NCBI RefSeq assembly: GCF_028010285.1 | Contig: NZ_CP116304.1 | Location: 2,372,501-2,436,500 of the forward strand | Direction: 5' to 3' | From: Pseudomonas sp. Q1-7 | GTDB taxonomy: Bacteria > Pseudomonadota > Gammaproteobacteria > Pseudomonadales > Pseudomonadaceae | DNA: 64,000 nucleotides | Shown: in pieces, positions 1-64,000 of the stretch | Position numbering within the stretch: the stretch's first letter is position 1 | Layout of the letters: every line of letters begins with the position of its first letter | Program-made: the position numbers and the translations under genes | Notes under the pieces: generated by a model | The model's input: only the letters and a program-made list of their open reading frames with translations | Databases searched by the model: none | What the model was told of the DNA's origin: nothing

Positions 1-1085
1 TGGAGGTGCTGCTCTGGCAAGCCGGCATGAGCCGCCGCCTGCCGTTCGCGCGGGCGCTTGAGGAGGTGGCGCCGCCCTGGCGTCTGGTCCTGCCGGTGGA
101 GGCGGCGACCTGCTGCGCGGTCCGCCTGCCCACCCGGAAAGGGCGCTGGCTACGCCAGGCGTTGCCCTTCGCGGTGGAAGAGTTGCTTGCCGAGGACGTG
201 GAAAACTTCCACCTCGGCCTGGGTGGCGCGCTGGCCGACGGCCGGCACCGGGTATTCGCCGTGCGCCGCGCGTGGCTGGCGGGGTGGCTGGAGCTGGCCG
301 GCAAGCTCGGGCCAGCGCCGGCGGCCATCCATATCGATGCCGACCTGCTGCCGGAGCAGGGCACCCAGTTGCTCTGGCTGGAACAACGCTGGTTGCTGGG
401 GGGTGAAGGCAGTACCCGGCTCAGCTTCGAGGAGCAGGACTGGCCGTACCTGCAAGGCGCCTGCCCGGCACCGCGCAGCGGCTACGCACCGGCTGGGCGC
501 CAGACCCTGGACGGCGTGGACGACTGGGGCGACGAAGGCGATCCCTACGCCTGGCTGGCGGCGCAGAAGGGCGCCGACCTGGCGCAAGGCGAATTCGCCC
601 TGCGCCAGGAAGGCCAGCGCTGGTCCCGCTGGAAGCCCCTGCTGGGGCTGGTGGGCCTGTGGCTGGTGCTGCAGTGGGGCTTCAATCTGGTCCAGGCCTG
701 GCAGCTGGAGCGTCAGGGCGAGACCTATGCCGACGCCAATGAAGCGCTCTATCGCGAGCTGTTCCCCGAGGACAGCAAGCTGGTGAACCTGCGCGCGCAG
801 TTCGACCAGCACCTGGCCGAGGGGGCCGTATCTAGCCAGGGGCGCCTGCTGGCCCTGCTCGGCCAGGCGGCCCAGGCGCTGATCGCCGAAGGCGCGCAAG
901 TCCGGGTGCAGCAGCTGGACTTCAGTGACGTGCGCGGCGACCTCGCGCTCCAGGTACAGGCGCCGGGCTTCGATGCCCTCGAACGTCTGCGTCAGCGCCT
1001 GATCGGCAGCGGGCTTTCCGTGCAAATGGGGTCGGCCAGCCGCGATCAGGGCGGTGTCAGCGCGCGACTGGTGATAGGGGGATGA
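1..1085 (+). CDS. xcpY: Type II secretion system protein L (GspL/XcpY), 5'-truncated by window edge
   Basis: Inner-membrane component of the type II secretion machine. Its cytoplasmic domain anchors the GspE ATPase and its periplasmic part pairs with GspM. The reading frame is open to the left edge, so the GTG at 6 is probably not the true start and roughly 20 N-terminal residues lie outside. Visible are the actin-like cytoplasmic domain (including LRQALPFAVEE), one membrane segment near residues 212-232 (LVGLWLVLQWGF) and a ferredoxin-like periplasmic end. The stop overlaps the next gene's ATG by 4 bp (ATGA), as expected for coupled gspL-gspM. The sequence reads as very close to P. aeruginosa XcpY. 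Confidence 0.95.
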   Translation, partial: EVLLWQAGMSRRLPFARALEEVAPPWRLVLPVEAATCCAVRLPTRKGRWLRQALPFAVEELLAEDVENFHLGLGGALADGRHRVFAVRRAWLAGWLELAGKLGPAPAAIHIDADLLPEQGTQLLWLEQRWLLGGEGSTRLSFEEQDWPYLQGACPAPRSGYAPAGRQTLDGVDDWGDEGDPYAWLAAQKGADLAQGEFALRQEGQRWSRWKPLLGLVGLWLVLQWGFNLVQAWQLERQGETYADANEALYRELFPEDSKLVNLRAQFDQHLAEGAVSSQGRLLALLGQAAQALIAEGAQVRVQQLDFSDVRGDLALQVQAPGFDALERLRQRLIGSGLSVQMGSASRDQGGVSARLVIGG

Positions 1086-1606
1086 AGATGATCGACGCAA
1101 TCAAGTCACCACTGCAGACGCAATGGCAGGCCTCTTCCCTGGGCGTGCGTTGGCGCGCCATGCCCGCCCGGGACCGCGTGGCATTGGCCGGGCTGGGCGT
1201 ATTCCTCGGCCTGGTCCTGCTCTATCTGCTCCTCTGGCTGCCGGCCGAACGTCGTCTGGCCAGTGCCCGCGAGTTCTTCGAGGACCAGCGGGGCCTGCAT
1301 GCCTACCTGCAACTGCACGCTCCCCAGGCACGCGCGGCACAGCGCCAGCCGCTGGCCCAGTTGGACCCGGAGCGGCTGCAGGGACTGGTCACCGCCACCG
1401 CCGCCGAGCAGGGGCTGGCAGTCGAGCGCATCGACAGCGACGCGCCGGGCGCGGTGCAGGTGAACCTGCAGCCGGCCGCTTTCCCCAGCCTGTTGCGTTG
1501 GCTGGGCGTGCTGGAAGGGCAGGGGGTGCGCATTGAGGCAGCGGGCCTGGACCGCACCGACGATGGCCGCGTCACCGCGCGGTTCGCGCTGAAGGTGGGG
1601 AACTGA
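1082..1606 (+). CDS. xcpZ: Type II secretion system protein M (GspM/XcpZ)
   Basis: Bitopic inner-membrane protein, 174 residues, the usual size for GspM. It has a short cytoplasmic N-terminus, one transmembrane helix around residues 35-54 (LAGLGVFLGLVLLYLLLWL) and a small periplasmic domain with ferredoxin-like character that partners GspL. It starts inside the gspL stop codon. No gsp gene follows, so this is the end of the secretion operon, as in the xcpR-Z cluster. No clear T-rich terminator follows directly; the next recognisable element is the tRNA promoter at 1705. Confidence 0.95.
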   Translation: MKMIDAIKSPLQTQWQASSLGVRWRAMPARDRVALAGLGVFLGLVLLYLLLWLPAERRLASAREFFEDQRGLHAYLQLHAPQARAAQRQPLAQLDPERLQGLVTATAAEQGLAVERIDSDAPGAVQVNLQPAAFPSLLRWLGVLEGQGVRIEAAGLDRTDDGRVTARFALKVGN

Positions 1607-1704
1607 TCCCGCCCCGATCCAGGGCGCTTGCGCCGGGATGGTGCGCTCCGGTGATCGAGCGATACGGTAAAAGCTGGGTTTGCAGAAAAAATCCATACAG
1701 GGTG

Positions 1705-1733
1705 TTGACTTAGCGAGGGCCACTGCGTAAATT
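1705..1733 (+). promoter_or_regulatory. Sigma-70 promoter of the tRNA operon
   Basis: TTGACT (1705-1710), a 17-bp spacer, then TAAATT (1728-1733), followed by a GC-rich discriminator GCGCGCC (1734-1740), the hallmark of stringently controlled stable-RNA promoters. It lies about 20 bp before the first tRNA. Confidence 0.75.
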
Positions 1734-1752
1734 GCGCGCCTCGCAAGGCGAT

Positions 1753-1828
1753 GGGTGGTTAGCTCAGCCGGGAGAGCATCTGCCTTACAAGCAGAGGGTC
1801 GGCGGTTCGATCCCGTCACCACCCACCA
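1753..1828 (+). tRNA. tRNA-Val (anticodon TAC)
   Basis: 76-nt cloverleaf with encoded CCA (1826-1828). Acceptor arm GGGTGGT pairs with ACCACCC (1818-1824). The anticodon loop CTTACAA (1784-1790) carries TAC at 1786-1788, and the T-loop GGTTCGATCC is canonical. First gene of a three-tRNA transcript. Confidence 0.97.
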
Positions 1829-1864
1829 TTCCTTGTGAATTTCGGACGCAAGTCCGGCCGACGC

Positions 1865-1941
1865 GCAGCGGTAGTTCAGTCGGTTAGAATACCGGCCTGT
1901 CACGCCGGGGGTCGCGGGTTCGAGTCCCGTCCGCTGCGCCA
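1865..1941 (+). tRNA. tRNA-Asp (anticodon GTC), copy 1
   Basis: 77-nt cloverleaf with CCA encoded. Acceptor GCAGCGG pairs with CCGCTGC (1931-1937); anticodon GTC at 1899-1901 sits inside loop CTGTCAC. It is preceded by a small hairpin, CGGAC-GCAA-GTCCG (1843-1856). Confidence 0.97.
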
Positions 1942-2043
1942 TACCTTCCATGTTCGAGTCGCTCGGGCATGAGGCGGCAGAAGCTTGTAAGCCTCTGCGC
2001 CAGACGCAAGTTAGCTCCATCGGACGCAAGTCCGAACCGACAC

Positions 2044-2120
2044 GCAGCGGTAGTTCAGTCGGTTAGAATACCGGCCTGTCACGCCGGGGGTCGCGGGTTC
2101 GAGTCCCGTCCGCTGCGCCA
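2044..2120 (+). tRNA. tRNA-Asp (anticodon GTC), copy 2
   Basis: Identical in sequence to the first tRNA-Asp copy. Also preceded by the CGGAC-GCAA-GTCCG hairpin (2021-2034), so hairpin plus tRNA look like a tandemly duplicated unit. The operon terminator follows 7 nt later. Confidence 0.97.
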
Positions 2121-2127
2121 TACAGAG

Positions 2128-2161
2128 AAGCCCTCAGGTAGAAATACCTGGGGGCTTTTTC
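2128..2161 (+). terminator. Rho-independent terminator of the tRNA operon
   Basis: Stem AAGCCC-T-CAGGTA pairs with TACCTG-G-GGGCTT across loop GAAA, followed directly by a T tract (2156-2161). Strong intrinsic terminator. Confidence 0.9.
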
Positions 2162-2263
2162 TTTGCCTGTTCGGCCGGGTAATTTTCCGGTCACCTGGGA
2201 TCGTTACGTTCTTGGCATGGTCTTTGTTTCCATGACTGCTATCGAACCCGGGAGGAACAGCCA

Positions 2264-2350
2264 ATGGACGATTATCAGGAAGAAATCCTCGATTTCCACG
2301 CCTCCGAGCAGGACCCGGTGGAGCCCGCCGACGACGCCACGGAGATGTGA
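2264..2350 (+). CDS. Small acidic peptide, 28 aa (unknown function)
   Basis: Short frame ATG(2264)-TGA(2350) encoding a 28-residue, strongly acidic peptide beginning MDDYQEEILDF. A good ribosome-binding site (GGGAGGA, about 2249-2254) sits 9-10 nt upstream. The gene ends exactly one base before the convergent AraC gene. Strong Shine-Dalgarno plus a clean stop argue for translation. No function is recognisable; it could be a small conserved Pseudomonas protein. Confidence 0.55.
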   Translation: MDDYQEEILDFHASEQDPVEPADDATEM

Positions 2351-3388
2351 TCAGCCCGCCTGGCGCTGGGCGCGGCGGAATTCCCCCGGGGTGCTGCCGC
2401 TCCAGCGCTTGAAGGCGCGCTGGAAGGCTTCGGCCGAGGCGAAGCCCAGCAGGTAGGCGATTTCGCCGAAGGCCAGTTCGGTGTCGCGGATGTAGGCCAT
2501 GGCCAGGTCGCGGCGGGTCTCGTTGAGAATGGCGCGGAACTGGGTGCCTTCCTCGGCCAGCTTGCGGCGCAGGGTCCAGCTGGGCATCTGCAGGCGCGCC
2601 GCCACCTCTTCCAGGTCCGGTTCGCGGCCGTGCAGCAGTGGCCCCAGCAATTGGGTGATGCGTTCGCGCAGGCTGCGGGTGCGGGTCAGTTGCTGCAATT
2701 CCCTTTCGCAGATCTCCAGTAGTTGCCGCCAGGTGCTCGGGCAGTGCTCGCGGCCGCGCAGCGCCAGGGTGTCCAGGGACAGGCGCAACTGGTTGGCAGC
2801 GGCCTCGAACTCCACCGGGCAGCCGAAATACTCGGCATAGCGCTCGGCGTAGTCCGGCGCGGGAAATTCGATCTCCACCTTTTCCAGGCGAATACCGCTG
2901 CCCGCCAGTTGGCTCAGGTGGTTCTGCCAGCCGGCCAGCACCGAGTCCACCACGAAGCGGTTGTAGGCGTTGTAGGGGCTGATGGAATAGAAGCGCAGCC
3001 AGGCGCCCTTGCTGTCCTCGTGGAAGCTCGATTGGCCCCGGTAGTTACTGGCGTAGAGCCGTTCGAAGCGCGTCAGGGCACGGGCGGCTTCCCGCAGGTT
3101 GGGTGCCTGCGCCGCGCAGACGCCCGCCAGGCCCAGCTGGCTGAGGTGGCTGAGGCAGCCCATGCGCAAACCCAGTGCCGGATCGCCGCTGAGCTGGATG
3201 GCGGCATGGCCGAGGCGCATGTAGCGCGGGATCGACAGACGTCCCTGGGGTTCGGCGAAGCGCGCGGCGTCCAGGCCAAAGCGCTGCAGCAGCTCCGCGG
3301 GCGACTGGCCGGCCTGTTCCAGTGCCGCGACCAGGCTGTGGACGAAGCTGACCGAGAGGTCGCCGAGCTTGACCCGTTGCGCTTTCAT
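2351..3388 (-). CDS. AraC-family transcriptional regulator
   Basis: 345-residue regulator. The N-terminal two thirds matches the AraC 'arabinose-binding-like' sensing domain (as in OruR/ArgR-type Pseudomonas regulators). The C-terminal ~100 residues hold the two helix-turn-helix motifs, with conserved stretches LRRKLAEEGTQF, AYLLGFASAEAFQRAFKRW and STPGEFRR. Its ATG overlaps the stop of the upstream gene by 4 bp, so the two are co-translated and probably functionally linked. The ligand is unknown. Position next to fadH and the tRNAs agrees with the P. aeruginosa order. Confidence 0.9.
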   Translation of the reverse strand: MKAQRVKLGDLSVSFVHSLVAALEQAGQSPAELLQRFGLDAARFAEPQGRLSIPRYMRLGHAAIQLSGDPALGLRMGCLSHLSQLGLAGVCAAQAPNLREAARALTRFERLYASNYRGQSSFHEDSKGAWLRFYSISPYNAYNRFVVDSVLAGWQNHLSQLAGSGIRLEKVEIEFPAPDYAERYAEYFGCPVEFEAAANQLRLSLDTLALRGREHCPSTWRQLLEICERELQQLTRTRSLRERITQLLGPLLHGREPDLEEVAARLQMPSWTLRRKLAEEGTQFRAILNETRRDLAMAYIRDTELAFGEIAYLLGFASAEAFQRAFKRWSGSTPGEFRRAQRQAG

Positions 3389-4317
3389 CGGGCGCTCAGC
3401 CAGGCGTTCAGCAGGTGACTGCCCGGCGCCTCGCTGGCCTGCGGAGCGCCGGCCGGGGTCAACTCGCTGCCAGCGGGCGCGTTGTGCAGAGGCCAGAGCC
3501 GACCACGCAGGAACAGCGCCTCGCTGGCGTGGGTCTGGCCGTCGCTCAGGGTCACCTGGCTCTGCGGATAGCCCAGGCTCCAGTCGCGTGTGATGGTCAC
3601 CAGGCCGCTGGCGGTTTGCAGGTCCTGGCGGGACTCGCCACGGGCGCTCTGCGGCCAGGGCTGGCTGAAGGGCTCGCCGAGCAGTCGGCCGTCCGGGGCG
3701 AAGGCCAGCGCCAGGTTATAGAGAGCGCCGTGGCCGCTGCGCAGCTTGCCGTCCTTGAAGTAGGGCGAGGGCAGGAGGATGGAGCCGGCGAGGAGCGTTA
3801 CCTGGTACTCCCCGGCCAGACGGCTGAACAGTTTCTGGTAGTCCCGCGCCATGCGTCGCGCCTTGGCCCGCAGCAGGGCCTCTTCCAGGTCCTGGCCCTG
3901 GAGGAACAGGCGGCCCAGCAGGGTCGGGTGGCTGAGGGTCAGCAACCGGCCGCCCTCGGCGAAGCTGCGGGCCTGGTAGAGGTCGTGCTTCTCGTCCTGC
4001 AGCAGCAGCCAGGTGCCGATATGGTCGGGCAGGGCGACCACCGTCTTCTCATTCAGCAGGCCCTGGGCGCGGGCCTGGTCGAGGGCGGCGGCCAGCTTCA
4101 TCCGCAGCAGGTCCGGGTCGCGGTAGTCGCTGGGGTAGAGCGCCGGGCGGATCGCCAGCAGGTTGCCGTTGGCGCTGGCGGTGCCGACATCGCTGGCCAG
4201 GCTGGCGCGCAGGTCGGACAGGTAATGGCCGCGTGGCCGTTCACCGGTCCAGAGCGCATAGGCGGTCAGGCAGCTCACCAGGATGGCGGCGATCAGGGGC
4301 GTCAGCAGTTTGCGCAT
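3385..4317 (-). CDS. Nitrilase-fold (carbon-nitrogen hydrolase-like) envelope protein, probably catalytically dead
   Basis: 310 residues with an N-terminal hydrophobic segment (LLTPLIAAILVSC) ending in a lipobox-like LVSC at residue 16, so it is a lipoprotein or membrane-anchored. The body keeps the carbon-nitrogen hydrolase framework: the 'LPDHIGTW' strand where the catalytic PE should be, 'YNLALAFAPDGRLLG' (family: N-A-x-x-DPxG), and 'TRDWSLGYPQ' where the family has ICYDxxFPE. All three catalytic positions (Glu, Lys, Cys) look substituted, which is inference from motif alignment by eye. It lies first in a two-gene operon with the AraC regulator. Confidence 0.6.
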   Translation of the reverse strand: MRKLLTPLIAAILVSCLTAYALWTGERPRGHYLSDLRASLASDVGTASANGNLLAIRPALYPSDYRDPDLLRMKLAAALDQARAQGLLNEKTVVALPDHIGTWLLLQDEKHDLYQARSFAEGGRLLTLSHPTLLGRLFLQGQDLEEALLRAKARRMARDYQKLFSRLAGEYQVTLLAGSILLPSPYFKDGKLRSGHGALYNLALAFAPDGRLLGEPFSQPWPQSARGESRQDLQTASGLVTITRDWSLGYPQSQVTLSDGQTHASEALFLRGRLWPLHNAPAGSELTPAGAPQASEAPGSHLLNAWLSAR

Positions 4318-4458
4318 GGGGAGTCCGGGCCTTGGGAATGCCGGTCAGGGTAGGGGACGCACGGCCGCTTGCCAAGGTGGGCTGTCAGTTTGGATCAGTA
4401 ACTTGTCAGTTTCGATCATTGAGCGGGGCATGCCTGCTCTTTATCTTCAGCCCCATAA

Positions 4459-6555
<2,097 letters not shown>

Positions 6556-6801
6556 TCCACCCCGCCGCCCGGCGTCGGGCCGAGCGGCTTCCCTCCAGCT
6601 CCAACCACGTCACATTTCTGCCCTGCCGCCGGTCCGACAGCGTCCGGTGGCGGGGCTCTGCCAACCCAGTCACATTGCTCGGCGGCTAATATCCCCTAGA
6701 CTTTTCTAAAGTCCGGATCGGTGCGTGCAGAGGAAACCGCGTGCCAAAGGCCCCCCATCAACGCCCGCCGTGATTCACCGCGCAGAGCCAGAGGTAGAGC
6801 G
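6556..6801. other. Intergenic region, fadH to coiled-coil gene
   Basis: About 245 bp without a gene. Contains an imperfect GC-rich hairpin (CCGCCGGTCCG...CGTCCGGTGGCGG, about 6627-6656) that may end fadH transcription. It also has a repeated motif (CCAACCACGTCACATT near 6601, CCAACCCAGTCACATT near 6661) and an extended -10-like GGCTAATAT near 6683-6691 that could drive the downstream gene. Confidence 0.4.
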
Positions 6802-8172
6802 ATGAGCATGCTGAAGAAGCCACAACTGGTGGAAGCCGTCGTGTTCTTCAACGACCGCGGCATCTGCAAGCAGATGCTCTACTCGGAGTTCGAAGCCATC
6901 CTCGACGGTGTGGTCGGCCTGCCGGAGTTCGCCGACTCCCAGATGAACCTGGCCTACCTGATGATCAATCCGCGCCTGCAAGTGCGTGCGGCGGTGTTCT
7001 TCTACCTCGACTTCGACGAAGAGGGTCGTGCCGATACGGGCTGGAACCTGCCCCTGCGGCAGTTGGCCGAACGCGCCGGCCGGGGCCCCGACCTGGGCGC
7101 CGGCCCCATCCGTCTGGCCTGTCGCAGCCAGTGCCCGGTGGCCTGGCAGCAGATGCACCTGTGGGATCCCAGCCTGAACGCCGATCGCAACGACCTGGCG
7201 CTGCTGCGCGATGCCATCAAGGGCAACAGCCTTGGCCTGCTCGTGGAGGAGGAACTGCCCAAGGTGCTGGACGCCGAGCGGTTGCAGATGGCCTCGGAAG
7301 ACAGTTGGTACGCCCCACCGGAAATCACCCGGGAAATGGCCGAGCAACTGGCGGAGAAGATGGAAAAGGAGCACCGCCTGAAGACCGCCCAGTTGGTGCG
7401 GCAGCAGCGCCTGCGTCTCAGCTCCCTCAGCCAGCAGAACGAAGAAGCCATCGCGCGGGTGCGTCAGGCCGCCGACCAGAGCAACTCGGCCCTGCAGGAG
7501 CAGATCCGTACCCTGCAGCAGGCTCTGCGCCAGCAGGAAGAGACCAATGCCGAGCTGCAGTCGCAGTTGGCCAGCGAGGTGGAGCGCTATCAGGCGGGTC
7601 GTGAGGAAATGACCCTGCAATTGCGTGCCCTGGAGCGCCATGGGCGCACCGAGGCCGACATCCTTCGCACCCAGTTCGAAAGCGAGCTGCAGGCGCGAGT
7701 CGCCGCCGCCGTGACCGAGTACCGCGAGCAACTGGCCATCCGCGATGTCGAACTGGCCTACCGCGACCAACTGGACGCCCAGCTGCAGGCCGAGGTCAAT
7801 CGCCTGCGCCAGGAGTGCGAAATGCTGGAAGGGCAGTCCGGGCAGCGGATGCTGGAGCACCTGGCCCAGTTGGGCGTGGTGTTCGTGGTCTACCACCCGG
7901 GCGCCGGCCACCTGACCATCCCGCTGGCGGACATTCCCCGCTATCAGGACAACCCCCAGGCCTACGCGGCGGCCAAGTGCTTCGTCTCCGAGAACCAGTA
8001 CCGCCAATGGCTGATCCACTACCAGCAGCCCACTTGCGAGGCCAGCCTGGCCAACGGCGAGCGCTGCAGCATGCCCATCGACCGCATCGAGGCGCCCAGC
8101 CGCTTCGTGGCCGGCGAGTCCAACTGCTGTCCCCGGCATCGGGCGGGCGGGCGATTGCGTACCGCCGGTTGA
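6802..8172 (+). CDS. Coiled-coil protein of unknown function with Cys/His-rich C-terminus
   Basis: 456 residues. Residues 1-170 form a globular N-terminal domain with no family I can name. Residues ~180-370 are heptad-rich, Gln/Glu-rich coiled coil (for example ALRQQEETNAELQSQLA). The C-terminal ~85 residues carry 'PTCEASLANGERCSMP' and 'ESNCCPRHRAGG', a possible metal site. Start ATG 6802 has AGAGG upstream; an upstream in-frame GTG (6721) would add an unlikely Arg-rich tail. Probably cytoplasmic. The same position downstream of fadH carries a hypothetical gene in P. aeruginosa (from memory). Confidence 0.8.
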   Translation: MSMLKKPQLVEAVVFFNDRGICKQMLYSEFEAILDGVVGLPEFADSQMNLAYLMINPRLQVRAAVFFYLDFDEEGRADTGWNLPLRQLAERAGRGPDLGAGPIRLACRSQCPVAWQQMHLWDPSLNADRNDLALLRDAIKGNSLGLLVEEELPKVLDAERLQMASEDSWYAPPEITREMAEQLAEKMEKEHRLKTAQLVRQQRLRLSSLSQQNEEAIARVRQAADQSNSALQEQIRTLQQALRQQEETNAELQSQLASEVERYQAGREEMTLQLRALERHGRTEADILRTQFESELQARVAAAVTEYREQLAIRDVELAYRDQLDAQLQAEVNRLRQECEMLEGQSGQRMLEHLAQLGVVFVVYHPGAGHLTIPLADIPRYQDNPQAYAAAKCFVSENQYRQWLIHYQQPTCEASLANGERCSMPIDRIEAPSRFVAGESNCCPRHRAGGRLRTAG

Positions 8173-8236
8173 GCGGAAGCACAAACCTGCCTGATTTATC
8201 CTTGCGCCCCCCGAACGGACGCCAACGGACCCGACC

Positions 8237-9208
8237 TTGCCCCTGACCCTACCCGACTGGAACCCGCGCGCCACCCTGGCTCCCCTGCGTCTGCCCTGGT
8301 TGGACGCGGCTGGCCTGGAGCTGGCCGTGCTGCGCCTGGACGCCTTGGACCCGCTGGTCTCCGGTAACAAGTGGTTCAAGCTGGCGCCCTGGCTGGCCCG
8401 CGCCGAGCAGCAGGGCGCCGAGGGGGTGATCAGCCTGGGCGGTGCCCATTCCAACCATCTCCACGCCCTGGCGGCGGCCGGTGCGCGCTTCGGATTTCCC
8501 AGCGTCGGCCTGCTGCGTGGCGAACCCCAGGACACACCGACGGTGCGGGACCTCGCGCGCTTCGGCATGGAGGTGCATTGGCTGGGCTACGGCGGCTACC
8601 GCGCCCGTCACCAGGCGGGGTTCTGGGAGCCCTGGCGGCAACGCTACCCTGGCTTCCAGGCGGTGCCCGAGGGCGGCGGCGGCCTGCCGGGCGCGCAGGG
8701 CTGTGCCGGGCTGGTGGGCATGATCCGCGAGCAACTGGCGGCCCTCGGCTGGGCGGACTATCACAGTCTCTGGACCGCCGCTGGCACCGGCACCACCCTG
8801 GCTGGCCTGGTGCTGGGCGAGGCGGGCGCGCACCCGGTGATTGGCGCCCTGGCGGTACCGCCGAGCCATGGCGTGGCCGAACAGGTCGAGGCCATCCTCG
8901 ACGAGGCGGGCCAGACCGATCGCGACTACCACCTGATCGACGCCAGCCGTGGCGGCTTCGCCCGCCTCGACGCCCGACTCGCGCATTTCCTGCTCGACAG
9001 CGAGCGGGAAGGGGGCATGCCCCTGGAGCCCCTCTACACCGCCAAGGCTCTCCTGGCCATCCACGACGAAGCCGGGGCCGGCCGTATTCCCAGCGGCAGC
9101 CGCCTGGTGCTGCTGCACACCGGTGGCCTGCAGGGGCGCCGTGCCCTGCAGGCCGAACTGTCGCGACTGGCCGGCTACACTGAGCGGGCAGTGGAAGCAC
9201 AAGGATGA
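8237..9208 (+). CDS. PLP-dependent 1-aminocyclopropane-1-carboxylate deaminase / D-cysteine desulfhydrase family protein
   Basis: 323 residues, fold type II PLP enzyme. The PLP lysine is probably K45 in SGNKWFK, followed by the conserved GGAHSNH strand (ISLGGAHSNHLHA) and a glycine-rich phosphate loop (AAGTGTTLAG). Homologues deaminate ACC or release sulfide from D-cysteine; sequence alone does not settle the substrate. It begins with TTG (8237) because no better in-frame ATG precedes the conserved start. The next gene's ATG lies 5 bp past the stop, so the two are likely co-transcribed. Confidence 0.85.
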   Translation: MPLTLPDWNPRATLAPLRLPWLDAAGLELAVLRLDALDPLVSGNKWFKLAPWLARAEQQGAEGVISLGGAHSNHLHALAAAGARFGFPSVGLLRGEPQDTPTVRDLARFGMEVHWLGYGGYRARHQAGFWEPWRQRYPGFQAVPEGGGGLPGAQGCAGLVGMIREQLAALGWADYHSLWTAAGTGTTLAGLVLGEAGAHPVIGALAVPPSHGVAEQVEAILDEAGQTDRDYHLIDASRGGFARLDARLAHFLLDSEREGGMPLEPLYTAKALLAIHDEAGAGRIPSGSRLVLLHTGGLQGRRALQAELSRLAGYTERAVEAQG

Positions 9209-9212
9209 CGCC

Positions 9213-10319
9213 ATGAGCGAACCCCTGACTCCCCAGCAACTGCGTAGCCTGGTTCCGCTCAACGCGCTGACCGACCAGCAGTGGCGCGAACTGCGTACGC
9301 AGTTGGTTCCCCAACCGCTGCTGGCGGGCCAGTTGCTGTTTCGCCGGGGCGATCAGGCGCGGATCACCTGGTATCTGCTTTCCGGCGAACTGCTGCTGCG
9401 CGACGCCGCGGGTGTCGATACACGCCTGGAAGCGGGCAGCGAAGCCGGTTGCCACCCCGTTTCCACCAGCCTGCCGCGCCTGCACGAGGCCCTGGCATTG
9501 CGCGATTGCTCATTGCTGGCCATCGACAGCGCCATACTGGCGCGCCAACTGTCCTGGGGCTCGACCCACCAGGACCTGTTGCTGGAGCACTGCCTGGAGG
9601 GTGACGGCGAATGGCTAGAAGCCCTGCTCGCCAGTCCATTGCTGGCCAAGGTGCCGCCGGCCAACGTGCGCAGCATGCTGGAGCGCCTGCGGCGCGTGGA
9701 ACTGCCGGCGGGCACGCGGGTGATGGACGAGGGCGAGGAGGGCGATTGCTGCTATTTCCTGCAAGCCGGCCGCGCCGAAGTCATCCGTGGCGCCGGCAGT
9801 GCGCAGCAGTTGCTGGCCGAGCTGGAAGTAGGTGCCTGCTTCGGCGAGGAGGCCCTGCTGGGGGATTGTCCGCGCAACGCCAGCATCACCCTTTTGGAGG
9901 ACAGCGTGCTGCAGCGCCTGGACCGCAGCGACTTCCTCGATCTGTTGAAAGCGCCGGTGGTGGACGAGGTCGGCCTGGGTGAAGCTGTGCGCCTGCTGGG
10001 GAACGGTGGCCAGTGGCTCGATGTGCGCCTGCAGGAGGAGTACGAACGGGCCCATGCACCCCAGGCGCTGAACATGCCCTTGCACCTGCTGCGCCTGAAG
10101 GCACGGCTGCTGGATAGCGATGGAACCTACCTGTGCTACTGCGACAGCGGCAAGCGCAGCGCCAGCGCGGTGTTCATGCTGTCCCAACTGGGCTTTCGCG
10201 CCTACGCCCTGCGCGACGGCCTGGATGCCCTGCCGGCGCTGCAGCGGGACGCCCTGATCAGCGAAACCGGCGCCGGCTACCTGGCCCGCTCGGGCGGGCG
10301 GATCGAGCGCAGCCGCTGA
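9213..10319 (+). CDS. Cyclic-nucleotide-binding domain / rhodanese fusion protein
   Basis: 368 residues. Residues ~14-125 look like a degenerate cyclic-nucleotide-binding fold. Residues ~140-255 are a second, better kept one, with GEEGDCCYFLQAGRAEV and the phosphate-cassette-like FGEEALLGDCPRNAS. Residues ~260-350 are a rhodanese domain with active-loop CDSGKRS, so the catalytic cysteine is present. Suggests a sulfur-transfer or redox reaction gated by a nucleotide or other ligand; no DNA-binding domain is present. Start ATG 9213 chosen just after the preceding stop. It shares an apparent transcript with the PLP enzyme upstream, consistent with sulfur chemistry. Confidence 0.85.
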   Translation: MSEPLTPQQLRSLVPLNALTDQQWRELRTQLVPQPLLAGQLLFRRGDQARITWYLLSGELLLRDAAGVDTRLEAGSEAGCHPVSTSLPRLHEALALRDCSLLAIDSAILARQLSWGSTHQDLLLEHCLEGDGEWLEALLASPLLAKVPPANVRSMLERLRRVELPAGTRVMDEGEEGDCCYFLQAGRAEVIRGAGSAQQLLAELEVGACFGEEALLGDCPRNASITLLEDSVLQRLDRSDFLDLLKAPVVDEVGLGEAVRLLGNGGQWLDVRLQEEYERAHAPQALNMPLHLLRLKARLLDSDGTYLCYCDSGKRSASAVFMLSQLGFRAYALRDGLDALPALQRDALISETGAGYLARSGGRIERSR

Positions 10320-10323
10320 CAGG

Positions 10324-11268
10324 CTACAAGGGCCCCAGCGGCCAGCGGTCGCTGACCACGAAGACCCGTTCCGCTTCCTTCCAGCGTCCATCGCCATCGG
10401 GTGTCAGGCGAGCCAGCAGGCGCGCCGGGCCGTCCGGCTCCAGTTGCTCGCGCCATTGCCGAAGGCGCTCTGCTGTCCAGCGCTCCTCGCTTCCGCTCAT
10501 CGCTGGCGCCAGCCAGGATTGCCTGGGCATGGCCTGCCAGCAGCCAGCGGCGGACTGGTCGAGGAAGTCGTCCAGCTCGTTCTGGCGGAGCCAGTGGCCG
10601 CGCAGGTGGCCCGGATTGGCGCCCTGGGGCGCCGTGCAGTTGCCCGGCCAGGGATAGAACAGGTAACCGCCCAGCCAGAGTTCGGCACTGGCCGGCTGGG
10701 CATCCAGTTGAGCCAGCACTTGTCGGCTTTCCGGGCTGGAGGACAGCGGCAGTTGGTGCTGGCTGAGGTGTTCCAGCTTGAGGTCGAGGCGGTCGTGGCT
10801 GCCGGGGCCGAGCCATTCCGACGGGTTGCTGCCGTCGCCATGGCGCGGTCCCAGGTAGAGTTTGATGGCCAGTTCCAGGTGATGAACACCTTCTGCGTCG
10901 CGCAGCAAGAGGTCGAGCTCGCCCAGGGTCTGGCCGGCGAAGCGGATCGGCAGGTTCGCCGCCAGCAGTTCCACATCCGGCGCCTGGTCCAGGGCGAATT
11001 GCCAGAGGCGCTCGTAATAGAAGCCGAGGCGCCGGCTGGGGGCCTCGGCCAGCCAGTGGTCGAGGGGCTCGGGCTGCCGGTCCAGCGTGCGCAGCCAATC
11101 GGCCAGGCGTTCGGGATGGCGGGCCCAGCCGCTGGCGCAGAGGGGGTGGCGCTGACGCCAGGGTGGCTGGCTGAGCAGCGGAGGGGAAAGTAGGGCCCAG
11201 GCCAGGTCCCGTACGCCGGGGTGGCGCAGTTGGCGGGGCAGGTCGGTCAAGGATTCGAAGGCGTGCAT
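10324..11268 (-). CDS. DUF1853 family protein (PD-(D/E)XK nuclease-like fold)
   Basis: 314 residues of the DUF1853 type. The segment GELDLLLRDAEG followed by HHLELAIKLYL has the spacing of a PD-(D/E)XK nuclease core (E-x-D ... E-x-K), so a nuclease-like fold is likely; activity is unproven. The downstream end has conserved WLRQNELDDFL. Start at 11268 (MHAFESL) chosen over an upstream in-frame ATG at 11319 because the conserved sequence begins there. Convergent with the cyclic-nucleotide/rhodanese gene (4 bp apart), divergent from nadK. Confidence 0.8.
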   Translation of the reverse strand: MHAFESLTDLPRQLRHPGVRDLAWALLSPPLLSQPPWRQRHPLCASGWARHPERLADWLRTLDRQPEPLDHWLAEAPSRRLGFYYERLWQFALDQAPDVELLAANLPIRFAGQTLGELDLLLRDAEGVHHLELAIKLYLGPRHGDGSNPSEWLGPGSHDRLDLKLEHLSQHQLPLSSSPESRQVLAQLDAQPASAELWLGGYLFYPWPGNCTAPQGANPGHLRGHWLRQNELDDFLDQSAAGCWQAMPRQSWLAPAMSGSEERWTAERLRQWREQLEPDGPARLLARLTPDGDGRWKEAERVFVVSDRWPLGPL

Positions 11269-11361
11269 GCTGCGAGCATAGCCGACGGCGGTTTGCCGCT
11301 GTCGGCCGCTATCCTCCATAATTTCGCCATTCCCTTCCTACCGATACGGCCCTGGAGCCCT

Positions 11362-12249
11362 ATGGAGCAATTCCGCAATATCGGCATCATCGGCCGCCTG
11401 GGCAGTTCCCATGTGCTCGACACCATTCGCCGGCTGAAGAAATTCCTGCTGGACCGCCATCTTCACGTGATCCTTGAAGACACCATCGCCGAAGTACTGC
11501 CGGGCCATGGGCTGCAAACGTCTTCACGGAAGATTCTCGGCGAAGTCTGCGATCTGGTCATCGTGGTCGGCGGCGACGGCAGCATGCTCGGTGCCGCGCG
11601 CGCCCTGGCGCGGCACAACGTGCCGGTGCTGGGGATCAACCGTGGCAGCCTGGGCTTTCTCACCGACATCCGTCCCGACGAACTGGAAGTGAAGGTGGCC
11701 GAGGTGCTGGACGGCCGCTACAGCGTCGAGACGCGCTTCCTGCTGGAGGCGGAGGTGCGCCGCCACGGCGAGGCCATTGGTCAGGGCGATGCGCTGAACG
11801 ATGTGGTGCTGCATCCCGGCAAGTCGACGCGGATGATCGAGTTCGAACTGCACATCGATGGCCAGTTCGTCTGCAGCCAGAAGGCGGACGGCCTGATCAT
11901 CGCCACGCCCACCGGTTCCACCGCCTACGCACTGTCCGCCGGCGGGCCGATCATGCACCCCAAGCTCGATGCCATCGTGGTCGTGCCCATGTACCCGCAC
12001 ACCCTGTCCAGCCGGCCCATCGTGGTCGACAGCACCAGTGAGCTGAAGATCGTGGTGTCGCCCAACCTGCAGATCTACCCGCTGGTGTCCTGCGATGGCC
12101 AGAACCACTTCACCTGCGCGCCCGGCGACACCATCACGGTGTCCAAGAAACCGCAGAAGCTGCGCCTGATCCACCCCCTGGACCATAACTACTACGAGGT
12201 CTGCCGGACCAAGCTGGGCTGGGGCAGCCGACTCGGCGGAGGCGACTGA
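11362..12249 (+). CDS. nadK: NAD kinase
   Basis: 295 residues. Phosphorylates NAD to NADP using ATP or polyphosphate in the cytoplasm. Signature G70-G71-D72-G73-S74 (VVGGDGSMLGAAR), conserved NDVVLH and the glycine-rich TGSTAYALSAGGPI are all present. ATG 11362 has GGAG 5 nt upstream. The stop overlaps the next gene's ATG by one base, giving a nadK-phosphatase-rhomboid operon. Confidence 0.97.
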   Translation: MEQFRNIGIIGRLGSSHVLDTIRRLKKFLLDRHLHVILEDTIAEVLPGHGLQTSSRKILGEVCDLVIVVGGDGSMLGAARALARHNVPVLGINRGSLGFLTDIRPDELEVKVAEVLDGRYSVETRFLLEAEVRRHGEAIGQGDALNDVVLHPGKSTRMIEFELHIDGQFVCSQKADGLIIATPTGSTAYALSAGGPIMHPKLDAIVVVPMYPHTLSSRPIVVDSTSELKIVVSPNLQIYPLVSCDGQNHFTCAPGDTITVSKKPQKLRLIHPLDHNYYEVCRTKLGWGSRLGGGD

Positions 12250-13223
12250 TGAGCCTCGATCCTGGCCGTGGCTACGACCTGATCGGCGACGTCCACGGCT
12301 GCGCCCGCACCCTGGAGCACCTGCTCGATCGCCTGGGTTATCGCAAGCACGGCGACGTCTGGCAGCACCCGCAGCGGCTGGCGCTGTTTCTCGGCGATAT
12401 CATCGACCGCGGCCCACGCATCCGCGAGGCGCTGCACCTGGTCCACGCCATGGTGGAAGCCGGCCAGGCCCTGTGCATCATGGGCAACCACGAGTACAAC
12501 GCCCTCGCCTGGAGCACCCCGGCGCCACCCGGCAGCGGCCGCCAGTTCGTCCGTGAGCACACACCGCGCCACGCCCGGTTGATCAAGGAAACCCTGGAGC
12601 AGTTCGAAGGTCACGCGGCGGACTGGCGGGACTTCCTCGGCTGGTTCTACGAACTGCCCTTGTTCCTCGACGGCGGCCACTTCCGTATGGTCCATGCCTG
12701 CTGGGATGGCGAGCTGATTGCCGCCTTGCGTGACATGCAGACCAGCGGCCGGGTCAACGAGGCCTTCATCAAGGCCGCGGCCGACCCCGCCAGCTTCGCC
12801 GCCCGGGTGTTCGATCGCCTGCTGCGCGGCACCGACCTGCCGCTGCCCGGCGGCATGACCCTGACCGGCAGCGATGGCTTCACCCGTTCGGCGTTCCGTA
12901 CCAAGTTCTGGGCCGAGAACCCGCAAACCTATGGCGACGTGGTGTTCCAGCCCGACGCGCTGCCCGAACAGGTGGCCAGCGCGCCGCTGACCCAGGCGCA
13001 CAAGTCGCGCCTGCTCAGCTACGGGCCGCAGGAGCCGATGCTGTTCGTCGGCCACTACTGGCGGCGCGGTCGGCCCGCGCCGATCCGCGCCAACCTGGCC
13101 TGCCTGGACTACAGCGCGGTGATGTACGGCAAGCTGGTGGCCTATCGGCTCGACCAGGAAAGCCGGTTGGACCCGGACAAGTTCGTCTGGGTCGAAGTGG
13201 AGCGCCCCGAGGAGCCCCGATGA
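12249..13223 (+). CDS. Calcineurin-like metallophosphatase
   Basis: 324 residues with the classical metallophosphoesterase motifs GDVHG (D-x-H), GDIIDRG (GDxxDRG), GNHEY (GNHE) and a late GHYW histidine, as in PrpA/ApaH-type enzymes. Could be a protein phosphatase or nucleotide hydrolase; the substrate is not deducible. Overlaps nadK by 1 bp and the rhomboid gene by 4 bp, so it is strongly coupled to both. Confidence 0.88.
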   Translation: MSLDPGRGYDLIGDVHGCARTLEHLLDRLGYRKHGDVWQHPQRLALFLGDIIDRGPRIREALHLVHAMVEAGQALCIMGNHEYNALAWSTPAPPGSGRQFVREHTPRHARLIKETLEQFEGHAADWRDFLGWFYELPLFLDGGHFRMVHACWDGELIAALRDMQTSGRVNEAFIKAAADPASFAARVFDRLLRGTDLPLPGGMTLTGSDGFTRSAFRTKFWAENPQTYGDVVFQPDALPEQVASAPLTQAHKSRLLSYGPQEPMLFVGHYWRRGRPAPIRANLACLDYSAVMYGKLVAYRLDQESRLDPDKFVWVEVERPEEPR

Positions 13224-14086
13224 GTGCAGTGGAAGTATTGCGCCTGCCCCTGAGCGTGGACCTGTCCGGTTTCATCGCCCTGTTGCAGCGCCTGGAAGTG
13301 CCCTATCGGGTCAGCGAAGAGTCGGGCGAGCAGGTGCTCTGGGTGCCGGGGGCACAACTGGCGGAGCAGGTGCGCGGGCTTTACGAGCGCTTCCCCGATG
13401 GCAACCCGCAGGTCGAGCTGCCCCAGGAGGCGCCGAAAGCGCCGGTGCGTGCTGGCGTTATCGCACAGCTCAAGGCCAGCCGGGTCACCAGCCTGATGCT
13501 GTTGCTGACCCTGGCGGTCGCCGCGCTCACGGGCCTGGGCGACAATTTTTCGGTCATCCGCTGGCTGAGCTTCCAGGACTTCCAGATCGAAGGTGACTAC
13601 ATCTATTTCGCGCCGCTGGCCGAAGGCCTGGCGGCGGGGCAGTGGTGGCGCCTGGTGTCGCCCATGCTGATCCACTTCGGCATCCTTCACCTGGCGATGA
13701 ACGGCATGTGGTTCTGGGAGCTGGGGCGGCGCATCGAGTCGCGCCAGGGCGGCTTCATGCTGCTGCTGCTGACCCTGGGCTTCAGCCTGGTGTCGGATTT
13801 CGCCCAGTACTTCAGCAGCGGCGCGTCGTTGTTCGGTGGGCTGTCCGGCGTGCTCTACGGCTTGCTCGGGCACTGTTGGGTATTCCAGCGCCTCGCCCCG
13901 TGCCCGGCCTACCGGCTGCCGCCCGGCGTGATGGCGATGATGCTGGTCTGGCTGCTGGTGTGCCTGTCCGGGCTGATCACCGCCCTGGGCTTCGGCGCCA
14001 TCGCCAACGGCGCGCATATCGGCGGCCTGGTGGCCGGCTGCGCCACCGGACTGGTCGGTGGTGCCCTCGCGCGTTTGCGCCGTTAG
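13220..14086 (+). CDS. Rhomboid-family intramembrane serine protease (GlpG-like)
   Basis: 288 residues: a cytoplasmic N-terminal domain (1-~90) followed by six predicted transmembrane helices. Catalytic dyad S209 (GGLSGVLYG) and H266 (NGAHIGGL), plus the HLAMNGMWF helix with the conserved His/Asn oxyanion residues. Cleaves membrane-spanning segments within the bilayer. Last gene of the nadK operon, with a 4-bp overlap at its start. Confidence 0.92.
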   Translation: MSAVEVLRLPLSVDLSGFIALLQRLEVPYRVSEESGEQVLWVPGAQLAEQVRGLYERFPDGNPQVELPQEAPKAPVRAGVIAQLKASRVTSLMLLLTLAVAALTGLGDNFSVIRWLSFQDFQIEGDYIYFAPLAEGLAAGQWWRLVSPMLIHFGILHLAMNGMWFWELGRRIESRQGGFMLLLLTLGFSLVSDFAQYFSSGASLFGGLSGVLYGLLGHCWVFQRLAPCPAYRLPPGVMAMMLVWLLVCLSGLITALGFGAIANGAHIGGLVAGCATGLVGGALARLRR

Positions 14087-14122
14087 AATACGCAGCTCTT
14101 TCCCGTTTCCGGTGAGTGGTCC

Positions 14123-14383
14123 ATGTCGTCTTTTGCCCAATTGATCAGCAACATCACCCAGGATGTCTACGAGAGCCTCAAGCTCGCGGTGGAGATCGGC
14201 AAGTGGCCGGACGGCCGCGTGCTGACCCAGGAGCAGAAGGAACTGTCGCTGCAGGCGGTGATCGCCTGGGAGCTGAAGAACCTGCCCGAGGACGAGCGCA
14301 CCGGCTACATGGGGCCGCAGGCGTGCAGCTCCAAGTCCGACCCCATCCCCAACCTCCTGTTCAAGTCGAATTCGGTTCACTGA
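14123..14383 (+). CDS. YeaC-like DUF1315 family protein
   Basis: 86-residue cytoplasmic protein. LKLAVEIGKWPDGRVLTQEQ and ENLPEDERTGY-like sequence match the small DUF1315/YeaC family found across gammaproteobacteria; function unknown. Its stop overlaps the ATG of the next gene by one base. Confidence 0.85.
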   Translation: MSSFAQLISNITQDVYESLKLAVEIGKWPDGRVLTQEQKELSLQAVIAWELKNLPEDERTGYMGPQACSSKSDPIPNLLFKSNSVH

Positions 14384-15213
14384 TGCAGGAACTAGGACGC
14401 GGCGCACTCAGCAAGATGTCGGTGCGCCTTGAAGCTCCCGTGCAGTACGCCTTCCGCCTGGACGCGGTGGACATCGCGGCGAATCCGCTGATCGGCAGGC
14501 CGTTGCGCCTGGAGTTCCTCGGCGCCATCCACTGCATTCACTGCGGACGCAAGACGAAGAAGAGCTTCAGCCAGGGCTACTGCTATCCCTGCTTCACCAA
14601 GCTGGCGCAGTGCGACAGTTGCATCATCAGCCCGGAGAAGTGCCATTACGCCGAAGGCACCTGCCGTGAGCCGGAGTGGGGCGAGCGTTTCTGCATGACC
14701 GACCACGTCGTCTACCTGGCCAACTCTTCCGGCATCAAAGTGGGCATCACGCGCGCCAGCCAGGTGCCGACTCGCTGGATCGACCAGGGCGCCAGCCAGG
14801 CGCTGCCGGTCATGCGCGTGGCCACCCGCCAGCAGTCGGGCTTCGTCGAAGACCTGCTGCGCAGCCAGGTCGCGGACCGCACCAACTGGCGCGCCATGCT
14901 CAAGGGTGACGCGCCGGCGCTGGACCTGCCGGCCATCCGCGACGCGCTCTTCGGGCAGCTCGCCGATGGCATCCGTGCCCTCCAGGACCGCTTCGGCCTG
15001 CAGGCGATCCAGCCGGTCAGCGATATCCAGCCCATCGAGATCAGCTATCCGGTGGAGGCCTATCCGACCAAGGTCGTCAGCTTCGATCTGGACAAGACGC
15101 CGGTAGTGGAAGGTACGCTGCGGGGGATAAAGGGCCAGTACCTGATCCTCGACACCGGCGTGATCAACCTGCGCAAGTACACCGCCTACCAACTGGCCAT
15201 CAGCGCCGCTTAG
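14383..15213 (+). CDS. DUF2797 family protein, zinc-ribbon plus GIY-YIG-like core
   Basis: 276 residues. The N-terminal half has paired cysteines (CIHCGRK, GYCYPC, CDSC, a further Cys in CHYAEGTC) typical of structural zinc. Residues ~105-145 read VVYLANSSGIKVGITR...RWIDQGA, resembling the core of GIY-YIG nucleases (Tyr strand, Gly-Ile-Lys-Val-Gly, then Arg). That resemblance is inference. Start ATG 14383 is fused to the yeaC-like stop; the frame is open further upstream but overlaps that gene entirely. Confidence 0.85.
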   Translation: MQELGRGALSKMSVRLEAPVQYAFRLDAVDIAANPLIGRPLRLEFLGAIHCIHCGRKTKKSFSQGYCYPCFTKLAQCDSCIISPEKCHYAEGTCREPEWGERFCMTDHVVYLANSSGIKVGITRASQVPTRWIDQGASQALPVMRVATRQQSGFVEDLLRSQVADRTNWRAMLKGDAPALDLPAIRDALFGQLADGIRALQDRFGLQAIQPVSDIQPIEISYPVEAYPTKVVSFDLDKTPVVEGTLRGIKGQYLILDTGVINLRKYTAYQLAISAA

Positions 15214-15314
15214 TACCATCCCCCAAGGTCGGCTGGGGAATAGTCCATACTCCGACCTTGACCCATTCATCATGCGGCCCAGGGTTTCGGGGCCGCCTAT
15301 CGAAGAGACTGACC

Positions 15315-17972
15315 ATGCGCACCGAGCAACCGAAAGTCATCTACCTCAAGGACTATCAGGTCCCGGACTACCTGATCGACGAGACCAACCTGACCTTCGA
15401 GCTGTACGAGGACCACACCCTGGTCCACGCCCAACTGGTGATGCGCCGCAACCCCGAGGCCGGCGCCGGCCTGCCGCCCCTGGTGCTGGACGGCCAGCAA
15501 TTGGAGCTGCTGTCGATGTCCATGGACGACCGCGAGCTGGGCGCCACCGACTACCAGCTCACCGACAGCCACCTGACCCTGCAGCCCGTCGCCCAGGCAT
15601 TCACCCTCGACAGCACGGTGCGCATCCATCCGGAAACCAACACCGCGCTGGAAGGCCTGTACAAGTCCGGCAAGATGTTCTGCACCCAGTGCGAGGCCGA
15701 AGGCTTCCGCAAGATCACCTACTACCTTGACCGCCCGGACGTGATGAGCAGGTTCACCACCACCCTGAGCGCCGAACAGCATCGCTATCCGGTGCTGCTG
15801 TCCAACGGCAACCCGGTGGCCAGCGGGGCGGAAGAGGGCGGTCGGCACTGGGCGACCTGGGAAGACCCGTTCAAGAAGCCGGCCTACCTGTTCGCCCTGG
15901 TGGCCGGCGACCTCTGGTGCGTGGAAGACAGCTTCACCACCATGACCCAGCGCGACGTGGCGCTGCGTATCTACGTCGAGCCGGAGAACATCGACAAGGT
16001 CCAGCACGCCATGGACAGCCTGAAGAGGTCCATGCGCTGGGACGAGGAGGTCTACGGCCGCGAGTACGACCTGGACATCTTCATGATCGTGGCGGTCAAC
16101 GACTTCAACATGGGCGCCATGGAAAACAAGGGGCTCAACATCTTCAACTCCAGCTGCGTGCTGGCCAAGGCCGAGACCGCCACCGACGCCGCCCACCAGC
16201 GGGTCGAGGCGGTGGTGGCCCACGAGTACTTCCACAACTGGTCGGGCAACCGCGTGACCTGCCGTGACTGGTTCCAGCTCTCGCTCAAGGAAGGTTTCAC
16301 CGTCTTCCGCGACGCCGAGTTCTCCGCCGACATGAACTCGCGCACCGTCAAGCGCATCGAGGATGTGGCCTTCCTGCGCACCAATCAGTTCGCCGAGGAT
16401 GCCGGCCCCATGGCCCACCCGGTGCGCCCCGACTCCTTCATGGAGATCTCCAACTTCTACACCCTGACCGTCTACGAGAAGGGCTCGGAAGTGGTGCGGA
16501 TGATCCACACCCTGCTGGGCGCCGACGGCTTCCGCAAGGGCACCGATCTCTACTTCGAGCGCCATGACGGCCAGGCCGTGACCTGCGACGATTTCGTCAA
16601 GGCCATGGAGGATGCCAACGGCGTCGACCTGACCCAGTTCAAGCGCTGGTACAGCCAGGCCGGCACCCCGCGCCTGCAGGTTGAGGACCGCTACGACGCC
16701 TCGGCCAAAACCTACAGCCTGACCTTCCGCCAGAGCTGTCCGGCCACACCGGGGCAAAGCGACAAGCAGCCTTTCGTCATCCCGGTCGAATTGGGGCTGC
16801 TGGACGCCGCTGGCAACGACCTGCCGCTGCGTCTCGCGGGGGAAGCCGGGGCGCAGGGCAGTAATCGCGTACTGTCGGTCACCGAGGCCGAGCAGACCTT
16901 CACCTTCGTCGACATCGCGGAACGTCCGCTGCCGTCGCTGCTGCGCGGCTTCTCGGCGCCGGTGAAGCTGGCCTTCCCCTACAGCCGCGACCAGCTGATG
17001 TTCCTCATGCAGCACGACTCCGACGGCTTCAACCGCTGGGAAGCCGGCCAGCAGCTGTCGGTCCAGGTCCTGCAGGAGCTGATCGGCCAGCATCAGCGCG
17101 GCGAGGCACTGGTGCTGGACGCGCGCCTGATCGCGGCTTTCCGCACCCTGCTGGAAGACGAATCGCTGGACCAGGCCATGGTGGCGGAAATGCTGTCCCT
17201 GCCGAGCGAGGCCTACCTCACCGAGATCAGCGAGGTGGCCGACGTGGACGCCATCCACGCCGCCCGCGAGTTCGCCCGCCAGTCCATCGGCGAAGCGTTG
17301 TTCCAGCCGCTGCTGGCCCGCTACCAGGCCAACCGCGGGATTTCCCGCGACACCGGCTACAAGGCCGAGGCCGCACACATCGCCCGCCGCACCCTGCAGA
17401 ACATCGCCCTGTCCTACCTCATGCAGAGCGGCAAGGCCGAGGTGCTGGAGGCATGCCTGGAGCAGTTCAACGGTTGCGACAACATGACCGAGCGCCTGTC
17501 CGCGCTGGCGGTGCTGGTCAACTCCGGCTTCGAGCAGGAGAAGGCCGACGCCCTGGCACGCTTCGCCGACTACTTCAAGGACGACCCGCTGGTGATGGAC
17601 CAGTGGTTCAGCGTCCAGGCCGGCTGTGGCCTGCCGGGTGGCCTGGAACGTGTCCAGGCGCTGATGGCGCACCCGGCCTTCACGCTGAAGAACCCGAACA
17701 AGGTGCGTGCGCTGATCGGCGCCTTCGCCAACCAGAACCTGGTGAACTTCCACCGGGCCGATGGCGCCGGCTACCGCTTCCTGGCCGACCATGTGATCAC
17801 CCTGAACGCCCTCAACCCGCAGATCGCCTCCCGGCAGTTGGCGCCGCTCACCCGCTGGCGCAAGTACGACGCCTCCCGCCAGCAACTGATGCGGGCTGAA
17901 CTGGAGCGCATCCTCGCCTCCGGCGAACTTTCCAGCGACGTGTTCGAAGTGGTCAGCAAGAGCCTAGCCTGA
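15315..17972 (+). CDS. pepN: Aminopeptidase N
   Basis: 885-residue M1 zinc metallopeptidase, the expected length for Pseudomonas PepN; releases N-terminal residues in the cytoplasm. Substrate motif GAMEN at 267-271; zinc site H303-E304-x2-H307 with E326 eighteen residues later. The C-terminal half is the helical DUF3458-type domain. I chose ATG 15315; an upstream in-frame start at 15258 lacks support. Two hairpins follow. Confidence 0.97.
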   Translation: MRTEQPKVIYLKDYQVPDYLIDETNLTFELYEDHTLVHAQLVMRRNPEAGAGLPPLVLDGQQLELLSMSMDDRELGATDYQLTDSHLTLQPVAQAFTLDSTVRIHPETNTALEGLYKSGKMFCTQCEAEGFRKITYYLDRPDVMSRFTTTLSAEQHRYPVLLSNGNPVASGAEEGGRHWATWEDPFKKPAYLFALVAGDLWCVEDSFTTMTQRDVALRIYVEPENIDKVQHAMDSLKRSMRWDEEVYGREYDLDIFMIVAVNDFNMGAMENKGLNIFNSSCVLAKAETATDAAHQRVEAVVAHEYFHNWSGNRVTCRDWFQLSLKEGFTVFRDAEFSADMNSRTVKRIEDVAFLRTNQFAEDAGPMAHPVRPDSFMEISNFYTLTVYEKGSEVVRMIHTLLGADGFRKGTDLYFERHDGQAVTCDDFVKAMEDANGVDLTQFKRWYSQAGTPRLQVEDRYDASAKTYSLTFRQSCPATPGQSDKQPFVIPVELGLLDAAGNDLPLRLAGEAGAQGSNRVLSVTEAEQTFTFVDIAERPLPSLLRGFSAPVKLAFPYSRDQLMFLMQHDSDGFNRWEAGQQLSVQVLQELIGQHQRGEALVLDARLIAAFRTLLEDESLDQAMVAEMLSLPSEAYLTEISEVADVDAIHAAREFARQSIGEALFQPLLARYQANRGISRDTGYKAEAAHIARRTLQNIALSYLMQSGKAEVLEACLEQFNGCDNMTERLSALAVLVNSGFEQEKADALARFADYFKDDPLVMDQWFSVQAGCGLPGGLERVQALMAHPAFTLKNPNKVRALIGAFANQNLVNFHRADGAGYRFLADHVITLNALNPQIASRQLAPLTRWRKYDASRQQLMRAELERILASGELSSDVFEVVSKSLA

Positions 17973-17981
17973 TCCCCCTCC

Positions 17982-18006
17982 GACGGCCCGCACTCAGCGG
18001 GCCGTC
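17982..18006 (+). terminator. GC-rich hairpin just after pepN
   Basis: Perfect 10-bp stem GACGGCCCGC / GCGGGCCGTC with loop ACTCA, 9 bp after the stop. No T tract follows, so it may protect the 3' end rather than terminate. Confidence 0.5.
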
Positions 18007-18032
18007 ATCCCCTTGAAATCCCGCCTTCATGA

Positions 18033-18066
18033 AGTGTTACTGGTTAGCTCCGGTAACACTTTTTTG
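18033..18066 (+). terminator. Intrinsic terminator after pepN
   Basis: Stem AGTGTTACTGG / CCGGTAACACT (one G-T wobble), loop TTAGCT, followed by a run of six T. A good rho-independent terminator separating pepN from the downstream transport locus. Confidence 0.85.
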
Positions 18067-18493
18067 TTACTCAAGGAAATACATGGCGCCTTCCTTATGT
18101 GGGAATCGTCTTAGAAGCCCAGAAAACGCTTGACCAGGCAGCTTTTGGTATGAACGTACATGCCCTGCAAGTGTGATCTTGAGTGACAAATCGTGCCAGA
18201 TCGTCCGACAAGATCGGACAGAAAATTTGAAATTGATCAGTGGATGATCAGTCACTTGTTTGACTGAATTCCGTCGCATGGGTCGTGAAATATTTCTGGC
18301 GGCCATCGACGAATTGGCACCATGGTTGCAATCCCGCTGGCGATTTAGCCCCGTTTCGGTGCATTCGGGACGGGGTGCGCTCTGCGCTGGGGATTTCCTG
18401 CCGAAGCAAGACAAGGCCGCCAGGCGGCTGGACAAACGAGCCCGCCCGACGGGCCGCCAATAACAAAGTGATCAGTCCACGGAGTAAGACTCG
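18067..18493 (+). promoter_or_regulatory. Control region of the DUF1302/DUF1329 operon with repeated TGATCAGT
   Basis: About 430 bp, more AT-rich than its surroundings, with no convincing gene. Three exact copies of TGATCAGT occur at 18234-18241, 18245-18252 and 18469-18476; the last is just before the start codon. An inverted repeat GTCCGA-CAAGA-TCGGAC lies at 18203-18219. Both are candidate operator sites. No promoter hexamers are convincing by eye. Confidence 0.45.
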
Positions 18494-20563
18494 ATGGAGC
18501 TCAAGTCTCGTAAGCCCATGTTGCGTTTCGCACCGGCCAAGGCAGGTTTCGCCTTTGCCGGTATCCTGCCGCTGCTGGTAGCCGCCCAGGCCCAGGCGGT
18601 GGAGTTCAGCTTCGCCAACGACGAAATTTCCGGTTCCCTTGATACCACCGTCTCGTACGGCCAGCTGTGGCGCGTCCAGGGTCGCGACAAGACCAACGAC
18701 GACATCAACACCAACGACGGCAACCGTAACTTCGATACTGGTCTGGTTTCCGAGGTCTACAAGATCACCTCCGACCTGGAAGCGACCTACAAGAACTACG
18801 GCATGTTCGTCCGTGGCACTGCGTTCTATGACACCCAGATCATGGACAAGCGCAATGACTACCTGGACAACAACAACCCGGCGCAGCCAAGCCAGAACTT
18901 CCCGAAGGATGACAGCTTCACTCACGAAACCCGCCACAAGGCCGGCCGTGATGCGCAGATCCTCGACGCCTACCTCTACGGCAACTGGGACGTGGCCGAC
19001 ATGCCGGTCTCCGGCCGTATCGGCAGACAGGTGTTCAACTGGGGCGAAGGCATCTTCTACCGTGGTGGCGTGAACACCACCAACCCGGTGGATGCCGCCA
19101 AGTTCCGCCTGCCGGGCTCCGAACTGAAGGAAGTGCTGGTGCCGGTGGAAGCCCTGAGCTTCAACCTCGGCCTGACCGAAAACCTGTCGATGGAAACCTT
19201 CTACCAGTGGAACTGGAAAGAATCGGCCATCGACCCGGTGGGCACCTACTACTCCGAAACCGACCTGTTCGCCGATGGCGGCAATACCGCCTATTCGACG
19301 CAACCGGCACTGCTGCCGCTGGCAGGAGCCTATTCCGCTCTTAGCGCCCAGGGGCTGGGCGGTCTGGCGGGTGGTCGCACCGTCGATGAAAACGGTGTGA
19401 TCAAGGTCGCGTCGATCCGTCCGGATATCAACGCCAAGAACGACGGCCAGTTCGGTGTGGCCTTCCGCTACATTGCCGAAGAGCTGAACTCCACCGAATT
19501 TGGCTTCTATTTCGTCAACTACCACGCCAAGGAGCCGACCATTCAGGCTGACCTTGGCAGCTACGCTGGCGCCACTCGGCAGCAAATCGCCCAGGGCGTC
19601 GTGACTGCCCAGACTATCCAGCAATTGATCCAGGGCGGCTTTAATCAGCAGCAAATCGCGCAGGTCGCCGCGGGTGGGACCACTGGGGTGCCAGCGTTCG
19701 ATGCAATCATTGGCGGCGCGCTTGCAAACATCCCGAACTTGGTTGCTGCTGGCTTGGCTGATCCAGCGTCCGAACTGTCCCAAGCTGCGAATGGCCTGGC
19801 AGTGATCGATGTAGCGAACCAAGTCAACGCCCGTCGTGAGTACGCCGAAGACATCCGCATGTACGGCTTCAGCTTCAACACCACCATCGGCGACGCGTCG
19901 GTGTTCGGTGAGCTGTCCTACCGTCCGAACCTGCCGATCGGCATCGCCACCACCAACGACCTGCTGGGCGACCTGCTGCTCCAGGCGCCGCAACTGGCGT
20001 CCGGAAGTGTCGTCAACATCGGCGGCCAGAGCGTGCAACTGGGCGACTCGATCCACAACTACGAGCGCGTAGAGGCCTACAATTCGTCCCTGGGCACCAT
20101 CTACAACTTCGGCCCGGCGCTGTCGTTCGACTCCCTGATCGGCGTGGCCGAGCTGGCGTCCGAGCACCTGCGCGGCAGTGACCTGCAATACACCGCGTTC
20201 AACGGCCAGAAGCGCTACTACTCCGGCCGTGGCAACAGCTCCTACGTCTCCGGCGGCGACCGCGACGACCAGGTCAACAAGAACGCCTACGGCTACACCC
20301 TGCTGCTTTCCGGTACCTGGAACGATGTCTACGCGGGCGTGAACCTCTCCCCCTTCGTCGTCTACAAGGACGACTTCGAGGGCAACTCCTACCAGACCGG
20401 CAACTTCATCGAGGGCCGCAAGGCTTACACCCTGGGTGTCAAGGCCAGCTACCTGAACGCTCTGGAAGCCGAGCTGCAGTACACCGAGTTCTACGGCGGC
20501 GGCCAGAACAACTCGGTACGCGACCGCGACAACATCGGTCTCAGCGTCAAGTACTCCTTCTAA
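18494..20563 (+). CDS. DUF1302 family outer-membrane beta-barrel protein
   Basis: 689 residues. A long signal peptide ends in AAQAQA before VEFSF (cleavage near residue 36). The mature part is Gly/Tyr/Asn-rich with alternating strands and finishes in VKYSF, the C-terminal aromatic signature of outer-membrane barrels. Residues ~356-437 are an Ala/Gln-rich stretch (QQIAQ repeated) with codon use unlike the rest. DUF1302 proteins are widespread in proteobacteria, usually next to DUF1329, and function is unknown. First gene of an apparent operon: the DUF1329 gene follows after 61 bp and a terminator comes after that. An RBS (GGAGTAAG) precedes ATG 18494. Confidence 0.88.
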   Translation: MELKSRKPMLRFAPAKAGFAFAGILPLLVAAQAQAVEFSFANDEISGSLDTTVSYGQLWRVQGRDKTNDDINTNDGNRNFDTGLVSEVYKITSDLEATYKNYGMFVRGTAFYDTQIMDKRNDYLDNNNPAQPSQNFPKDDSFTHETRHKAGRDAQILDAYLYGNWDVADMPVSGRIGRQVFNWGEGIFYRGGVNTTNPVDAAKFRLPGSELKEVLVPVEALSFNLGLTENLSMETFYQWNWKESAIDPVGTYYSETDLFADGGNTAYSTQPALLPLAGAYSALSAQGLGGLAGGRTVDENGVIKVASIRPDINAKNDGQFGVAFRYIAEELNSTEFGFYFVNYHAKEPTIQADLGSYAGATRQQIAQGVVTAQTIQQLIQGGFNQQQIAQVAAGGTTGVPAFDAIIGGALANIPNLVAAGLADPASELSQAANGLAVIDVANQVNARREYAEDIRMYGFSFNTTIGDASVFGELSYRPNLPIGIATTNDLLGDLLLQAPQLASGSVVNIGGQSVQLGDSIHNYERVEAYNSSLGTIYNFGPALSFDSLIGVAELASEHLRGSDLQYTAFNGQKRYYSGRGNSSYVSGGDRDDQVNKNAYGYTLLLSGTWNDVYAGVNLSPFVVYKDDFEGNSYQTGNFIEGRKAYTLGVKASYLNALEAELQYTEFYGGGQNNSVRDRDNIGLSVKYSF

Positions 20564-20624
20564 TACCGACAAGAACAAGACGGGCGCCCAGGCGCCCGAT
20601 ACGGACTCATCACGGAGAAAACCC

Positions 20625-21992
20625 ATGCTGAAAAAGCTTTCGCTGATTAGCGCCGCGGTTGCCCTGGCGCTCGCCGCTGGCAACGCCCTGGCGCAGGTTT
20701 CGGCCCAGGAAGCCGCCAAGCTCGGCGCCAGCCTGACCCCCTTCGGCGCCGAGAAGGCCGGCAACGCCGCTGGCACCATTCCCGCCTGGACTGGCGGCAT
20801 CACTCAGGTTCCGGCGGGCTACAAATCCGGCCAGCACCATCCGGACCCGTTCCCGGAAGACAAGCCGCTGTTCACCATCACCAAGGCCAACCTGGACCAG
20901 TACAAGGCCAACCTGACCCCGGGTCAGATCGCCCTGTTCAACGCCTACCCGAGCAGCTTCCAGATGCCGGTCTACCAGACCCGCCGCTCCGGCTCCGCGC
21001 CGCAGTGGGTGTATGACAACAGCATCAAGAACGCCACCTCCGCCAAGCTGCTGGATGGCGGCAACGGCTTTGCCGACGCCTACGGCAGCATCCCGTTCCC
21101 GATTCCGCAGAACGGTGTCGAGGCCCTGTGGAACCACATCACCCGCTATCGCGGTTCCTACATCGTGCGGCGTGCCTCGGAAGTGGCGGTGCAGCGCAAT
21201 GGCGACTACTCGCTGGTGACCTCGCAACAGGAAGCCCTGTTCAAGTACTACAACCCGAAAGGTTCGTACGCCGACCTGAACAACGTCCTGTTCTACTACC
21301 TGTCCTTCACCAAGAGCCCCGCCCGCCTGGCCGGTGGCGCGACCCTGGTCCACGAAACCCTCGACCAGGTGAAGGAACCGCGCCAAGCCTGGGGCTACAA
21401 CGCTGGCCAGCGTCGCGTGCGCCGTGCACCGAACCTCGCCTACGACACCCCGATCGCCGCCGCCGACGGCCTGCGTACCGCCGACGACACCGACATGTTC
21501 AACGGTGCCCCGGACCGCTATGACTGGAAACTGGTGGGCAAGAAGGAAATCTATATCCCGTACAACAACTACAAGGTTTCCAGTCCGGACATCAAATACA
21601 AGGACCTGCTGCAACCCGGCCACCTGAACCCGGCGGTCACGCGTAACGAGCTGCACCGTGTGTGGGTCGTGGAAGGCACCCTGAAGTCCGGCGCCCGCCA
21701 CATCTACTCCAAGCGCACCCTGTTCCTCGACGAGGACAGCTGGCAAGCCGCCGTGGTCGACCAGTACGACGGCCGTGGCGAGCTGTGGCGCGTATCGGTG
21801 GCCTACCTGAAGAACTACTACGACCTGCCGACCACCTGGTCCGCGCTGGACGTGTTCCACGACCTGCAGGCCCGCCGTTACCACGTGCAGAACCTGGACA
21901 ACGAAGAACCGACCACCATCGACTTCACCCAGGCCATTCCGGACGATGGCTACTTCAAGCCGTCCGCCCTGCGTCGTCGCGGTACCCGCTAA
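20625..21992 (+). CDS. DUF1329 family periplasmic protein (LolB-like fold)
   Basis: 455 residues with a clear signal peptide (MLKKLSLISAAVALALAAGNALA), so it is periplasmic or outer-membrane associated. Conserved DUF1329 features include IPAWTGGITQVPAGY at the mature start and a run of aromatic-rich strands. The family is related to the LolA/LolB lipoprotein-carrier fold, which suggests handling of a lipid or hydrophobic ligand; that is inference. Paired with the DUF1302 gene upstream and followed by an intrinsic terminator. Confidence 0.9.
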   Translation: MLKKLSLISAAVALALAAGNALAQVSAQEAAKLGASLTPFGAEKAGNAAGTIPAWTGGITQVPAGYKSGQHHPDPFPEDKPLFTITKANLDQYKANLTPGQIALFNAYPSSFQMPVYQTRRSGSAPQWVYDNSIKNATSAKLLDGGNGFADAYGSIPFPIPQNGVEALWNHITRYRGSYIVRRASEVAVQRNGDYSLVTSQQEALFKYYNPKGSYADLNNVLFYYLSFTKSPARLAGGATLVHETLDQVKEPRQAWGYNAGQRRVRRAPNLAYDTPIAAADGLRTADDTDMFNGAPDRYDWKLVGKKEIYIPYNNYKVSSPDIKYKDLLQPGHLNPAVTRNELHRVWVVEGTLKSGARHIYSKRTLFLDEDSWQAAVVDQYDGRGELWRVSVAYLKNYYDLPTTWSALDVFHDLQARRYHVQNLDNEEPTTIDFTQAIPDDGYFKPSALRRRGTR

Positions 21993-22005
21993 GCGACACC
22001 CGAAG

Positions 22006-22041
22006 GAAGAAGGCCGCTCTCGTAGCGGCCTTCTTCTTTTT
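22006..22041 (+). terminator. Intrinsic terminator after the DUF1329 gene
   Basis: Perfect 13-bp stem GAAGAAGGCCGCT / AGCGGCCTTCTTC, loop of 5 nt, then TTTTT. Ends the DUF1302-DUF1329 transcript. Confidence 0.9.
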
Positions 22042-22088
22042 GGGAGGAGCCGACTGAAGGCTGGACGAAGGGATGCCGCGCGGCTGAA

Positions 22089-22180
22089 GGTTGGTGCGGG
22101 CCACGCGGGTCCGGGCGAAGCGAGGCCCAATGTTTCACCGAAAATCCCGCCTGTTGGGCTTCGCAGGCTCAGCGCCAAGC
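22089..22180. repeat. Dispersed ~90-bp repeat, copy A
   Basis: Starts GGTTGGTGCGGGCC, contains GAAGCGAGGCCCAA and TTGGGCTTCGCAGGCTCAGCG. Same family as copies at 26001-26091 and (reverse orientation) 38493-38535. Imperfect dyad symmetry; this copy has lost its outer CGTAGG/CCTACG ends. Confidence 0.7.
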
Positions 22181-22350
22181 AGCGAAGGCGGAAGGGCCGA
22201 TACAAACGCTGAAGGCTAATCGAAGGAGCTTGTCCCGGCCTTGGTCCGAGCGAACCCGGTCCAACCTCCAGCCATGATCCTCGATCTAGGGCTCGTCGCT
22301 CACGGTTACAGAGCGCCACGGGTGATTAACAAAACATAACGTCCCGCCGA

Positions 22351-22380
22351 TTGTGCGCGCTTTCCAAAGCTGGCTAGGAT
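22351..22380 (+). promoter_or_regulatory. Candidate promoter for the YCF48-MMPL operon
   Basis: TTGTGC (22351-22356), an 18-bp spacer, TAGGAT (22375-22380), about 55 bp before the start codon. The rest of 22181-22435 shows nothing else recognisable. Confidence 0.35.
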
Positions 22381-22435
22381 TACTGCGCCTGCCTGCCCGG
22401 GACAGGTCCATCTATAACAAAAAGGGGAAAGGTGT

Positions 22436-23524
22436 ATGAGTGAGCCCGTCATGCGGCGCACCCCGTCCGGCCTCTCCGTGGAGAGCCTCCACAAGCCGAC
22501 GTTCCGCTTCCACTCGCCGCTGGCCAAAGCGCTCTCGCTGTTCAGTGTGCTCTCTGTCCTCGCTGTCGCCGCCGTGCCCATTACCGCATCCGCGCTGGCC
22601 GCCGACGCGCCGATCCTCTCCATCGAGTCGCCCAAGGCGGTAAGCAGCCTGCTGCTCGATGTCGCCCACGCCGGCAAGCGCCTGGTGGCCGTCGGCGACC
22701 GTGGGCACATCCTCTATTCCGATGACAACGGCAAATCCTGGACCCAGGCCAAGGTGCCGACCCGCCAGATGCTGACCGCTGTCTATTTCGTCGATGGCCA
22801 GAAAGGCTGGGCCGTCGGCCACGACGCGCAGATCCTCTCCAGTGAGGACGGCGGCGCTACCTGGACCGTGCAGTTCGAAGACCTGCAGCGCGAAGCGCCG
22901 CTGCTGGACGTCTGGTTCAAGGACGCCAGCACCGGTTTCGCCGTGGGGGCCTATGGCGCCCTGATGGCCACCCGTGACGGCGGCAAGAATTGGGAAGACG
23001 TCGGCGACCGCCTGGACAACGAAGACCAGTACCACCTCAACGCCATCGCCGCGGTGAAGGACTCCGGCCTGTTCGTGGTGGGCGAGGCGGGCAGCATGTT
23101 CCGCTCCTCCGACTGGGGCGAGACCTGGGAGCGCGTCGAAAGCCCCTACGAGGGTTCGCTGTTCGGCGTGCTCGGTGCCGCCGAGCCTGGTGTGGTGATC
23201 GCCTATGGCCTGCGCGGCCACCTGTTCCGCTCCGCGGATTTCGGCAGCAGTTGGGAGACCGTGCCGCTGCAGGCCGCCAGTGGCGAGCTGGAGTTCGGTC
23301 TGTCCGGCGGCGCGCTGCTGCCCGACGGCAGCCTGGTGGTGGTCGGCCATGGCGGCAGCGTGCTCAAGAGCACCGACAATGGCCGCAGCTTCGCGGTGGT
23401 GAACCGCAGTGATCGACTGTCACTGGCCAGCGTCATCGCCGATGAGAAGGGCAACCTGATCCTGGTGGGGCAGGGTGGTGTGCGCGTGGCGTCGCCGACC
23501 GGCGCCGAGCTGGGCCAACTATAA
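22436..23524 (+). CDS. YCF48/BNR-repeat beta-propeller protein, exported
   Basis: 362 residues. A hydrophobic segment (residues ~30-52) ends in ASALAADAP, a signal peptide with an unusually long basic N-region. The mature part is a propeller built of BNR/Asp-box repeats: DNGKSWTQ, DGGATWTV, DGGKNWED, DWGETWER, DFGSSWET, DNGRSFAV. This is the YCF48/HCF136 family, known as assembly factors in photosystem II; in proteobacteria it accompanies MMPL permeases. ATG 22436 has GGGGAAAGG upstream. The MMPL gene starts 18 bp after the stop. Confidence 0.85.
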   Translation: MSEPVMRRTPSGLSVESLHKPTFRFHSPLAKALSLFSVLSVLAVAAVPITASALAADAPILSIESPKAVSSLLLDVAHAGKRLVAVGDRGHILYSDDNGKSWTQAKVPTRQMLTAVYFVDGQKGWAVGHDAQILSSEDGGATWTVQFEDLQREAPLLDVWFKDASTGFAVGAYGALMATRDGGKNWEDVGDRLDNEDQYHLNAIAAVKDSGLFVVGEAGSMFRSSDWGETWERVESPYEGSLFGVLGAAEPGVVIAYGLRGHLFRSADFGSSWETVPLQAASGELEFGLSGGALLPDGSLVVVGHGGSVLKSTDNGRSFAVVNRSDRLSLASVIADEKGNLILVGQGGVRVASPTGAELGQL

Positions 23525-23542
23525 GAAAGGCGGAGAGTTTCG

Positions 23543-25918
23543 ATGACGACCCATCACCAGGACAAGGCGACCTTCCTGGAGCGCCTGATCTTCAACAACC
23601 GGCCGACAGTGATCATTCTCTGCCTGCTGACCACCGTCCTTCTCGCCTGGCAGGCGCTGCAGGTTCGGCCGTCCACCAGCTTCGAAAAGATGATCCCGCT
23701 CCATCATCCCTACATCCAGAAGATGATCGAGCACCGCAATGACCTGGCCAATCTGGGCAACACCGTGCGTATTTCGGTGGAAGCCAAGAACGGCGACATC
23801 TTCAACAAGGAGTACATGGAGACCCTGCGTCAGATCCACGACGAGGTCTTCTACATCTCCGGGGTTGATCGCTCCGGCCTGAAGTCCCTGTGGAGCCCCA
23901 GCGTGCGCTGGACCGAGGTGACCGAGGAAGGCTTCGCCGGCGGTGAAGTGATCCCGCAGACCTACGACGGTTCCGCCGCCAGCCTGGAAGAGCTGCGCAA
24001 CAACGTGCTCAAGTCCGGCCAGATCGGCCGCCTGGTGGCCAACAACTTCAAGTCCAGCATCATCGACGTGCCGTTGCTCGAGTCCTACCCGGACCCGAAC
24101 GACCAGGGCACGCTGCTGAAGCTCGACTACCGCCAGTTCTCCCATGAGCTGGAAGAGAAGATCCGCGACAAGTACCAGCAACAGAACCCCAACGTGAAGG
24201 TCCACATCGTCGGCTTCGCGAAGAAGGTGGGTGACCTGATCGATGGCCTGATCATGGTGGTGGGCTTCTTCGGCATCGCCTTCCTGGTCACCCTGGTGCT
24301 GCTCTACTGGTTCAGCTGGTGTATCCGCAGCACCATCTCGGTGCTCTGCACCACCCTGATTGCGGTGATCTGGCAGTTGGGCCTGATGCACCTGGCCGGG
24401 TTCGGCCTGGACCCCTATTCCATGCTGGTGCCCTTCCTGATCTTCGCCATCGGCATCTCCCACGGGGTGCAGAAGATCAACGGTATCGCCCTGCAATCCA
24501 GTGATTCCGACAACGCCCTGACAGCCGCGCGGCGTACCTTCCGCCAGCTGTTCCTGCCGGGCATGATCGCCATCCTGGTGGATGCGGTGGGCTTCATCAC
24601 CCTGCTGGTCATCGATATCGGCGTGATTCGCGAACTGGCCATCGGTGCCTCCATCGGCGTGGCCGTGATCGTCTTCACCAACCTGATCCTGCTGCCGGTG
24701 TCCATCTCCTACATCGGCATCAGCAAGCGGGCCATCGAGCGCAGCAAGCGCGACGCCCAGCGTGATCATCGCTTCTGGCGCCTGCTGTCCAACTTCGCTC
24801 ATCCGGTGGTGGCGCCCATCTCCGTGGTGATTGCCCTGATCGCCTTCGGTGGCGGCCTCTGGTACAGCCAGAACCTGAAGATCGGCGACCTCGACCAGGG
24901 GGCTCCGGAGCTGCGCCCGGACTCGCGCTACAACCAGGACAACAACTTCATCATCAACAACTACTCCACCAGCTCCGACGTACTGGTGGTCATGGTCAAG
25001 ACCGGCCCCGAGGGCTGCTCCACCCATGAGGCCCTGGCGCCGGTGGACGAGCTGATGTGGAAGATGGAGAACACCCCGGGCGTGCAGTCCGCGATCTCCA
25101 TGGTCACCGTCTCCAAGCAGGTGATCAAAGGGATGAACGAAGGCAACCTGAAGTGGGAAACCCTGTCCCGCAACCAGGACGTGCTGAACAACTCCATCAG
25201 CCGCGCCGAGGGCCTGTACAACTCCGACTGCTCCGTGGCGCCGGTGCTGGTGTTCCTCAATGACCACAAGGCCGAGACCCTGACCCGCGCCGTGAACGCG
25301 GTGAAGGAATTCGCCCAGCAGCACAACCGCGAAGGCCTGGAGTTCATCCTGGCGGCCGGTAACGCCGGTATCGAGGCCGCCACCAACCAGGTGATCGCCC
25401 AGGCGGAGCTGACCATCCTGATCCTGGTGTACATCTGTGTGGCGGTGATGTGCCTGATCACCTTCCGCTCCGTGGCGGCCACCCTGTGCATCGTGCTGCC
25501 GCTGATCCTCACCTCGGTGCTGGGCAACGCGCTGATGGCCTTCCTCGGCATTGGCGTGAAAGTGGCCACCCTGCCGGTGATCGCGCTGGGCGTGGGTATC
25601 GGCGTGGACTACGGCATCTACATCTACAGCCGCCTGGAGAGCTTCCTGCGTGCCGGCCTGCCGCTGCAGGAGGCCTACTACGAAACCCTGAAGTCCACCG
25701 GCAAGGCCGTGCTGTTCACGGGCCTGTGCCTGGCCATCGGCGTGGTCACTTGGATCTTCTCGGCCATCAAGTTCCAGGCCGACATGGGCCTGATGCTGAC
25801 CTTCATGCTCCTCTGGAACATGTTCGGTGCCCTGTGGCTGCTGCCGGCCCTGGCACGCTTCCTGATCAAGCCCGAGAAGCTGGCGGGCAAGGTCGGTGGT
25901 TCGCTGCTGGCTCACTGA
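23543..25918 (+). CDS. MMPL/RND-superfamily inner-membrane permease
   Basis: 791 residues with two repeated halves, each a transmembrane helix, a large periplasmic domain and a five-helix bundle. First helix FNNRPTVIILCLLTTVLLAW; the bundles contain VPFLIFAIGISHGVQ and LPVIALGVGIGVDYGIYIYS, where GVDYGIY is the RND/MMPL proton-relay-type motif. Family members export lipids or other hydrophobic molecules by proton motive force. Directly downstream of the YCF48 gene, with GGCGGAG as ribosome-binding site. No membrane-fusion protein or TolC gene is adjacent, unlike drug RND pumps. Confidence 0.9.
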   Translation: MTTHHQDKATFLERLIFNNRPTVIILCLLTTVLLAWQALQVRPSTSFEKMIPLHHPYIQKMIEHRNDLANLGNTVRISVEAKNGDIFNKEYMETLRQIHDEVFYISGVDRSGLKSLWSPSVRWTEVTEEGFAGGEVIPQTYDGSAASLEELRNNVLKSGQIGRLVANNFKSSIIDVPLLESYPDPNDQGTLLKLDYRQFSHELEEKIRDKYQQQNPNVKVHIVGFAKKVGDLIDGLIMVVGFFGIAFLVTLVLLYWFSWCIRSTISVLCTTLIAVIWQLGLMHLAGFGLDPYSMLVPFLIFAIGISHGVQKINGIALQSSDSDNALTAARRTFRQLFLPGMIAILVDAVGFITLLVIDIGVIRELAIGASIGVAVIVFTNLILLPVSISYIGISKRAIERSKRDAQRDHRFWRLLSNFAHPVVAPISVVIALIAFGGGLWYSQNLKIGDLDQGAPELRPDSRYNQDNNFIINNYSTSSDVLVVMVKTGPEGCSTHEALAPVDELMWKMENTPGVQSAISMVTVSKQVIKGMNEGNLKWETLSRNQDVLNNSISRAEGLYNSDCSVAPVLVFLNDHKAETLTRAVNAVKEFAQQHNREGLEFILAAGNAGIEAATNQVIAQAELTILILVYICVAVMCLITFRSVAATLCIVLPLILTSVLGNALMAFLGIGVKVATLPVIALGVGIGVDYGIYIYSRLESFLRAGLPLQEAYYETLKSTGKAVLFTGLCLAIGVVTWIFSAIKFQADMGLMLTFMLLWNMFGALWLLPALARFLIKPEKLAGKVGGSLLAH

Positions 25919-25936
25919 GCCCGGCAGCGGGACAAG

Positions 25937-25964
25937 AAACCGCGGCCCTGGCCGCGGTTTTTTT
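25937..25964 (+). terminator. Intrinsic terminator after the MMPL gene
   Basis: Stem AAACCGCGGCC / GGCCGCGGTTT with a 2-nt loop and a T run to 25964. Confidence 0.9.
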
Positions 25965-26000
25965 ATGGGCGTGATCTGGGGGCCTGGCCACCTCGGACTC

Positions 26001-26091
26001 CGTAGGTTGGTGCGGGCCACTCTGGTCCGAGCGCAGCGAGGCCCAACAACCCGCACATCGCTGGGCTTCGCAGGCTCAGCGCCAGCCTACG
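26001..26091. repeat. Dispersed ~90-bp repeat, copy B (most complete)
   Basis: Bounded by CGTAGGTTGG and CCAGCCTACG, a 9/10 inverted repeat, with inner GAGCGCAGCGAGGCCCAAC and TGGGCTTCGCAGGCTC. Lies in the ~320-bp gap between the MMPL and batD genes; the remaining gap (26092-26239) shows no other feature. Confidence 0.75.
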
Positions 26092-26239
26092 AAATGCCCT
26101 TGGCCCAGCCTTGCAGCCAGCTAGCGTCGCAGGCAGGGCCGGTGACTCATGCCACGCGCAATGGGCGTGGTTCCCCACGTTCAAATGAATTCGCTACCAC
26201 CGGGAAAGGCCCAGGATTAGCCCCCGGTCGCGGGGACGG

Positions 26240-27886
26240 CTATCGCGGATACAGCGGCGGTAGCTGGCCGGATTCGCCGGTCACCTGCTGCCGTTCGGCG
26301 GCCGGCAAGGCGCGGATGGCCTTCCACAGGTCCTCGCCCTGCCAGTGCTGGCCGATCTCGCTGTAGAGGGCGCCGTTCAGCCCATCCATGGCGTCGGACA
26401 GCGGCACGAAGCGCGCGGCCATGTCGGCGAGGGTCTCCGGTTGCTGGCGTGCCCAGTTGTCCAGGGCCTGGCGGGTGGCGTGCGGGTCGTTGGACTGGCA
26501 GGCGCGGCGCAGTTCGTCCAGCAGGGTGCGTGGGCTCGGCCCGGCCTGGGCGGTGGGCAGGACCGCCGGCAGACGGCGGGCGCGCCACCACAGGCCGAAC
26601 CCCAGCAGGGTGGTGCCGGCGAGCAGGGCGCAGGCGAGCTGCCAGGGCCAGAGCCGCGCCTGGGCCTGCGCATTGCCGACGGGGGCTTCGGCGGTCGGCG
26701 CCGGGCGGGCTTCCAGTTCGGGGTTGCTGGCGACTTCCAGGGTGCGCGCGGGAATCTCGCTGCGCTCCAGACGGTTCTCCCGCGTGTTCCACCAGGTCAC
26801 GACAACCGCCGGCAGCTCCAGGCGACCGCTGCTGGTGGGCACCAGCGCCTCGCGTTCCTCGCGGCTGCCGAGCAGGCCGCGCTCGTCGGTCTTGTTGCCC
26901 AACTGCGGTTGGTCGGGATAGCGCCGCAGTCCCTGGGCCTGGGTGGCCGGCAAGGGTGGAATCTGCGCGCTGGAGAGGCCTTCCACCGTCATCATCAGGC
27001 TGCGGGTCAGCGAGTCGCCGGTCTGTACGCCGGCGGGGTCGGGGCTCCAGGATTCGGTCAGGGTCAGGTTGCGCGCCGGCAGCCAGGGCGCGTCGGCCGG
27101 GTATTCGGCGGGCTTGGGTTTGACGTTGAGGGGGATGCGCGGCGAATTCACCCGCGTCAGCTTGCCGGGGCGCGGGCCGAAGGGCTGGTAGCCGGATTCG
27201 CTGCCGGGGTCGACCAGGGTGGCACTGAACACCTGCGGGGGAATCTCCAACACGCCGCTCTTCTGCGGGAAGAGCGCGTAGCGCACCTCGATCACGCCGT
27301 GGCGCACACCGTTGATTTCCTTTTCGTAGGTGCGTGGTTCGCCCAGCCGCTCGACGCGGGCGTCGTCCATCTGCAGCGGGCTGAGGCTGCTGTCGTCGTA
27401 AAGGGACACCGAGTGGTAGATGCGCAGGGTCAGCATGGCCTGAGCCTGCACGTAGACGCTTTCCTGGTCGAGGCTGGCGTCGATGAACACCGGCGCCAGG
27501 TGGCCGCCGGCTGGCTTGTCGGTCTTCTCGGCCTTCTGCACGTTGAGGGTGATGGGGGCGCTGTGCACGTCGCCCAGCTTCAGTGCGGGAATGGTGACGA
27601 AGCCGGCCTGCTTCGGCTGGAGGGTGATGATCCAGCGGGTGGCGCGGTCGTTCTTGCCGTTGAAGGTGCCGAGCTGGTTGATCTGACGGGTGCCGAGCAC
27701 TTCGAAGTCCTGGTTCAGCGGCGTCAGGTCGGGTTTGCCGAACAGCGTCGGATCGGAGGATTCGAGGGTCAGCTCGACGGTCTCGCCTTCGCTGAGGCGG
27801 GTGCGGTCGACGTTCGCAGTGAAGCCGGCGGCCTGGGCGGCCAGCGTCAGCAGGCTGAGGAGGAGGGCGCAGAGCGGGCGCGTCAT
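26240..27886 (-). CDS. batD: BatD-like oxygen-tolerance / stress protein
   Basis: 548 residues. Signal peptide (ALLLSLLTLAAQAAG), then Ig-like repeats rich in beta strands (TANVDRTRLSEGETVELTL), a transmembrane helix near residue 415 (LACALLAGTTLLGFGLWW) and a cytoplasmic tail. BatD proteins act with VWA proteins BatA/B and a MoxR ATPase in Bacteroides aerotolerance and other stress responses; the role in Pseudomonas is unproven. Start ATG 27886 overlaps the upstream stop by one base (TGATG) and has AGGAAG upstream. Last gene of the six-gene operon. Confidence 0.85.
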   Translation of the reverse strand: MTRPLCALLLSLLTLAAQAAGFTANVDRTRLSEGETVELTLESSDPTLFGKPDLTPLNQDFEVLGTRQINQLGTFNGKNDRATRWIITLQPKQAGFVTIPALKLGDVHSAPITLNVQKAEKTDKPAGGHLAPVFIDASLDQESVYVQAQAMLTLRIYHSVSLYDDSSLSPLQMDDARVERLGEPRTYEKEINGVRHGVIEVRYALFPQKSGVLEIPPQVFSATLVDPGSESGYQPFGPRPGKLTRVNSPRIPLNVKPKPAEYPADAPWLPARNLTLTESWSPDPAGVQTGDSLTRSLMMTVEGLSSAQIPPLPATQAQGLRRYPDQPQLGNKTDERGLLGSREEREALVPTSSGRLELPAVVVTWWNTRENRLERSEIPARTLEVASNPELEARPAPTAEAPVGNAQAQARLWPWQLACALLAGTTLLGFGLWWRARRLPAVLPTAQAGPSPRTLLDELRRACQSNDPHATRQALDNWARQQPETLADMAARFVPLSDAMDGLNGALYSEIGQHWQGEDLWKAIRALPAAERQQVTGESGQLPPLYPR

Positions 27887-29601
27887 CACGGTTCTTCCTG
27901 GCGCTGTTGCTGTTCGTACCAGAACTTGCGGCGCAGCAGTTCGGCGGGGTCGTCGGGGATCTGCCGCAGCCATTGTTCGAGGGCCTGGCGGCGTTCGTCG
28001 CCCAGGGGTTCGTTGCTGGCGGTCTGGGTGGGCGCGTGGTCCCGGGGCGTGGTTTGCTCAGCGGTGCCGCCGCTGCCGGACGGCGTCTGGCTGCCTGGCT
28101 GGGCCTCGCCTTCGCCTGATTGTGGCGCGTCCTCGGCGGCACTGCGCTCGCCGGGCCGTTGCTGCGCGGAGGCCTGCTCGCCAGGCTGTCCGGCCTGTTG
28201 CTCGCCCGCCTGCTGGTCCTGGCTGGCGGCGGCTTCGGCTTCGCGCTGGCGCAGCAACGCCTCCACCAGGGCCTTGTTCTTCTGCGCGGCGGCCAGGTCG
28301 GGCTGGCGCTGCAGGGCTGAGTCGTAGGCGTCCAGCGCCGCTTCCAGCTCGCCGTCCCGGGCCAGGGCGTTGCCCCGGTTGTAATGGTCCGCCGCGCCGT
28401 CGCCCTGGGCGAAGCGCGCGGCGGCCTCGGCGTAGTCGCCGGCCTGGTAGAGCGCCATGCCCTGCCAGCGCGGGTCGGTGAAGCGCCGCGCCGCTTCGGC
28501 GGGTCGCTGTGCCTGCAGCAGGCGCTGGCCCTGCTGGTCCGGGCGCAGCCAGAGGTCGTCGAACTCCACGGCCAGGCTCGGGCGCGGCAACGCCAGCAGC
28601 AGTGGCAGGCAGAACAGCCAGCCACGGCGGCCGGCGCAGGCGGCGATCAGCAGCACGGGCAGCAACAGCCAGTGACCCTGGTCGGCCCAGGCCGCCAGCC
28701 GGGCGATTTCGCTGCTTTCGCGCAGGCTGCCGGGGCTGTCCAGCAGCCCCAGGCCGCGCAGGTCGCTGTCATCCAGCTGGACGCCGCTGTAGCGGCCGCC
28801 CAGGTCGGCGGCGAAGCGGCGCAGTTGGACGCTGTCGAGCTTGGGCAGGAGGATCGTGCCTTGGTCATCCTTGAGGAAGCCGCCGCCTTCCTGGGCAATG
28901 GGAGCGCCCGCCGCCGTGCCGACGCCGAGAATGGCCAGGCGCTCGGAGCGGGAGCCGAGGGCCTCGCGGATGCCCTCTCGTTCCTCGGTGCCGAGACCGC
29001 TGGTGACCAGCAACAGGCGTCCCTGGCCCTGGCCCCCCTGTTCCAGCAGGCGGAGGGCGCGGGCCACGGCCAGGTCGGCGCGGTGGCCCTGCTGCGGCAT
29101 GATCGACGGCTTCAGCGACTCGATCAGGTTGAGGCTGGTCATCAGGTCATCGGACAGCGGCACCAGGCTATGGGCGCTGCCGGCGTAGACGACGATCGCC
29201 GTCTGCGCGTCGCGGCGGGCATCCAGCAGGTCGCGCAGCTTGCGCTTGGCCTGTTCCAGGCGGGTCGGGGCGATATCGCCGGCCAGCATCGAGGGGGTCA
29301 GTTCCAGCATCACCACCAGCGGGTCGGCGCGCTTCTGCGTGCTCTGTTCCACCTGCTGCCAGCTGGGCCCGAGCAGTGCCAGCAGGCCGAGCAGCCAGGA
29401 CAGGCCAAGGGCCAGCCAGGGTAGCCGGTTGCCACGTTGGCGGCTGCCTTCGAGCAGCCAGGGCTGGAAGGCGCGGGGCAGCAGTTGTTCCCAGCGCCCG
29501 CTGCGCCGCTCGCGGTGCCAGAGCTGCCAGAGCAGCCAGCCCAGCAGCGGCAGCAGGAGCAGCCAGGCGGGCCGCAGCCAGTGGGGCCAGAGCGCGATCA
29601 T
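27886..29601 (-). CDS. batB: VWA-TPR fusion protein (BatB/BatC-like)
   Basis: 571 residues. Two N-terminal hydrophobic helices (WLLLLPLLGWLLWQLW; ALGLSWLLGLLALLG) precede a von Willebrand A domain. Its MIDAS segment reads MLELTPSM instead of D-x-S-x-S, so metal binding may be altered. A further helix near residue 305, TPR repeats (residues ~345-450, for example YNRGNALARDGELEAALDAY) and a low-complexity Gln/Gly/Glu tail follow. Combines what are separate batB and batC genes in Bacteroides. ATG 29601 lies in an ATGA overlap with the upstream stop. Confidence 0.87.
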   Translation of the reverse strand: MIALWPHWLRPAWLLLLPLLGWLLWQLWHRERRSGRWEQLLPRAFQPWLLEGSRQRGNRLPWLALGLSWLLGLLALLGPSWQQVEQSTQKRADPLVVMLELTPSMLAGDIAPTRLEQAKRKLRDLLDARRDAQTAIVVYAGSAHSLVPLSDDLMTSLNLIESLKPSIMPQQGHRADLAVARALRLLEQGGQGQGRLLLVTSGLGTEEREGIREALGSRSERLAILGVGTAAGAPIAQEGGGFLKDDQGTILLPKLDSVQLRRFAADLGGRYSGVQLDDSDLRGLGLLDSPGSLRESSEIARLAAWADQGHWLLLPVLLIAACAGRRGWLFCLPLLLALPRPSLAVEFDDLWLRPDQQGQRLLQAQRPAEAARRFTDPRWQGMALYQAGDYAEAAARFAQGDGAADHYNRGNALARDGELEAALDAYDSALQRQPDLAAAQKNKALVEALLRQREAEAAASQDQQAGEQQAGQPGEQASAQQRPGERSAAEDAPQSGEGEAQPGSQTPSGSGGTAEQTTPRDHAPTQTASNEPLGDERRQALEQWLRQIPDDPAELLRRKFWYEQQQRQEEP

Positions 29602-30617
29602 GTGCGTCTCCGCAGCCACGGCGGGCGTTGTTGCAGGGCGTGGGGCCAGAGCACGTGGAAGGCCAGGGCGACGCTCAACAGCAGGGCGCCAGCCAGGGGC
29701 CAGCTGTAGAGGGCGTGGGCCGGGCGCGCCTGGCTGGCGCGCTGGGTCACCGGCTCCAGGCGGTCGAGGCTTTCTTCGATCGCCTCCAGTTCCTGGCTGT
29801 TGCGCGCGCGGAAGTACCGGCCACCGGTCTGTTCGGCGATGGCGATCAGGGTGGGCTCGTCCAGGTCCATGCTCGGGTTTAGGCCGAGGATGCCGAGCAC
29901 GTCGCTCTGTTCCGGGTCAGCGCCGATGCCGATGGTGTAGACCTTCACCTGCTCCTCGGTGGCCAGGCGCGCGGCGGTCAGGGGGTCGATCTCGCCGCCG
30001 GTGTTGGCGCCATCGGTGATCAGCACCAGCACGCGGCTGTCGGCCGGGCGCTGGCGCAGGCGTTTCACCGCCAGGCCGATGGCGTCGCCGATGGCGGTGT
30101 TCTTGCCGGCGATGCCGATCAGCGCCTCGTCCAGCCAGGTTCGCACGGTGTCGCGGTCGAAGGTCAGCGGTGACTGCAGGTAGGCCTGGCTGCCGAACAG
30201 GATGAGACCGATGCGGTCGCCACGGCGGCCGTCGATGAATTCTCCCATCAGGTGCTTCACCAGGGTCAGGCGGCTGACGTCTTCTTCTTCCCAGCGCATG
30301 TCGGCGTAGTCCATGGAGCCGGACACATCCACCGCCAGCAGCAGGTCGCGGCCGCTGGTGGCCATGGGTTGTGGCTCGCCCACCCATTCCGGACGGGCGG
30401 CGGCGCAGAGCAGCAGCAGCCAGAGCAGCAGGAACGGGGCCTGCTGGCGCCAGGCCGGCAGGTTGGCGCGGGCACGGCGTCCTACCAGGCCTTCGAGGTC
30501 GGCGAGAAAGCTCACCTTCAGCGCCGCTTCGCCGCTGTCCGCCGGGGGCAACAGGAGGCGCAACACCCAGGGCAGCGGGGCGAGCAGGAAGACCCAGGGC
30601 CAGGTGAACTCAAACAT
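29598..30617 (-). CDS. batA: VWA-domain membrane protein (BatA-like)
   Basis: 339 residues: N-terminal helices (WPWVFLLAPLPWVLRLLL), a von Willebrand A domain with intact MIDAS DVSGSM and a later TDGANTG, then a C-terminal helix (LYSWPLAGALLLSVALAF). Probably a protein-protein adaptor in the inner membrane worked on by the MoxR ATPase. Overlaps its neighbours on both sides (8 bp upstream, 4 bp downstream). Confidence 0.9.
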   Translation of the reverse strand: MFEFTWPWVFLLAPLPWVLRLLLPPADSGEAALKVSFLADLEGLVGRRARANLPAWRQQAPFLLLWLLLLCAAARPEWVGEPQPMATSGRDLLLAVDVSGSMDYADMRWEEEDVSRLTLVKHLMGEFIDGRRGDRIGLILFGSQAYLQSPLTFDRDTVRTWLDEALIGIAGKNTAIGDAIGLAVKRLRQRPADSRVLVLITDGANTGGEIDPLTAARLATEEQVKVYTIGIGADPEQSDVLGILGLNPSMDLDEPTLIAIAEQTGGRYFRARNSQELEAIEESLDRLEPVTQRASQARPAHALYSWPLAGALLLSVALAFHVLWPHALQQRPPWLRRRT

Positions 30618-31101
30618 GTTTGCGCACCCAGGTCTCGACAGACTGGTAGAGACCGGCGATGGCCTTGTCGTCCAGTTTGCACTGCGGCCGGTAGGCGCCT
30701 TCGACCAGGATCATCCAGCGCGTCAGGCCGGCCGCCGGACAACGGTTGTCGAGGTAGGCGAGCCAGGCGCGACCGCTCAGGGTATGGCTCTGGTCCGCGG
30801 GATAGTGCTGGCGGCACACGCGCTTGAGCAGGCCGTTGAGCTCCTGCAGCCAGGGGCCGGCCGGGGCGCCGTCGTAGGGTTTGGGCAGGTGCGCCAACTC
30901 GTCCAGGGCGGCCTGGCGCGCCGGGTCCAACGGCTGTTCGGCTTCGGCGGTCTCCTCGAACGTGGCCCGTCGTCGCCAGTACCACAGCCCCCAGGCCAGC
31001 AGGCCGAACAGGGGGGGCAGGCACCACCATCCGGGGGCGGGCGGCCACCAGGCAACGGCGGCCGGCGCGATCAGCGGCTCCAGTTCGTCCAGCGGATTCA
31101 T
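30610..31101 (-). CDS. DUF4381 domain membrane protein
   Basis: 163 residues. Short N-terminal stretch LDELEPLIAPAAVAWWPPAPGWW followed by a transmembrane helix (LPPLFGLLAWGLWYWRRR) and a cytoplasmic helical domain (ELNGLLKRVCRQHYP; SGRAWLAYLD). DUF4381 occurs between DUF58 and batA in MoxR/Bat operons and has no assigned activity. Overlaps both neighbours by 4-8 bp. Confidence 0.87.
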   Translation of the reverse strand: MNPLDELEPLIAPAAVAWWPPAPGWWCLPPLFGLLAWGLWYWRRRATFEETAEAEQPLDPARQAALDELAHLPKPYDGAPAGPWLQELNGLLKRVCRQHYPADQSHTLSGRAWLAYLDNRCPAAGLTRWMILVEGAYRPQCKLDDKAIAGLYQSVETWVRKHV

Positions 31102-32095
31102 TGCGCCCCCTTGCGCTGCAGGTAGTCACGCAGCTGGTCGATCATGCCTTCCTGGGTGGACAGGGGCAGCAACAGTACGCCGAGGCGCTGGGCGAGGCGC
31201 TCCCAGCGTGCGACGCGGGCCTCGCCCAGTTCGCGATAAGCCTGGCGCAGGTCGCTGGCGTGGGTGTCCAGCTCCAGTTGGGCGCCCTGCTCGGCGAAAC
31301 GCAGCAGGCCGGCGGCGGGCAGGGCGTGGTCCAGGGGGTCGGACACCGGCAGGAGGATCAGGTCGGTGTGGCGGGCGAGCAGGGCGATCTGCTGTTCGGC
31401 GGTGTCGGACAGGGTGCGCTCGTCGCAGAGGATCACCACCAGGCTGCCTGGCCGCAGCACTTCGCGGGCGCGGCGCAGGGCCAGGCTGAAGCCTTCGCGC
31501 TGGATCGCCGCCTGCGCGCCAAGGGCCTGGTTGGCGCGGGCCAGCCGGCTGAGTAGCTGCAGCAGGCTCTGCTTGCTGCGCCGGGGTTTGATCTCGTGGT
31601 GCTCGCTGTCACTGAACACCAGGCCACCGACCCGGTCGTTGTGGGCCAGGGCGGCCCAGCCGATCAGGCTGGCGGCCTGGGCGGCGAGGACCGACTTGAA
31701 CACCAGCCCGGTGCCGAAGAACAGTCGATGGCTCTGTTCCACCATGATGAACACCGGACGCTCGCGCTCCTCGTGGAACAGCTTGGTGTGGGGCTCCTGG
31801 GTGCGCGCGGTGACGCGCCAGTCGATGGTGCGCACGTCGTCGCCGGCCTGGTAGATGCGGACCTGATCGAAGTCCACGCCACGGCCGCGCAATTTGGAAT
31901 GGTGCAGGCCGATCAGCGGACTGCGGCGGGCGGGGCTGGAGAAGATCTGCACCTCGCGGACCCGGTGGCGCATGTCGATCAGCTCCGCCAGGCCCACGTG
32001 CACGCCTTCCGCGCTGGCGGCCGGCGGGGCGAAGCCAGGTGTCGCCGGATGGCGTTTCCTGATCCGGAACTTCCAGGCCGCCGCTTTCAGGCGCA

Positions 32096-32096
<1 letters not shown>
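31098..32096 (-). CDS. DUF58 domain protein
   Basis: 332 residues, cytoplasmic. Conserved DUF58 core RGRGVDFDQVRIYQAGDDVR followed by IDWRVTARTQEPHTKLF; the second half adopts a VWA-like fold (VVILCDERTLSD). DUF58 genes are the standard partners of moxR. I took the start at 32096, where ATG overlaps the MoxR stop by one base; the frame is open for 75 codons further upstream inside moxR but those residues are not conserved-looking. Confidence 0.9.
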
Positions 32097-33055
<959 letters not shown>

Positions 33056-33500
33056 CGATGGACTCGTCGAACTGGGGAAAGGAGAGCGGTAAGCCCTCCG
33101 CTGATGAGGCATCACTTTAATCCAGACCAGGGGAAGCGGCCTAGAAGAGCCTGTTGTCGGGGTATTGGTTCCGTGATGCAGGTGGGTTTTACGTCGCCCT
33201 GGCACCGGCGGCCGGCGCAGCCGCGCGGGAGCGAAACCCTGCGCGAGCCGCTTTGGTATGGGGAATCCATACCGAGGTATGGAAGCGGACGCAGCATGAA
33301 CGAATATGTCGCAGCGCCGTAAGCGTGGCGTCGTGCTCCCTCGTTAAGCTTTCGCGGCAATGGTGACCGCCGGGTCGCAGTTGTCCCCCCCCGGCGTCGC
33401 CCGGAGCGGGGGTGCACTGCCTGGATCGACCTGTGGCCCTTGCTCCGCTTGTAGGCGTTCTACGCTTAACCCACCAAAACGAGCCTAGCGGAGCACAACC
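33056..33500. other. Divergent control region between moxR and gdhB
   Basis: About 445 bp without a credible gene. It must hold promoters for both directions. A repeated 7-mer is visible: GGTATGG (33255-33261), its inverse CCATACC (33267-33273) and GGTATGG again (33276-33282), a possible operator. No convincing -35/-10 pair was found by eye. Confidence 0.4.
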
Positions 33501-36500
33501 ATGGCGTTCTTCACGGCGGCCAGCAAAGCCGACTTCCAGCATCAACTGCAAGCGGCCCTGGCGCAGCACGTCAGCGAACAGGCATTGCCACAAGTTTCCC
33601 TGTTCGCCGAGCAATTCTTCGGCATCATCGCGCTCGATGAACTGACCCAGCGCCGTTTGTCCGACCTGGTCGGCTGCACCCTGTCCTCGTGGCGCCTGGT
33701 GGAGCGTTTCGATCCCGCCAGCCCGGAAGTGCGGGTGTTCAACCCCGACTACGAGAAGCACGGCTGGCAGTCCACCCATACCGCGGTGGAAGTGCTGCAC
33801 CCGGACATCCCCTTCCTCGTCGACTCGGTGCGCATGGAGCTGAACCGTCGCGGTTACAGCATCCACACCCTGCAGAACAACGTGATCAGCGTGCGTCGCG
33901 GCGCCAAGGGCGAGCTGCAGGAAATCCTGCCCAAGGGCACCCAGGGCAAGGACGTGTGTCAGGAGTCGCTGATTTTTCTGGAGATCGACCGCTGCGCCGG
34001 CAATGGTGCCTTGAAGACCCTGGAGAAGGCCCTGCTGGACGTGCTGGGCGAGGTCCGCGTGGCCGTTGCCGACTTCAAACCGATGAAGGCCAAGGCCCAG
34101 GAACTGCTGGCCTGGATCGACAAGGCCAAGCTCAAGGTCGACGGCGACGAGTTGAAGGAAGTGAAGGTGTTCATGGAGTGGCTGCTGGACGACCACTTCA
34201 CCTTCCTCGGCTATGAGGAATTCACCGTGGCCGACGACAAGAACGGCGGCCACCTGGTGTACGACGAAAAATCCCTGCTGGGGGTTTCCAGGCTGCGCCG
34301 CGCCGGCCTGAAGAAGGACGACCTGCACATCGAGAGCGAAGCGCTCGCCTACCTGCACGAGTCCAACCTGCTGTCCTTCGCCAAGGCCGCCGAACCGAGC
34401 CGCGTGCACCGCCCGGCCTACCCGGACTTCGTCTCCATCCGCGAACTGGACGCCAAGGGCAAGGTGGTCAAGGAGTGCCGCTTCATGGGCCTCTACACCT
34501 CCGCCGTGTATGCCGAAAGCGTGGATCACATCCCCTACATCCGCCGCAAGGTTGCGGAAATCCGGCGTCGCTCGGGCTTCGACGCCAAGGCCCACCTGGG
34601 CAAGGAACTGGCCCAGGTGCTGGAAGTGCTGCCGCGCGACGACCTGTTCCAGACCCCGGTGGACGACCTGTTCAGCACCGCCATGTCCATCGTGCAGATG
34701 CAGGAGCGCAACAAGATCCGCCTGTTCCTGCGCCGCGATCCCTATGGCCGCTTCGCCTATGCCCTGGCCTACGTGCCGCGCGACGTCTATTCCACCGAAA
34801 CCCGCGTGAAGATCCAGCAGATCCTCATGGAGCGCCTGCAGGCGAGCGACTGCGAGTTCTGGACCTTCTTCTCCGAGTCGGTGCTGGCGCGCGTGCAGTT
34901 CATCCTGCGCCTGGACCCGAAGAACAAGGTCCAGGTCGACATCGCCCTGCTGGAGAAGGAAGTCATCCAGGCCTGCCGATCCTGGAAGGACGACTACGCC
35001 AGCCTGATCAACGAGAGCTTCGGCGAAGCCCAGGGCACCCGCGTGCTCTCCGACTTCCCGAAAGGCTTCCCGGCCGGCTACCGCGAACGCTTCGCCCCGC
35101 ACTCGGCGGTGGTGGACATGCAGCACCTCTACAGCCTGTCCGACGAGCGCCCGCTGGTGATGAGCTTCTACCAGCCGCTGGCCCAGGGTGAGCAGCAGCT
35201 GCACTGCAAGCTGTACCACGCCGACACGCCGCTGGCGCTGTCCGACGTGTTGCCGATCCTGGAAAACCTCGGCCTGCGCGTGCTGGGCGAATTCCCCTAC
35301 CGCCTGGTGCGTCAGGACGGCCGCCAGTACTGGATTCATGACTTCGCCTTCACCAGCGCCCTGGGTGACGACGTCGACCTGCAGCAGCTCAACGACACCC
35401 TGCAGGACGCCTTCGTCCACATCGTCGGTGGCCACGCCGAGAACGACGCCTTCAACCGCCTGGTGCTCACCGCCGCCATGCCCTGGCGCGATGTCGCCCT
35501 GCTGCGTGCCTACGCCCGCTACCTGAAGCAGATCCGCCTGGGCTTCGACCTGTCCTACATCGCCAGCACCCTGCTGAACCACGCCAACATCGCCAAGGAG
35601 CTGGTGCGCCTGTTCAAGACCCGCTTCTACCTGGCGCGCAAACTGGCGACGGACGACCTGGAAGACAAGCAGCAGAAGCTCGAGCACGCCATCCTCGGCG
35701 AGCTGGACAACGTCGCCGTGCTCAACGAAGACCGCATCCTGCGGCGCTACCTGGACCTGATCAAGGCCACCCTGCGGACCAACTTCTACCAGACTGACGC
35801 GGCCGGCCAGAACAAGTCCTACTTCAGTTTCAAACTGAGCCCGCGGCTGATCCCGGAAATCCCGCGCCCGGTGCCCAAGTTCGAAATCTTCGTCTACTCC
35901 CCGCGGGTCGAAGGCGTGCACCTGCGCTTCGGCGACGTGGCCCGTGGCGGCCTGCGCTGGTCCGACCGCGAGGAAGACTTCCGTACCGAAGTGCTGGGCC
36001 TGGTCAAGGCGCAGCAGGTGAAGAACGCGGTGATCGTGCCCATGGGCGCCAAGGGCGGTTTCATCCCGCGCCGCCTGCCGGTGGGCGGCACCCGCGACGA
36101 TATCCAGAACGAGGCCATTGCCTGCTACCGCATCTTCATCTCCGGCCTGCTGGACGTCACCGACAACCTCAAGGAAGGCAAGGTGGTGCCGCCGGCCAAT
36201 GTGGTGCGCCACGATCCGGATGACCCCTACCTGGTGGTGGCGGCCGACAAGGGCACCGCAACCTTCTCCGACATCGCCAACGGCATCGCCCTGGAGTATG
36301 GCTTCTGGCTGGGCGACGCCTTCGCCTCCGGCGGCTCGGCTGGCTACGACCACAAGGGCATGGGCATTACCGCCAAGGGCGGCTGGGTGTCGGTGCAGCG
36401 CCACTTCCGCGAGCGCGGCATCGACGTGCAGAAGGATCACGTCACCGTGATCGGCATCGGCGACATGGCCGGCGACGTGTTCGGCAACGGCATGCTGCTG

Positions 36501-38363
36501 TCGGACAAGCTGCAGGTGGTGGCCGCCTTCAACCACATGCACATCTTCATCGACCCGAACCCGGATGCCGCCTCCAGCTTCAATGAGCGCAAGCGCCTGT
36601 TCGACCTGCCGCGCTCGTCCTGGGCCGACTACGACGCCAAGCTGATTTCCGAAGGCGGCGGCATCTTCCTGCGCAGCGCCAAGAGCATCGCCATCAGCCC
36701 GCAGATGAAGGCGCGCTTCGAGATCGAGGCCGACAAGCTGACCCCCACCGAACTGCTCCACGCCCTGCTCAAAGCGCCGGTTGACCTGCTCTGGAACGGC
36801 GGCATCGGCACCTACGTCAAGGCCAGCAGCGAAAGCCACACCGATGTCGGCGACAAGGCCAACGACGCCCTGCGCGTGGACGGTCGCGAGCTGCGGGCCA
36901 AGGTGGTGGGCGAGGGTGGCAACCTCGGCATGACCCAGCTGGGTCGCGTCGAGTACGGCCTAAACGGCGGTGCCAGCAACACCGATTTCATCGACAACGC
37001 CGGCGGCGTGGACTGCTCGGACCACGAAGTCAACATCAAGATCCTGCTCAACGAGATCGTCGCCAACGGCGACATGACCGGCAAACAGCGCAACAAGCTG
37101 CTCGCCGAGATGACCGACGACGTGGGCAACCTGGTGCTGGGCAACAACTACAAGCAGACCCAGGCACTGTCCCTGGCGCAACGCCGCGCTCGCGAGAAGA
37201 TCGGCGAGTACAAACGCCTGATCGCCGCTCTGGAAGCGGCCGGCAAACTGGACCGCGGCCTGGAGTTCCTGCCCTCGGACGAAGAGCTGAACGAGCGCCT
37301 CTCCAGCGGCCACGGCCTGACCCGTCCGGAACTGTCGGTGCTGATCTCCTACAGCAAGATCGACCTCAAGGAGTCGCTGCTCAAGTCCCTGGTGCCGGAT
37401 GACGACTACCTGGCCGAGGAAATGGAAACCGCGTTCCCGGCGCGCCTGGCCGAAACCTTCGGCGAATCCATGCGTCGTCACCGCCTCAAGCGCGAGATCA
37501 TCAGCACCCAGATCGCCAACGACCTGGTCAACCACATGGGCATTACCTTCGTGCAGCGCCTGAAGGAGTCCACCGGCATGAGCGCGGCCAACGTGGCCGG
37601 CGCCTATGTCGTGGTCCGCGACGTGTTCCGCCTGCCGCACTGGTGGCAGCAGATCGAGGCGCTGGACTACAAGGTCCCGGCCGAACTGCAGCTGACCCTG
37701 ATGGACGAACTGATGCGCCTCGGCCGTCGGGCGACCCGCTGGTTCCTGCGCAGCCGCCGCGAAGACCAGAACGCCGCCCGCGACGTCAACCACTTCGGTC
37801 CGCGCGTGGAAACCCTGGCCGGCCGCCTGGACGAACTGCTCGAAGGCCCGTCCCGCGAACAGTGGCTGGCGCGCTTCCAGTCCTACGTCGAAGCCGGTGC
37901 GCCGGAAGACCTGGCTCGTGTGGTGGCCGGCACCAGCCACCTCTACACCCTGCTGCCGATCATCGAGGCGTCGGATGTCACCGGCAAGGACACCGCCGAA
38001 GTCGCCACGGCCTACTTCGCCGTCGGCGGTGCGCTGGACCTGTCCTGGTATCTCCAGCAGATCACCAGCCTGCCGGTGGAGAACAACTGGCAGGCGCTGG
38101 CGCGGGAGGCCTTCCGCGACGACCTGGACTGGCAGCAGCGGGCGATCACCATCTCCGTGTTGCAGATGAATGAAGGCCCGGCGGATATCGAGGAGCGGGT
38201 GGCGCTGTGGCTGGACCAGCACCGCGCCCTGGTTGAGCGCTGGAAGGCCATGCTGGTCGAACTGCGCGCCGCCACCACCACCGACTACGCCATGTACGCC
38301 GTGGCCAACCGCGAACTCATGGACCTGGCCCAAAGTGGCCAGCACGGGGTGTGCATTCCCTGA
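33501..38363 (+). CDS. gdhB: NAD-specific glutamate dehydrogenase, 180-kDa class
   Basis: 1620 residues, the length of the large NAD-GDH of Pseudomonas. Catalyses catabolic glutamate + NAD to 2-oxoglutarate + ammonia, supporting growth on arginine/glutamate. The long N-terminal regulatory region (ACT-like domains) is followed by the catalytic core: RWSDREEDFRTEVLGL, then VPMGAKGGF with the expected catalytic lysine at K851, and the dinucleotide region GEGGNLGMTQ. The C-terminus is helical. In P. aeruginosa this enzyme is induced by arginine through ArgR and allosterically regulated. Monocistronic; a terminator follows. Confidence 0.97.
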   Translation: MAFFTAASKADFQHQLQAALAQHVSEQALPQVSLFAEQFFGIIALDELTQRRLSDLVGCTLSSWRLVERFDPASPEVRVFNPDYEKHGWQSTHTAVEVLHPDIPFLVDSVRMELNRRGYSIHTLQNNVISVRRGAKGELQEILPKGTQGKDVCQESLIFLEIDRCAGNGALKTLEKALLDVLGEVRVAVADFKPMKAKAQELLAWIDKAKLKVDGDELKEVKVFMEWLLDDHFTFLGYEEFTVADDKNGGHLVYDEKSLLGVSRLRRAGLKKDDLHIESEALAYLHESNLLSFAKAAEPSRVHRPAYPDFVSIRELDAKGKVVKECRFMGLYTSAVYAESVDHIPYIRRKVAEIRRRSGFDAKAHLGKELAQVLEVLPRDDLFQTPVDDLFSTAMSIVQMQERNKIRLFLRRDPYGRFAYALAYVPRDVYSTETRVKIQQILMERLQASDCEFWTFFSESVLARVQFILRLDPKNKVQVDIALLEKEVIQACRSWKDDYASLINESFGEAQGTRVLSDFPKGFPAGYRERFAPHSAVVDMQHLYSLSDERPLVMSFYQPLAQGEQQLHCKLYHADTPLALSDVLPILENLGLRVLGEFPYRLVRQDGRQYWIHDFAFTSALGDDVDLQQLNDTLQDAFVHIVGGHAENDAFNRLVLTAAMPWRDVALLRAYARYLKQIRLGFDLSYIASTLLNHANIAKELVRLFKTRFYLARKLATDDLEDKQQKLEHAILGELDNVAVLNEDRILRRYLDLIKATLRTNFYQTDAAGQNKSYFSFKLSPRLIPEIPRPVPKFEIFVYSPRVEGVHLRFGDVARGGLRWSDREEDFRTEVLGLVKAQQVKNAVIVPMGAKGGFIPRRLPVGGTRDDIQNEAIACYRIFISGLLDVTDNLKEGKVVPPANVVRHDPDDPYLVVAADKGTATFSDIANGIALEYGFWLGDAFASGGSAGYDHKGMGITAKGGWVSVQRHFRERGIDVQKDHVTVIGIGDMAGDVFGNGMLLSDKLQVVAAFNHMHIFIDPNPDAASSFNERKRLFDLPRSSWADYDAKLISEGGGIFLRSAKSIAISPQMKARFEIEADKLTPTELLHALLKAPVDLLWNGGIGTYVKASSESHTDVGDKANDALRVDGRELRAKVVGEGGNLGMTQLGRVEYGLNGGASNTDFIDNAGGVDCSDHEVNIKILLNEIVANGDMTGKQRNKLLAEMTDDVGNLVLGNNYKQTQALSLAQRRAREKIGEYKRLIAALEAAGKLDRGLEFLPSDEELNERLSSGHGLTRPELSVLISYSKIDLKESLLKSLVPDDDYLAEEMETAFPARLAETFGESMRRHRLKREIISTQIANDLVNHMGITFVQRLKESTGMSAANVAGAYVVVRDVFRLPHWWQQIEALDYKVPAELQLTLMDELMRLGRRATRWFLRSRREDQNAARDVNHFGPRVETLAGRLDELLEGPSREQWLARFQSYVEAGAPEDLARVVAGTSHLYTLLPIIEASDVTGKDTAEVATAYFAVGGALDLSWYLQQITSLPVENNWQALAREAFRDDLDWQQRAITISVLQMNEGPADIEERVALWLDQHRALVERWKAMLVELRAATTTDYAMYAVANRELMDLAQSGQHGVCIP

Positions 38364-38395
38364 CCCCCGTGATGCCGTAGGTGTTTAGTGCTCTC

Positions 38396-38422
38396 AGCCC
38401 CGCCTTGTGCGGGGCTTTTTTT
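38396..38422 (+). terminator. Intrinsic terminator after gdhB
   Basis: Stem AGCCCCGC / GCGGGGCT with a 5-nt loop followed by seven T. Confidence 0.9.
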
Positions 38423-38492
38423 CATCTGTACGGGCGGCATCCACCTACAGCGGCACTTAGTCACGGTGACGGGGGCCGGTTGCAAGGCGTTC

Positions 38493-38535
38493 CGTAGGTG
38501 GGTGCTGCGAGCCTGCGAAGCCCAGCGGTGTGCGG
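38493..38535. repeat. Dispersed repeat, copy C (partial, inverted relative to B)
   Basis: CGTAGGTGGGTGCTGCGAGC followed by CTGCGAAGCCCAGCGGTGTG matches the reverse complement of the right half of copy B (26001-26091). Confidence 0.65.
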
Positions 38536-38574
38536 GCTGTTGGAACTCGCTGCGCTCGACACCCAGCGACCGCG

Positions 38575-38690
38575 TCCGGGTCGGTAGCCCGGACGCAATC
38601 CGGGGAAATTCGTTCCGCCTTGCGATTCCCCCGCCCCGGACCGCATGGGTATCGCTTCGCTCCACCCATCCTACGGGCGCGCCGCCACAG
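38575..38690. repeat. Mosaic of short dispersed repeats
   Basis: Two further repeat types sit side by side: GTAGCCCGGACGCAATCCGGGG (38585-38605 region) and GCATGGGTATCGCTTCGCTC...CCACCCATCCTACGGG (38643-38677). Both resemble common intergenic repeats of Pseudomonas and relatives. A REP-like stretch (GTCGGAGCGACTTCCTTCGC) follows at about 38704-38723. There is no credible gene in 38423-38903; a 31-codon frame at 38766-38861 is not supported. Confidence 0.6.
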
Positions 38691-38903
38691 TGCTGCGCGT
38701 TCTGTCGGAGCGACTTCCTTCGCGAAAACGCGTTGCGGCACCTCCCCATCTCGACCGGCGAACCCATGAGGATCGGCCAGGACAAAATGCACGATGCCGA
38801 AGCTCTGGACGACTCGGTGTTCTTTCTTGCCCACCTGGGCGGCGCCATCATCAAGGCGTGACGTTGACGCCGGAGGGGCAGGTTGCACGGCTGCCCGCGG
38901 ACC

Positions 38904-38943
38904 TGTGGGATCGAATTCATGGGCGATTGAATTCGATCCCACA
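38904..38943. repeat. REP-type perfect inverted repeat
   Basis: Arms TGTGGGATCGAATTCA (38904-38919) and TGAATTCGATCCCACA (38928-38943) are perfect 16-bp complements around an 8-nt loop. Resembles the TGTGGGAGCGAATTC REP unit of Pseudomonas. It lies 9 bp beyond the stop of the BRO-N gene and could form its 3' end. Confidence 0.75.
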
Positions 38944-38952
38944 GCGTTCAGC

Positions 38953-39462
38953 CTAGCAATCCCCGACTGGCAGGTTCCGCCAGCTTGGCCCATCCCGCAG
39001 TGCCGGTTCGTCATGGGCCGCCATGAACCTCGGCAGATCGCGCCGGGCGATCCACAGCTCGCCCTGCCACCTCACCACGCCGACCCGCTGGTCGGCCCAG
39101 CTCATGAACGCCCGCTTCGGCGAAACATCCGCCTCCCGGTGCTGGTCGTGCAGCGTCGGGACCACCTCTTCACTGAGCCACTGGCCAATGCTGCGGTGCT
39201 CCGGGTGGCCGAAGCGAAACAGCGCGTTGTAGGCCCCCAGATCGCTGATGACATCCAGCTCTTCCCGAGTCCCGCTGTCGTACTGCAGCAACACCGTGCG
39301 CCGCTGGTGCACAGGCATGCGCCTGGCCAGGAGGAGCGCGCGCGGTGCAGCGATCAGACGGGCGAAGTCATAGGCGACGAACCAGGGACGGTTGTCGATC
39401 ATCAGCGCACGAAGTTGAAGGGAATGGCGTTGGAAAACGACGGGAATGAATGCGTCTTGCAT
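38953..39462 (-). CDS. BRO-N domain (phage antirepressor-like) protein
   Basis: 169 residues. The N-terminal ~100 residues match the BRO-N fold: PVVFQRHSLQLRALMIDNRP, WFVAYDFARLI, then LDVISDLGAYNALFRFGHPE and SIGQWLSEEVVPTL, the classic end of phage antirepressor/BRO domains. The rest (VGVVRWQGELWIARRDLPRF) is unassigned. No phage genes surround it. Start at 39462 chosen because AGGAG lies 8 nt upstream; the frame continues upstream through repeat DNA. Could be a domesticated phage regulator. Confidence 0.8.
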   Translation of the reverse strand: MQDAFIPVVFQRHSLQLRALMIDNRPWFVAYDFARLIAAPRALLLARRMPVHQRRTVLLQYDSGTREELDVISDLGAYNALFRFGHPEHRSIGQWLSEEVVPTLHDQHREADVSPKRAFMSWADQRVGVVRWQGELWIARRDLPRFMAAHDEPALRDGPSWRNLPVGDC

Positions 39463-39851
39463 AGCGAAGCTCCTACTAGTCGATTGAGGTCCGCCGCTTT
39501 TCGCTGTCATTCGAAGGGCGGCAGATCGCGCGGGGTTGACAGACCGGCTAGTAGGCACCGGCAGACCACGAGGGTCTCCCCACGCGACCTGCCATAAAGC
39601 AGTGCAGTTCAGAAAACTGCATACGTGCAAATGCCTGCAAAAAACGTCCGCCGTTTTTCGCATGCACCTTGCGGCGCAATCGCGCCTACTAGTCTGGGCT
39701 GTCAAACCCGGTCACGGGATTGACCGTGACCGGCGCAGGATAGGGAGGGGCGGGCGGAAGGGCAAGCGGGCGAGTCGGAGGCTGCCTGTAGGAAACGGGT
39801 GATGTCTCGCGAGTGCAGCGATACCTGGCGTTGTGGCCGGTGGCGGCGCCG
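39463..39851. promoter_or_regulatory. Repeat-rich region upstream of the BRO-N gene
   Basis: About 390 bp without a gene but full of structure. CTAGTAGG occurs three times: minus strand at 39472-39479, plus at 39548-39555, minus at 39685-39692. Two of these belong to a larger inverted repeat, GGGTTGACAGACCGGCTAGT (39533-39552) versus the complement of 39683-39709. GTCCGCCGYTTTTCGC is directly repeated (39489-39504, 39646-39661). A perfect palindrome TGCAGTT-CAGAA-AACTGCA lies at 39603-39621. Likely operator or recombination sites linked to the BRO-N gene. Confidence 0.6.
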
Positions 39852-40724
39852 TCAGGCCAGTGCCTGCAGGTACCTCACCACATCCGCCGCACCGGCCAGG
39901 CGCAGGCCTTCGCCGAGGGCCGTGGCGTCGGCATGGTTTTTCGGCAGCAGGATGAATTCCGGGGCGCCGGCGTTACGCAGGAAGGTCAGGCGCGAGTAAG
40001 GGATGCCGCCGTCCAGCAACAGGCCCATGAACGCCGGGTCGCTCCAGGCCTGCACCGGCATGGCCAGCACGTGGTAGCGGTCATCCAACTGCCCGAGACC
40101 GGCGGTATCGAGGTGGTAGTCGGTGATCTCGGCGGGGAGGGTGGCTTCGAGCTCGCGCAAGCGGGCGTAGGCGACGGCGGCGGCGAAGGCCTCGGCGTGC
40201 TGGTCGCCGCTCCAGAACACCCGTTTGCCGCGCCAGTTGGCGCGACACAGGTGGATGGGCACGCCCGCGAGGAAGCGTGGCAGCGGCAGGCTGATGGCCT
40301 TGATGAAGTCCTTGTAGCTGATGATGCGAACCTTGCGGCTGTGCAGACCGGCCAGGTAGTCCTCGAAGCTGGGGGTGGGCGGCGGTTCGTGGTTGCTGCC
40401 GCACAAGCCGTCGACCTGGCGCAGGTCGAAACTGGAGAGGTGCTGCTCGCTGCGCTTGACCACGCCCACCAGCACGGCATGGGCTTCGGCCTTGTCGTCC
40501 TGGACGGGGCCGGAAAGGGCGCCGCGCGGCAGCTCCACCAAGCGCTGCAGCGGCGGGCCGGCCTGCCACCAGATGCTTTCCTGGGCTTGCGGCAGTTGCT
40601 GGAAGGGCAGGCGTAGCTGGCTGGCGCGCTCGACTATACGACGTGGCGCCTTGCCGATACCGAAACGCTGGGCGATTGCAGCCAGACGGGCGCTCAAGGG
40701 TGGTGGTGGCTGCATCTCACTCAT
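39852..40724 (-). CDS. Conserved protein of unknown function (290 aa)
   Basis: 290 residues, soluble, no signal peptide or membrane helix. Distinct stretches include FDLRQVDGLCGSNHEPPPTP, SRKVRIISYKDFIKAISLPL and FWSGDQHAEAFAAAVAYARL. I recognise no characterised family; it might belong to a Pseudomonas-restricted DUF. GC3-rich codon use matches core genes, so it is not obviously acquired. Divergent from the DUF2835 gene. Confidence 0.65.
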   Translation of the reverse strand: MSEMQPPPPLSARLAAIAQRFGIGKAPRRIVERASQLRLPFQQLPQAQESIWWQAGPPLQRLVELPRGALSGPVQDDKAEAHAVLVGVVKRSEQHLSSFDLRQVDGLCGSNHEPPPTPSFEDYLAGLHSRKVRIISYKDFIKAISLPLPRFLAGVPIHLCRANWRGKRVFWSGDQHAEAFAAAVAYARLRELEATLPAEITDYHLDTAGLGQLDDRYHVLAMPVQAWSDPAFMGLLLDGGIPYSRLTFLRNAGAPEFILLPKNHADATALGEGLRLAGAADVVRYLQALA

Positions 40725-40872
40725 GGCCTGAATACTCCCCGGTCACGGGTGGCAGTGTGGCAGAGGGCCGGCGGCCTCGCGAACCGGGCGTGGAACAATT
40801 CCGCTTGGCGGGGACGGAGAGCGAACGGACGGTATGGCAGAATTCCGGTCTTCATTTGCCGAGGACGCCTCC

Positions 40873-41094
40873 ATGCCCAGCCTGGTGCTGGATATTTCCC
40901 TGACTGCGGACGAATTCCTCGCAGTCTATCAAGGTCGGGCCAACCGTGTGCTGCTGCGCAGCCGCGATGGACGAAAGGTCAGCCTGCCGGCCCATCACCT
41001 GCGCGCGCACCTGGATCACGCCGGGGTGTGCGGCACCTTTGTGCTGGATTTCTCCGCCGACGGAAAGCTGCTCAACCTGCGCCGCCTCGCCTGA
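40873..41094 (+). CDS. DUF2835 family small protein
   Basis: 73 residues: MPSLVLDISLTADEFLAVYQ, then basic LLRSRDGRKVSLPAHHLR and VCGTFVLDFSADGKLLNLRR. Fits the short DUF2835 family, whose function is unknown. ATG 40873 chosen because the conserved sequence begins there; an in-frame ATG at 40834 would add 13 residues. Lies 57 bp upstream of pyrD and may be co-transcribed. Confidence 0.8.
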   Translation: MPSLVLDISLTADEFLAVYQGRANRVLLRSRDGRKVSLPAHHLRAHLDHAGVCGTFVLDFSADGKLLNLRRLA

Positions 41095-41151
41095 CGGGGG
41101 CGGCGCGGCTATAATCGCCGGCCCCTATCGCCGATCGATGCCCGACCGACC

Positions 41152-42177
41152 ATGTACACACTGGCCCGCGAGCTGCTCTTTTCCCTGTCCCCGGAAACTT
41201 CCCACGAACTGTCCATCGACCTGATCGGTGCCGGTGGCCGCCTCGGCCTCAACCGCCTGCTGACCAAGTCGCCGGCAAGCCTGCCGGTGAAGGTGATGGG
41301 CCTGGAGTTCCCCAACCCGGTAGGCCTGGCCGCCGGCCTGGACAAGAACGGCGACGCCATCGACGGCTTCGCGCAGTTGGGCTTCGGTTTCGTCGAGATC
41401 GGCACCGTGACCCCGCGCCCGCAGCCGGGCAACCCCAAGCCGCGCCTGTTCCGCCTGCCCCAGGCGCAAGCCATCATCAACCGCATGGGCTTCAACAACC
41501 TGGGCGTCGATCACCTGCTGACGCGCGTTCGCGCGGCCGCGTATGACGGCGTGCTGGGCATCAACATCGGCAAGAACTTCGATACGCCCGTCGAGCGCGC
41601 GGTGGACGACTACCTGATCTGCCTGGACAAGGTCTATGCCCATGCCAGCTACGTGACGGTGAATGTCAGCTCGCCGAACACGCCCGGCCTGCGCAGCCTG
41701 CAGTTCGGTGATTCGCTCAAGCAACTGCTGGAAGCCCTGCGCACCCGCCAGCAGCGCCTGGCCGCCGAGCATGGCCGGCATGTGCCGCTGGCCATCAAGA
41801 TCGCCCCGGACATGAACGACGAGGAAACCGCCATGGTGGCCAAGGCGCTGCTGGAGTCCGGCATGGACGCGGTGATCGCCACCAACACCACCCTCGGCCG
41901 CGAAGGTGTCGAGGGGCTGCCCTACGGGGACGAAGCGGGTGGCCTGTCCGGTGCGCCGGTGCGGGACAAGAGCACCCACACGGTGAAGGTGCTGGCCGGT
42001 GAGCTGGGTGGTCGCCTGCCGATCATCGCGGTGGGTGGCATCACCGAAGGTCGTCACGCGGCGGAGAAGATCGCCGCCGGCGCCAGCCTGGTCCAGGTCT
42101 ACTCGGGGTTCATCTACAAGGGGCCGGCGCTCATCCGCGAAGCGGTGGATGCCATTGCCGGGTTGCCCAGGCAGTGA
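41152..42177 (+). CDS. pyrD: Dihydroorotate dehydrogenase (quinone), class 2
   Basis: 341 residues. FMN enzyme bound to the inner membrane by its N-terminal helices; oxidises dihydroorotate to orotate with ubiquinone in pyrimidine synthesis. Characteristic [58 protein letters not shown] and TNTTLGREG are present; the class 2 catalytic serine lies in NVSSPNT. Confidence 0.97.
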
Positions 42178-42183
42178 GCGGCA

Positions 42184-42211
42184 AATAAAAAGGGCTCCCG
42201 TTTGGGAGCCC
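42184..42211 (-). terminator. Intrinsic terminator of rmf (minus strand), shared with pyrD end
   Basis: Stem GGGCTCCC / GGGAGCCC with a 4-nt loop (42192-42211). On the minus strand it is followed by TTTTTATT, so it ends the rmf transcript; for pyrD it only gives a hairpin. Confidence 0.8.
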
Positions 42212-42269
42212 CTGGGCTTGCGCCCGCCGCCCGGATGGGGCGTGCTTGGTGAAGTCGGTGTGATCCTGA

Positions 42270-42485
42270 TCAGCCGACGGCGTGGAGTTCGTTCAGACGG
42301 TGAATACCGGCGGCGCCGGTGAGCCCATCCCAGTTGTCGCCACGGCCCTCGCGCCAACCGTTGATCCAGGCTTGCCGTGTGGTGGGATGGGTGAAAGGAC
42401 AAAGATCGCGGGATTTACCATTGATGCCGTGCTGATAGCCGCGCAAGAATGCTCGTTCCATCGGATCACGCTTAAGTCTTCTCAT
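42270..42485 (-). CDS. rmf: Ribosome modulation factor
   Basis: 71 residues, matching RMF: MRRLKRDPMERAFLRGYQHG, INGKSRDLCPF, then RQAWINGWREGR. RMF dimerises 70S ribosomes into inactive 100S particles in stationary phase. Convergent with pyrD. It has a long putative leader (see the promoter at 42665-42693 and hairpins at 42518-42542). Confidence 0.95.
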   Translation of the reverse strand: MRRLKRDPMERAFLRGYQHGINGKSRDLCPFTHPTTRQAWINGWREGRGDNWDGLTGAAGIHRLNELHAVG

Positions 42486-42517
42486 AGGGTGTAGCCCTCA
42501 TTTGTTGACTGTTATGT

Positions 42518-42542
42518 CCATTGGGTTCCAATGGCGGAACCC
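42518..42542 (-). promoter_or_regulatory. Two mutually exclusive hairpins in the rmf leader
   Basis: CCATTGG-GTT-CCAATGG (42518-42534) and GGGTTCC-AATGGC-GGAACCC (42523-42542) are both perfect 7-bp stems that share bases, so only one can form at a time. They sit 33-57 nt upstream of the rmf start codon. Confidence 0.45.
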
Positions 42543-42664
42543 GGCAGAAATGCTCTGCCTTCGAAGGCCCGCTGCCGGCGTGGCGAGCCTCCATCCCTCG
42601 CCATTGCGGCGGCGGGTTAAGCTGAGTTCTAACCAATGCCCCCAGGCATGTGAATGATCGTTTT

Positions 42665-42693
42665 GTCATAAGGGCGTAACTTGAAGGTGGCAA
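42665..42693 (-). promoter_or_regulatory. Candidate rmf promoter
   Basis: On the minus strand TTGCCA (42693-42688), a 17-bp spacer and TATGAC (42670-42665). Would give a leader of about 170 nt before the rmf start codon. Confidence 0.45.
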
Positions 42694-42921
42694 CGGCCAT
42701 AAGCTGACGGAAACGATTTTTGCCACTTTTCGGTCTAAGCCCCGTGGCTTAAGGGCTGGCCGGAGAATTGATGTCGGAGTGCCATTTCATTGGGCGCCTG
42801 GCTCGAACGCTTTTTCATTCCGACGAAGGGCCGTTCCCGCGACCTTACGTCACACACTTTCTTACCGCACAGCACTGCTTCTGTGCCGCTGATCGCCTTG
42901 AACGGGCCCTGGATTTTCCCG

Positions 42922-45099
42922 ATGTCGGATCGCTTCGAACTTTTCCTCACCTGCCCGAAGAGCCTGGAGGGCCTGCTGGCCGAGGAGGCCGCGCAGCTCG
43001 GCCTGCAGGACGTGCGCGAGCAGGTTGCCGCGGTACGTGGTCAGGGCGACCTGGAAACGGCCTACCGGCTCTGCCTCTGGTCTCGCCTGGCCAACCGCGT
43101 GCTGCTGGTGCTCAAGCGTTTCCCGGTGCAGAACGCCGAGGAGCTCTACCAGGGTGTGCTGGCGGTGGACTGGCATGACCACCTGCTGCCTGGCGGCAGC
43201 CTGGCGGTGGAGTTCAGCGGCCATGGCTCGGGCATCGACAACACGCATTTCGGTGCGCTCAAGGTGAAGGACGCGGTGGTGGACAAGCTGCGTGGTGCCG
43301 ACGGCGTGCGTCCTTCCGTGGACAAGGTCAATCCCGACCTGCGCATCCACCTGCGCCTGGAGAAGGGCGAGGCGATCCTTTCCCTCGACCTCGCCGGCCA
43401 CAGCCTGCACCAACGTGGCTACCGCCTGCAGCAAGGCGCCGCACCGCTGAAGGAGAACCTCGCCGCCGCCATCCTGATCCGCGCCGGCTGGCCGCGCATT
43501 GCCGCCGCCGGCGGGGCGCTGGCCGACCCCATGTGCGGCGTCGGCACCTTCCTGGTGGAGGCGGCGATGATGGCGACCGATATGGCGCCCAACCTCAAGC
43601 GCGAGCGCTGGGGCTTTTCCAACTGGCTGGGCCACGTGCCGGCGCTGTGGAAGAAGCTTCACGAAGAGGCGCGCGCCCGTGCCGAGGCCGGCCTGGCCCG
43701 GCCGCCGCTGTGGATTCGCGGCTACGAGGCGGACCCGCGCCTGATCCAGCCCGGCCGCAACAACATCGAGCGCGCCGGCCTGGGCGACTGGGTGAAGATC
43801 TATCAGGGCGAACTGGCCACCTTCGAGCCGCGTCCGGACCAGAATCAGAAAGGCCTGGTGGTCAGCAACCCACCCTACGGTGAGCGCCTGGGCGACGAAG
43901 CCAGCCTGCTCTACCTCTACCAGAACCTCGGCGAGCGCCTGCGCCAGGCCTGCCTCGGCTGGGAGGCGGCGGTCTTCACCGGTGCGCCCGAGCTGGGCAA
44001 GCGCATGGGCATCCGCAGCCACAAGCAGTACGCCTTCTGGAACGGCGCCCTGGCCTGCAAGCTGCTGTTGCTCAAGGTGCTGCCGGAGCAGTTCGTCACC
44101 GGCGAGCGACGCCCCGCTGGCGAGGTCGATCAAGCCGCGCCGCGCATCGAGCCGGCACGCCTTTCCGAAGGCGGGCAGATGTTCGCCAACCGCCTGCAGA
44201 AGAACCTCAAGCAGCTGGGCAAGTGGGCGCGCAAGGAGAACATCCAGTGCTATCGCCTGTATGACGCCGACATGCCCGAGTACGCACTGGCCGTCGACCT
44301 CTATGGCGACTGGGTGCATGTGCAGGAATACGCGCCGCCCCGTTCCATCGATCCAGAGAAGGCCCAGGCGCGCCTGCTCGACGCCCTGGCGGCGATTCCC
44401 CAGGCGCTGGACGTGAACCCGGCGAAGGTGGTGGTCAAGCGCCGCGAGCGCCAGAGCGGCACCCGCCAGTACGAGCGCCAGGGCGCCGAAGGGCGCTTCA
44501 TGGAAGTGAGCGAAGGCGGCGTGAAGCTGCTGGTGAACCTCACCGACTATCTGGACACCGGTCTGTTCCTCGACCACCGGCCGATGCGCCTGCGCATCCA
44601 GCGCGAGGCCGCCGGCAAGCGCTTCCTCAATCTCTTCTGCTACACCGCCACCGCCAGTGTCCATGCGGCGAAGGGCGGCGCGCGCAGCACCACCAGCGTC
44701 GACCTGTCGAAGACCTACCTGGACTGGGCGCGGCGCAACCTGTCGCTCAACGGCTTTTCCGACAAGCACCGGCTGCAGCAGGGCGACGTGATGGCCTGGC
44801 TGGCGGAGGACCGTGGCGAGTACGACCTGATCTTCATCGACCCGCCGACTTTCTCCAACTCCAAGCGCATGGAAGGGGTGTTCGACGTGCAGCGCGACCA
44901 CGTCCAACTGCTCGACCTGGCCATGGCGCGCCTGGCGCCGGGTGGGGTGCTGTACTTCTCCAACAACTTCCGCAAGTTCCAGCTGGATGAAAGCCTGGCG
45001 GCCCGCTATGCGGTGAGCGAGATCAGTGCCGAGACCCTGGCCCCGGACTTCGCCCGCAACTCGAAGATTCATCGCGCCTGGCGTCTGACCACCCGCTGA
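42922..45099 (+). CDS. rlmL: Bifunctional 23S rRNA methyltransferase RlmKL
   Basis: 725 residues. The N-terminal RlmL half (THUMP domain ~45-155, then a Rossmann methyltransferase with SNPPYGERLG) makes m2G2445. The C-terminal RlmK half (FLDHRPMRLRI; FLNLFCYTATASVHAAKGGA; FIDPPTFSNSKRM) makes m7G2069. Both catalytic signatures are intact. I chose ATG 42922 (MSDRFELFLTCPK) over an upstream in-frame start at 42790. Divergent from rmf. Confidence 0.95.
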   Translation: MSDRFELFLTCPKSLEGLLAEEAAQLGLQDVREQVAAVRGQGDLETAYRLCLWSRLANRVLLVLKRFPVQNAEELYQGVLAVDWHDHLLPGGSLAVEFSGHGSGIDNTHFGALKVKDAVVDKLRGADGVRPSVDKVNPDLRIHLRLEKGEAILSLDLAGHSLHQRGYRLQQGAAPLKENLAAAILIRAGWPRIAAAGGALADPMCGVGTFLVEAAMMATDMAPNLKRERWGFSNWLGHVPALWKKLHEEARARAEAGLARPPLWIRGYEADPRLIQPGRNNIERAGLGDWVKIYQGELATFEPRPDQNQKGLVVSNPPYGERLGDEASLLYLYQNLGERLRQACLGWEAAVFTGAPELGKRMGIRSHKQYAFWNGALACKLLLLKVLPEQFVTGERRPAGEVDQAAPRIEPARLSEGGQMFANRLQKNLKQLGKWARKENIQCYRLYDADMPEYALAVDLYGDWVHVQEYAPPRSIDPEKAQARLLDALAAIPQALDVNPAKVVVKRRERQSGTRQYERQGAEGRFMEVSEGGVKLLVNLTDYLDTGLFLDHRPMRLRIQREAAGKRFLNLFCYTATASVHAAKGGARSTTSVDLSKTYLDWARRNLSLNGFSDKHRLQQGDVMAWLAEDRGEYDLIFIDPPTFSNSKRMEGVFDVQRDHVQLLDLAMARLAPGGVLYFSNNFRKFQLDESLAARYAVSEISAETLAPDFARNSKIHRAWRLTTR

Positions 45100-45274
45100 G
45101 GCGCGTTCGCGCCACGCTCCCCACTTTCCTGCCGGCACGTCGGCGGCTCCGGCCGTCCGACGTTTGCCAGGGGCGGTCGGCCACCTGTGCCCCTTCCTAG
45201 GCAAAGTGCCACTAGCCTGACTATGTTGATGCTCACAGGGACGGTATTTCCACACCCCGATTCGAGAAGTGAGC

Positions 45275-48052
45275 ATGCAGTCGCTTACGAAGGAAACACT
45301 GAACCTGTCGGCATTGCTGTCCGGCCGCCCGCTGGTTTGGCTGGTTTGTTTGCTGGTTGTCTTCGGCGGTGCGGCGTTGACCCTGCTGCTCAGTCAGGCG
45401 GTACGCAGCGCGGAGGAAATCCAGCTGCGCGAGCGTTTCAGCCTGGCCGCCAATGAGCGCATCAGCCGCATCCAGGAGCGACTGGACGCTCAACTTCGCG
45501 AGCTGGACGCGGTCCAGCGCTTCTTCAGCAACTCCCATGAGGTCACCCTCGGCGAATTCCAGGGTTTCGTCGGTCCGTTGCTGGGCGACACCCTGGTCTA
45601 TTCCTGGGTGCCGCGCGTAGCCGGAAAGGAGCGGCAGAAATTCGAGGCCCGCGCCCGTGCCGAAGGCATGGCGGGATTCGCGATTCGCGACCTGAAGGGT
45701 GACAGCCTGGTACCCAGCCCACCTCGGGACGAATATTTCCCCGTCTACTACAGCGTCACCTCGCGCATCGACGAAGTCCCCCTGGGAATGGACCTGAATT
45801 CCAATCCGCCACGCCGCGCAGCCATCGCCAAGGCGCGGCGGACTCACGGCGTCACCGTCACCGAGCGGTTGCGGGTGATCGGGGTGACGGAGCGCGAGGC
45901 CAGCGGTGTGGCAATCATGGCGCCGGTCTACGCGGGCCACCTGGCGGACGATGCCCACCTGCGTGGCTTCCTGGTGTCGGTGTTCAGCCTGAACCTGGAA
46001 ATGGAGGCGGCCATCGCGCCGCATGGCCTGGAAAGCCTGGTGATGCGCGTCAGCGATGTCAGCCTGGATAGCCGCGAACAACTGATCTACCAGAGCGCCG
46101 AAACACCGCAGAGCGACCTGCGGCAGAGCCGCGTGGTGCCATTCGGGGACCGTCAGTACTTGCTGGAAGTGGTGCCGAGCGCAGCCTTCCTCGAAGGGCC
46201 GCCGTTGTCCACGGCCAACCTGGTGGCCATCAGCGGCCTGGCCTTCACCCTGCTGCTGGCCGGTTACCTGATGCTGATGCTCAACCAGCGGCAGAACGCC
46301 CTGGCCCTGGTGGCCGAGCGCACGGCGGCGCTGCGCGACCGTGAGGTCCAGTTGAAACTCAGTGAAGAACGCTGGAGCTTCGCCCTGGACGGTGCCGGGC
46401 ATGGGGTCTGGGACTGGGAGCCGCAGAGCGGGCGGATGTTCCTGTCGCGGGGCTGGAAGACCATGCTCGGTTACGCGGAGGACGAGCTCGGCGACAGCCC
46501 GGAAACCCGCTGTCGGCTGATCCATCCGCAGGACCAGGCGCTGGCCCGCGCCGAGCTGGAGCGTCACTTGCGCGGATCCAGCGCCGTCTACCAGAGCCAG
46601 CACCGCATGCTGCACAAGGATGGCCGCTGGGTCTGGGTGCTGGATCGCGGCAAGCTGGTGGAGCGGGACGCCGACGGCCTGCCGCTGAGGATGATCGGCA
46701 CTCAGACGGACATCAGCTCCAACAAGGCGGTGGAACTGCAATTGGCCATGGCCCACGGTCAGTTGCGCGGCCTGCTGAATGCCGCCACCCAGGTCGCCAT
46801 CATCAGCACCGACCTGCACGGGGCGATTCTTCAGTTCAATGTCGGCGCCGAGCGCATGTTCGGTTACCGCGCCCTGGAAATGATCGGCCGGCATCCCCTG
46901 GTGCTGCACCTGGAGGACGAAGTGGAGGCGCGCTGCCGGGAGCTCGGGCGGCAGCTCGGCAAGCGGATTCCCGACTACCAGGCCTATGTCGAGGAGGTCA
47001 CTGCCGGCGACCGCTACGACGAACACGAGTGGACCTTCCAGCGCCGCGACGGCAGCCGGCTCATCGGCAGCCTGATTCTCACGGGCGTGCGTGACGAACG
47101 CGAGGTGCTGGTGGGGTATCTCGGCGTGGCCATCGACATCACCGAGCGTAAGCACGTGCAGCAGGCACTGGAAGCGCGGGATCGCCTGCTGGAAAAACTC
47201 AGTGCGCGGGTGCCCGGCGTGCTTTACCAGTTCCGTATGGCGCCGGACGGGCACTTCAGCTTCCCCTACACCAGCGCCGGCATCGTCGAGGTTTTCGAAG
47301 TGACGCCGGATGCGGTTCGGGATGACGCACTGAGCTTGCTGGAGCGCGTCCATCCCGATGACCTGGAGCGGGTGCAGGCCTCGATCCGCCGCTCCGCCGA
47401 GGCGCTCACGCCCTGGCGCGAGGACTTCCGCGTACTGCTTCCGCGCCAGGGTCTGCGCTGGCTGCGGGGTGAGTCGGTGCCCGAGCGTAGCGAGGATGGC
47501 ACCCTGCTCTGGCATGGCTACATCACCGATATCACCGGGCTCAAGCTGGTGGAGCAGGAGTTGCGCGCGCTGTCGATCACCGATGCCCTGACCGGCGTCT
47601 ACAACCGGCGTTACTTCCAGGAGCGCCTGGAGCTGGAAATCGCCCGCGCCGAGCGGCGCGAGGGGCCTCTGGCGCTGGTGATGCTCGATGTCGACCACTT
47701 CAAGCAGATCAACGACTGCCATGGCCACGAGGCCGGCGACCGGGTGCTCAAGACCCTGTGCGCGCGGGTTGGCGAGCGGCTGCGGCGAATCGACGTGCTG
47801 TGTCGGCTGGGCGGCGAGGAGTTCGTGGTGCTTTGTCCGGATACCAATGTCGACCAGGCCTTTCAGGTGGCACAGGCGCTATGGCAGGCGCTGGCCCGGG
47901 AGCAGGTGCCGGGGGTGGGGCGGGTAACGGCCAGCTTCGGCTGCGCCGACTGGCGCGAAGGGGAGAGCGCCGATGACCTGTTGCGGCGAGTGGATGCCGC
48001 CGTGTACGCGGCCAAGCAGGCCGGGCGTAATCAGATCCGTATCGCCGACTGA
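45275..48052 (+). CDS. Membrane diguanylate cyclase: CHASE, PAS repeats, GGDEF
   Basis: 925 residues from ATG 45275 (a GTG six bases upstream is also possible). TM1 at ~19-40, a periplasmic CHASE domain (~50-240; FVGPLLGDTLVYSWVPRV), TM2 at ~316-338, three PAS/PAC units (~350-750) and a GGDEF domain. Active-site GGEEF is at 846-850, with an intact RxxD inhibitory site at 837-840, so it should make c-di-GMP and be product-inhibited. No EAL domain. From memory, rlmL and dacB adjoin in P. aeruginosa, so this gene is an insertion in that order. Confidence 0.93.
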   Translation: MQSLTKETLNLSALLSGRPLVWLVCLLVVFGGAALTLLLSQAVRSAEEIQLRERFSLAANERISRIQERLDAQLRELDAVQRFFSNSHEVTLGEFQGFVGPLLGDTLVYSWVPRVAGKERQKFEARARAEGMAGFAIRDLKGDSLVPSPPRDEYFPVYYSVTSRIDEVPLGMDLNSNPPRRAAIAKARRTHGVTVTERLRVIGVTEREASGVAIMAPVYAGHLADDAHLRGFLVSVFSLNLEMEAAIAPHGLESLVMRVSDVSLDSREQLIYQSAETPQSDLRQSRVVPFGDRQYLLEVVPSAAFLEGPPLSTANLVAISGLAFTLLLAGYLMLMLNQRQNALALVAERTAALRDREVQLKLSEERWSFALDGAGHGVWDWEPQSGRMFLSRGWKTMLGYAEDELGDSPETRCRLIHPQDQALARAELERHLRGSSAVYQSQHRMLHKDGRWVWVLDRGKLVERDADGLPLRMIGTQTDISSNKAVELQLAMAHGQLRGLLNAATQVAIISTDLHGAILQFNVGAERMFGYRALEMIGRHPLVLHLEDEVEARCRELGRQLGKRIPDYQAYVEEVTAGDRYDEHEWTFQRRDGSRLIGSLILTGVRDEREVLVGYLGVAIDITERKHVQQALEARDRLLEKLSARVPGVLYQFRMAPDGHFSFPYTSAGIVEVFEVTPDAVRDDALSLLERVHPDDLERVQASIRRSAEALTPWREDFRVLLPRQGLRWLRGESVPERSEDGTLLWHGYITDITGLKLVEQELRALSITDALTGVYNRRYFQERLELEIARAERREGPLALVMLDVDHFKQINDCHGHEAGDRVLKTLCARVGERLRRIDVLCRLGGEEFVVLCPDTNVDQAFQVAQALWQALAREQVPGVGRVTASFGCADWREGESADDLLRRVDAAVYAAKQAGRNQIRIAD

Positions 48053-48067
48053 TGGGGGCGACTTTTC

Positions 48068-48109
48068 CTGTGGGAGCGAATGGGTTCGCGAAGGGCTGCA
48101 TGGCAGCCC
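48068..48109. repeat. REP-like element
   Basis: CTGTGGGAGCGAATGGGTTC, GCGAA, then hairpin GGGCTGC-AT-GGCAGCCC. Matches the common Pseudomonas REP consensus (TGTGGGAGCGAA...TTCGCGAA). Lies between the convergent GGDEF and dacB genes. Confidence 0.65.
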
Positions 48110-48149
48110 TATTCGGCTCTCCAAGGGAGCCAGGCGGTGGCCGGAGCGG

Positions 48150-49607
48150 TCAGCGGCTGCCGACCATGCTCTTGGGCTGACGGTAGAGGTCCACCAGTAC
48201 CTGGTCGAGGATCGCCGAGGCACCCCAGGGACGCGCATCGTTGAGGATGGCGACCACCGCCCAGGTGTTGCCGTTGCTGTCGCGACTGAAACCGGCGATG
48301 GCGCGGACGGTGTTCAGGGTTCCGGTCTTGATATGAGCTTCGCCTTCCAGGTTGGTGCGGCGCAGGCGCTTGCGCATGGTGCCGTCCATCGCCACCAGCG
48401 GCAGCGAGGAAATGAACTCGGCGGCGTACGGACTCTGCCAGGCGGCCTGGAGGATGGTGGCCATCTCACGAGCGCTCACCCGCTCGTTGCGCGACAGGCC
48501 GGAACCGTTCTCCATCACCAGGTGCGGCGCGGTGATGCCTTTCTTGGCCAGCCAGTTGCGGATCACCCGCTGCGCGGCCTTGGCGTCGTCGCCATCGGCG
48601 TCGGTGCGGTAGCGCGCGCCGATGCTGAGGAACACCTGCCGGGCCATGGTGTTGTTGCTGTATTTGTTGATGTCGCGGATGACTTCCACCAGGTCCGGCG
48701 AGAAGGCGCGTGCCAGCAGCTTGGCGCTCTTGGGCACGTCACCCAGGCGGTCCTTGCCGTCGATGCTGCCGCCCAGTTCTTTCCAGAACGCGCGCACTGC
48801 GCCGGCGGCGTAGCCAGGATGGTCGAGCAACGACATGTAGGTCTGCGCGCTGCAGCCTTCCGGCAGCCTGCCACTGGCGATCAGCGTGGTGCCGTCGAAC
48901 TGGGTCACCGGGTTGTAGCGCACGTCGGGCCAGGAGGGGCACTTGGCGGCCTTGGTCACCTGCACCTTGTTGTCGATGCGGATGCTTTCGATCGGCGGCT
49001 CCATGGCCAGGTTGACCCTGCCGCCTTCGGCGCGGGCGATCAGGCGCACGGCCTTGAGGTTGACCAGCAGCGAGTCAGGGCCAACCAGGAAGGGTTTGTT
49101 GTCGTCGCCGCCGTCGTCGTTGAAGGCGGGCAACTGCGGGTGGATGAAATAGCTGCGGTCCAGCACCAGGTCGCCGGTGACCTGGCGCACGCCGTTGGTG
49201 CGCAGGTCGCGCATCATCAGCCAAAGCTTTTCCATGTTCAGCTTGGGGTCGCCGCCGCCCTTGAGGTAGAGGTTGCCGTTGAGCACGCCGTTCTTCAGCG
49301 TGCCATCGGTATAGAACTCGGTCTTCCACTGATAGGTCGGGCCGAGCAGCTCCAGCGCGGCGTAGGTGGTGATCAGCTTCATGGTGGACGCCGGGTTCAC
49401 CGACACGTCGGCGTTGACCAGCGTCTGGGCGCCCGGGCCGGTCAGCGGCAGGGTCACCAGGGACAGCGAGTTGGCGGAAATCTTGTTGGCGGCCAGGGCC
49501 TTCTGCACCTTGGCCGGCAGGCTGGTGTTGACCTGCGAGGCATGCAGCGGCAGCGCGCAGGGCAGGATCAGGGCGGCCAGGGCGAGGCTGCGAACGGACT
49601 TGAACAT
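48150..49607 (-). CDS. dacB: D-alanyl-D-alanine carboxypeptidase/endopeptidase (PBP4, DacB)
   Basis: 485 residues with a signal peptide (LALAALILPCALPLHA), periplasmic. Serine penicillin-recognising motifs: S74-T-M-K77 (NPASTMK), SNN in KYSNNTMAR, and KTG in HIKTGTLNT. Trims and cleaves peptidoglycan cross-links; in P. aeruginosa loss of dacB derepresses AmpC beta-lactamase. Start at 49607 (MFKSVRSLAL) with AGGAGGG upstream; longer in-frame starts run into the promoter region. Confidence 0.95.
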   Translation of the reverse strand: MFKSVRSLALAALILPCALPLHASQVNTSLPAKVQKALAANKISANSLSLVTLPLTGPGAQTLVNADVSVNPASTMKLITTYAALELLGPTYQWKTEFYTDGTLKNGVLNGNLYLKGGGDPKLNMEKLWLMMRDLRTNGVRQVTGDLVLDRSYFIHPQLPAFNDDGGDDNKPFLVGPDSLLVNLKAVRLIARAEGGRVNLAMEPPIESIRIDNKVQVTKAAKCPSWPDVRYNPVTQFDGTTLIASGRLPEGCSAQTYMSLLDHPGYAAGAVRAFWKELGGSIDGKDRLGDVPKSAKLLARAFSPDLVEVIRDINKYSNNTMARQVFLSIGARYRTDADGDDAKAAQRVIRNWLAKKGITAPHLVMENGSGLSRNERVSAREMATILQAAWQSPYAAEFISSLPLVAMDGTMRKRLRRTNLEGEAHIKTGTLNTVRAIAGFSRDSNGNTWAVVAILNDARPWGASAILDQVLVDLYRQPKSMVGSR

Positions 49608-49829
49608 CAGGACTGGCCCTCCTGGCGAGGGCGGGTGACGAAAACGAATGACATGGCGACGGTTCCCACGGGGTTCGGGAAATCGGCGCATTATGCCGCA
49701 ACCCTTGGCCGACTGTGCGAGTTCGCGGCTCATTTCGTCCGCCCGGATGGCCGGGGCGCGCGGTTGACGGGCAAGTTGCCGCGGAAGCTGCTAGAGTGCC
49801 GCCCGTCATTTATTCCGAGGAACTGCCTG

Positions 49830-50171
49830 ATGGCTACCAACCGCTCCCGCCGCCTGCGCAAGAAGCTTTGCGTCGATGAATTCCAGGAACTGGGTTTCGA
49901 ACTCACCCTCAACTACAAGGAGGGTCTGGAGTCGGAAGCGGTTTCGGCGTTCTTCGAGCGCTTCATCGATGAAGCTGTTGAAGGCAGCGGCCTGGGCTTC
50001 ATCGGTGCCGAGGACTACGGTTTCGTCTGCCTCGGCAAGCGGGGTTCGGTCAGCGCGGAGCAGCGCGCCCAGGTCGAGGCCTGGCTGCAGAAGGGCCATG
50101 CCGAGCTGGCCGGCTTCACCGTCAGCCCGCTGATCGACGTGTGGTACCCGGAGAATCCCGTCAACGCGTGA
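49830..50171 (+). CDS. yggL: YggL family 50S ribosome-binding protein (DUF469)
   Basis: 113 residues: RSRRLRKKLCVDEFQELGFE, then a compact alpha/beta domain (IDEAVEGSGLGFIG; WLQKGHAELAGFTVSPLIDV) typical of YggL, which binds the 50S subunit. ATG 49830 with CGAGG upstream. Divergent from dacB; followed by an unusually long hairpin. Confidence 0.92.
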   Translation: MATNRSRRLRKKLCVDEFQELGFELTLNYKEGLESEAVSAFFERFIDEAVEGSGLGFIGAEDYGFVCLGKRGSVSAEQRAQVEAWLQKGHAELAGFTVSPLIDVWYPENPVNA

Positions 50172-50178
50172 CGGCACC

Positions 50179-50220
50179 GGAAATGAAGAAGGGCGCCCTG
50201 GGGCGCCCTTCTTCATTTCC
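50179..50220. terminator. Long perfect hairpin after yggL
   Basis: Arms 50179-50198 (GGAAATGAAGAAGGGCGCCC) and 50201-50220 are perfect 20-bp complements with a 2-nt spacer. The inner GGGCGCCC is itself palindromic. T-rich on both outer flanks, so it may act in both directions, ending yggL and the HD-GYP gene. Confidence 0.75.
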
Positions 50221-50353
50221 GAATCCTGCCTTTCAGCTCTCCATGGGAAGGCATCGCGGCGCACCCGGGTCCAGGCACCTGGTCGGTATCAGGTGACGTG
50301 CGGCCTGTCCGGCGCGGCAACCGCCAACGCAGACATGGCCGACGAATCCCGCC

Positions 50354-53308
50354 CTACACCACCCCCGCCTTGGCCAGCACCGCCGCTTCGTCCACCTCGT
50401 CGATCTGCTCCGGTGTGAGGAAACGCCGGGCATAGTCCAGGTACACCCCCGAGCGAATGAACAGGCCGAACAGGTCGGGATCGATATGGCCGCCACGGCA
50501 CATGCCGCCCATGATGCCCAGCGACTCGGAAAGCGTCTTGCCCTTCTTGTAGGGCCGGTCCACCGCGGTGAGGGCTTCGAAGATGTCGGCAATGGCCATC
50601 ATGCGCGCCGGCAGGCTCATTTCCTCGCGGGTCAGTCGTTTCGGATAACCGGTGCCGTCCATCCTCTCGTGATGCCCTCCCGCGATTTCCGCCACATTCG
50701 CCAGGTGTGGCGGGAAGGGCAGGTGGTTGAGCATCAGGATGGTCTGCACGATGTGGTGGTTGATGATGTAGCGCTCTTCCTCGGTCAGGGTGCCGCGACG
50801 GACAGACAGGTTGTGCAGCTCGCCCCGGTTGAACTTGTGCGCGGGCACCTGGAGCTTGAAACCCCAGGGGTTGTCCGGCGCGATCAACTCGCTGGCGGGG
50901 CGCTCGAAGAGATGGTCGGGTCGATCGGCCAGCAGTTGCTCTTCCGTCGGCAATGTCGGCGCCGGTGTTCGGGCCATGCGCTGGGCCTCTTCCCAGGAAA
51001 CCCCCAGGCGGTTGTCCAGGGTGCGCATCCAGGTGCGCCCGGCGATGCGTTGAAGGCGTTCCTGGTCGGCCTCGGCCATGGTTTCGCCGCCGAGGTTGCA
51101 ATGGGCGATGAATGCGAAATCGTCGTCCAGGGCCTGCAGTTCCTCGTCGCGCAGGCGCGCCTGCTCGTTGTCGTCCGCGCCTTGTGCGCGCGCTTGCCAG
51201 TAGCGCACCCAGGCGTCGCGCTTGAGCACCTCGAAGCGGGTGCGGATTTCATGGATGCGATCATTCAGGGTTTCCAGCTTGGTGGCCTTGTCCACCACGT
51301 ACTCTGGTGTGGTCACCTTGCCGCAGTCGTGCAGCCAGGCGGCGATGTGCAGGGCTTCCCATTCCTCGTCCGTGGGGTTGAAGCCCCGGAAAGGCGGTTC
51401 CTGGCTGTTCGCGGCGGCGCGGGCGAGCATCAGGGTGATTTCCGGTACGCGCTGGCAGTGGCCACCGGTGTAGGGGCTCTTGGCGTCGATGGCGCCGGCG
51501 ATCAATTGGATGAAGGCATCCAGCAGTTGCTTCTGCTTCTCCAGCAGACGCTGGCTTTCGATGCACAGGGCGGCGACGCCTGAGATGGCCTCGACGAAGG
51601 CAATGCGTTCCGGTCTGAGGATGGCGGGGCGTGATTCGTGGCCGGCATCGCGGTGCAACAGCACCAGCACGCCGATGGTGACGCCCTGGCGGTTGTGCAG
51701 GCCGGTGCTGACCAGGTGCACCCGTGGGCTGTCCAGGGTTTGCAGCAGGTCGCGGTAGGCGCCGGCCTGGTCATAGCCGAAGGAGCACACCTGGCTGGGA
51801 CCGCCGTGGGCTGGCAGCTCCAGCCAGTGCGGCATGGCCGGGCTTTCCATGCCGAAACCGCGGATGCCGTGGGCTTCCAGGTCCTGCGCCTGGTCGTTGA
51901 GGAACAGGCCGTGGGGCTCCAGGCGGCCGTTCTGGTTGTCGATCAGGTAAAGCAGGCCGCCGGAGGCCTCGCTGATATCGATGGTTTCGTCGAGGACCCG
52001 GCGCAGCAGATGGTCGAAGCGGTTTTCCGCCGAGAGACTGGAGGCGATCTCGAGGAAGCTGGAAATGGTTTCCTTCATTCGCGCCATGGCCACCGCCAAC
52101 TGGTCCACTTCCAGCACCGGCGAACGGCCCATGGCCGGCAGGCTGAAGTTGAAGCTGCGAATGGCTTCGGCCTGGGTCACCAGCGCACGCAGCGGCCTGA
52201 CGACAATGCGCGAGAGCAGGATGCCTACCGGAATGCACAGCAGCAGGATGGCCAGGGTCAGCATCGAGCCCTGCCATCGGATGCGATAGGCGTCTTCCAG
52301 CAGCTCGTCTTCCGGGGTGAGAACGGCCAGTTGCAGGCCCTCGGGCCCGCCTTCTGCGAGGTGCTGGCGGGCAACTACCCAGCGGCGCCCGTCGATCTCC
52401 AGGTCGGTGCGCAGCTCATCCTGGCCGGGGAGGGCGGCCAGCGCGGCCAGTGCCGGGCTGAAGTCCTTCACTTCGCCCAGTTCGAGCACACCGTTGACTC
52501 GTTTGACCAGCCTGCTGGTGTCGGGGTAGGCCACGGCATGGCCGTCGGGCTGGTACAGCACCACGTCGGAGGAAGGCGTGGACCGGTGGCTGGCCAGGGT
52601 GGCGGAGAGGTCCTCCAGGGTCAGGTCGGCGCCTATCACCCCGTCGCTGCCGCTGGGCCGGGCGAGGGTGGTGCCGACGGCGCTGCTGGAGAAGAACACA
52701 TAGGGCGCCGTGGTGATCGGCCCACCCTGCTCGAGGGCTCGGTAGTACCAGGGGCGGTTGCGGGGGTCATAGCGTTCGTTGAGTTCCTGGCGGCTGCTGA
52801 TCTGCTGCAATTGCTCGTCGAAGAAGTAGGTCTGTGAACGGGCCCTGGTCTGGTCGTCGCGTTCGATGCTCCAGACCTGGTAGGCCGCGTTCGGTGGGGC
52901 GTCGAAGATCTTCTTCAGCGTTTCACTGCGCAGGTGGCGGACCATGAAAAAGTCGCCGTCGTCATGGCCCAGGTAAAGGGCCGCCAGTTTGGGATTGTCG
53001 TTCAGGGCCTGGGACAGCGGCTTGAGCAGGAGGTCAAGGCGCTCGAAGCTGTCCTGGCGCTGGTTGACGTCGCTCAGGGCCAACAGATTCAGCAGGTGGT
53101 AGATGGGCTGGTAGGTGTGCCGCAGGTCGGTCTGCACTTCCGAGCTGATGCGGCCGAAGAGCTTGTCGCTGCTGGAGAGGATGATCTGGCTGGTCTGGTG
53201 GTAGTTGAACAGGCCCAGGACCACGCCGGTGAACAGCAGAAGCAGGGTGAACAGCACACTGATATGAACGTGCAGCGGAAAGCGACGCTCAGCGAACCTT
53301 TGTGGCAT
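50354..53308 (-). CDS. Membrane HD-GYP-type phosphodiesterase with dCache, HAMP and GAF domains
   Basis: 984 residues. TM1 ~14-34, a double-Cache periplasmic sensor (~40-340; DPRNRPWYYRAL, VIGADLTL), TM2 ~350-370, HAMP, GAF (~430-600), then the HD-GYP region. HD is at H660-D661 (LHDCGKV), HH at 879-880 followed by ERMDGTGYP. The spacing between these is about 218 residues against roughly 55 in well-known HD-GYP enzymes, so an insert of ~160 residues splits the catalytic domain. Metal-ligand motifs look kept, so c-di-GMP or pGpG hydrolysis is plausible. Not present between yggL and rocA2 in PAO1 (from memory). Confidence 0.88.
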   Translation of the reverse strand: MPQRFAERRFPLHVHISVLFTLLLLFTGVVLGLFNYHQTSQIILSSSDKLFGRISSEVQTDLRHTYQPIYHLLNLLALSDVNQRQDSFERLDLLLKPLSQALNDNPKLAALYLGHDDGDFFMVRHLRSETLKKIFDAPPNAAYQVWSIERDDQTRARSQTYFFDEQLQQISSRQELNERYDPRNRPWYYRALEQGGPITTAPYVFFSSSAVGTTLARPSGSDGVIGADLTLEDLSATLASHRSTPSSDVVLYQPDGHAVAYPDTSRLVKRVNGVLELGEVKDFSPALAALAALPGQDELRTDLEIDGRRWVVARQHLAEGGPEGLQLAVLTPEDELLEDAYRIRWQGSMLTLAILLLCIPVGILLSRIVVRPLRALVTQAEAIRSFNFSLPAMGRSPVLEVDQLAVAMARMKETISSFLEIASSLSAENRFDHLLRRVLDETIDISEASGGLLYLIDNQNGRLEPHGLFLNDQAQDLEAHGIRGFGMESPAMPHWLELPAHGGPSQVCSFGYDQAGAYRDLLQTLDSPRVHLVSTGLHNRQGVTIGVLVLLHRDAGHESRPAILRPERIAFVEAISGVAALCIESQRLLEKQKQLLDAFIQLIAGAIDAKSPYTGGHCQRVPEITLMLARAAANSQEPPFRGFNPTDEEWEALHIAAWLHDCGKVTTPEYVVDKATKLETLNDRIHEIRTRFEVLKRDAWVRYWQARAQGADDNEQARLRDEELQALDDDFAFIAHCNLGGETMAEADQERLQRIAGRTWMRTLDNRLGVSWEEAQRMARTPAPTLPTEEQLLADRPDHLFERPASELIAPDNPWGFKLQVPAHKFNRGELHNLSVRRGTLTEEERYIINHHIVQTILMLNHLPFPPHLANVAEIAGGHHERMDGTGYPKRLTREEMSLPARMMAIADIFEALTAVDRPYKKGKTLSESLGIMGGMCRGGHIDPDLFGLFIRSGVYLDYARRFLTPEQIDEVDEAAVLAKAGVV

Positions 53309-53644
53309 TGCGGCAGCTCCTTAGCCCCATCCCCGAGGGGCTACAGCAGCATAGATGCTCTGTGTGACGCTCGTCGTGCAAATTGCCATGAGGGCCGAGG
53401 CAGAAGTGGATGTCGGAAAGGGATGAAGTCCTGACGTTTTCTGGTGAACGTCCGCCATGGACGGAGTGGTCGATACCCTGGAATCGCACCTTCGTTCCCG
53501 CCGAAATAAGCCTGGGTTTGTAGGACAAGACGCAAGCTGAAGTAGGTTGCGTCCTGAAACCAGTGGTCGGCCTCATTCGGGGGTCGACAGCTTGGCGGGC
53601 TTCTCTATCTTGGCAGCCACCAACCACGCCAAGGGAGAGATGCT
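53309..53644. other. Divergent control region, HD-GYP gene and roc regulator
   Basis: 336 bp without a gene. Notable is an inverted repeat GACGCAA (53529-53535) / TTGCGTC (53547-53553), a possible regulator site or hairpin. No clear promoter hexamers seen. Confidence 0.4.
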
Positions 53645-54322
53645 GTGAGCAAGCTGGTCAATCTGGACGATTTCATCGAACCGGGAAGCGAGTCCACCTA
53701 CAGGGTGATGATCGTCGACGATCACCCGGTGATTCGCCTGGCCGTGCGTTTGCTGCTGGACCGCGAGGGCTACGTGGTGTCGGCGGAAACGGACAACGGC
53801 GTGGATGCCATCGCCCTGGCGCGGGAGCTTCAGCCGGACCTGGTGATCCTCGATATCGGCATTCCCAAGCTGGGCGGCCTGGATGTCATCTCCCGCCTGC
53901 ATGCCCTGGACCTGCCCCTGCGGGTACTGGTGCTGACCGGGCAGAATCCCAGTCACTATGCGACGCGCTGCATGCAGGCCGGCGCCGCGGGATTCGTCTG
54001 CAAGGTGGGCGACCTGGCCGAGCTCACCTCGGCGGTGCGCGCGGTGCTCTCCGGCTACAGCTACTTCCCCAGCGAAGTGATCAAGTCGGGCAGGCGTCAG
54101 GTCGGCCTGCCCGATGACCTGGAACTGATCGGCCGTCTCTCCGATCGCGAGCTGGTCGTGCTGCGGTTTCTCGCCAACGGCTACACCAACAAGGACATCG
54201 CCGAGGAGATGTTCATCAGCAACAAGACCGTCAGCACCTACAAGACACGCCTGCTGCTCAAGCTCAATGCCCGTTCGCTGATCGAGCTGGTGGAATTCGC
54301 CAACCGCAACGCCCTCGCCTGA
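53645..54322 (+). CDS. NarL/FixJ-type response regulator (RocA2-like)
   Basis: 225 residues. Receiver domain with acidic pocket D25-D26 and phosphorylation site D70 (VILDIGIP), then a LuxR-type HTH (LSDRELVVLRFLANG, YTNKDIAEEMFISNKTVSTY). Begins with GTG 53645, preceded by GGGAGAG. Only 7 bp separate it from the hybrid kinase, its likely partner. Position and sequence fit PA3045 (rocA2), whose relatives control cup fimbriae. Confidence 0.88.
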   Translation: MSKLVNLDDFIEPGSESTYRVMIVDDHPVIRLAVRLLLDREGYVVSAETDNGVDAIALARELQPDLVILDIGIPKLGGLDVISRLHALDLPLRVLVLTGQNPSHYATRCMQAGAAGFVCKVGDLAELTSAVRAVLSGYSYFPSEVIKSGRRQVGLPDDLELIGRLSDRELVVLRFLANGYTNKDIAEEMFISNKTVSTYKTRLLLKLNARSLIELVEFANRNALA

Positions 54323-54329
54323 ACCCGCC

Positions 54330-57300
54330 ATGCGCTTTTCTGTCCTGCTGGGCTGGCTACTGCTCGGTTACAGCCAACTGCCGTCGATCAGCATGGCCGA
54401 CGCCCCCGTCGCGCTGGAACTGCTGGGGCGTTCGCAGTCCCGCGAGCTGAGCGTGCGTCTGGATGATGCGGACAAGCGCTGGCTGGACGCCAAACGGGTG
54501 CTTTGGATAGGCACCAACGAACCCGATTTCCCGCCTTTCGACATCACCGCCAGCGGCCAGGACTATGAAGGCGTGACGGCCGACTTCCTGCGCCTGATCA
54601 GCCAGGCCCTCGGGGTCGGCATCGAAGTCCTGCGCTTCTCGGACCGGGAGTCGGCCCGCGAGGCGCTGCGCAAGGGCGAGATCGACCTGCTGGGCAACAG
54701 CGTCGAAGGAGACGCCGCCAGCCCCGGTCTGATCCAGAGCATTCCCTACCTGCAGCAACAACCGGTGATGGTGACCCGCATCGATGATCGCGACCTCGCC
54801 TCGAGCAATCTCGATGGCCTGCGGCTGGCCTACTCGGGCGAAGGCCCCAGCCGTGAGTTGATCCACCAGCTCTACCCGCGGGCGCAGGCCATCCGGCATG
54901 GCTCGGTGCGTGCCGCGCTGCAGTCGGTGGCCTTCGGCCAGAGCGATCTGTTCATCGGCGATGCCATGGTGGCCAACTACCTCATCAGGCAGGGCTACCT
55001 CGTCAATCTGCGCATGACCGATTTCGCCGGTTTCGAGGGGATGGGGGTGTCCTTCTCGTTGGCCGCCGGCAATGAGCGGTTGCGGCGCATCGTCGACAGC
55101 GCCATCGCCGCGATCCCGGAAACCGAGCGGGTCAACATCATCAAACGCTGGGGCGGTGGGATGGGGATGTTCCTGGACAACCTCAAGCCCAAGCTCACCC
55201 GGCGCGAGCAGCTCTGGCTGGAGCGACATGGCCCCGCACGGCTGGTGGTGGACGAAACGTTCGAGCCCTTGACCTATTTCAACGCCCAGGGACGCTTTCA
55301 TGGGATCGTGCCGGACCTTCTCGAACTCATTCGGCAGCGGACCGGCCTGGAGTTCGAAGTCCTCCGCCGCGCCTCCACCCTGGACATGCTCGACGACTTG
55401 CGCGCAGGACGGGCGGATATGGCGGCCACGCTGTTCTTCACCCACGAACGCAGTCACTACCTGCGCTTCACCCGACCCTACTTCAGCACCAGCAGCGTGC
55501 TGGTGGTGCGCAGTGTCGCGAGCGGCCTGCAACTGAGCCAGATGGATGGCCGAACCCTGGCGATCCCGGCCGGCCATTCCCAGACCGAGTACATCCGCCA
55601 GCGTTTCCCTGGAGTGAAGCTGCTCGAAGTGGAAACCGGCCTCCAGGCGCTTTCCCGTGTGGCGGAAGGCAAGGCCGACGCAGCCCTGCACGCCATGGTG
55701 TCCTCGACCTTCCTGATCAACCGCTACTTTCCGGGGCGTTTGCGCATCGCCGAGACCGTGGGGCGCGATCCCGGCCGCTTCGCCTTCGCCGTGGCCCGCG
55801 ACGAGCCCGAACTGCAGCGCATCCTGGAGAAAGCCGTGCTGTCCATCTCCCCGGATGAGCTGGGGAGCATCATCAATCGCTGGTACACCGATGCCGAAGA
55901 GTCCGAGAGCGGCTGGGCCGACTACCGGGTGCGTTTCTACCAGATGGGGGCAGCGCTGTTGCTGGTGGCGCTGGTGTTCGCCGTCTGGGCCCTCCATCTG
56001 CGTCGGCAGGTGGCGCGGCGCACTCGTGAGGAGCGGCGCCTGAACGACCAGTTGGCGTTCAAGCGTTCACTGATCGACGGCATTCCCTTTCCGCTTTCGG
56101 TCTGGGACCCGGAAGGCCGCACCATCACCTGCAACCGCAGCTTCGTCGACGCCCTCGGGGTGCCCCGCGACGACGTGATCGGTCGGCGTCTGAACGAGAT
56201 CGAGGGCCTCTGCGCGCAAACCCTGGAGGCGCTGGAGCAGTTGGGGCGACGTGCCCTGGAGGGCGGGATGGCGATGTTCAGCGACCAGCCGCTGCACCTG
56301 TGCGACGGCACCCGCGCGGCATCCTGCTGGGCCATCCCATATCGCGATGCCGAGCGCAACCTGCGCGGCCTGATCTGCGGCTGGGTCGACATCACCGAGC
56401 GTAACCGGCTGATCGACGAACTGCGCCAGGCCAAGGAGGAGGCGGAATCCGCCAACGTCGCGAAGAGCCGGTTCCTGGCCACCATGAGCCACGAGATTCG
56501 CACGCCGCTGAACGCCATCACGGGCATGCTGGAACTCGCCCTCAGGCGCGAGGCGCTGGATCGCGGAGCGATCCAGGTGGCGCGCGAGGCGGCCGATTCC
56601 CTGCTGGCGCTGATCGGCGACATCCTCGATATCGCCAAGATCGAGTCCGGCCGTACCGTGCTGGAACCCCGGCGAGCTTCGCCGCTGGAGCTGACGCAGT
56701 CGGTGGTCCGGGTATTCGAGGGGCTGGCGCGGCAGAAGGGCCTGGAGCTTGCGCTGACGCTCGACCTCGAAGCCCGGGACGATGTGCTGGTCGATCCGTC
56801 CAGCTTCAAGCAGATCCTCTCCAACCTGGTCAGCAACGCGATCAAATTCACCGACCGTGGCAAGGTCGGCGTTGGCCTGACGACTCGCTACCTCAACGAG
56901 GAGTACTTGCACCTGTCGCTGCTGGTGGAAGACAGCGGAATCGGCATTGCCCCGAAAGACCAGCAGCAGTTGTTCCAGCCCTTCACTCAGCTAGTCGGCA
57001 GCCTGGGGGCGGGGCGGGGAGGCACGGGGCTGGGCCTGAGCATCTGCCAGCGCCTGGTGGCGATGATGGATGGGCGGCTGGAGCTTTCCAGCGAGCCGGC
57101 GGTGGGTACCCGCATCGAGGTGCAGTTGCGCCTGCCACGGTTGGCCCCCCTGCCGCAGGTGGCGCCATCGCCGGTCATCGCCGAGCTGCCGCCAGGGGCG
57201 TTGCGCGTGCTGGTGGTGGACGATCATCCGGTCAACCGCATGATGTTGGCGCAGCAGCTGGAACTGCTCGGCCAGTCGGCCCAGCAGGCCGAACACGGTG

Positions 57301-57944
57301 AAGAGGCCCTGCGCGCCTGGTCGCAAGCCGACTTCGACCTGGTCATCACCGACTGCAACATGCCGGTGATGAATGGCTATGAGCTGACCCGGCGCATCCG
57401 CGCGCTGGAGCGTGAGCGGGGCGGGTCGCCGGGACTGATCGTCGGCCTCACCGCCAATGCCCAGCCGGAGGAACTGGCGCGTTGCCGCGAAGCCGGCATG
57501 GACGATTGCCTGTTCAAACCCATCGGCCTGGAGGGGCTGCAGGATTATCTGCAGCGCCTGATTCCCGCGGTTCCTGTTGCCGGAGACCGTATGGGCGTTC
57601 GACCGGCCAGTCTCGACCTGAGTTTGCTGCAACGAGCCACGGGTGGCTCCCATGACGTGGCCCTTCTGTTGCTGCGGGAGCTGCACCAGGCCAATGCGGC
57701 CGATGCGCTGGAGCTGGACGATTTCCTCCGGGTTGGTCGCCGGGATGAGCTGGAACGCCTGGTGCACCGAGTCAAGGGCGCGGCGGAGCTGGTCAATGCC
57801 CAGCCGCTGCTGGCCCACTGCATCGCATTCGGCGAAGCCCACCATGCGGGTGCCGCGCCGCAGGAACTCGAACGCTTGGCCCAGGCGGTACAGGGTAGTC
57901 TGGCGAGCCTGCAGGCAGCACTGGCGCAGCACCTGCGGGCGTGA
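54330..57944 (+). CDS. Hybrid sensor histidine kinase with two solute-binding domains (RocS2-like)
   Basis: 1204 residues. Signal/TM start, two tandem bacterial solute-binding-type sensor domains (~50-280 and ~290-525), TM ~535-555, PAS, dimerisation/phosphoacceptor with H721 (MSHEIRTPLN), HATPase (NLVSNAIKFTDRG, DSGIGIAP, GTGLGLSIC), receiver D1008 (VITDCNMPVMNG) and a C-terminal Hpt with RVKGAAELV. A full phosphorelay architecture of the BvgS/RocS type. Probably senses a small periplasmic ligand and signals to the adjacent regulator and possibly through c-di-GMP proteins nearby. Confidence 0.9.
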   Translation: MRFSVLLGWLLLGYSQLPSISMADAPVALELLGRSQSRELSVRLDDADKRWLDAKRVLWIGTNEPDFPPFDITASGQDYEGVTADFLRLISQALGVGIEVLRFSDRESAREALRKGEIDLLGNSVEGDAASPGLIQSIPYLQQQPVMVTRIDDRDLASSNLDGLRLAYSGEGPSRELIHQLYPRAQAIRHGSVRAALQSVAFGQSDLFIGDAMVANYLIRQGYLVNLRMTDFAGFEGMGVSFSLAAGNERLRRIVDSAIAAIPETERVNIIKRWGGGMGMFLDNLKPKLTRREQLWLERHGPARLVVDETFEPLTYFNAQGRFHGIVPDLLELIRQRTGLEFEVLRRASTLDMLDDLRAGRADMAATLFFTHERSHYLRFTRPYFSTSSVLVVRSVASGLQLSQMDGRTLAIPAGHSQTEYIRQRFPGVKLLEVETGLQALSRVAEGKADAALHAMVSSTFLINRYFPGRLRIAETVGRDPGRFAFAVARDEPELQRILEKAVLSISPDELGSIINRWYTDAEESESGWADYRVRFYQMGAALLLVALVFAVWALHLRRQVARRTREERRLNDQLAFKRSLIDGIPFPLSVWDPEGRTITCNRSFVDALGVPRDDVIGRRLNEIEGLCAQTLEALEQLGRRALEGGMAMFSDQPLHLCDGTRAASCWAIPYRDAERNLRGLICGWVDITERNRLIDELRQAKEEAESANVAKSRFLATMSHEIRTPLNAITGMLELALRREALDRGAIQVAREAADSLLALIGDILDIAKIESGRTVLEPRRASPLELTQSVVRVFEGLARQKGLELALTLDLEARDDVLVDPSSFKQILSNLVSNAIKFTDRGKVGVGLTTRYLNEEYLHLSLLVEDSGIGIAPKDQQQLFQPFTQLVGSLGAGRGGTGLGLSICQRLVAMMDGRLELSSEPAVGTRIEVQLRLPRLAPLPQVAPSPVIAELPPGALRVLVVDDHPVNRMMLAQQLELLGQSAQQAEHGEEALRAWSQADFDLVITDCNMPVMNGYELTRRIRALERERGGSPGLIVGLTANAQPEELARCREAGMDDCLFKPIGLEGLQDYLQRLIPAVPVAGDRMGVRPASLDLSLLQRATGGSHDVALLLLRELHQANAADALELDDFLRVGRRDELERLVHRVKGAAELVNAQPLLAHCIAFGEAHHAGAAPQELERLAQAVQGSLASLQAALAQHLRA

Positions 57945-57966
57945 TGGTTCAGGCCGGGTACAGCGT

Positions 57967-59031
57967 TCAGTTGCTCTCGCGTGCGGTTGCCAGGTGCGCC
58001 ACCGGATTGCCCCAACGCAGACGCGCGCGGTGCGCGAGATAGGCCACCAGCAGGGCGAGCGCCGCGCCGAGCAGGGCGTTGTACAGGCGCACCTCGGGAA
58101 GGTGCCAGTCGCCGGACAGGCTCTCGGCCAGCAGCACGAAGCACGCGCAGATCTGCAGCGCGTAAAGCCCGTATGACTGGGCGATGAATGCCCGGCAGAG
58201 CACGATCAGCGGCAACAGGCAGACCACCAGCAAGGCCGGGCTTTGCAGCCAGTAGCCCATCCCGATCAGGATCAGCGCAGCCATCAGGCTGCCCAGGCAG
58301 CGCTGGATGCCGCGCTGCAGGTTGTCGTCCAGTTCCAGTTGAAGGGTGGCCAGCACCGTCAGCGTCAGCCAATAGCCGCGCGGCAGCCCCGAGAGGCTGA
58401 CGGTGAGTCCGGCGAAGGCGCCCGCCAGGCTGCAGGCCAGGGCGTGGATGAGCCAGAGCCGGTGGGACATGCGCTGGATGAGGCGCCGCACCATCTTCGT
58501 CAGGTTGGCCGGTCGGGGCAGCAGCGGCCACAGGCGCAGGCCGTGCAAGGCGCGCAGGGAAAACGCCAGGAGCATGACCCAGAGCCCGCCGATGGCGAAC
58601 AGCGCGCCGACCGCCATGCCATTGTTCAGGTTGCCCAGGCCCGCTTGTCCCTGGCCGAGGCAGAGGCAGGCCGCAACGCCGGCCCCCAGTTTGCCCAGTT
58701 CGGTGCCGAAGCGTTGCAGCGCGGCCAGCAGGAGGCCCATCAGGGCGAAGCTGGCGAGGCTCGCCAGCGGGTGGCTGGCGGCCCAGAATCCACCCCCGGC
58801 ACATAGCGCCCCCAGGCCCGTGAGCAGGACCATGCGCAGCATGCCAAGACGGTGCAGAGGGTTGGCCAGGGCGGCCTGAAAGGCGCCGGTGGCCACCCAG
58901 AGGAAGCCGCTGTGGCTGGTGAACAGGCCCAGCATCAGTGGCAGCCCGCAGCCCAGACCGGCGATCAGGGCGGGCCCCCATGCCGGCGGGCCTGCGTGCA
59001 AGGGCGGGTTTCGTCTGGACAGGTTGTGCAT
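57967..59031 (-). CDS. FUSC-family inner-membrane protein
   Basis: 354 residues with two bundles of hydrophobic helices and a short loop between (NLTKMVRRLIQRMSHRLW). The second bundle holds RGYWLTLTVLATLQLELDDN followed by LQRGIQRCLGSLMAALI, the hallmark of the fusaric-acid-resistance/aromatic-acid-exporter (FUSC) family. Unlike large AaeB proteins it is short and has no AaeA-type partner gene nearby. Substrate unknown. Convergent with the kinase gene. Confidence 0.82.
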   Translation of the reverse strand: MHNLSRRNPPLHAGPPAWGPALIAGLGCGLPLMLGLFTSHSGFLWVATGAFQAALANPLHRLGMLRMVLLTGLGALCAGGGFWAASHPLASLASFALMGLLLAALQRFGTELGKLGAGVAACLCLGQGQAGLGNLNNGMAVGALFAIGGLWVMLLAFSLRALHGLRLWPLLPRPANLTKMVRRLIQRMSHRLWLIHALACSLAGAFAGLTVSLSGLPRGYWLTLTVLATLQLELDDNLQRGIQRCLGSLMAALILIGMGYWLQSPALLVVCLLPLIVLCRAFIAQSYGLYALQICACFVLLAESLSGDWHLPEVRLYNALLGAALALLVAYLAHRARLRWGNPVAHLATARESN

Positions 59032-59053
59032 CGCGCGGTCCCCGAGGCGTGGA

Positions 59054-60385
59054 TCAGGTCGGACTGGAGCGGCCGGTCATTTCGCGGGCCATTTCGGTCG
59101 CGTAGCTGTCGGTCATTCCGGCGATGAAGTCGATCACCCGGACGAACGAGCGGTACAGCGGCCATGAGGGATCGGGTGCGTTATTGCCGAGCAAGTCGAG
59201 GATGCGCCGGTGCTTGAAGGACGGCGTGCGTCCGCCGTGCTGCTCCAGCGCTGCACCGCAGAAGGCGTTGAGGAGGATTTCCAGGGTGGTGTAGGCGCCG
59301 ATTTCGTGCAGGGTCTTGCGCTTGTCCTGGAAGATCTTTTCGCGGGCGATGGCCTTGGCCTTGAGCACGCAGCGCTTGGCCGCGCCGTGCATGTGCTCCA
59401 CCAGGTCGCCCTGCAGGGTACCGGCCAGCAGCGCGTCCTGTTGCTCGACGAAGGCGCGCGCGGCGGCGTTGGTCAGGTGTTCGATGGCCTTGCCGCGTAG
59501 GATCGCCAGTTTGCGCCGGCGGGAATCCTTCGGACCCAGCTGGCGGTAGGTTTCCGGCAGGTCGTCGCCCACCAGGCCGAGGAGCAGCGCTTCGACTTCG
59601 GCGTATTCCAGCAACTCCATTTCCAGGCCGTCTTCCAGGTCGATCAGGCCGTAGCAGATGTCGTCCGCCGCCTCCATCAGGTACACCAGCGGATGGCGTG
59701 CCCAACGGTGCTCGTCGAGGCGCGGCAGCTCCAGCTTGGCGGCGATCTGCTCCAGCAGGGGCAGTTCGCTCTGGTAGCAGCCGAACTTGTGCTTCTTGTA
59801 GCCCAGGGCCTCGGCATGGCGCGACGTCCAGGGGTACTTCAGGTAGGTGCCGAGGGTGGCGTAGGTCAGGCGCATGCCGCCGTCGAACTGGTGGTACTCC
59901 AGTTGGGTCAGCACCCGCAGCCCCTGGGCGTTGCCCTCGAAGCTGAGGAAGTCGGCGCGCTCGGCCTCGCTCATGGCGTCCAGCCAACCCCGTGCCGCCG
60001 CTTGTTCGAACCAGTGGCGGATGGCGTCTTCGCCGGAGTGGCCGAAGGGTGGGTTGCCGATGTCGTGGGCCAGGCAGGCCGACTGGACGATCACGCCGAG
60101 ATCCGAGGGTTCGCACCAGCCTGGCAGTACGTCGCGCAGGGTCTCGCCGACCCGCATGCCCAGCGAGCGTCCCACGCAACTCACTTCCAGGGAGTGGGTC
60201 AGGCGGGTATGGATGTGGTCGTTGCTGGAGACCGGATGCACCTGGGTCTTGCGCCCGAGGCGGCGGAAGGCGCCGGAAAAGATGATGCGGTCATGGTCTT
60301 TGTGAAAGGGGCTGCGGCCCAGCTCGTCGGTGCTGTGCACCGGTTTGCCGAGGCGTTCGCGGGTGAGCAGGGTCTGCCAGTCCAA
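59054..60385 (-). CDS. dgt: Deoxyguanosinetriphosphate triphosphohydrolase-like protein
   Basis: 443-residue HD-domain dNTPase of the bacterial dGTPase type 2 family. Metal site H64 (RLTHSLEV), H107-D108 ([17 protein letters not shown]) and H116 are visible; a later aspartate completes the site. Hydrolyses dNTPs to the nucleoside plus triphosphate, controlling nucleotide pools. Start at [13 protein letters not shown] (60385). Confidence 0.93.
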
Positions 60386-60460
60386 GGCCTGTCCTCGCCG
60401 TTCAGTGGCCGAAGGCCCTACTCTAACCCAAGCCTCGGCCGGCGACTCGCAGCTTGAATG

Positions 60461-61627
60461 TCAGTCGAGGTCGGCGGCGTCGATATCCACCAGTAGCAGG
60501 CGGCGTCCGTTGTCGATGAATTGCCCCGCGGTCATGCAGTACTGGTTGGTGGTGGCGTCGCGGTAGGTGGTGGACAGGGTCAGGCGGCGTTCCTCCCAGC
60601 CTTCGGCCAGCAACTGGTAGAAGTAGGGCCGCCAGGACCAGTTGTGGCCCTGGTAGCTGGAGTCTTCCCGCCAGGCCCCCGATACCCATTGCAGGTTGGG
60701 GGAGATCTGGGTGCCGTTGCGGTCGCACTGGTAGATGCGCAGCAGCCAGGGGTAGTCCGCCGGATCGGCCAGGCTGGACGCTGGCGCGCCGCTTTCGGCC
60801 CACTCGCGCAGGCCGGCCATCAATTGGCTGAGCGTGCGACGCAGGGTCATCAGTCGTGCGCGTTCGGCCAGCTTGCCCTGCACGTAGCGGTCGCGCAGCA
60901 GGGCGAAGCGCTGGACGAAAGCATCGGTTTCGAAGAACGCCAGGCTGGGGGCGGCGAACAGGTAACCCTGCACGTAGCGGGCCCCGCATTCCAGGGCGAA
61001 ATCCAGCTCGGCCTCGGTTTCCACCCCCTCGGCAATGATCCAGCAGCCGGTTTTCTCGGCCATTTGCGCCAGGGCCTTCACCACCTCGCCGCTCGGTCCG
61101 CCGCGGGCTGCGGCCTGGAACAGGCGCATGTCCAGTTTGAGGATGTCCGGCTGCAGTGCCAGTACCCGGTCCAGTTGGGAGTAGCCGGCGCCGAAGTCGT
61201 CGATGGCGATTCGCGCCCCGGCCTCTCGGTAGCGCGCCACCACGTCCGCCAGGCGCTGGCTGCCGCCGCCCAGTTCGGTGATCTCGAAGACGATGCGTTC
61301 GGCCGGCACGCCGAAGCGTTGCAACTGCTTGAGGCTGGGCAGGGGTTGCCCCGGGCGCAGGCGGCTGATCCAGCGCGGCGAGATGTTCAGGCTGAGGAAC
61401 CAGTCCGCCGGTGCGGCGTGCAGCCGTTGCAGGGCATCTTCCCGTAATTGGCGGTCGAGGCGGCGCAGGGCCGCCGGCGACAGTTTCGAATCGAGGAACA
61501 GCGGTCCCACCGAGTGCAGGCTGCCGTCCGGCTGGCGCAACCGGCCCAGGGCCTCGATGCCGGCGATCAGCCCCGTAGCGGTATCAATGAAGGGCTGGAA
61601 GCAGGCGAGCGGTTGCCCATCGATCAC
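60461..61627 (-). CDS. EAL-domain c-di-GMP phosphodiesterase with C-terminal sensor-like domain
   Basis: 388 residues, no membrane segment. N-terminal EAL domain with E25-A-L-G-R (GIEALGRL), SLNISPRW, FEITE, DDFGAGYSQ, KLDM, AEGVET and VQGYLF, all the usual metal and catalytic motifs, so it should be active. Residues ~250-388 form a PDC/Cache-like domain (SWRPYFYQLLAEGW; LTLSTTYRDATTNQYCMTAG) with a Cache-type beta pattern but apparently cytoplasmic. Monocistronic, downstream of dgt in reverse order. Confidence 0.9.
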   Translation of the reverse strand: MIDGQPLACFQPFIDTATGLIAGIEALGRLRQPDGSLHSVGPLFLDSKLSPAALRRLDRQLREDALQRLHAAPADWFLSLNISPRWISRLRPGQPLPSLKQLQRFGVPAERIVFEITELGGGSQRLADVVARYREAGARIAIDDFGAGYSQLDRVLALQPDILKLDMRLFQAAARGGPSGEVVKALAQMAEKTGCWIIAEGVETEAELDFALECGARYVQGYLFAAPSLAFFETDAFVQRFALLRDRYVQGKLAERARLMTLRRTLSQLMAGLREWAESGAPASSLADPADYPWLLRIYQCDRNGTQISPNLQWVSGAWREDSSYQGHNWSWRPYFYQLLAEGWEERRLTLSTTYRDATTNQYCMTAGQFIDNGRRLLLVDIDAADLD

Positions 61628-61729
61628 GGTGACTCCTTGGCGGAAGGCGAGGGTGGTGGTGCCCAGGCCTGGTGCGCTGGGTCGCTCACCCTAGCAAGAA
61701 TGTGGCCAGATGCCTGCTTTCATGACCGG

Positions 61730-62047
61730 TCAGCCGGGGCGGTCCTGCGGCGGGTTCCTGAGCAGCGCCTGTAGCAAGGGATAGAGCGCACCGGCAAGGC
61801 GCAGGCCGCGCCTGAGGCTGCCCTTGCGTGCCGCGAGGAAGCCCAGGGCGGCTACCGCCGCCACGCCCCAGAGTGGGGCGTGGGGGATATCCAACTGGCG
61901 GGTCAGGTCCTGTGCCTGGCGCAGCGGCTGGGTCAATAGCAGGGACTCGTGTCGCAATTCCTGGCGCTGCATTTCCAGGCGCAGGCGTATCAGCGCCTTG
62001 CGCATGTCACGGCGGCTGGCATGGCGGGGCAGTTCCGGCTGGCTCAT
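61730..62047 (-). CDS. YqjK-like small membrane protein
   Basis: 105 residues: basic, coiled-coil N-terminus (DMRKALIRLRLEMQRQELRH) and one hydrophobic helix (APLWGVAAVAALGFLAARKG). Follows a holin-family and a DUF883 gene with a 4-bp overlap (ATGA), the same trio as yqjD-yqjE-yqjK in E. coli. Start 62047 fits that overlap. Probably an inner-membrane stationary-phase protein; identity by position more than by sequence. Confidence 0.75.
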   Translation of the reverse strand: MSQPELPRHASRRDMRKALIRLRLEMQRQELRHESLLLTQPLRQAQDLTRQLDIPHAPLWGVAAVAALGFLAARKGSLRRGLRLAGALYPLLQALLRNPPQDRPG

Positions 62048-62427
62048 GGCAGGAGGCGTTCCCGGTCGCGGGCCAGTTCTTCCAGGGTCGCGCCGAAGGG
62101 CGACCCATCGTCGTCGACGGCGGCCCGCAGGCGTATCGCGCAGTACAGCGTCGCCAGCAGGTAGAAGAGGCAAAGGCCGCCCAAGGCCTCCAGGCGCCAG
62201 GTGTCCCAGAGCAGGACCAGGAGCAGGCCCGACAGGCCGACCAGCAGGAGCAGGGCGAAGATCAGCGTGAGTCCACCGAGCAGCAGCAGGTGCAGGCTGT
62301 TGGCCTTCTGCTCCTGCAGTTCGATGCCAAAGAGCTCCACGTGGCTGCGCAGCAGGGCCAACAGCGACGCGCCCACGCGGCGTGGCGAGGGCGCGCGCGG
62401 CGTCTTCGGGGAGGTCGGGTCGCCCAT
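62044..62427 (-). CDS. Phage-holin-family (YqjE-like) membrane protein
   Basis: 127 residues. Short soluble N-terminus with LLRSHVELFGIELQEQK, then two transmembrane helices (HLLLLGGLTLIFALLLLVGL and GGLCLFYLLATLYCAI). Matches the YqjE/Phage_holin_3_6 family. Middle gene of the trio. Confidence 0.85.
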   Translation of the reverse strand: MGDPTSPKTPRAPSPRRVGASLLALLRSHVELFGIELQEQKANSLHLLLLGGLTLIFALLLLVGLSGLLLVLLWDTWRLEALGGLCLFYLLATLYCAIRLRAAVDDDGSPFGATLEELARDRERLLP

Positions 62428-62429
62428 GT

Positions 62430-62747
62430 TCAGCGCCGCGCGGCCAGCAGGCCAAGCAGGAAGCCGACGCCGGCGGCCAGGCCGACGCTCTGCCAGGGGT
62501 GTTCCTGGACATAGCCCTCGGTGGCCTGCACGGCGGCCTGGCCGCGCTCGCGCAGGTGCTGTTCGGTATCGCGGAGGGTGTCTCGGGCGCGCTGGAGGCT
62601 TTCGTGGATCTGCAGGCGCAGCTCGTCGGCCTGTTCGCCTGCCAGGCCGGCGGTGTCCTGCAAAAGCTTCTCGGTGTCGCTGACCAAGGTCTGGAAGTCG
62701 GTCAACAGGTCATCCTGGGTGCGGGCGGTGGTGGTCTTACGGGACAT
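62430..62747 (-). CDS. DUF883 family (YqjD/ElaB-like) ribosome-associated membrane protein
   Basis: 105 residues: a long helical, Gln/Glu-rich body (DLLTDFQTLVSDTEKLLQ...) and a C-terminal GYVQEHPWQSVGLAAGVGFL membrane anchor, the signature of DUF883. E. coli YqjD and ElaB tether hibernating ribosomes to the membrane in stationary phase. Start 62747 (MSRKTTTART) with AGGAG upstream; first gene of the trio. Confidence 0.9.
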   Translation of the reverse strand: MSRKTTTARTQDDLLTDFQTLVSDTEKLLQDTAGLAGEQADELRLQIHESLQRARDTLRDTEQHLRERGQAAVQATEGYVQEHPWQSVGLAAGVGFLLGLLAARR

Positions 62748-63102
62748 GGCGATTCTCCTTGCAGGACTCAAAGCCTATGAGTCGGTCGTTCTCGCCAGGG
62801 TTCACTCTGAATTTTCCGCCGTCCGTTGGTATGGCGCTTGCTTCGGGCTGGGTCGCGGTTGTGGTGCTGTGCGCCGGATCGGGGCATTCAGGATGGTCCG
62901 CCCGATTCCGGTACGTGCTCACAACCTTGTGAAAAACAAAGAGAAATGCTGTCAGGTGGCTTCCTTGTGCCGGCCTTCTTGCACCAAATCGGGATGCGAC
63001 TTCGGTCCTTCGCGGTGCGCGATGGCTTCAGGATGGTGCGCAAGAAGGCATGCCTGAACTGCTTTGGTGCTTTTTTCATCGCTGCCGGAGTTGCCTTCGC
63101 CA
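62748..63102. other. Divergent control region before the ammonium transporter
   Basis: 355 bp without a gene. Contains TGCACCAAATC (62980-62990) and GGATGGTGCGC (63031-63041), each resembling one half of an NtrC site (GCACCA...TGGTGC) but about 45 bp apart, so not one operator. No clear sigma-54 -24/-12 element was found by eye. Confidence 0.35.
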
Positions 63103-64000
63103 ATGGAAAACCTCAACAGCGCCGTGGAAACCCTGATCCACGGTTCCAACACCCTGTTCATTCTGATGGGCGCCGTAATGGTGCTGGCCATGCACGCGGG
63201 CTTCGCCTTCCTTGAAGTCGGCACTGTGCGCCAGAAGAACCAGGTCAATGCCCTGTCGAAGATCCTTTCCGACTTCGCGGTCTCGACCCTGGCCTATTTC
63301 TTCATCGGCTACTGGATCGCCTACGGCGTGACTTTCCTTGAACCGGCCAGCGTGCTCGCTGCCGATCACGGTTATGCCCTGGTGAAATTCTTCTTCCTGT
63401 TGACCTTCGCCGCGGCGATCCCGGCCATCATCTCCGGCGGCATTGCCGAGCGTGCGCGGTTCTGCCCGCAACTCTGCGCCACCTTGCTGATCGTGGCCTT
63501 CGTCTACCCCTTCTACGAAGGCCTGATCTGGAACGGTAATTTCGGCCTGCAGGACTGGCTGAAGAACCGCTTCGGCGCCAGCTTCCATGACTTCGCCGGT
63601 TCGGTGGTGGTGCATGCGGTCGGTGGCTGGCTGGCCTTCGGCGCGGTACTGCTGCTGGGCCATCGCAACGGGCGCTACCGTGACGGTCGCCTGGTGGCCT
63701 TCGCGCCGTCGAACATCCCGTTCCTCGCCCTCGGCTCCTGGATCCTCATCGTCGGCTGGTTCGGCTTCAACGTAATGAGTGCGCAGACCTTGCAGGGCGT
63801 CAGCGGCCTGGTGGCGGTGAACTCATTGATGGCCATGGTCGGCGGTACCGTCGCCGCCTTGCTGGTGGGCCGCAACGACCCGGGCTTCCTGCACAATGGC
63901 CCTCTTGCCGGTCTGGTGGCGATCTGTGCCGGCTCCGACCTGATGCACCCGGTGGGTGCCCTGGCCACCGGTGCGGCGGCGGGTGCCCTGTTCGTCTGGG
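63103..64000 (+). CDS. Ammonium transporter (Amt family), 3'-truncated by window edge
   Basis: The first ~299 residues are visible and remain open at the right edge. Multiple membrane helices with Amt landmarks: VLAMHAGFAFLEVGTVR, TFAAAIPAIISGGIAERARF, and DFAGSVVVHAVGGWLAFGAV, which holds the first pore histidine. Conducts ammonium/ammonia across the inner membrane. No signal peptide is apparent, unlike many AmtB. ATG 63103 chosen as the first methionine of the conserved N-terminus. The second pore histidine would lie beyond or close to the edge. Confidence 0.9.
   Translation, partial: MENLNSAVETLIHGSNTLFILMGAVMVLAMHAGFAFLEVGTVRQKNQVNALSKILSDFAVSTLAYFFIGYWIAYGVTFLEPASVLAADHGYALVKFFFLLTFAAAIPAIISGGIAERARFCPQLCATLLIVAFVYPFYEGLIWNGNFGLQDWLKNRFGASFHDFAGSVVVHAVGGWLAFGAVLLLGHRNGRYRDGRLVAFAPSNIPFLALGSWILIVGWFGFNVMSAQTLQGVSGLVAVNSLMAMVGGTVAALLVGRNDPGFLHNGPLAGLVAICAGSDLMHPVGALATGAAAGALFVW

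Follow-up and report, generated by a model that had tools for sequence, protein, structure and literature searches.

The window, a stretch of 64,000 nucleotides from Pseudomonas sp. Q1-7, contains four intact open reading frames that follow one another uninterrupted on one strand (+), with the gene of aminopeptidase N as their 5' neighbour. The genes and the hairpins that punctuate them are as follows:

15312..17972, + strand: pepN (aminopeptidase N; TIGR02414, 1355.7 bits), 5' neighbour of the cassette
18031-18062, + strand: terminator hairpin 3' of pepN, with T-run, also returned by the terminator scan
18494-20563, + strand: DUF1302, 689 aa (PF06980, E 3.1e-163)
20625-21992, + strand: DUF1329, 455 aa (PF07044, E 8.7e-164)
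about 22006-22042, + strand: terminator hairpin 3' of DUF1329 (MFE -33.2 kcal/mol, z -5.5; a value reached by 0 of 200 shuffles)
22436-23524, + strand: YCF48-like (BNR) propeller, 362 aa (PF14870, 95.6 bits, E 4.1e-27)
23543-25918, + strand: MMPL/HAE3-like RND pump, 791 aa (PF03176, E 2.8e-34)
about 25934-25965, + strand: terminator hairpin 3' of MMPL (z -2.5; 4 of 200 shuffles fold equally well)

All three hairpins carry T-runs, and the cassette is therefore probably expressed as two transcripts, DUF1302-DUF1329 and YCF48-MMPL, which are parted by the hairpin behind DUF1329. A terminator scan of the locus returned just the pepN hairpin of the three, and a scan of 17900-26300 found no sigma-70 consensus promoter. 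An earlier, sequence-only reading had described the four genes as standing together in two terminated transcripts, with no fusion protein or TolC partner, and that description held up; family-model searches with the four window proteins gave no match to a membrane-fusion or TolC family. The pepN gene is the genomic anchor of the core pump and lies outside the machine.

DUF1302 is presumably an exported outer-membrane barrel. The same placement is given in PMC6394551 and PMC10866462. DUF1329 would be an exported LolA-like carrier, with a score against LolA_like PF17131 of 30 bits, exactly at the gathering cut-off of 30. Searches of PDB sequences, both single-sequence and by profile, found no relative of DUF1302 or DUF1329, and AlphaFold models, with a mean pLDDT of 38.9 for DUF1302 (12-row alignment) and 35.1 for DUF1329 (14-row alignment), were too poor to judge folds by, FadL features of DUF1302 among them. 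The propeller, which is exported and is the partner of the pump, matches PDB chains of Ycf48 by profile (E 1e-27); as judged by family models it is YCF48-like (PF14870) and not the Ycf48 photosystem II assembly factor itself, with 91.2 bits against NF010237, below the cut-off of 326.

The pump passes the PF03176 gathering cut-off (119 vs 20.5 bits), and its score against the HAE3 model TIGR00921 (153.3 bits, E 7.2e-45, below the cut-off of 351.9) marks it, by sequence, as a relative of HAE3 but no member by the model's cut-off. HpnN, the hopanoid transporter, is like the window pump an RND protein of the broad HAE3 group, but the two are set apart by a score of 68.6 bits against TIGR03480, far under the cut-off of 751.85. 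The BstA model likewise gave a distant match with a score far under its cut-off, and structures of MmpL and HpnN were matched weakly by profile. The nearest relatives among the matches listed were the pumps of P. boanensis (94% identity) and P. resinovorans (93%), whose genomes are listed as Metapseudomonas. All 67 pumps from locus L131 onward have S306-H307 (predicted TM4) and D689-Y690 (predicted TM10), and 66 of the 67 keep C492 and C563. The pair of motifs is asymmetric, Ser-His in the first helix and Asp-Tyr in the second, whereas MMPL pumps elsewhere generally carry Asp-Tyr in each of the two.

That the four proteins form one machine had been proposed from the sequence, with a survey of genomes for co-occurrence as one way to check it. 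Such a survey was run on 140 gammaproteobacterial genomes, in which the families were found to co-occur. Full-length DUF1302 and DUF1329 are present in an identical set of 21 genomes, and the pump and propeller profiles matched 20 of these 21 and 0 of the 119 others. The thresholds, chosen after a gap in the scores was visible, were >300 bits for DUF1302, >150 bits for DUF1329 and E 1e-30 or better for the pump profile, and the best propeller match in positive genomes had E 1.2e-28 or better. Set aside were 19 of 40 genomes whose DUF1302 matches all fell below 300 bits, 41 of 62 whose DUF1329 matches all fell below 150 bits, and 6 of 26 with weak propeller matches only. The one exception, G123, holds the pair and no pump; its pair sits on a contig of 7.4 kb, in an assembly split into about 330 contigs. 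A chance assemblage was rejected, the grouping being far beyond chance.

Gene order pointed the same way. Among 61 fetched loci with 63 pumps, which were selected for holding a pump, YCF48 is the same-strand neighbour of every pump (63/63), all three partners are nearby for 54 of the 63, and the exact gene order of the window recurs in 49 of the 61 loci. Across 54 full cassettes the distances of the four proteins are positively correlated in all six pairings, with rho of 0.77 for YCF48-MMPL, 0.72 for DUF1302-MMPL and 0.71 for DUF1302-DUF1329, and the lowest value, 0.58, for DUF1329-MMPL. It is well supported, at the level of gene content and order, that the four families form one system.

The association has its departures. 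Of 99 Pseudomonadaceae genomes, 77 hold barrel and pump, 11 neither, 10 the barrel only and 1 the pump only, and in the genus coded g142 all 11 genomes sampled lacked both DUF1302 and the pump. Each of the 10 barrel-only genomes (L159-L168) has one DUF1302 with no DUF1329 adjoining, and a search for DUF1329 elsewhere in them at E 1e-40 gave 0 of 10; DUF1302 can therefore act without the machine. G205, which has the pump but no barrel, carries two DUF1329, so that in the 11 discordant genomes the carrier tracks the pump and not the barrel (the search for DUF1329 covered 17 of the 99 genomes). A further 5 of the 61 fetched loci (L157, L188, L189, L190 and L192) have DUF1302-YCF48-MMPL without a detected DUF1329. 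Near the lone DUF1302 of L159 there is an rsmC-like methyltransferase, as at the Q1-7 pair in L134, and the cassettes of L188 and L190 are followed by an acyl-CoA dehydrogenase.

The number of copies is uneven among the four families. The Q1-7 genome has 8 DUF1302, 9 DUF1329 and 4 YCF48-MMPL pairs, arranged as four complete cassettes, four barrel-carrier pairs that lack a nearby pump, and one carrier by itself. Across the 77 Pseudomonadaceae genomes with barrel and pump there are at least 437 barrels and at least 228 pumps, both counts being lower bounds, since scoring per genome covered up to 12 barrel and 10 pump candidates. By these minimum counts barrels exceed pumps in 59 of the 77 genomes, equal them in 16 and are fewer in 2, and 16 of the 28 one-pump genomes hold 2-8 barrels. 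Carriers can likewise be numerous beside a single pump, with 9 in G153, 8 each in G165 and G230, and 6 in G175.

Linkage to pepN was followed in the best 80 pump loci from other Pseudomonas, 56 of which have pepN in the fetched stretch. The barrel-carrier pair lies between pepN and YCF48 in 11 of these 56, and in the other 45 the pump stands without the pair, with a median gap of 467 bases. Twelve further loci of the 80, with more than 5.5 kb upstream, show neither pepN nor the pair, which brings the absence of the pair to 57 of the 68 loci with that much upstream sequence. Of 14 distant class-level loci, 2 (L146 in G005 and L153 in G109) have an M1 peptidase immediately upstream of a full cassette, which suggests that the arrangement in the window is old. 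The data suggest an ancestral arrangement from which many pseudomonads have lost the pair at this site and kept the pump.

Trees were built for carrier and pump. In the DUF1329 tree (58 rows; a quick method with midpoint root), all six orphan carriers included, five from Q1-7 and one from G131, fall on the core side of a split labelled 100*, together with the carriers of core (11), class-level (14) and some accessory (3) cassettes, and the remaining 24 accessory ones are found across the split; the 27 accessory carriers were hand-picked from fetched loci, with near-duplicates omitted. In the pump tree (57 rows, among them 30 accessory pumps hand-picked from fetched loci), the 13 core pumps form a single clade (100*), and many pseudomonads have kept the core pump. 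Several barrel-carrier pairs may share the core YCF48-MMPL pump. Within Q1-7, the nearest paralogue of the window pair (L138:6470-12506) has no pump and is flanked by a GH1 glycosidase and a 2-keto-3-deoxygalactonokinase.

The system has published relatives. AmeABCD of Castellaniella defragrans is composed of DUF1302, DUF1329, a COG4447 propeller and an HAE3-type RND protein (PMC6394551), and the window has both its family content (DUF1302, DUF1329, a YCF48/COG4447-like propeller and an MMPL-type pump) and its gene order, DUF1302-DUF1329-YCF48-MMPL. AmeABCD, too, is described with no TolC and no membrane-fusion protein (PMC6394551). The two differ in setting: AmeABCD is monoterpene-induced and part of a monoterpene island (PMC6394551), whereas the window cassette is linked to pepN, falls into two transcripts and belongs to a genome that encodes seven more barrels and eight more carriers. 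Deletion of AmeABCD lowered monoterpene tolerance and gave poorer growth on apolar, not oxygenated, monoterpenes (PMC6394551).

In P. putida, PP_0765, PP_0766, PP_2018 and PP_2019 have a common Tween-20 phenotype, co-fitness data and complex models with predicted contacts, and they were proposed to belong to a novel transport system (PMC10866462). These are the families of the window with pair and pump unlinked, unlike the window, where the pair adjoins the pump; by family and locus, PP_2018 and PP_2019 are putative orthologues of the window genes. Operons of the four genes lie in the AphR, AphS and AphT regulons (PMC6449761), and a benzene degrader has a 'nanopod' cluster with DUF1329, YCF48 and MMPL genes in which a porin-like protein replaces a named DUF1302 (PMC13101534). 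Both share the window's families but are linked to aromatic catabolism, as the window is not (PMC6449761, PMC13101534). A Delftia DUF1329 deletion impaired growth on phenanthrene, as cited in PMC13101534, and nanopod samples contain DUF1302 and DUF1329 proteins (PMC3110197). HpnN, in contrast, is described as operating without such partners (PMC6394551). Papers on PA3080 (PMC2714965, PMC12431658) were left aside, as PA3080 is not established as an orthologue, and literature searches on PP_2017/pepN and on steroid with YCF48 gave nothing of use and no papers, respectively.

The sequence-only reading was thus partly supported overall. It had called the locus uncharacterised, which overlooks the deletion mutant and proposed transport role of AmeABCD (PMC6394551) and the co-fitness data and complex models for the P. 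putida versions (PMC10866462). It had called the locus self-contained, which does not fit the many pseudomonads that keep the pump here without the pair, nor the many pairs without a local pump. A role in lipid export is neither shown nor favoured.

Neighbouring genes bear on cargo and direction. The orphan barrel-carrier pairs of Q1-7 adjoin an acyl-CoA ligase and MalT-type LuxR regulators, and among the extra copies as a whole the neighbours also include an AraC regulator with a serine hydrolase, a beta-lactamase-fold protein, and a sugar kinase paired with a GH1 glycosidase. An HlyD-type membrane-fusion gene (L136:15332-16288) lies just downstream of one accessory cassette. Genes called by codon score were scanned in several groups, with the first 25 families shown for each. 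Near accessory cassettes in Pseudomonadaceae (90 of 167 genes scanned), 9 of 90 were short-chain dehydrogenases, 4 acyl-CoA dehydrogenases and 3 XylR_N, and a far-gene control (90 of a 120-gene sample drawn from 190) had 2 of 90 short-chain dehydrogenases and 5 Rieske proteins; the excess of short-chain dehydrogenases is only a lean. None of these families appeared among the 25 of 52 families shown for the window control (28 other genes, out of 30 called). Near class-level cassettes (43 genes) there were one AMP-binding enzyme, one wax-ester synthase and two Lipase_bact_N matches, perhaps from one gene, and the neighbours shown were mostly housekeeping or regulatory rather than catabolic.

In G051 (L152:3558-7568), pump and AMP-binding acyl-CoA synthetase occupy one open frame of 1336 aa, with the synthetase behind the pump C-terminus after a short linker and then a methionine. 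No other of the 63 pumps has such a frame, which depends on a single draft assembly; the mostly open-access literature searched described no pump-synthetase fusion. The C-termini of RND proteins are cytoplasmic, and the fused enzyme would therefore be where a CoA ligase must sit. The neighbour genes and the G051 frame lean to the delivery of substrate to CoA ligases, and with this frame and the published Tween-20 phenotypes import is mildly favoured over export, although the single deletion study of a cassette of this kind was interpreted as export (PMC6394551).

The explanation we prefer, at about even chances, is a pepN-linked housekeeping relay of the AmeABCD type, in which the core pump serves several barrel-carrier pairs and the direction is more likely inward. 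The DUF1302 barrel would pass a hydrophobic compound through the outer membrane, the LolA-like DUF1329 carrier would ferry it over the periplasm and dock on the YCF48-MMPL pair, and the proton-driven pump would transfer it at the inner membrane. One core YCF48-MMPL pump would serve several interchangeable pairs, encoded elsewhere under regulators of their own, with exogenous hydrophobic growth substrates as cargo, and inward flux would bring fatty-acid-like or hydrocarbon substrates to cytoplasmic CoA ligases. Handover of a hydrophobe from a soluble carrier to a membrane protein of RND fold is familiar from NPC2-NPC1, which is an analogy only, the system being eukaryotic, handling sterol and having no outer membrane. 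A more specific form is tentative and less probable: a hub-and-spoke importer in which one housekeeping proton-driven YCF48-MMPL gate, with the invariant Ser-His of predicted TM4 set against the Asp-Tyr of TM10, would take hydrophobic nutrients inward from many interchangeable pairs and couple to acyl-CoA synthetases (vectorial acylation), in one lineage by covalent fusion. Co-occurrence, the copy excess, the 45 of 56 loci, the orphan clade, the ligase neighbours, the G051 frame and the Tween-20 data speak for the preferred relay. The AmeABCD export reading, a fusion in 1 of 63 pumps, the few catabolic class-level neighbours, lone DUF1302 in ten genomes, 5 of 61 loci without DUF1329 and a carrier-pump rho of 0.58 speak against it.

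Most RND pumps move cargo outward, and export or detoxification, as proposed for AmeABCD, is a possible reading, if a doubtful one, in which the pump would take toxic hydrophobes from the inner membrane, the carrier accept them and the barrel release them. The AmeABCD mutant was less tolerant of monoterpenes and showed more Nile Red in CCCP-treated cells, from which its authors infer export, but its Nile Red efflux was almost identical to that of the wild type (PMC6394551). The AphR/S/T authors propose a role in coping with toxic aromatics (PMC6449761), whereas the P. putida proteins are needed for growth on Tween-20 (PMC10866462), and the pump-synthetase frame and the CoA-ligase neighbour in Q1-7 better fit import. 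It is unlikely that the core copy exports or maintains an endogenous envelope lipid, as HpnN does for hopanoids, with accessory copies that drifted to other cargo. Such a role would suit the conservation of the core pump in many pseudomonads, the distant HpnN and BstA matches and the pepN linkage seen also in G005 and G109, but those scores are far under the cut-offs, the cassette has no lipid-synthesis genes, and barrel and pump are absent in all 11 g142 genomes, so that the machine is not generally needed. That the two transcripts are unrelated neighbours is very improbable: the terminator between them and their separation in many pseudomonads would fit, but co-occurrence, an order that recurs in many families and protein distances that rise together (rho 0.58-0.77) run counter to it.

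The window cassette is thus real and co-inherited, a kind of relay already partly characterised. In the mostly open-access literature searched, the idea that several pairs depend on a single pump did not appear as a general claim; this reading extends further than the published claims found and is testable. The transport of oils, hydrocarbons and fatty acids over the two membranes of pseudomonads is a poorly known field, in which the DUF1302 and DUF1329 families are still named 'unknown', and the copy-number and linkage data give it a sharp claim of one core pump and many barrel-carrier pairs. If true, a shared pump would give two large families a function and would be a single control point for the engineering of lipid-using laboratory strains.
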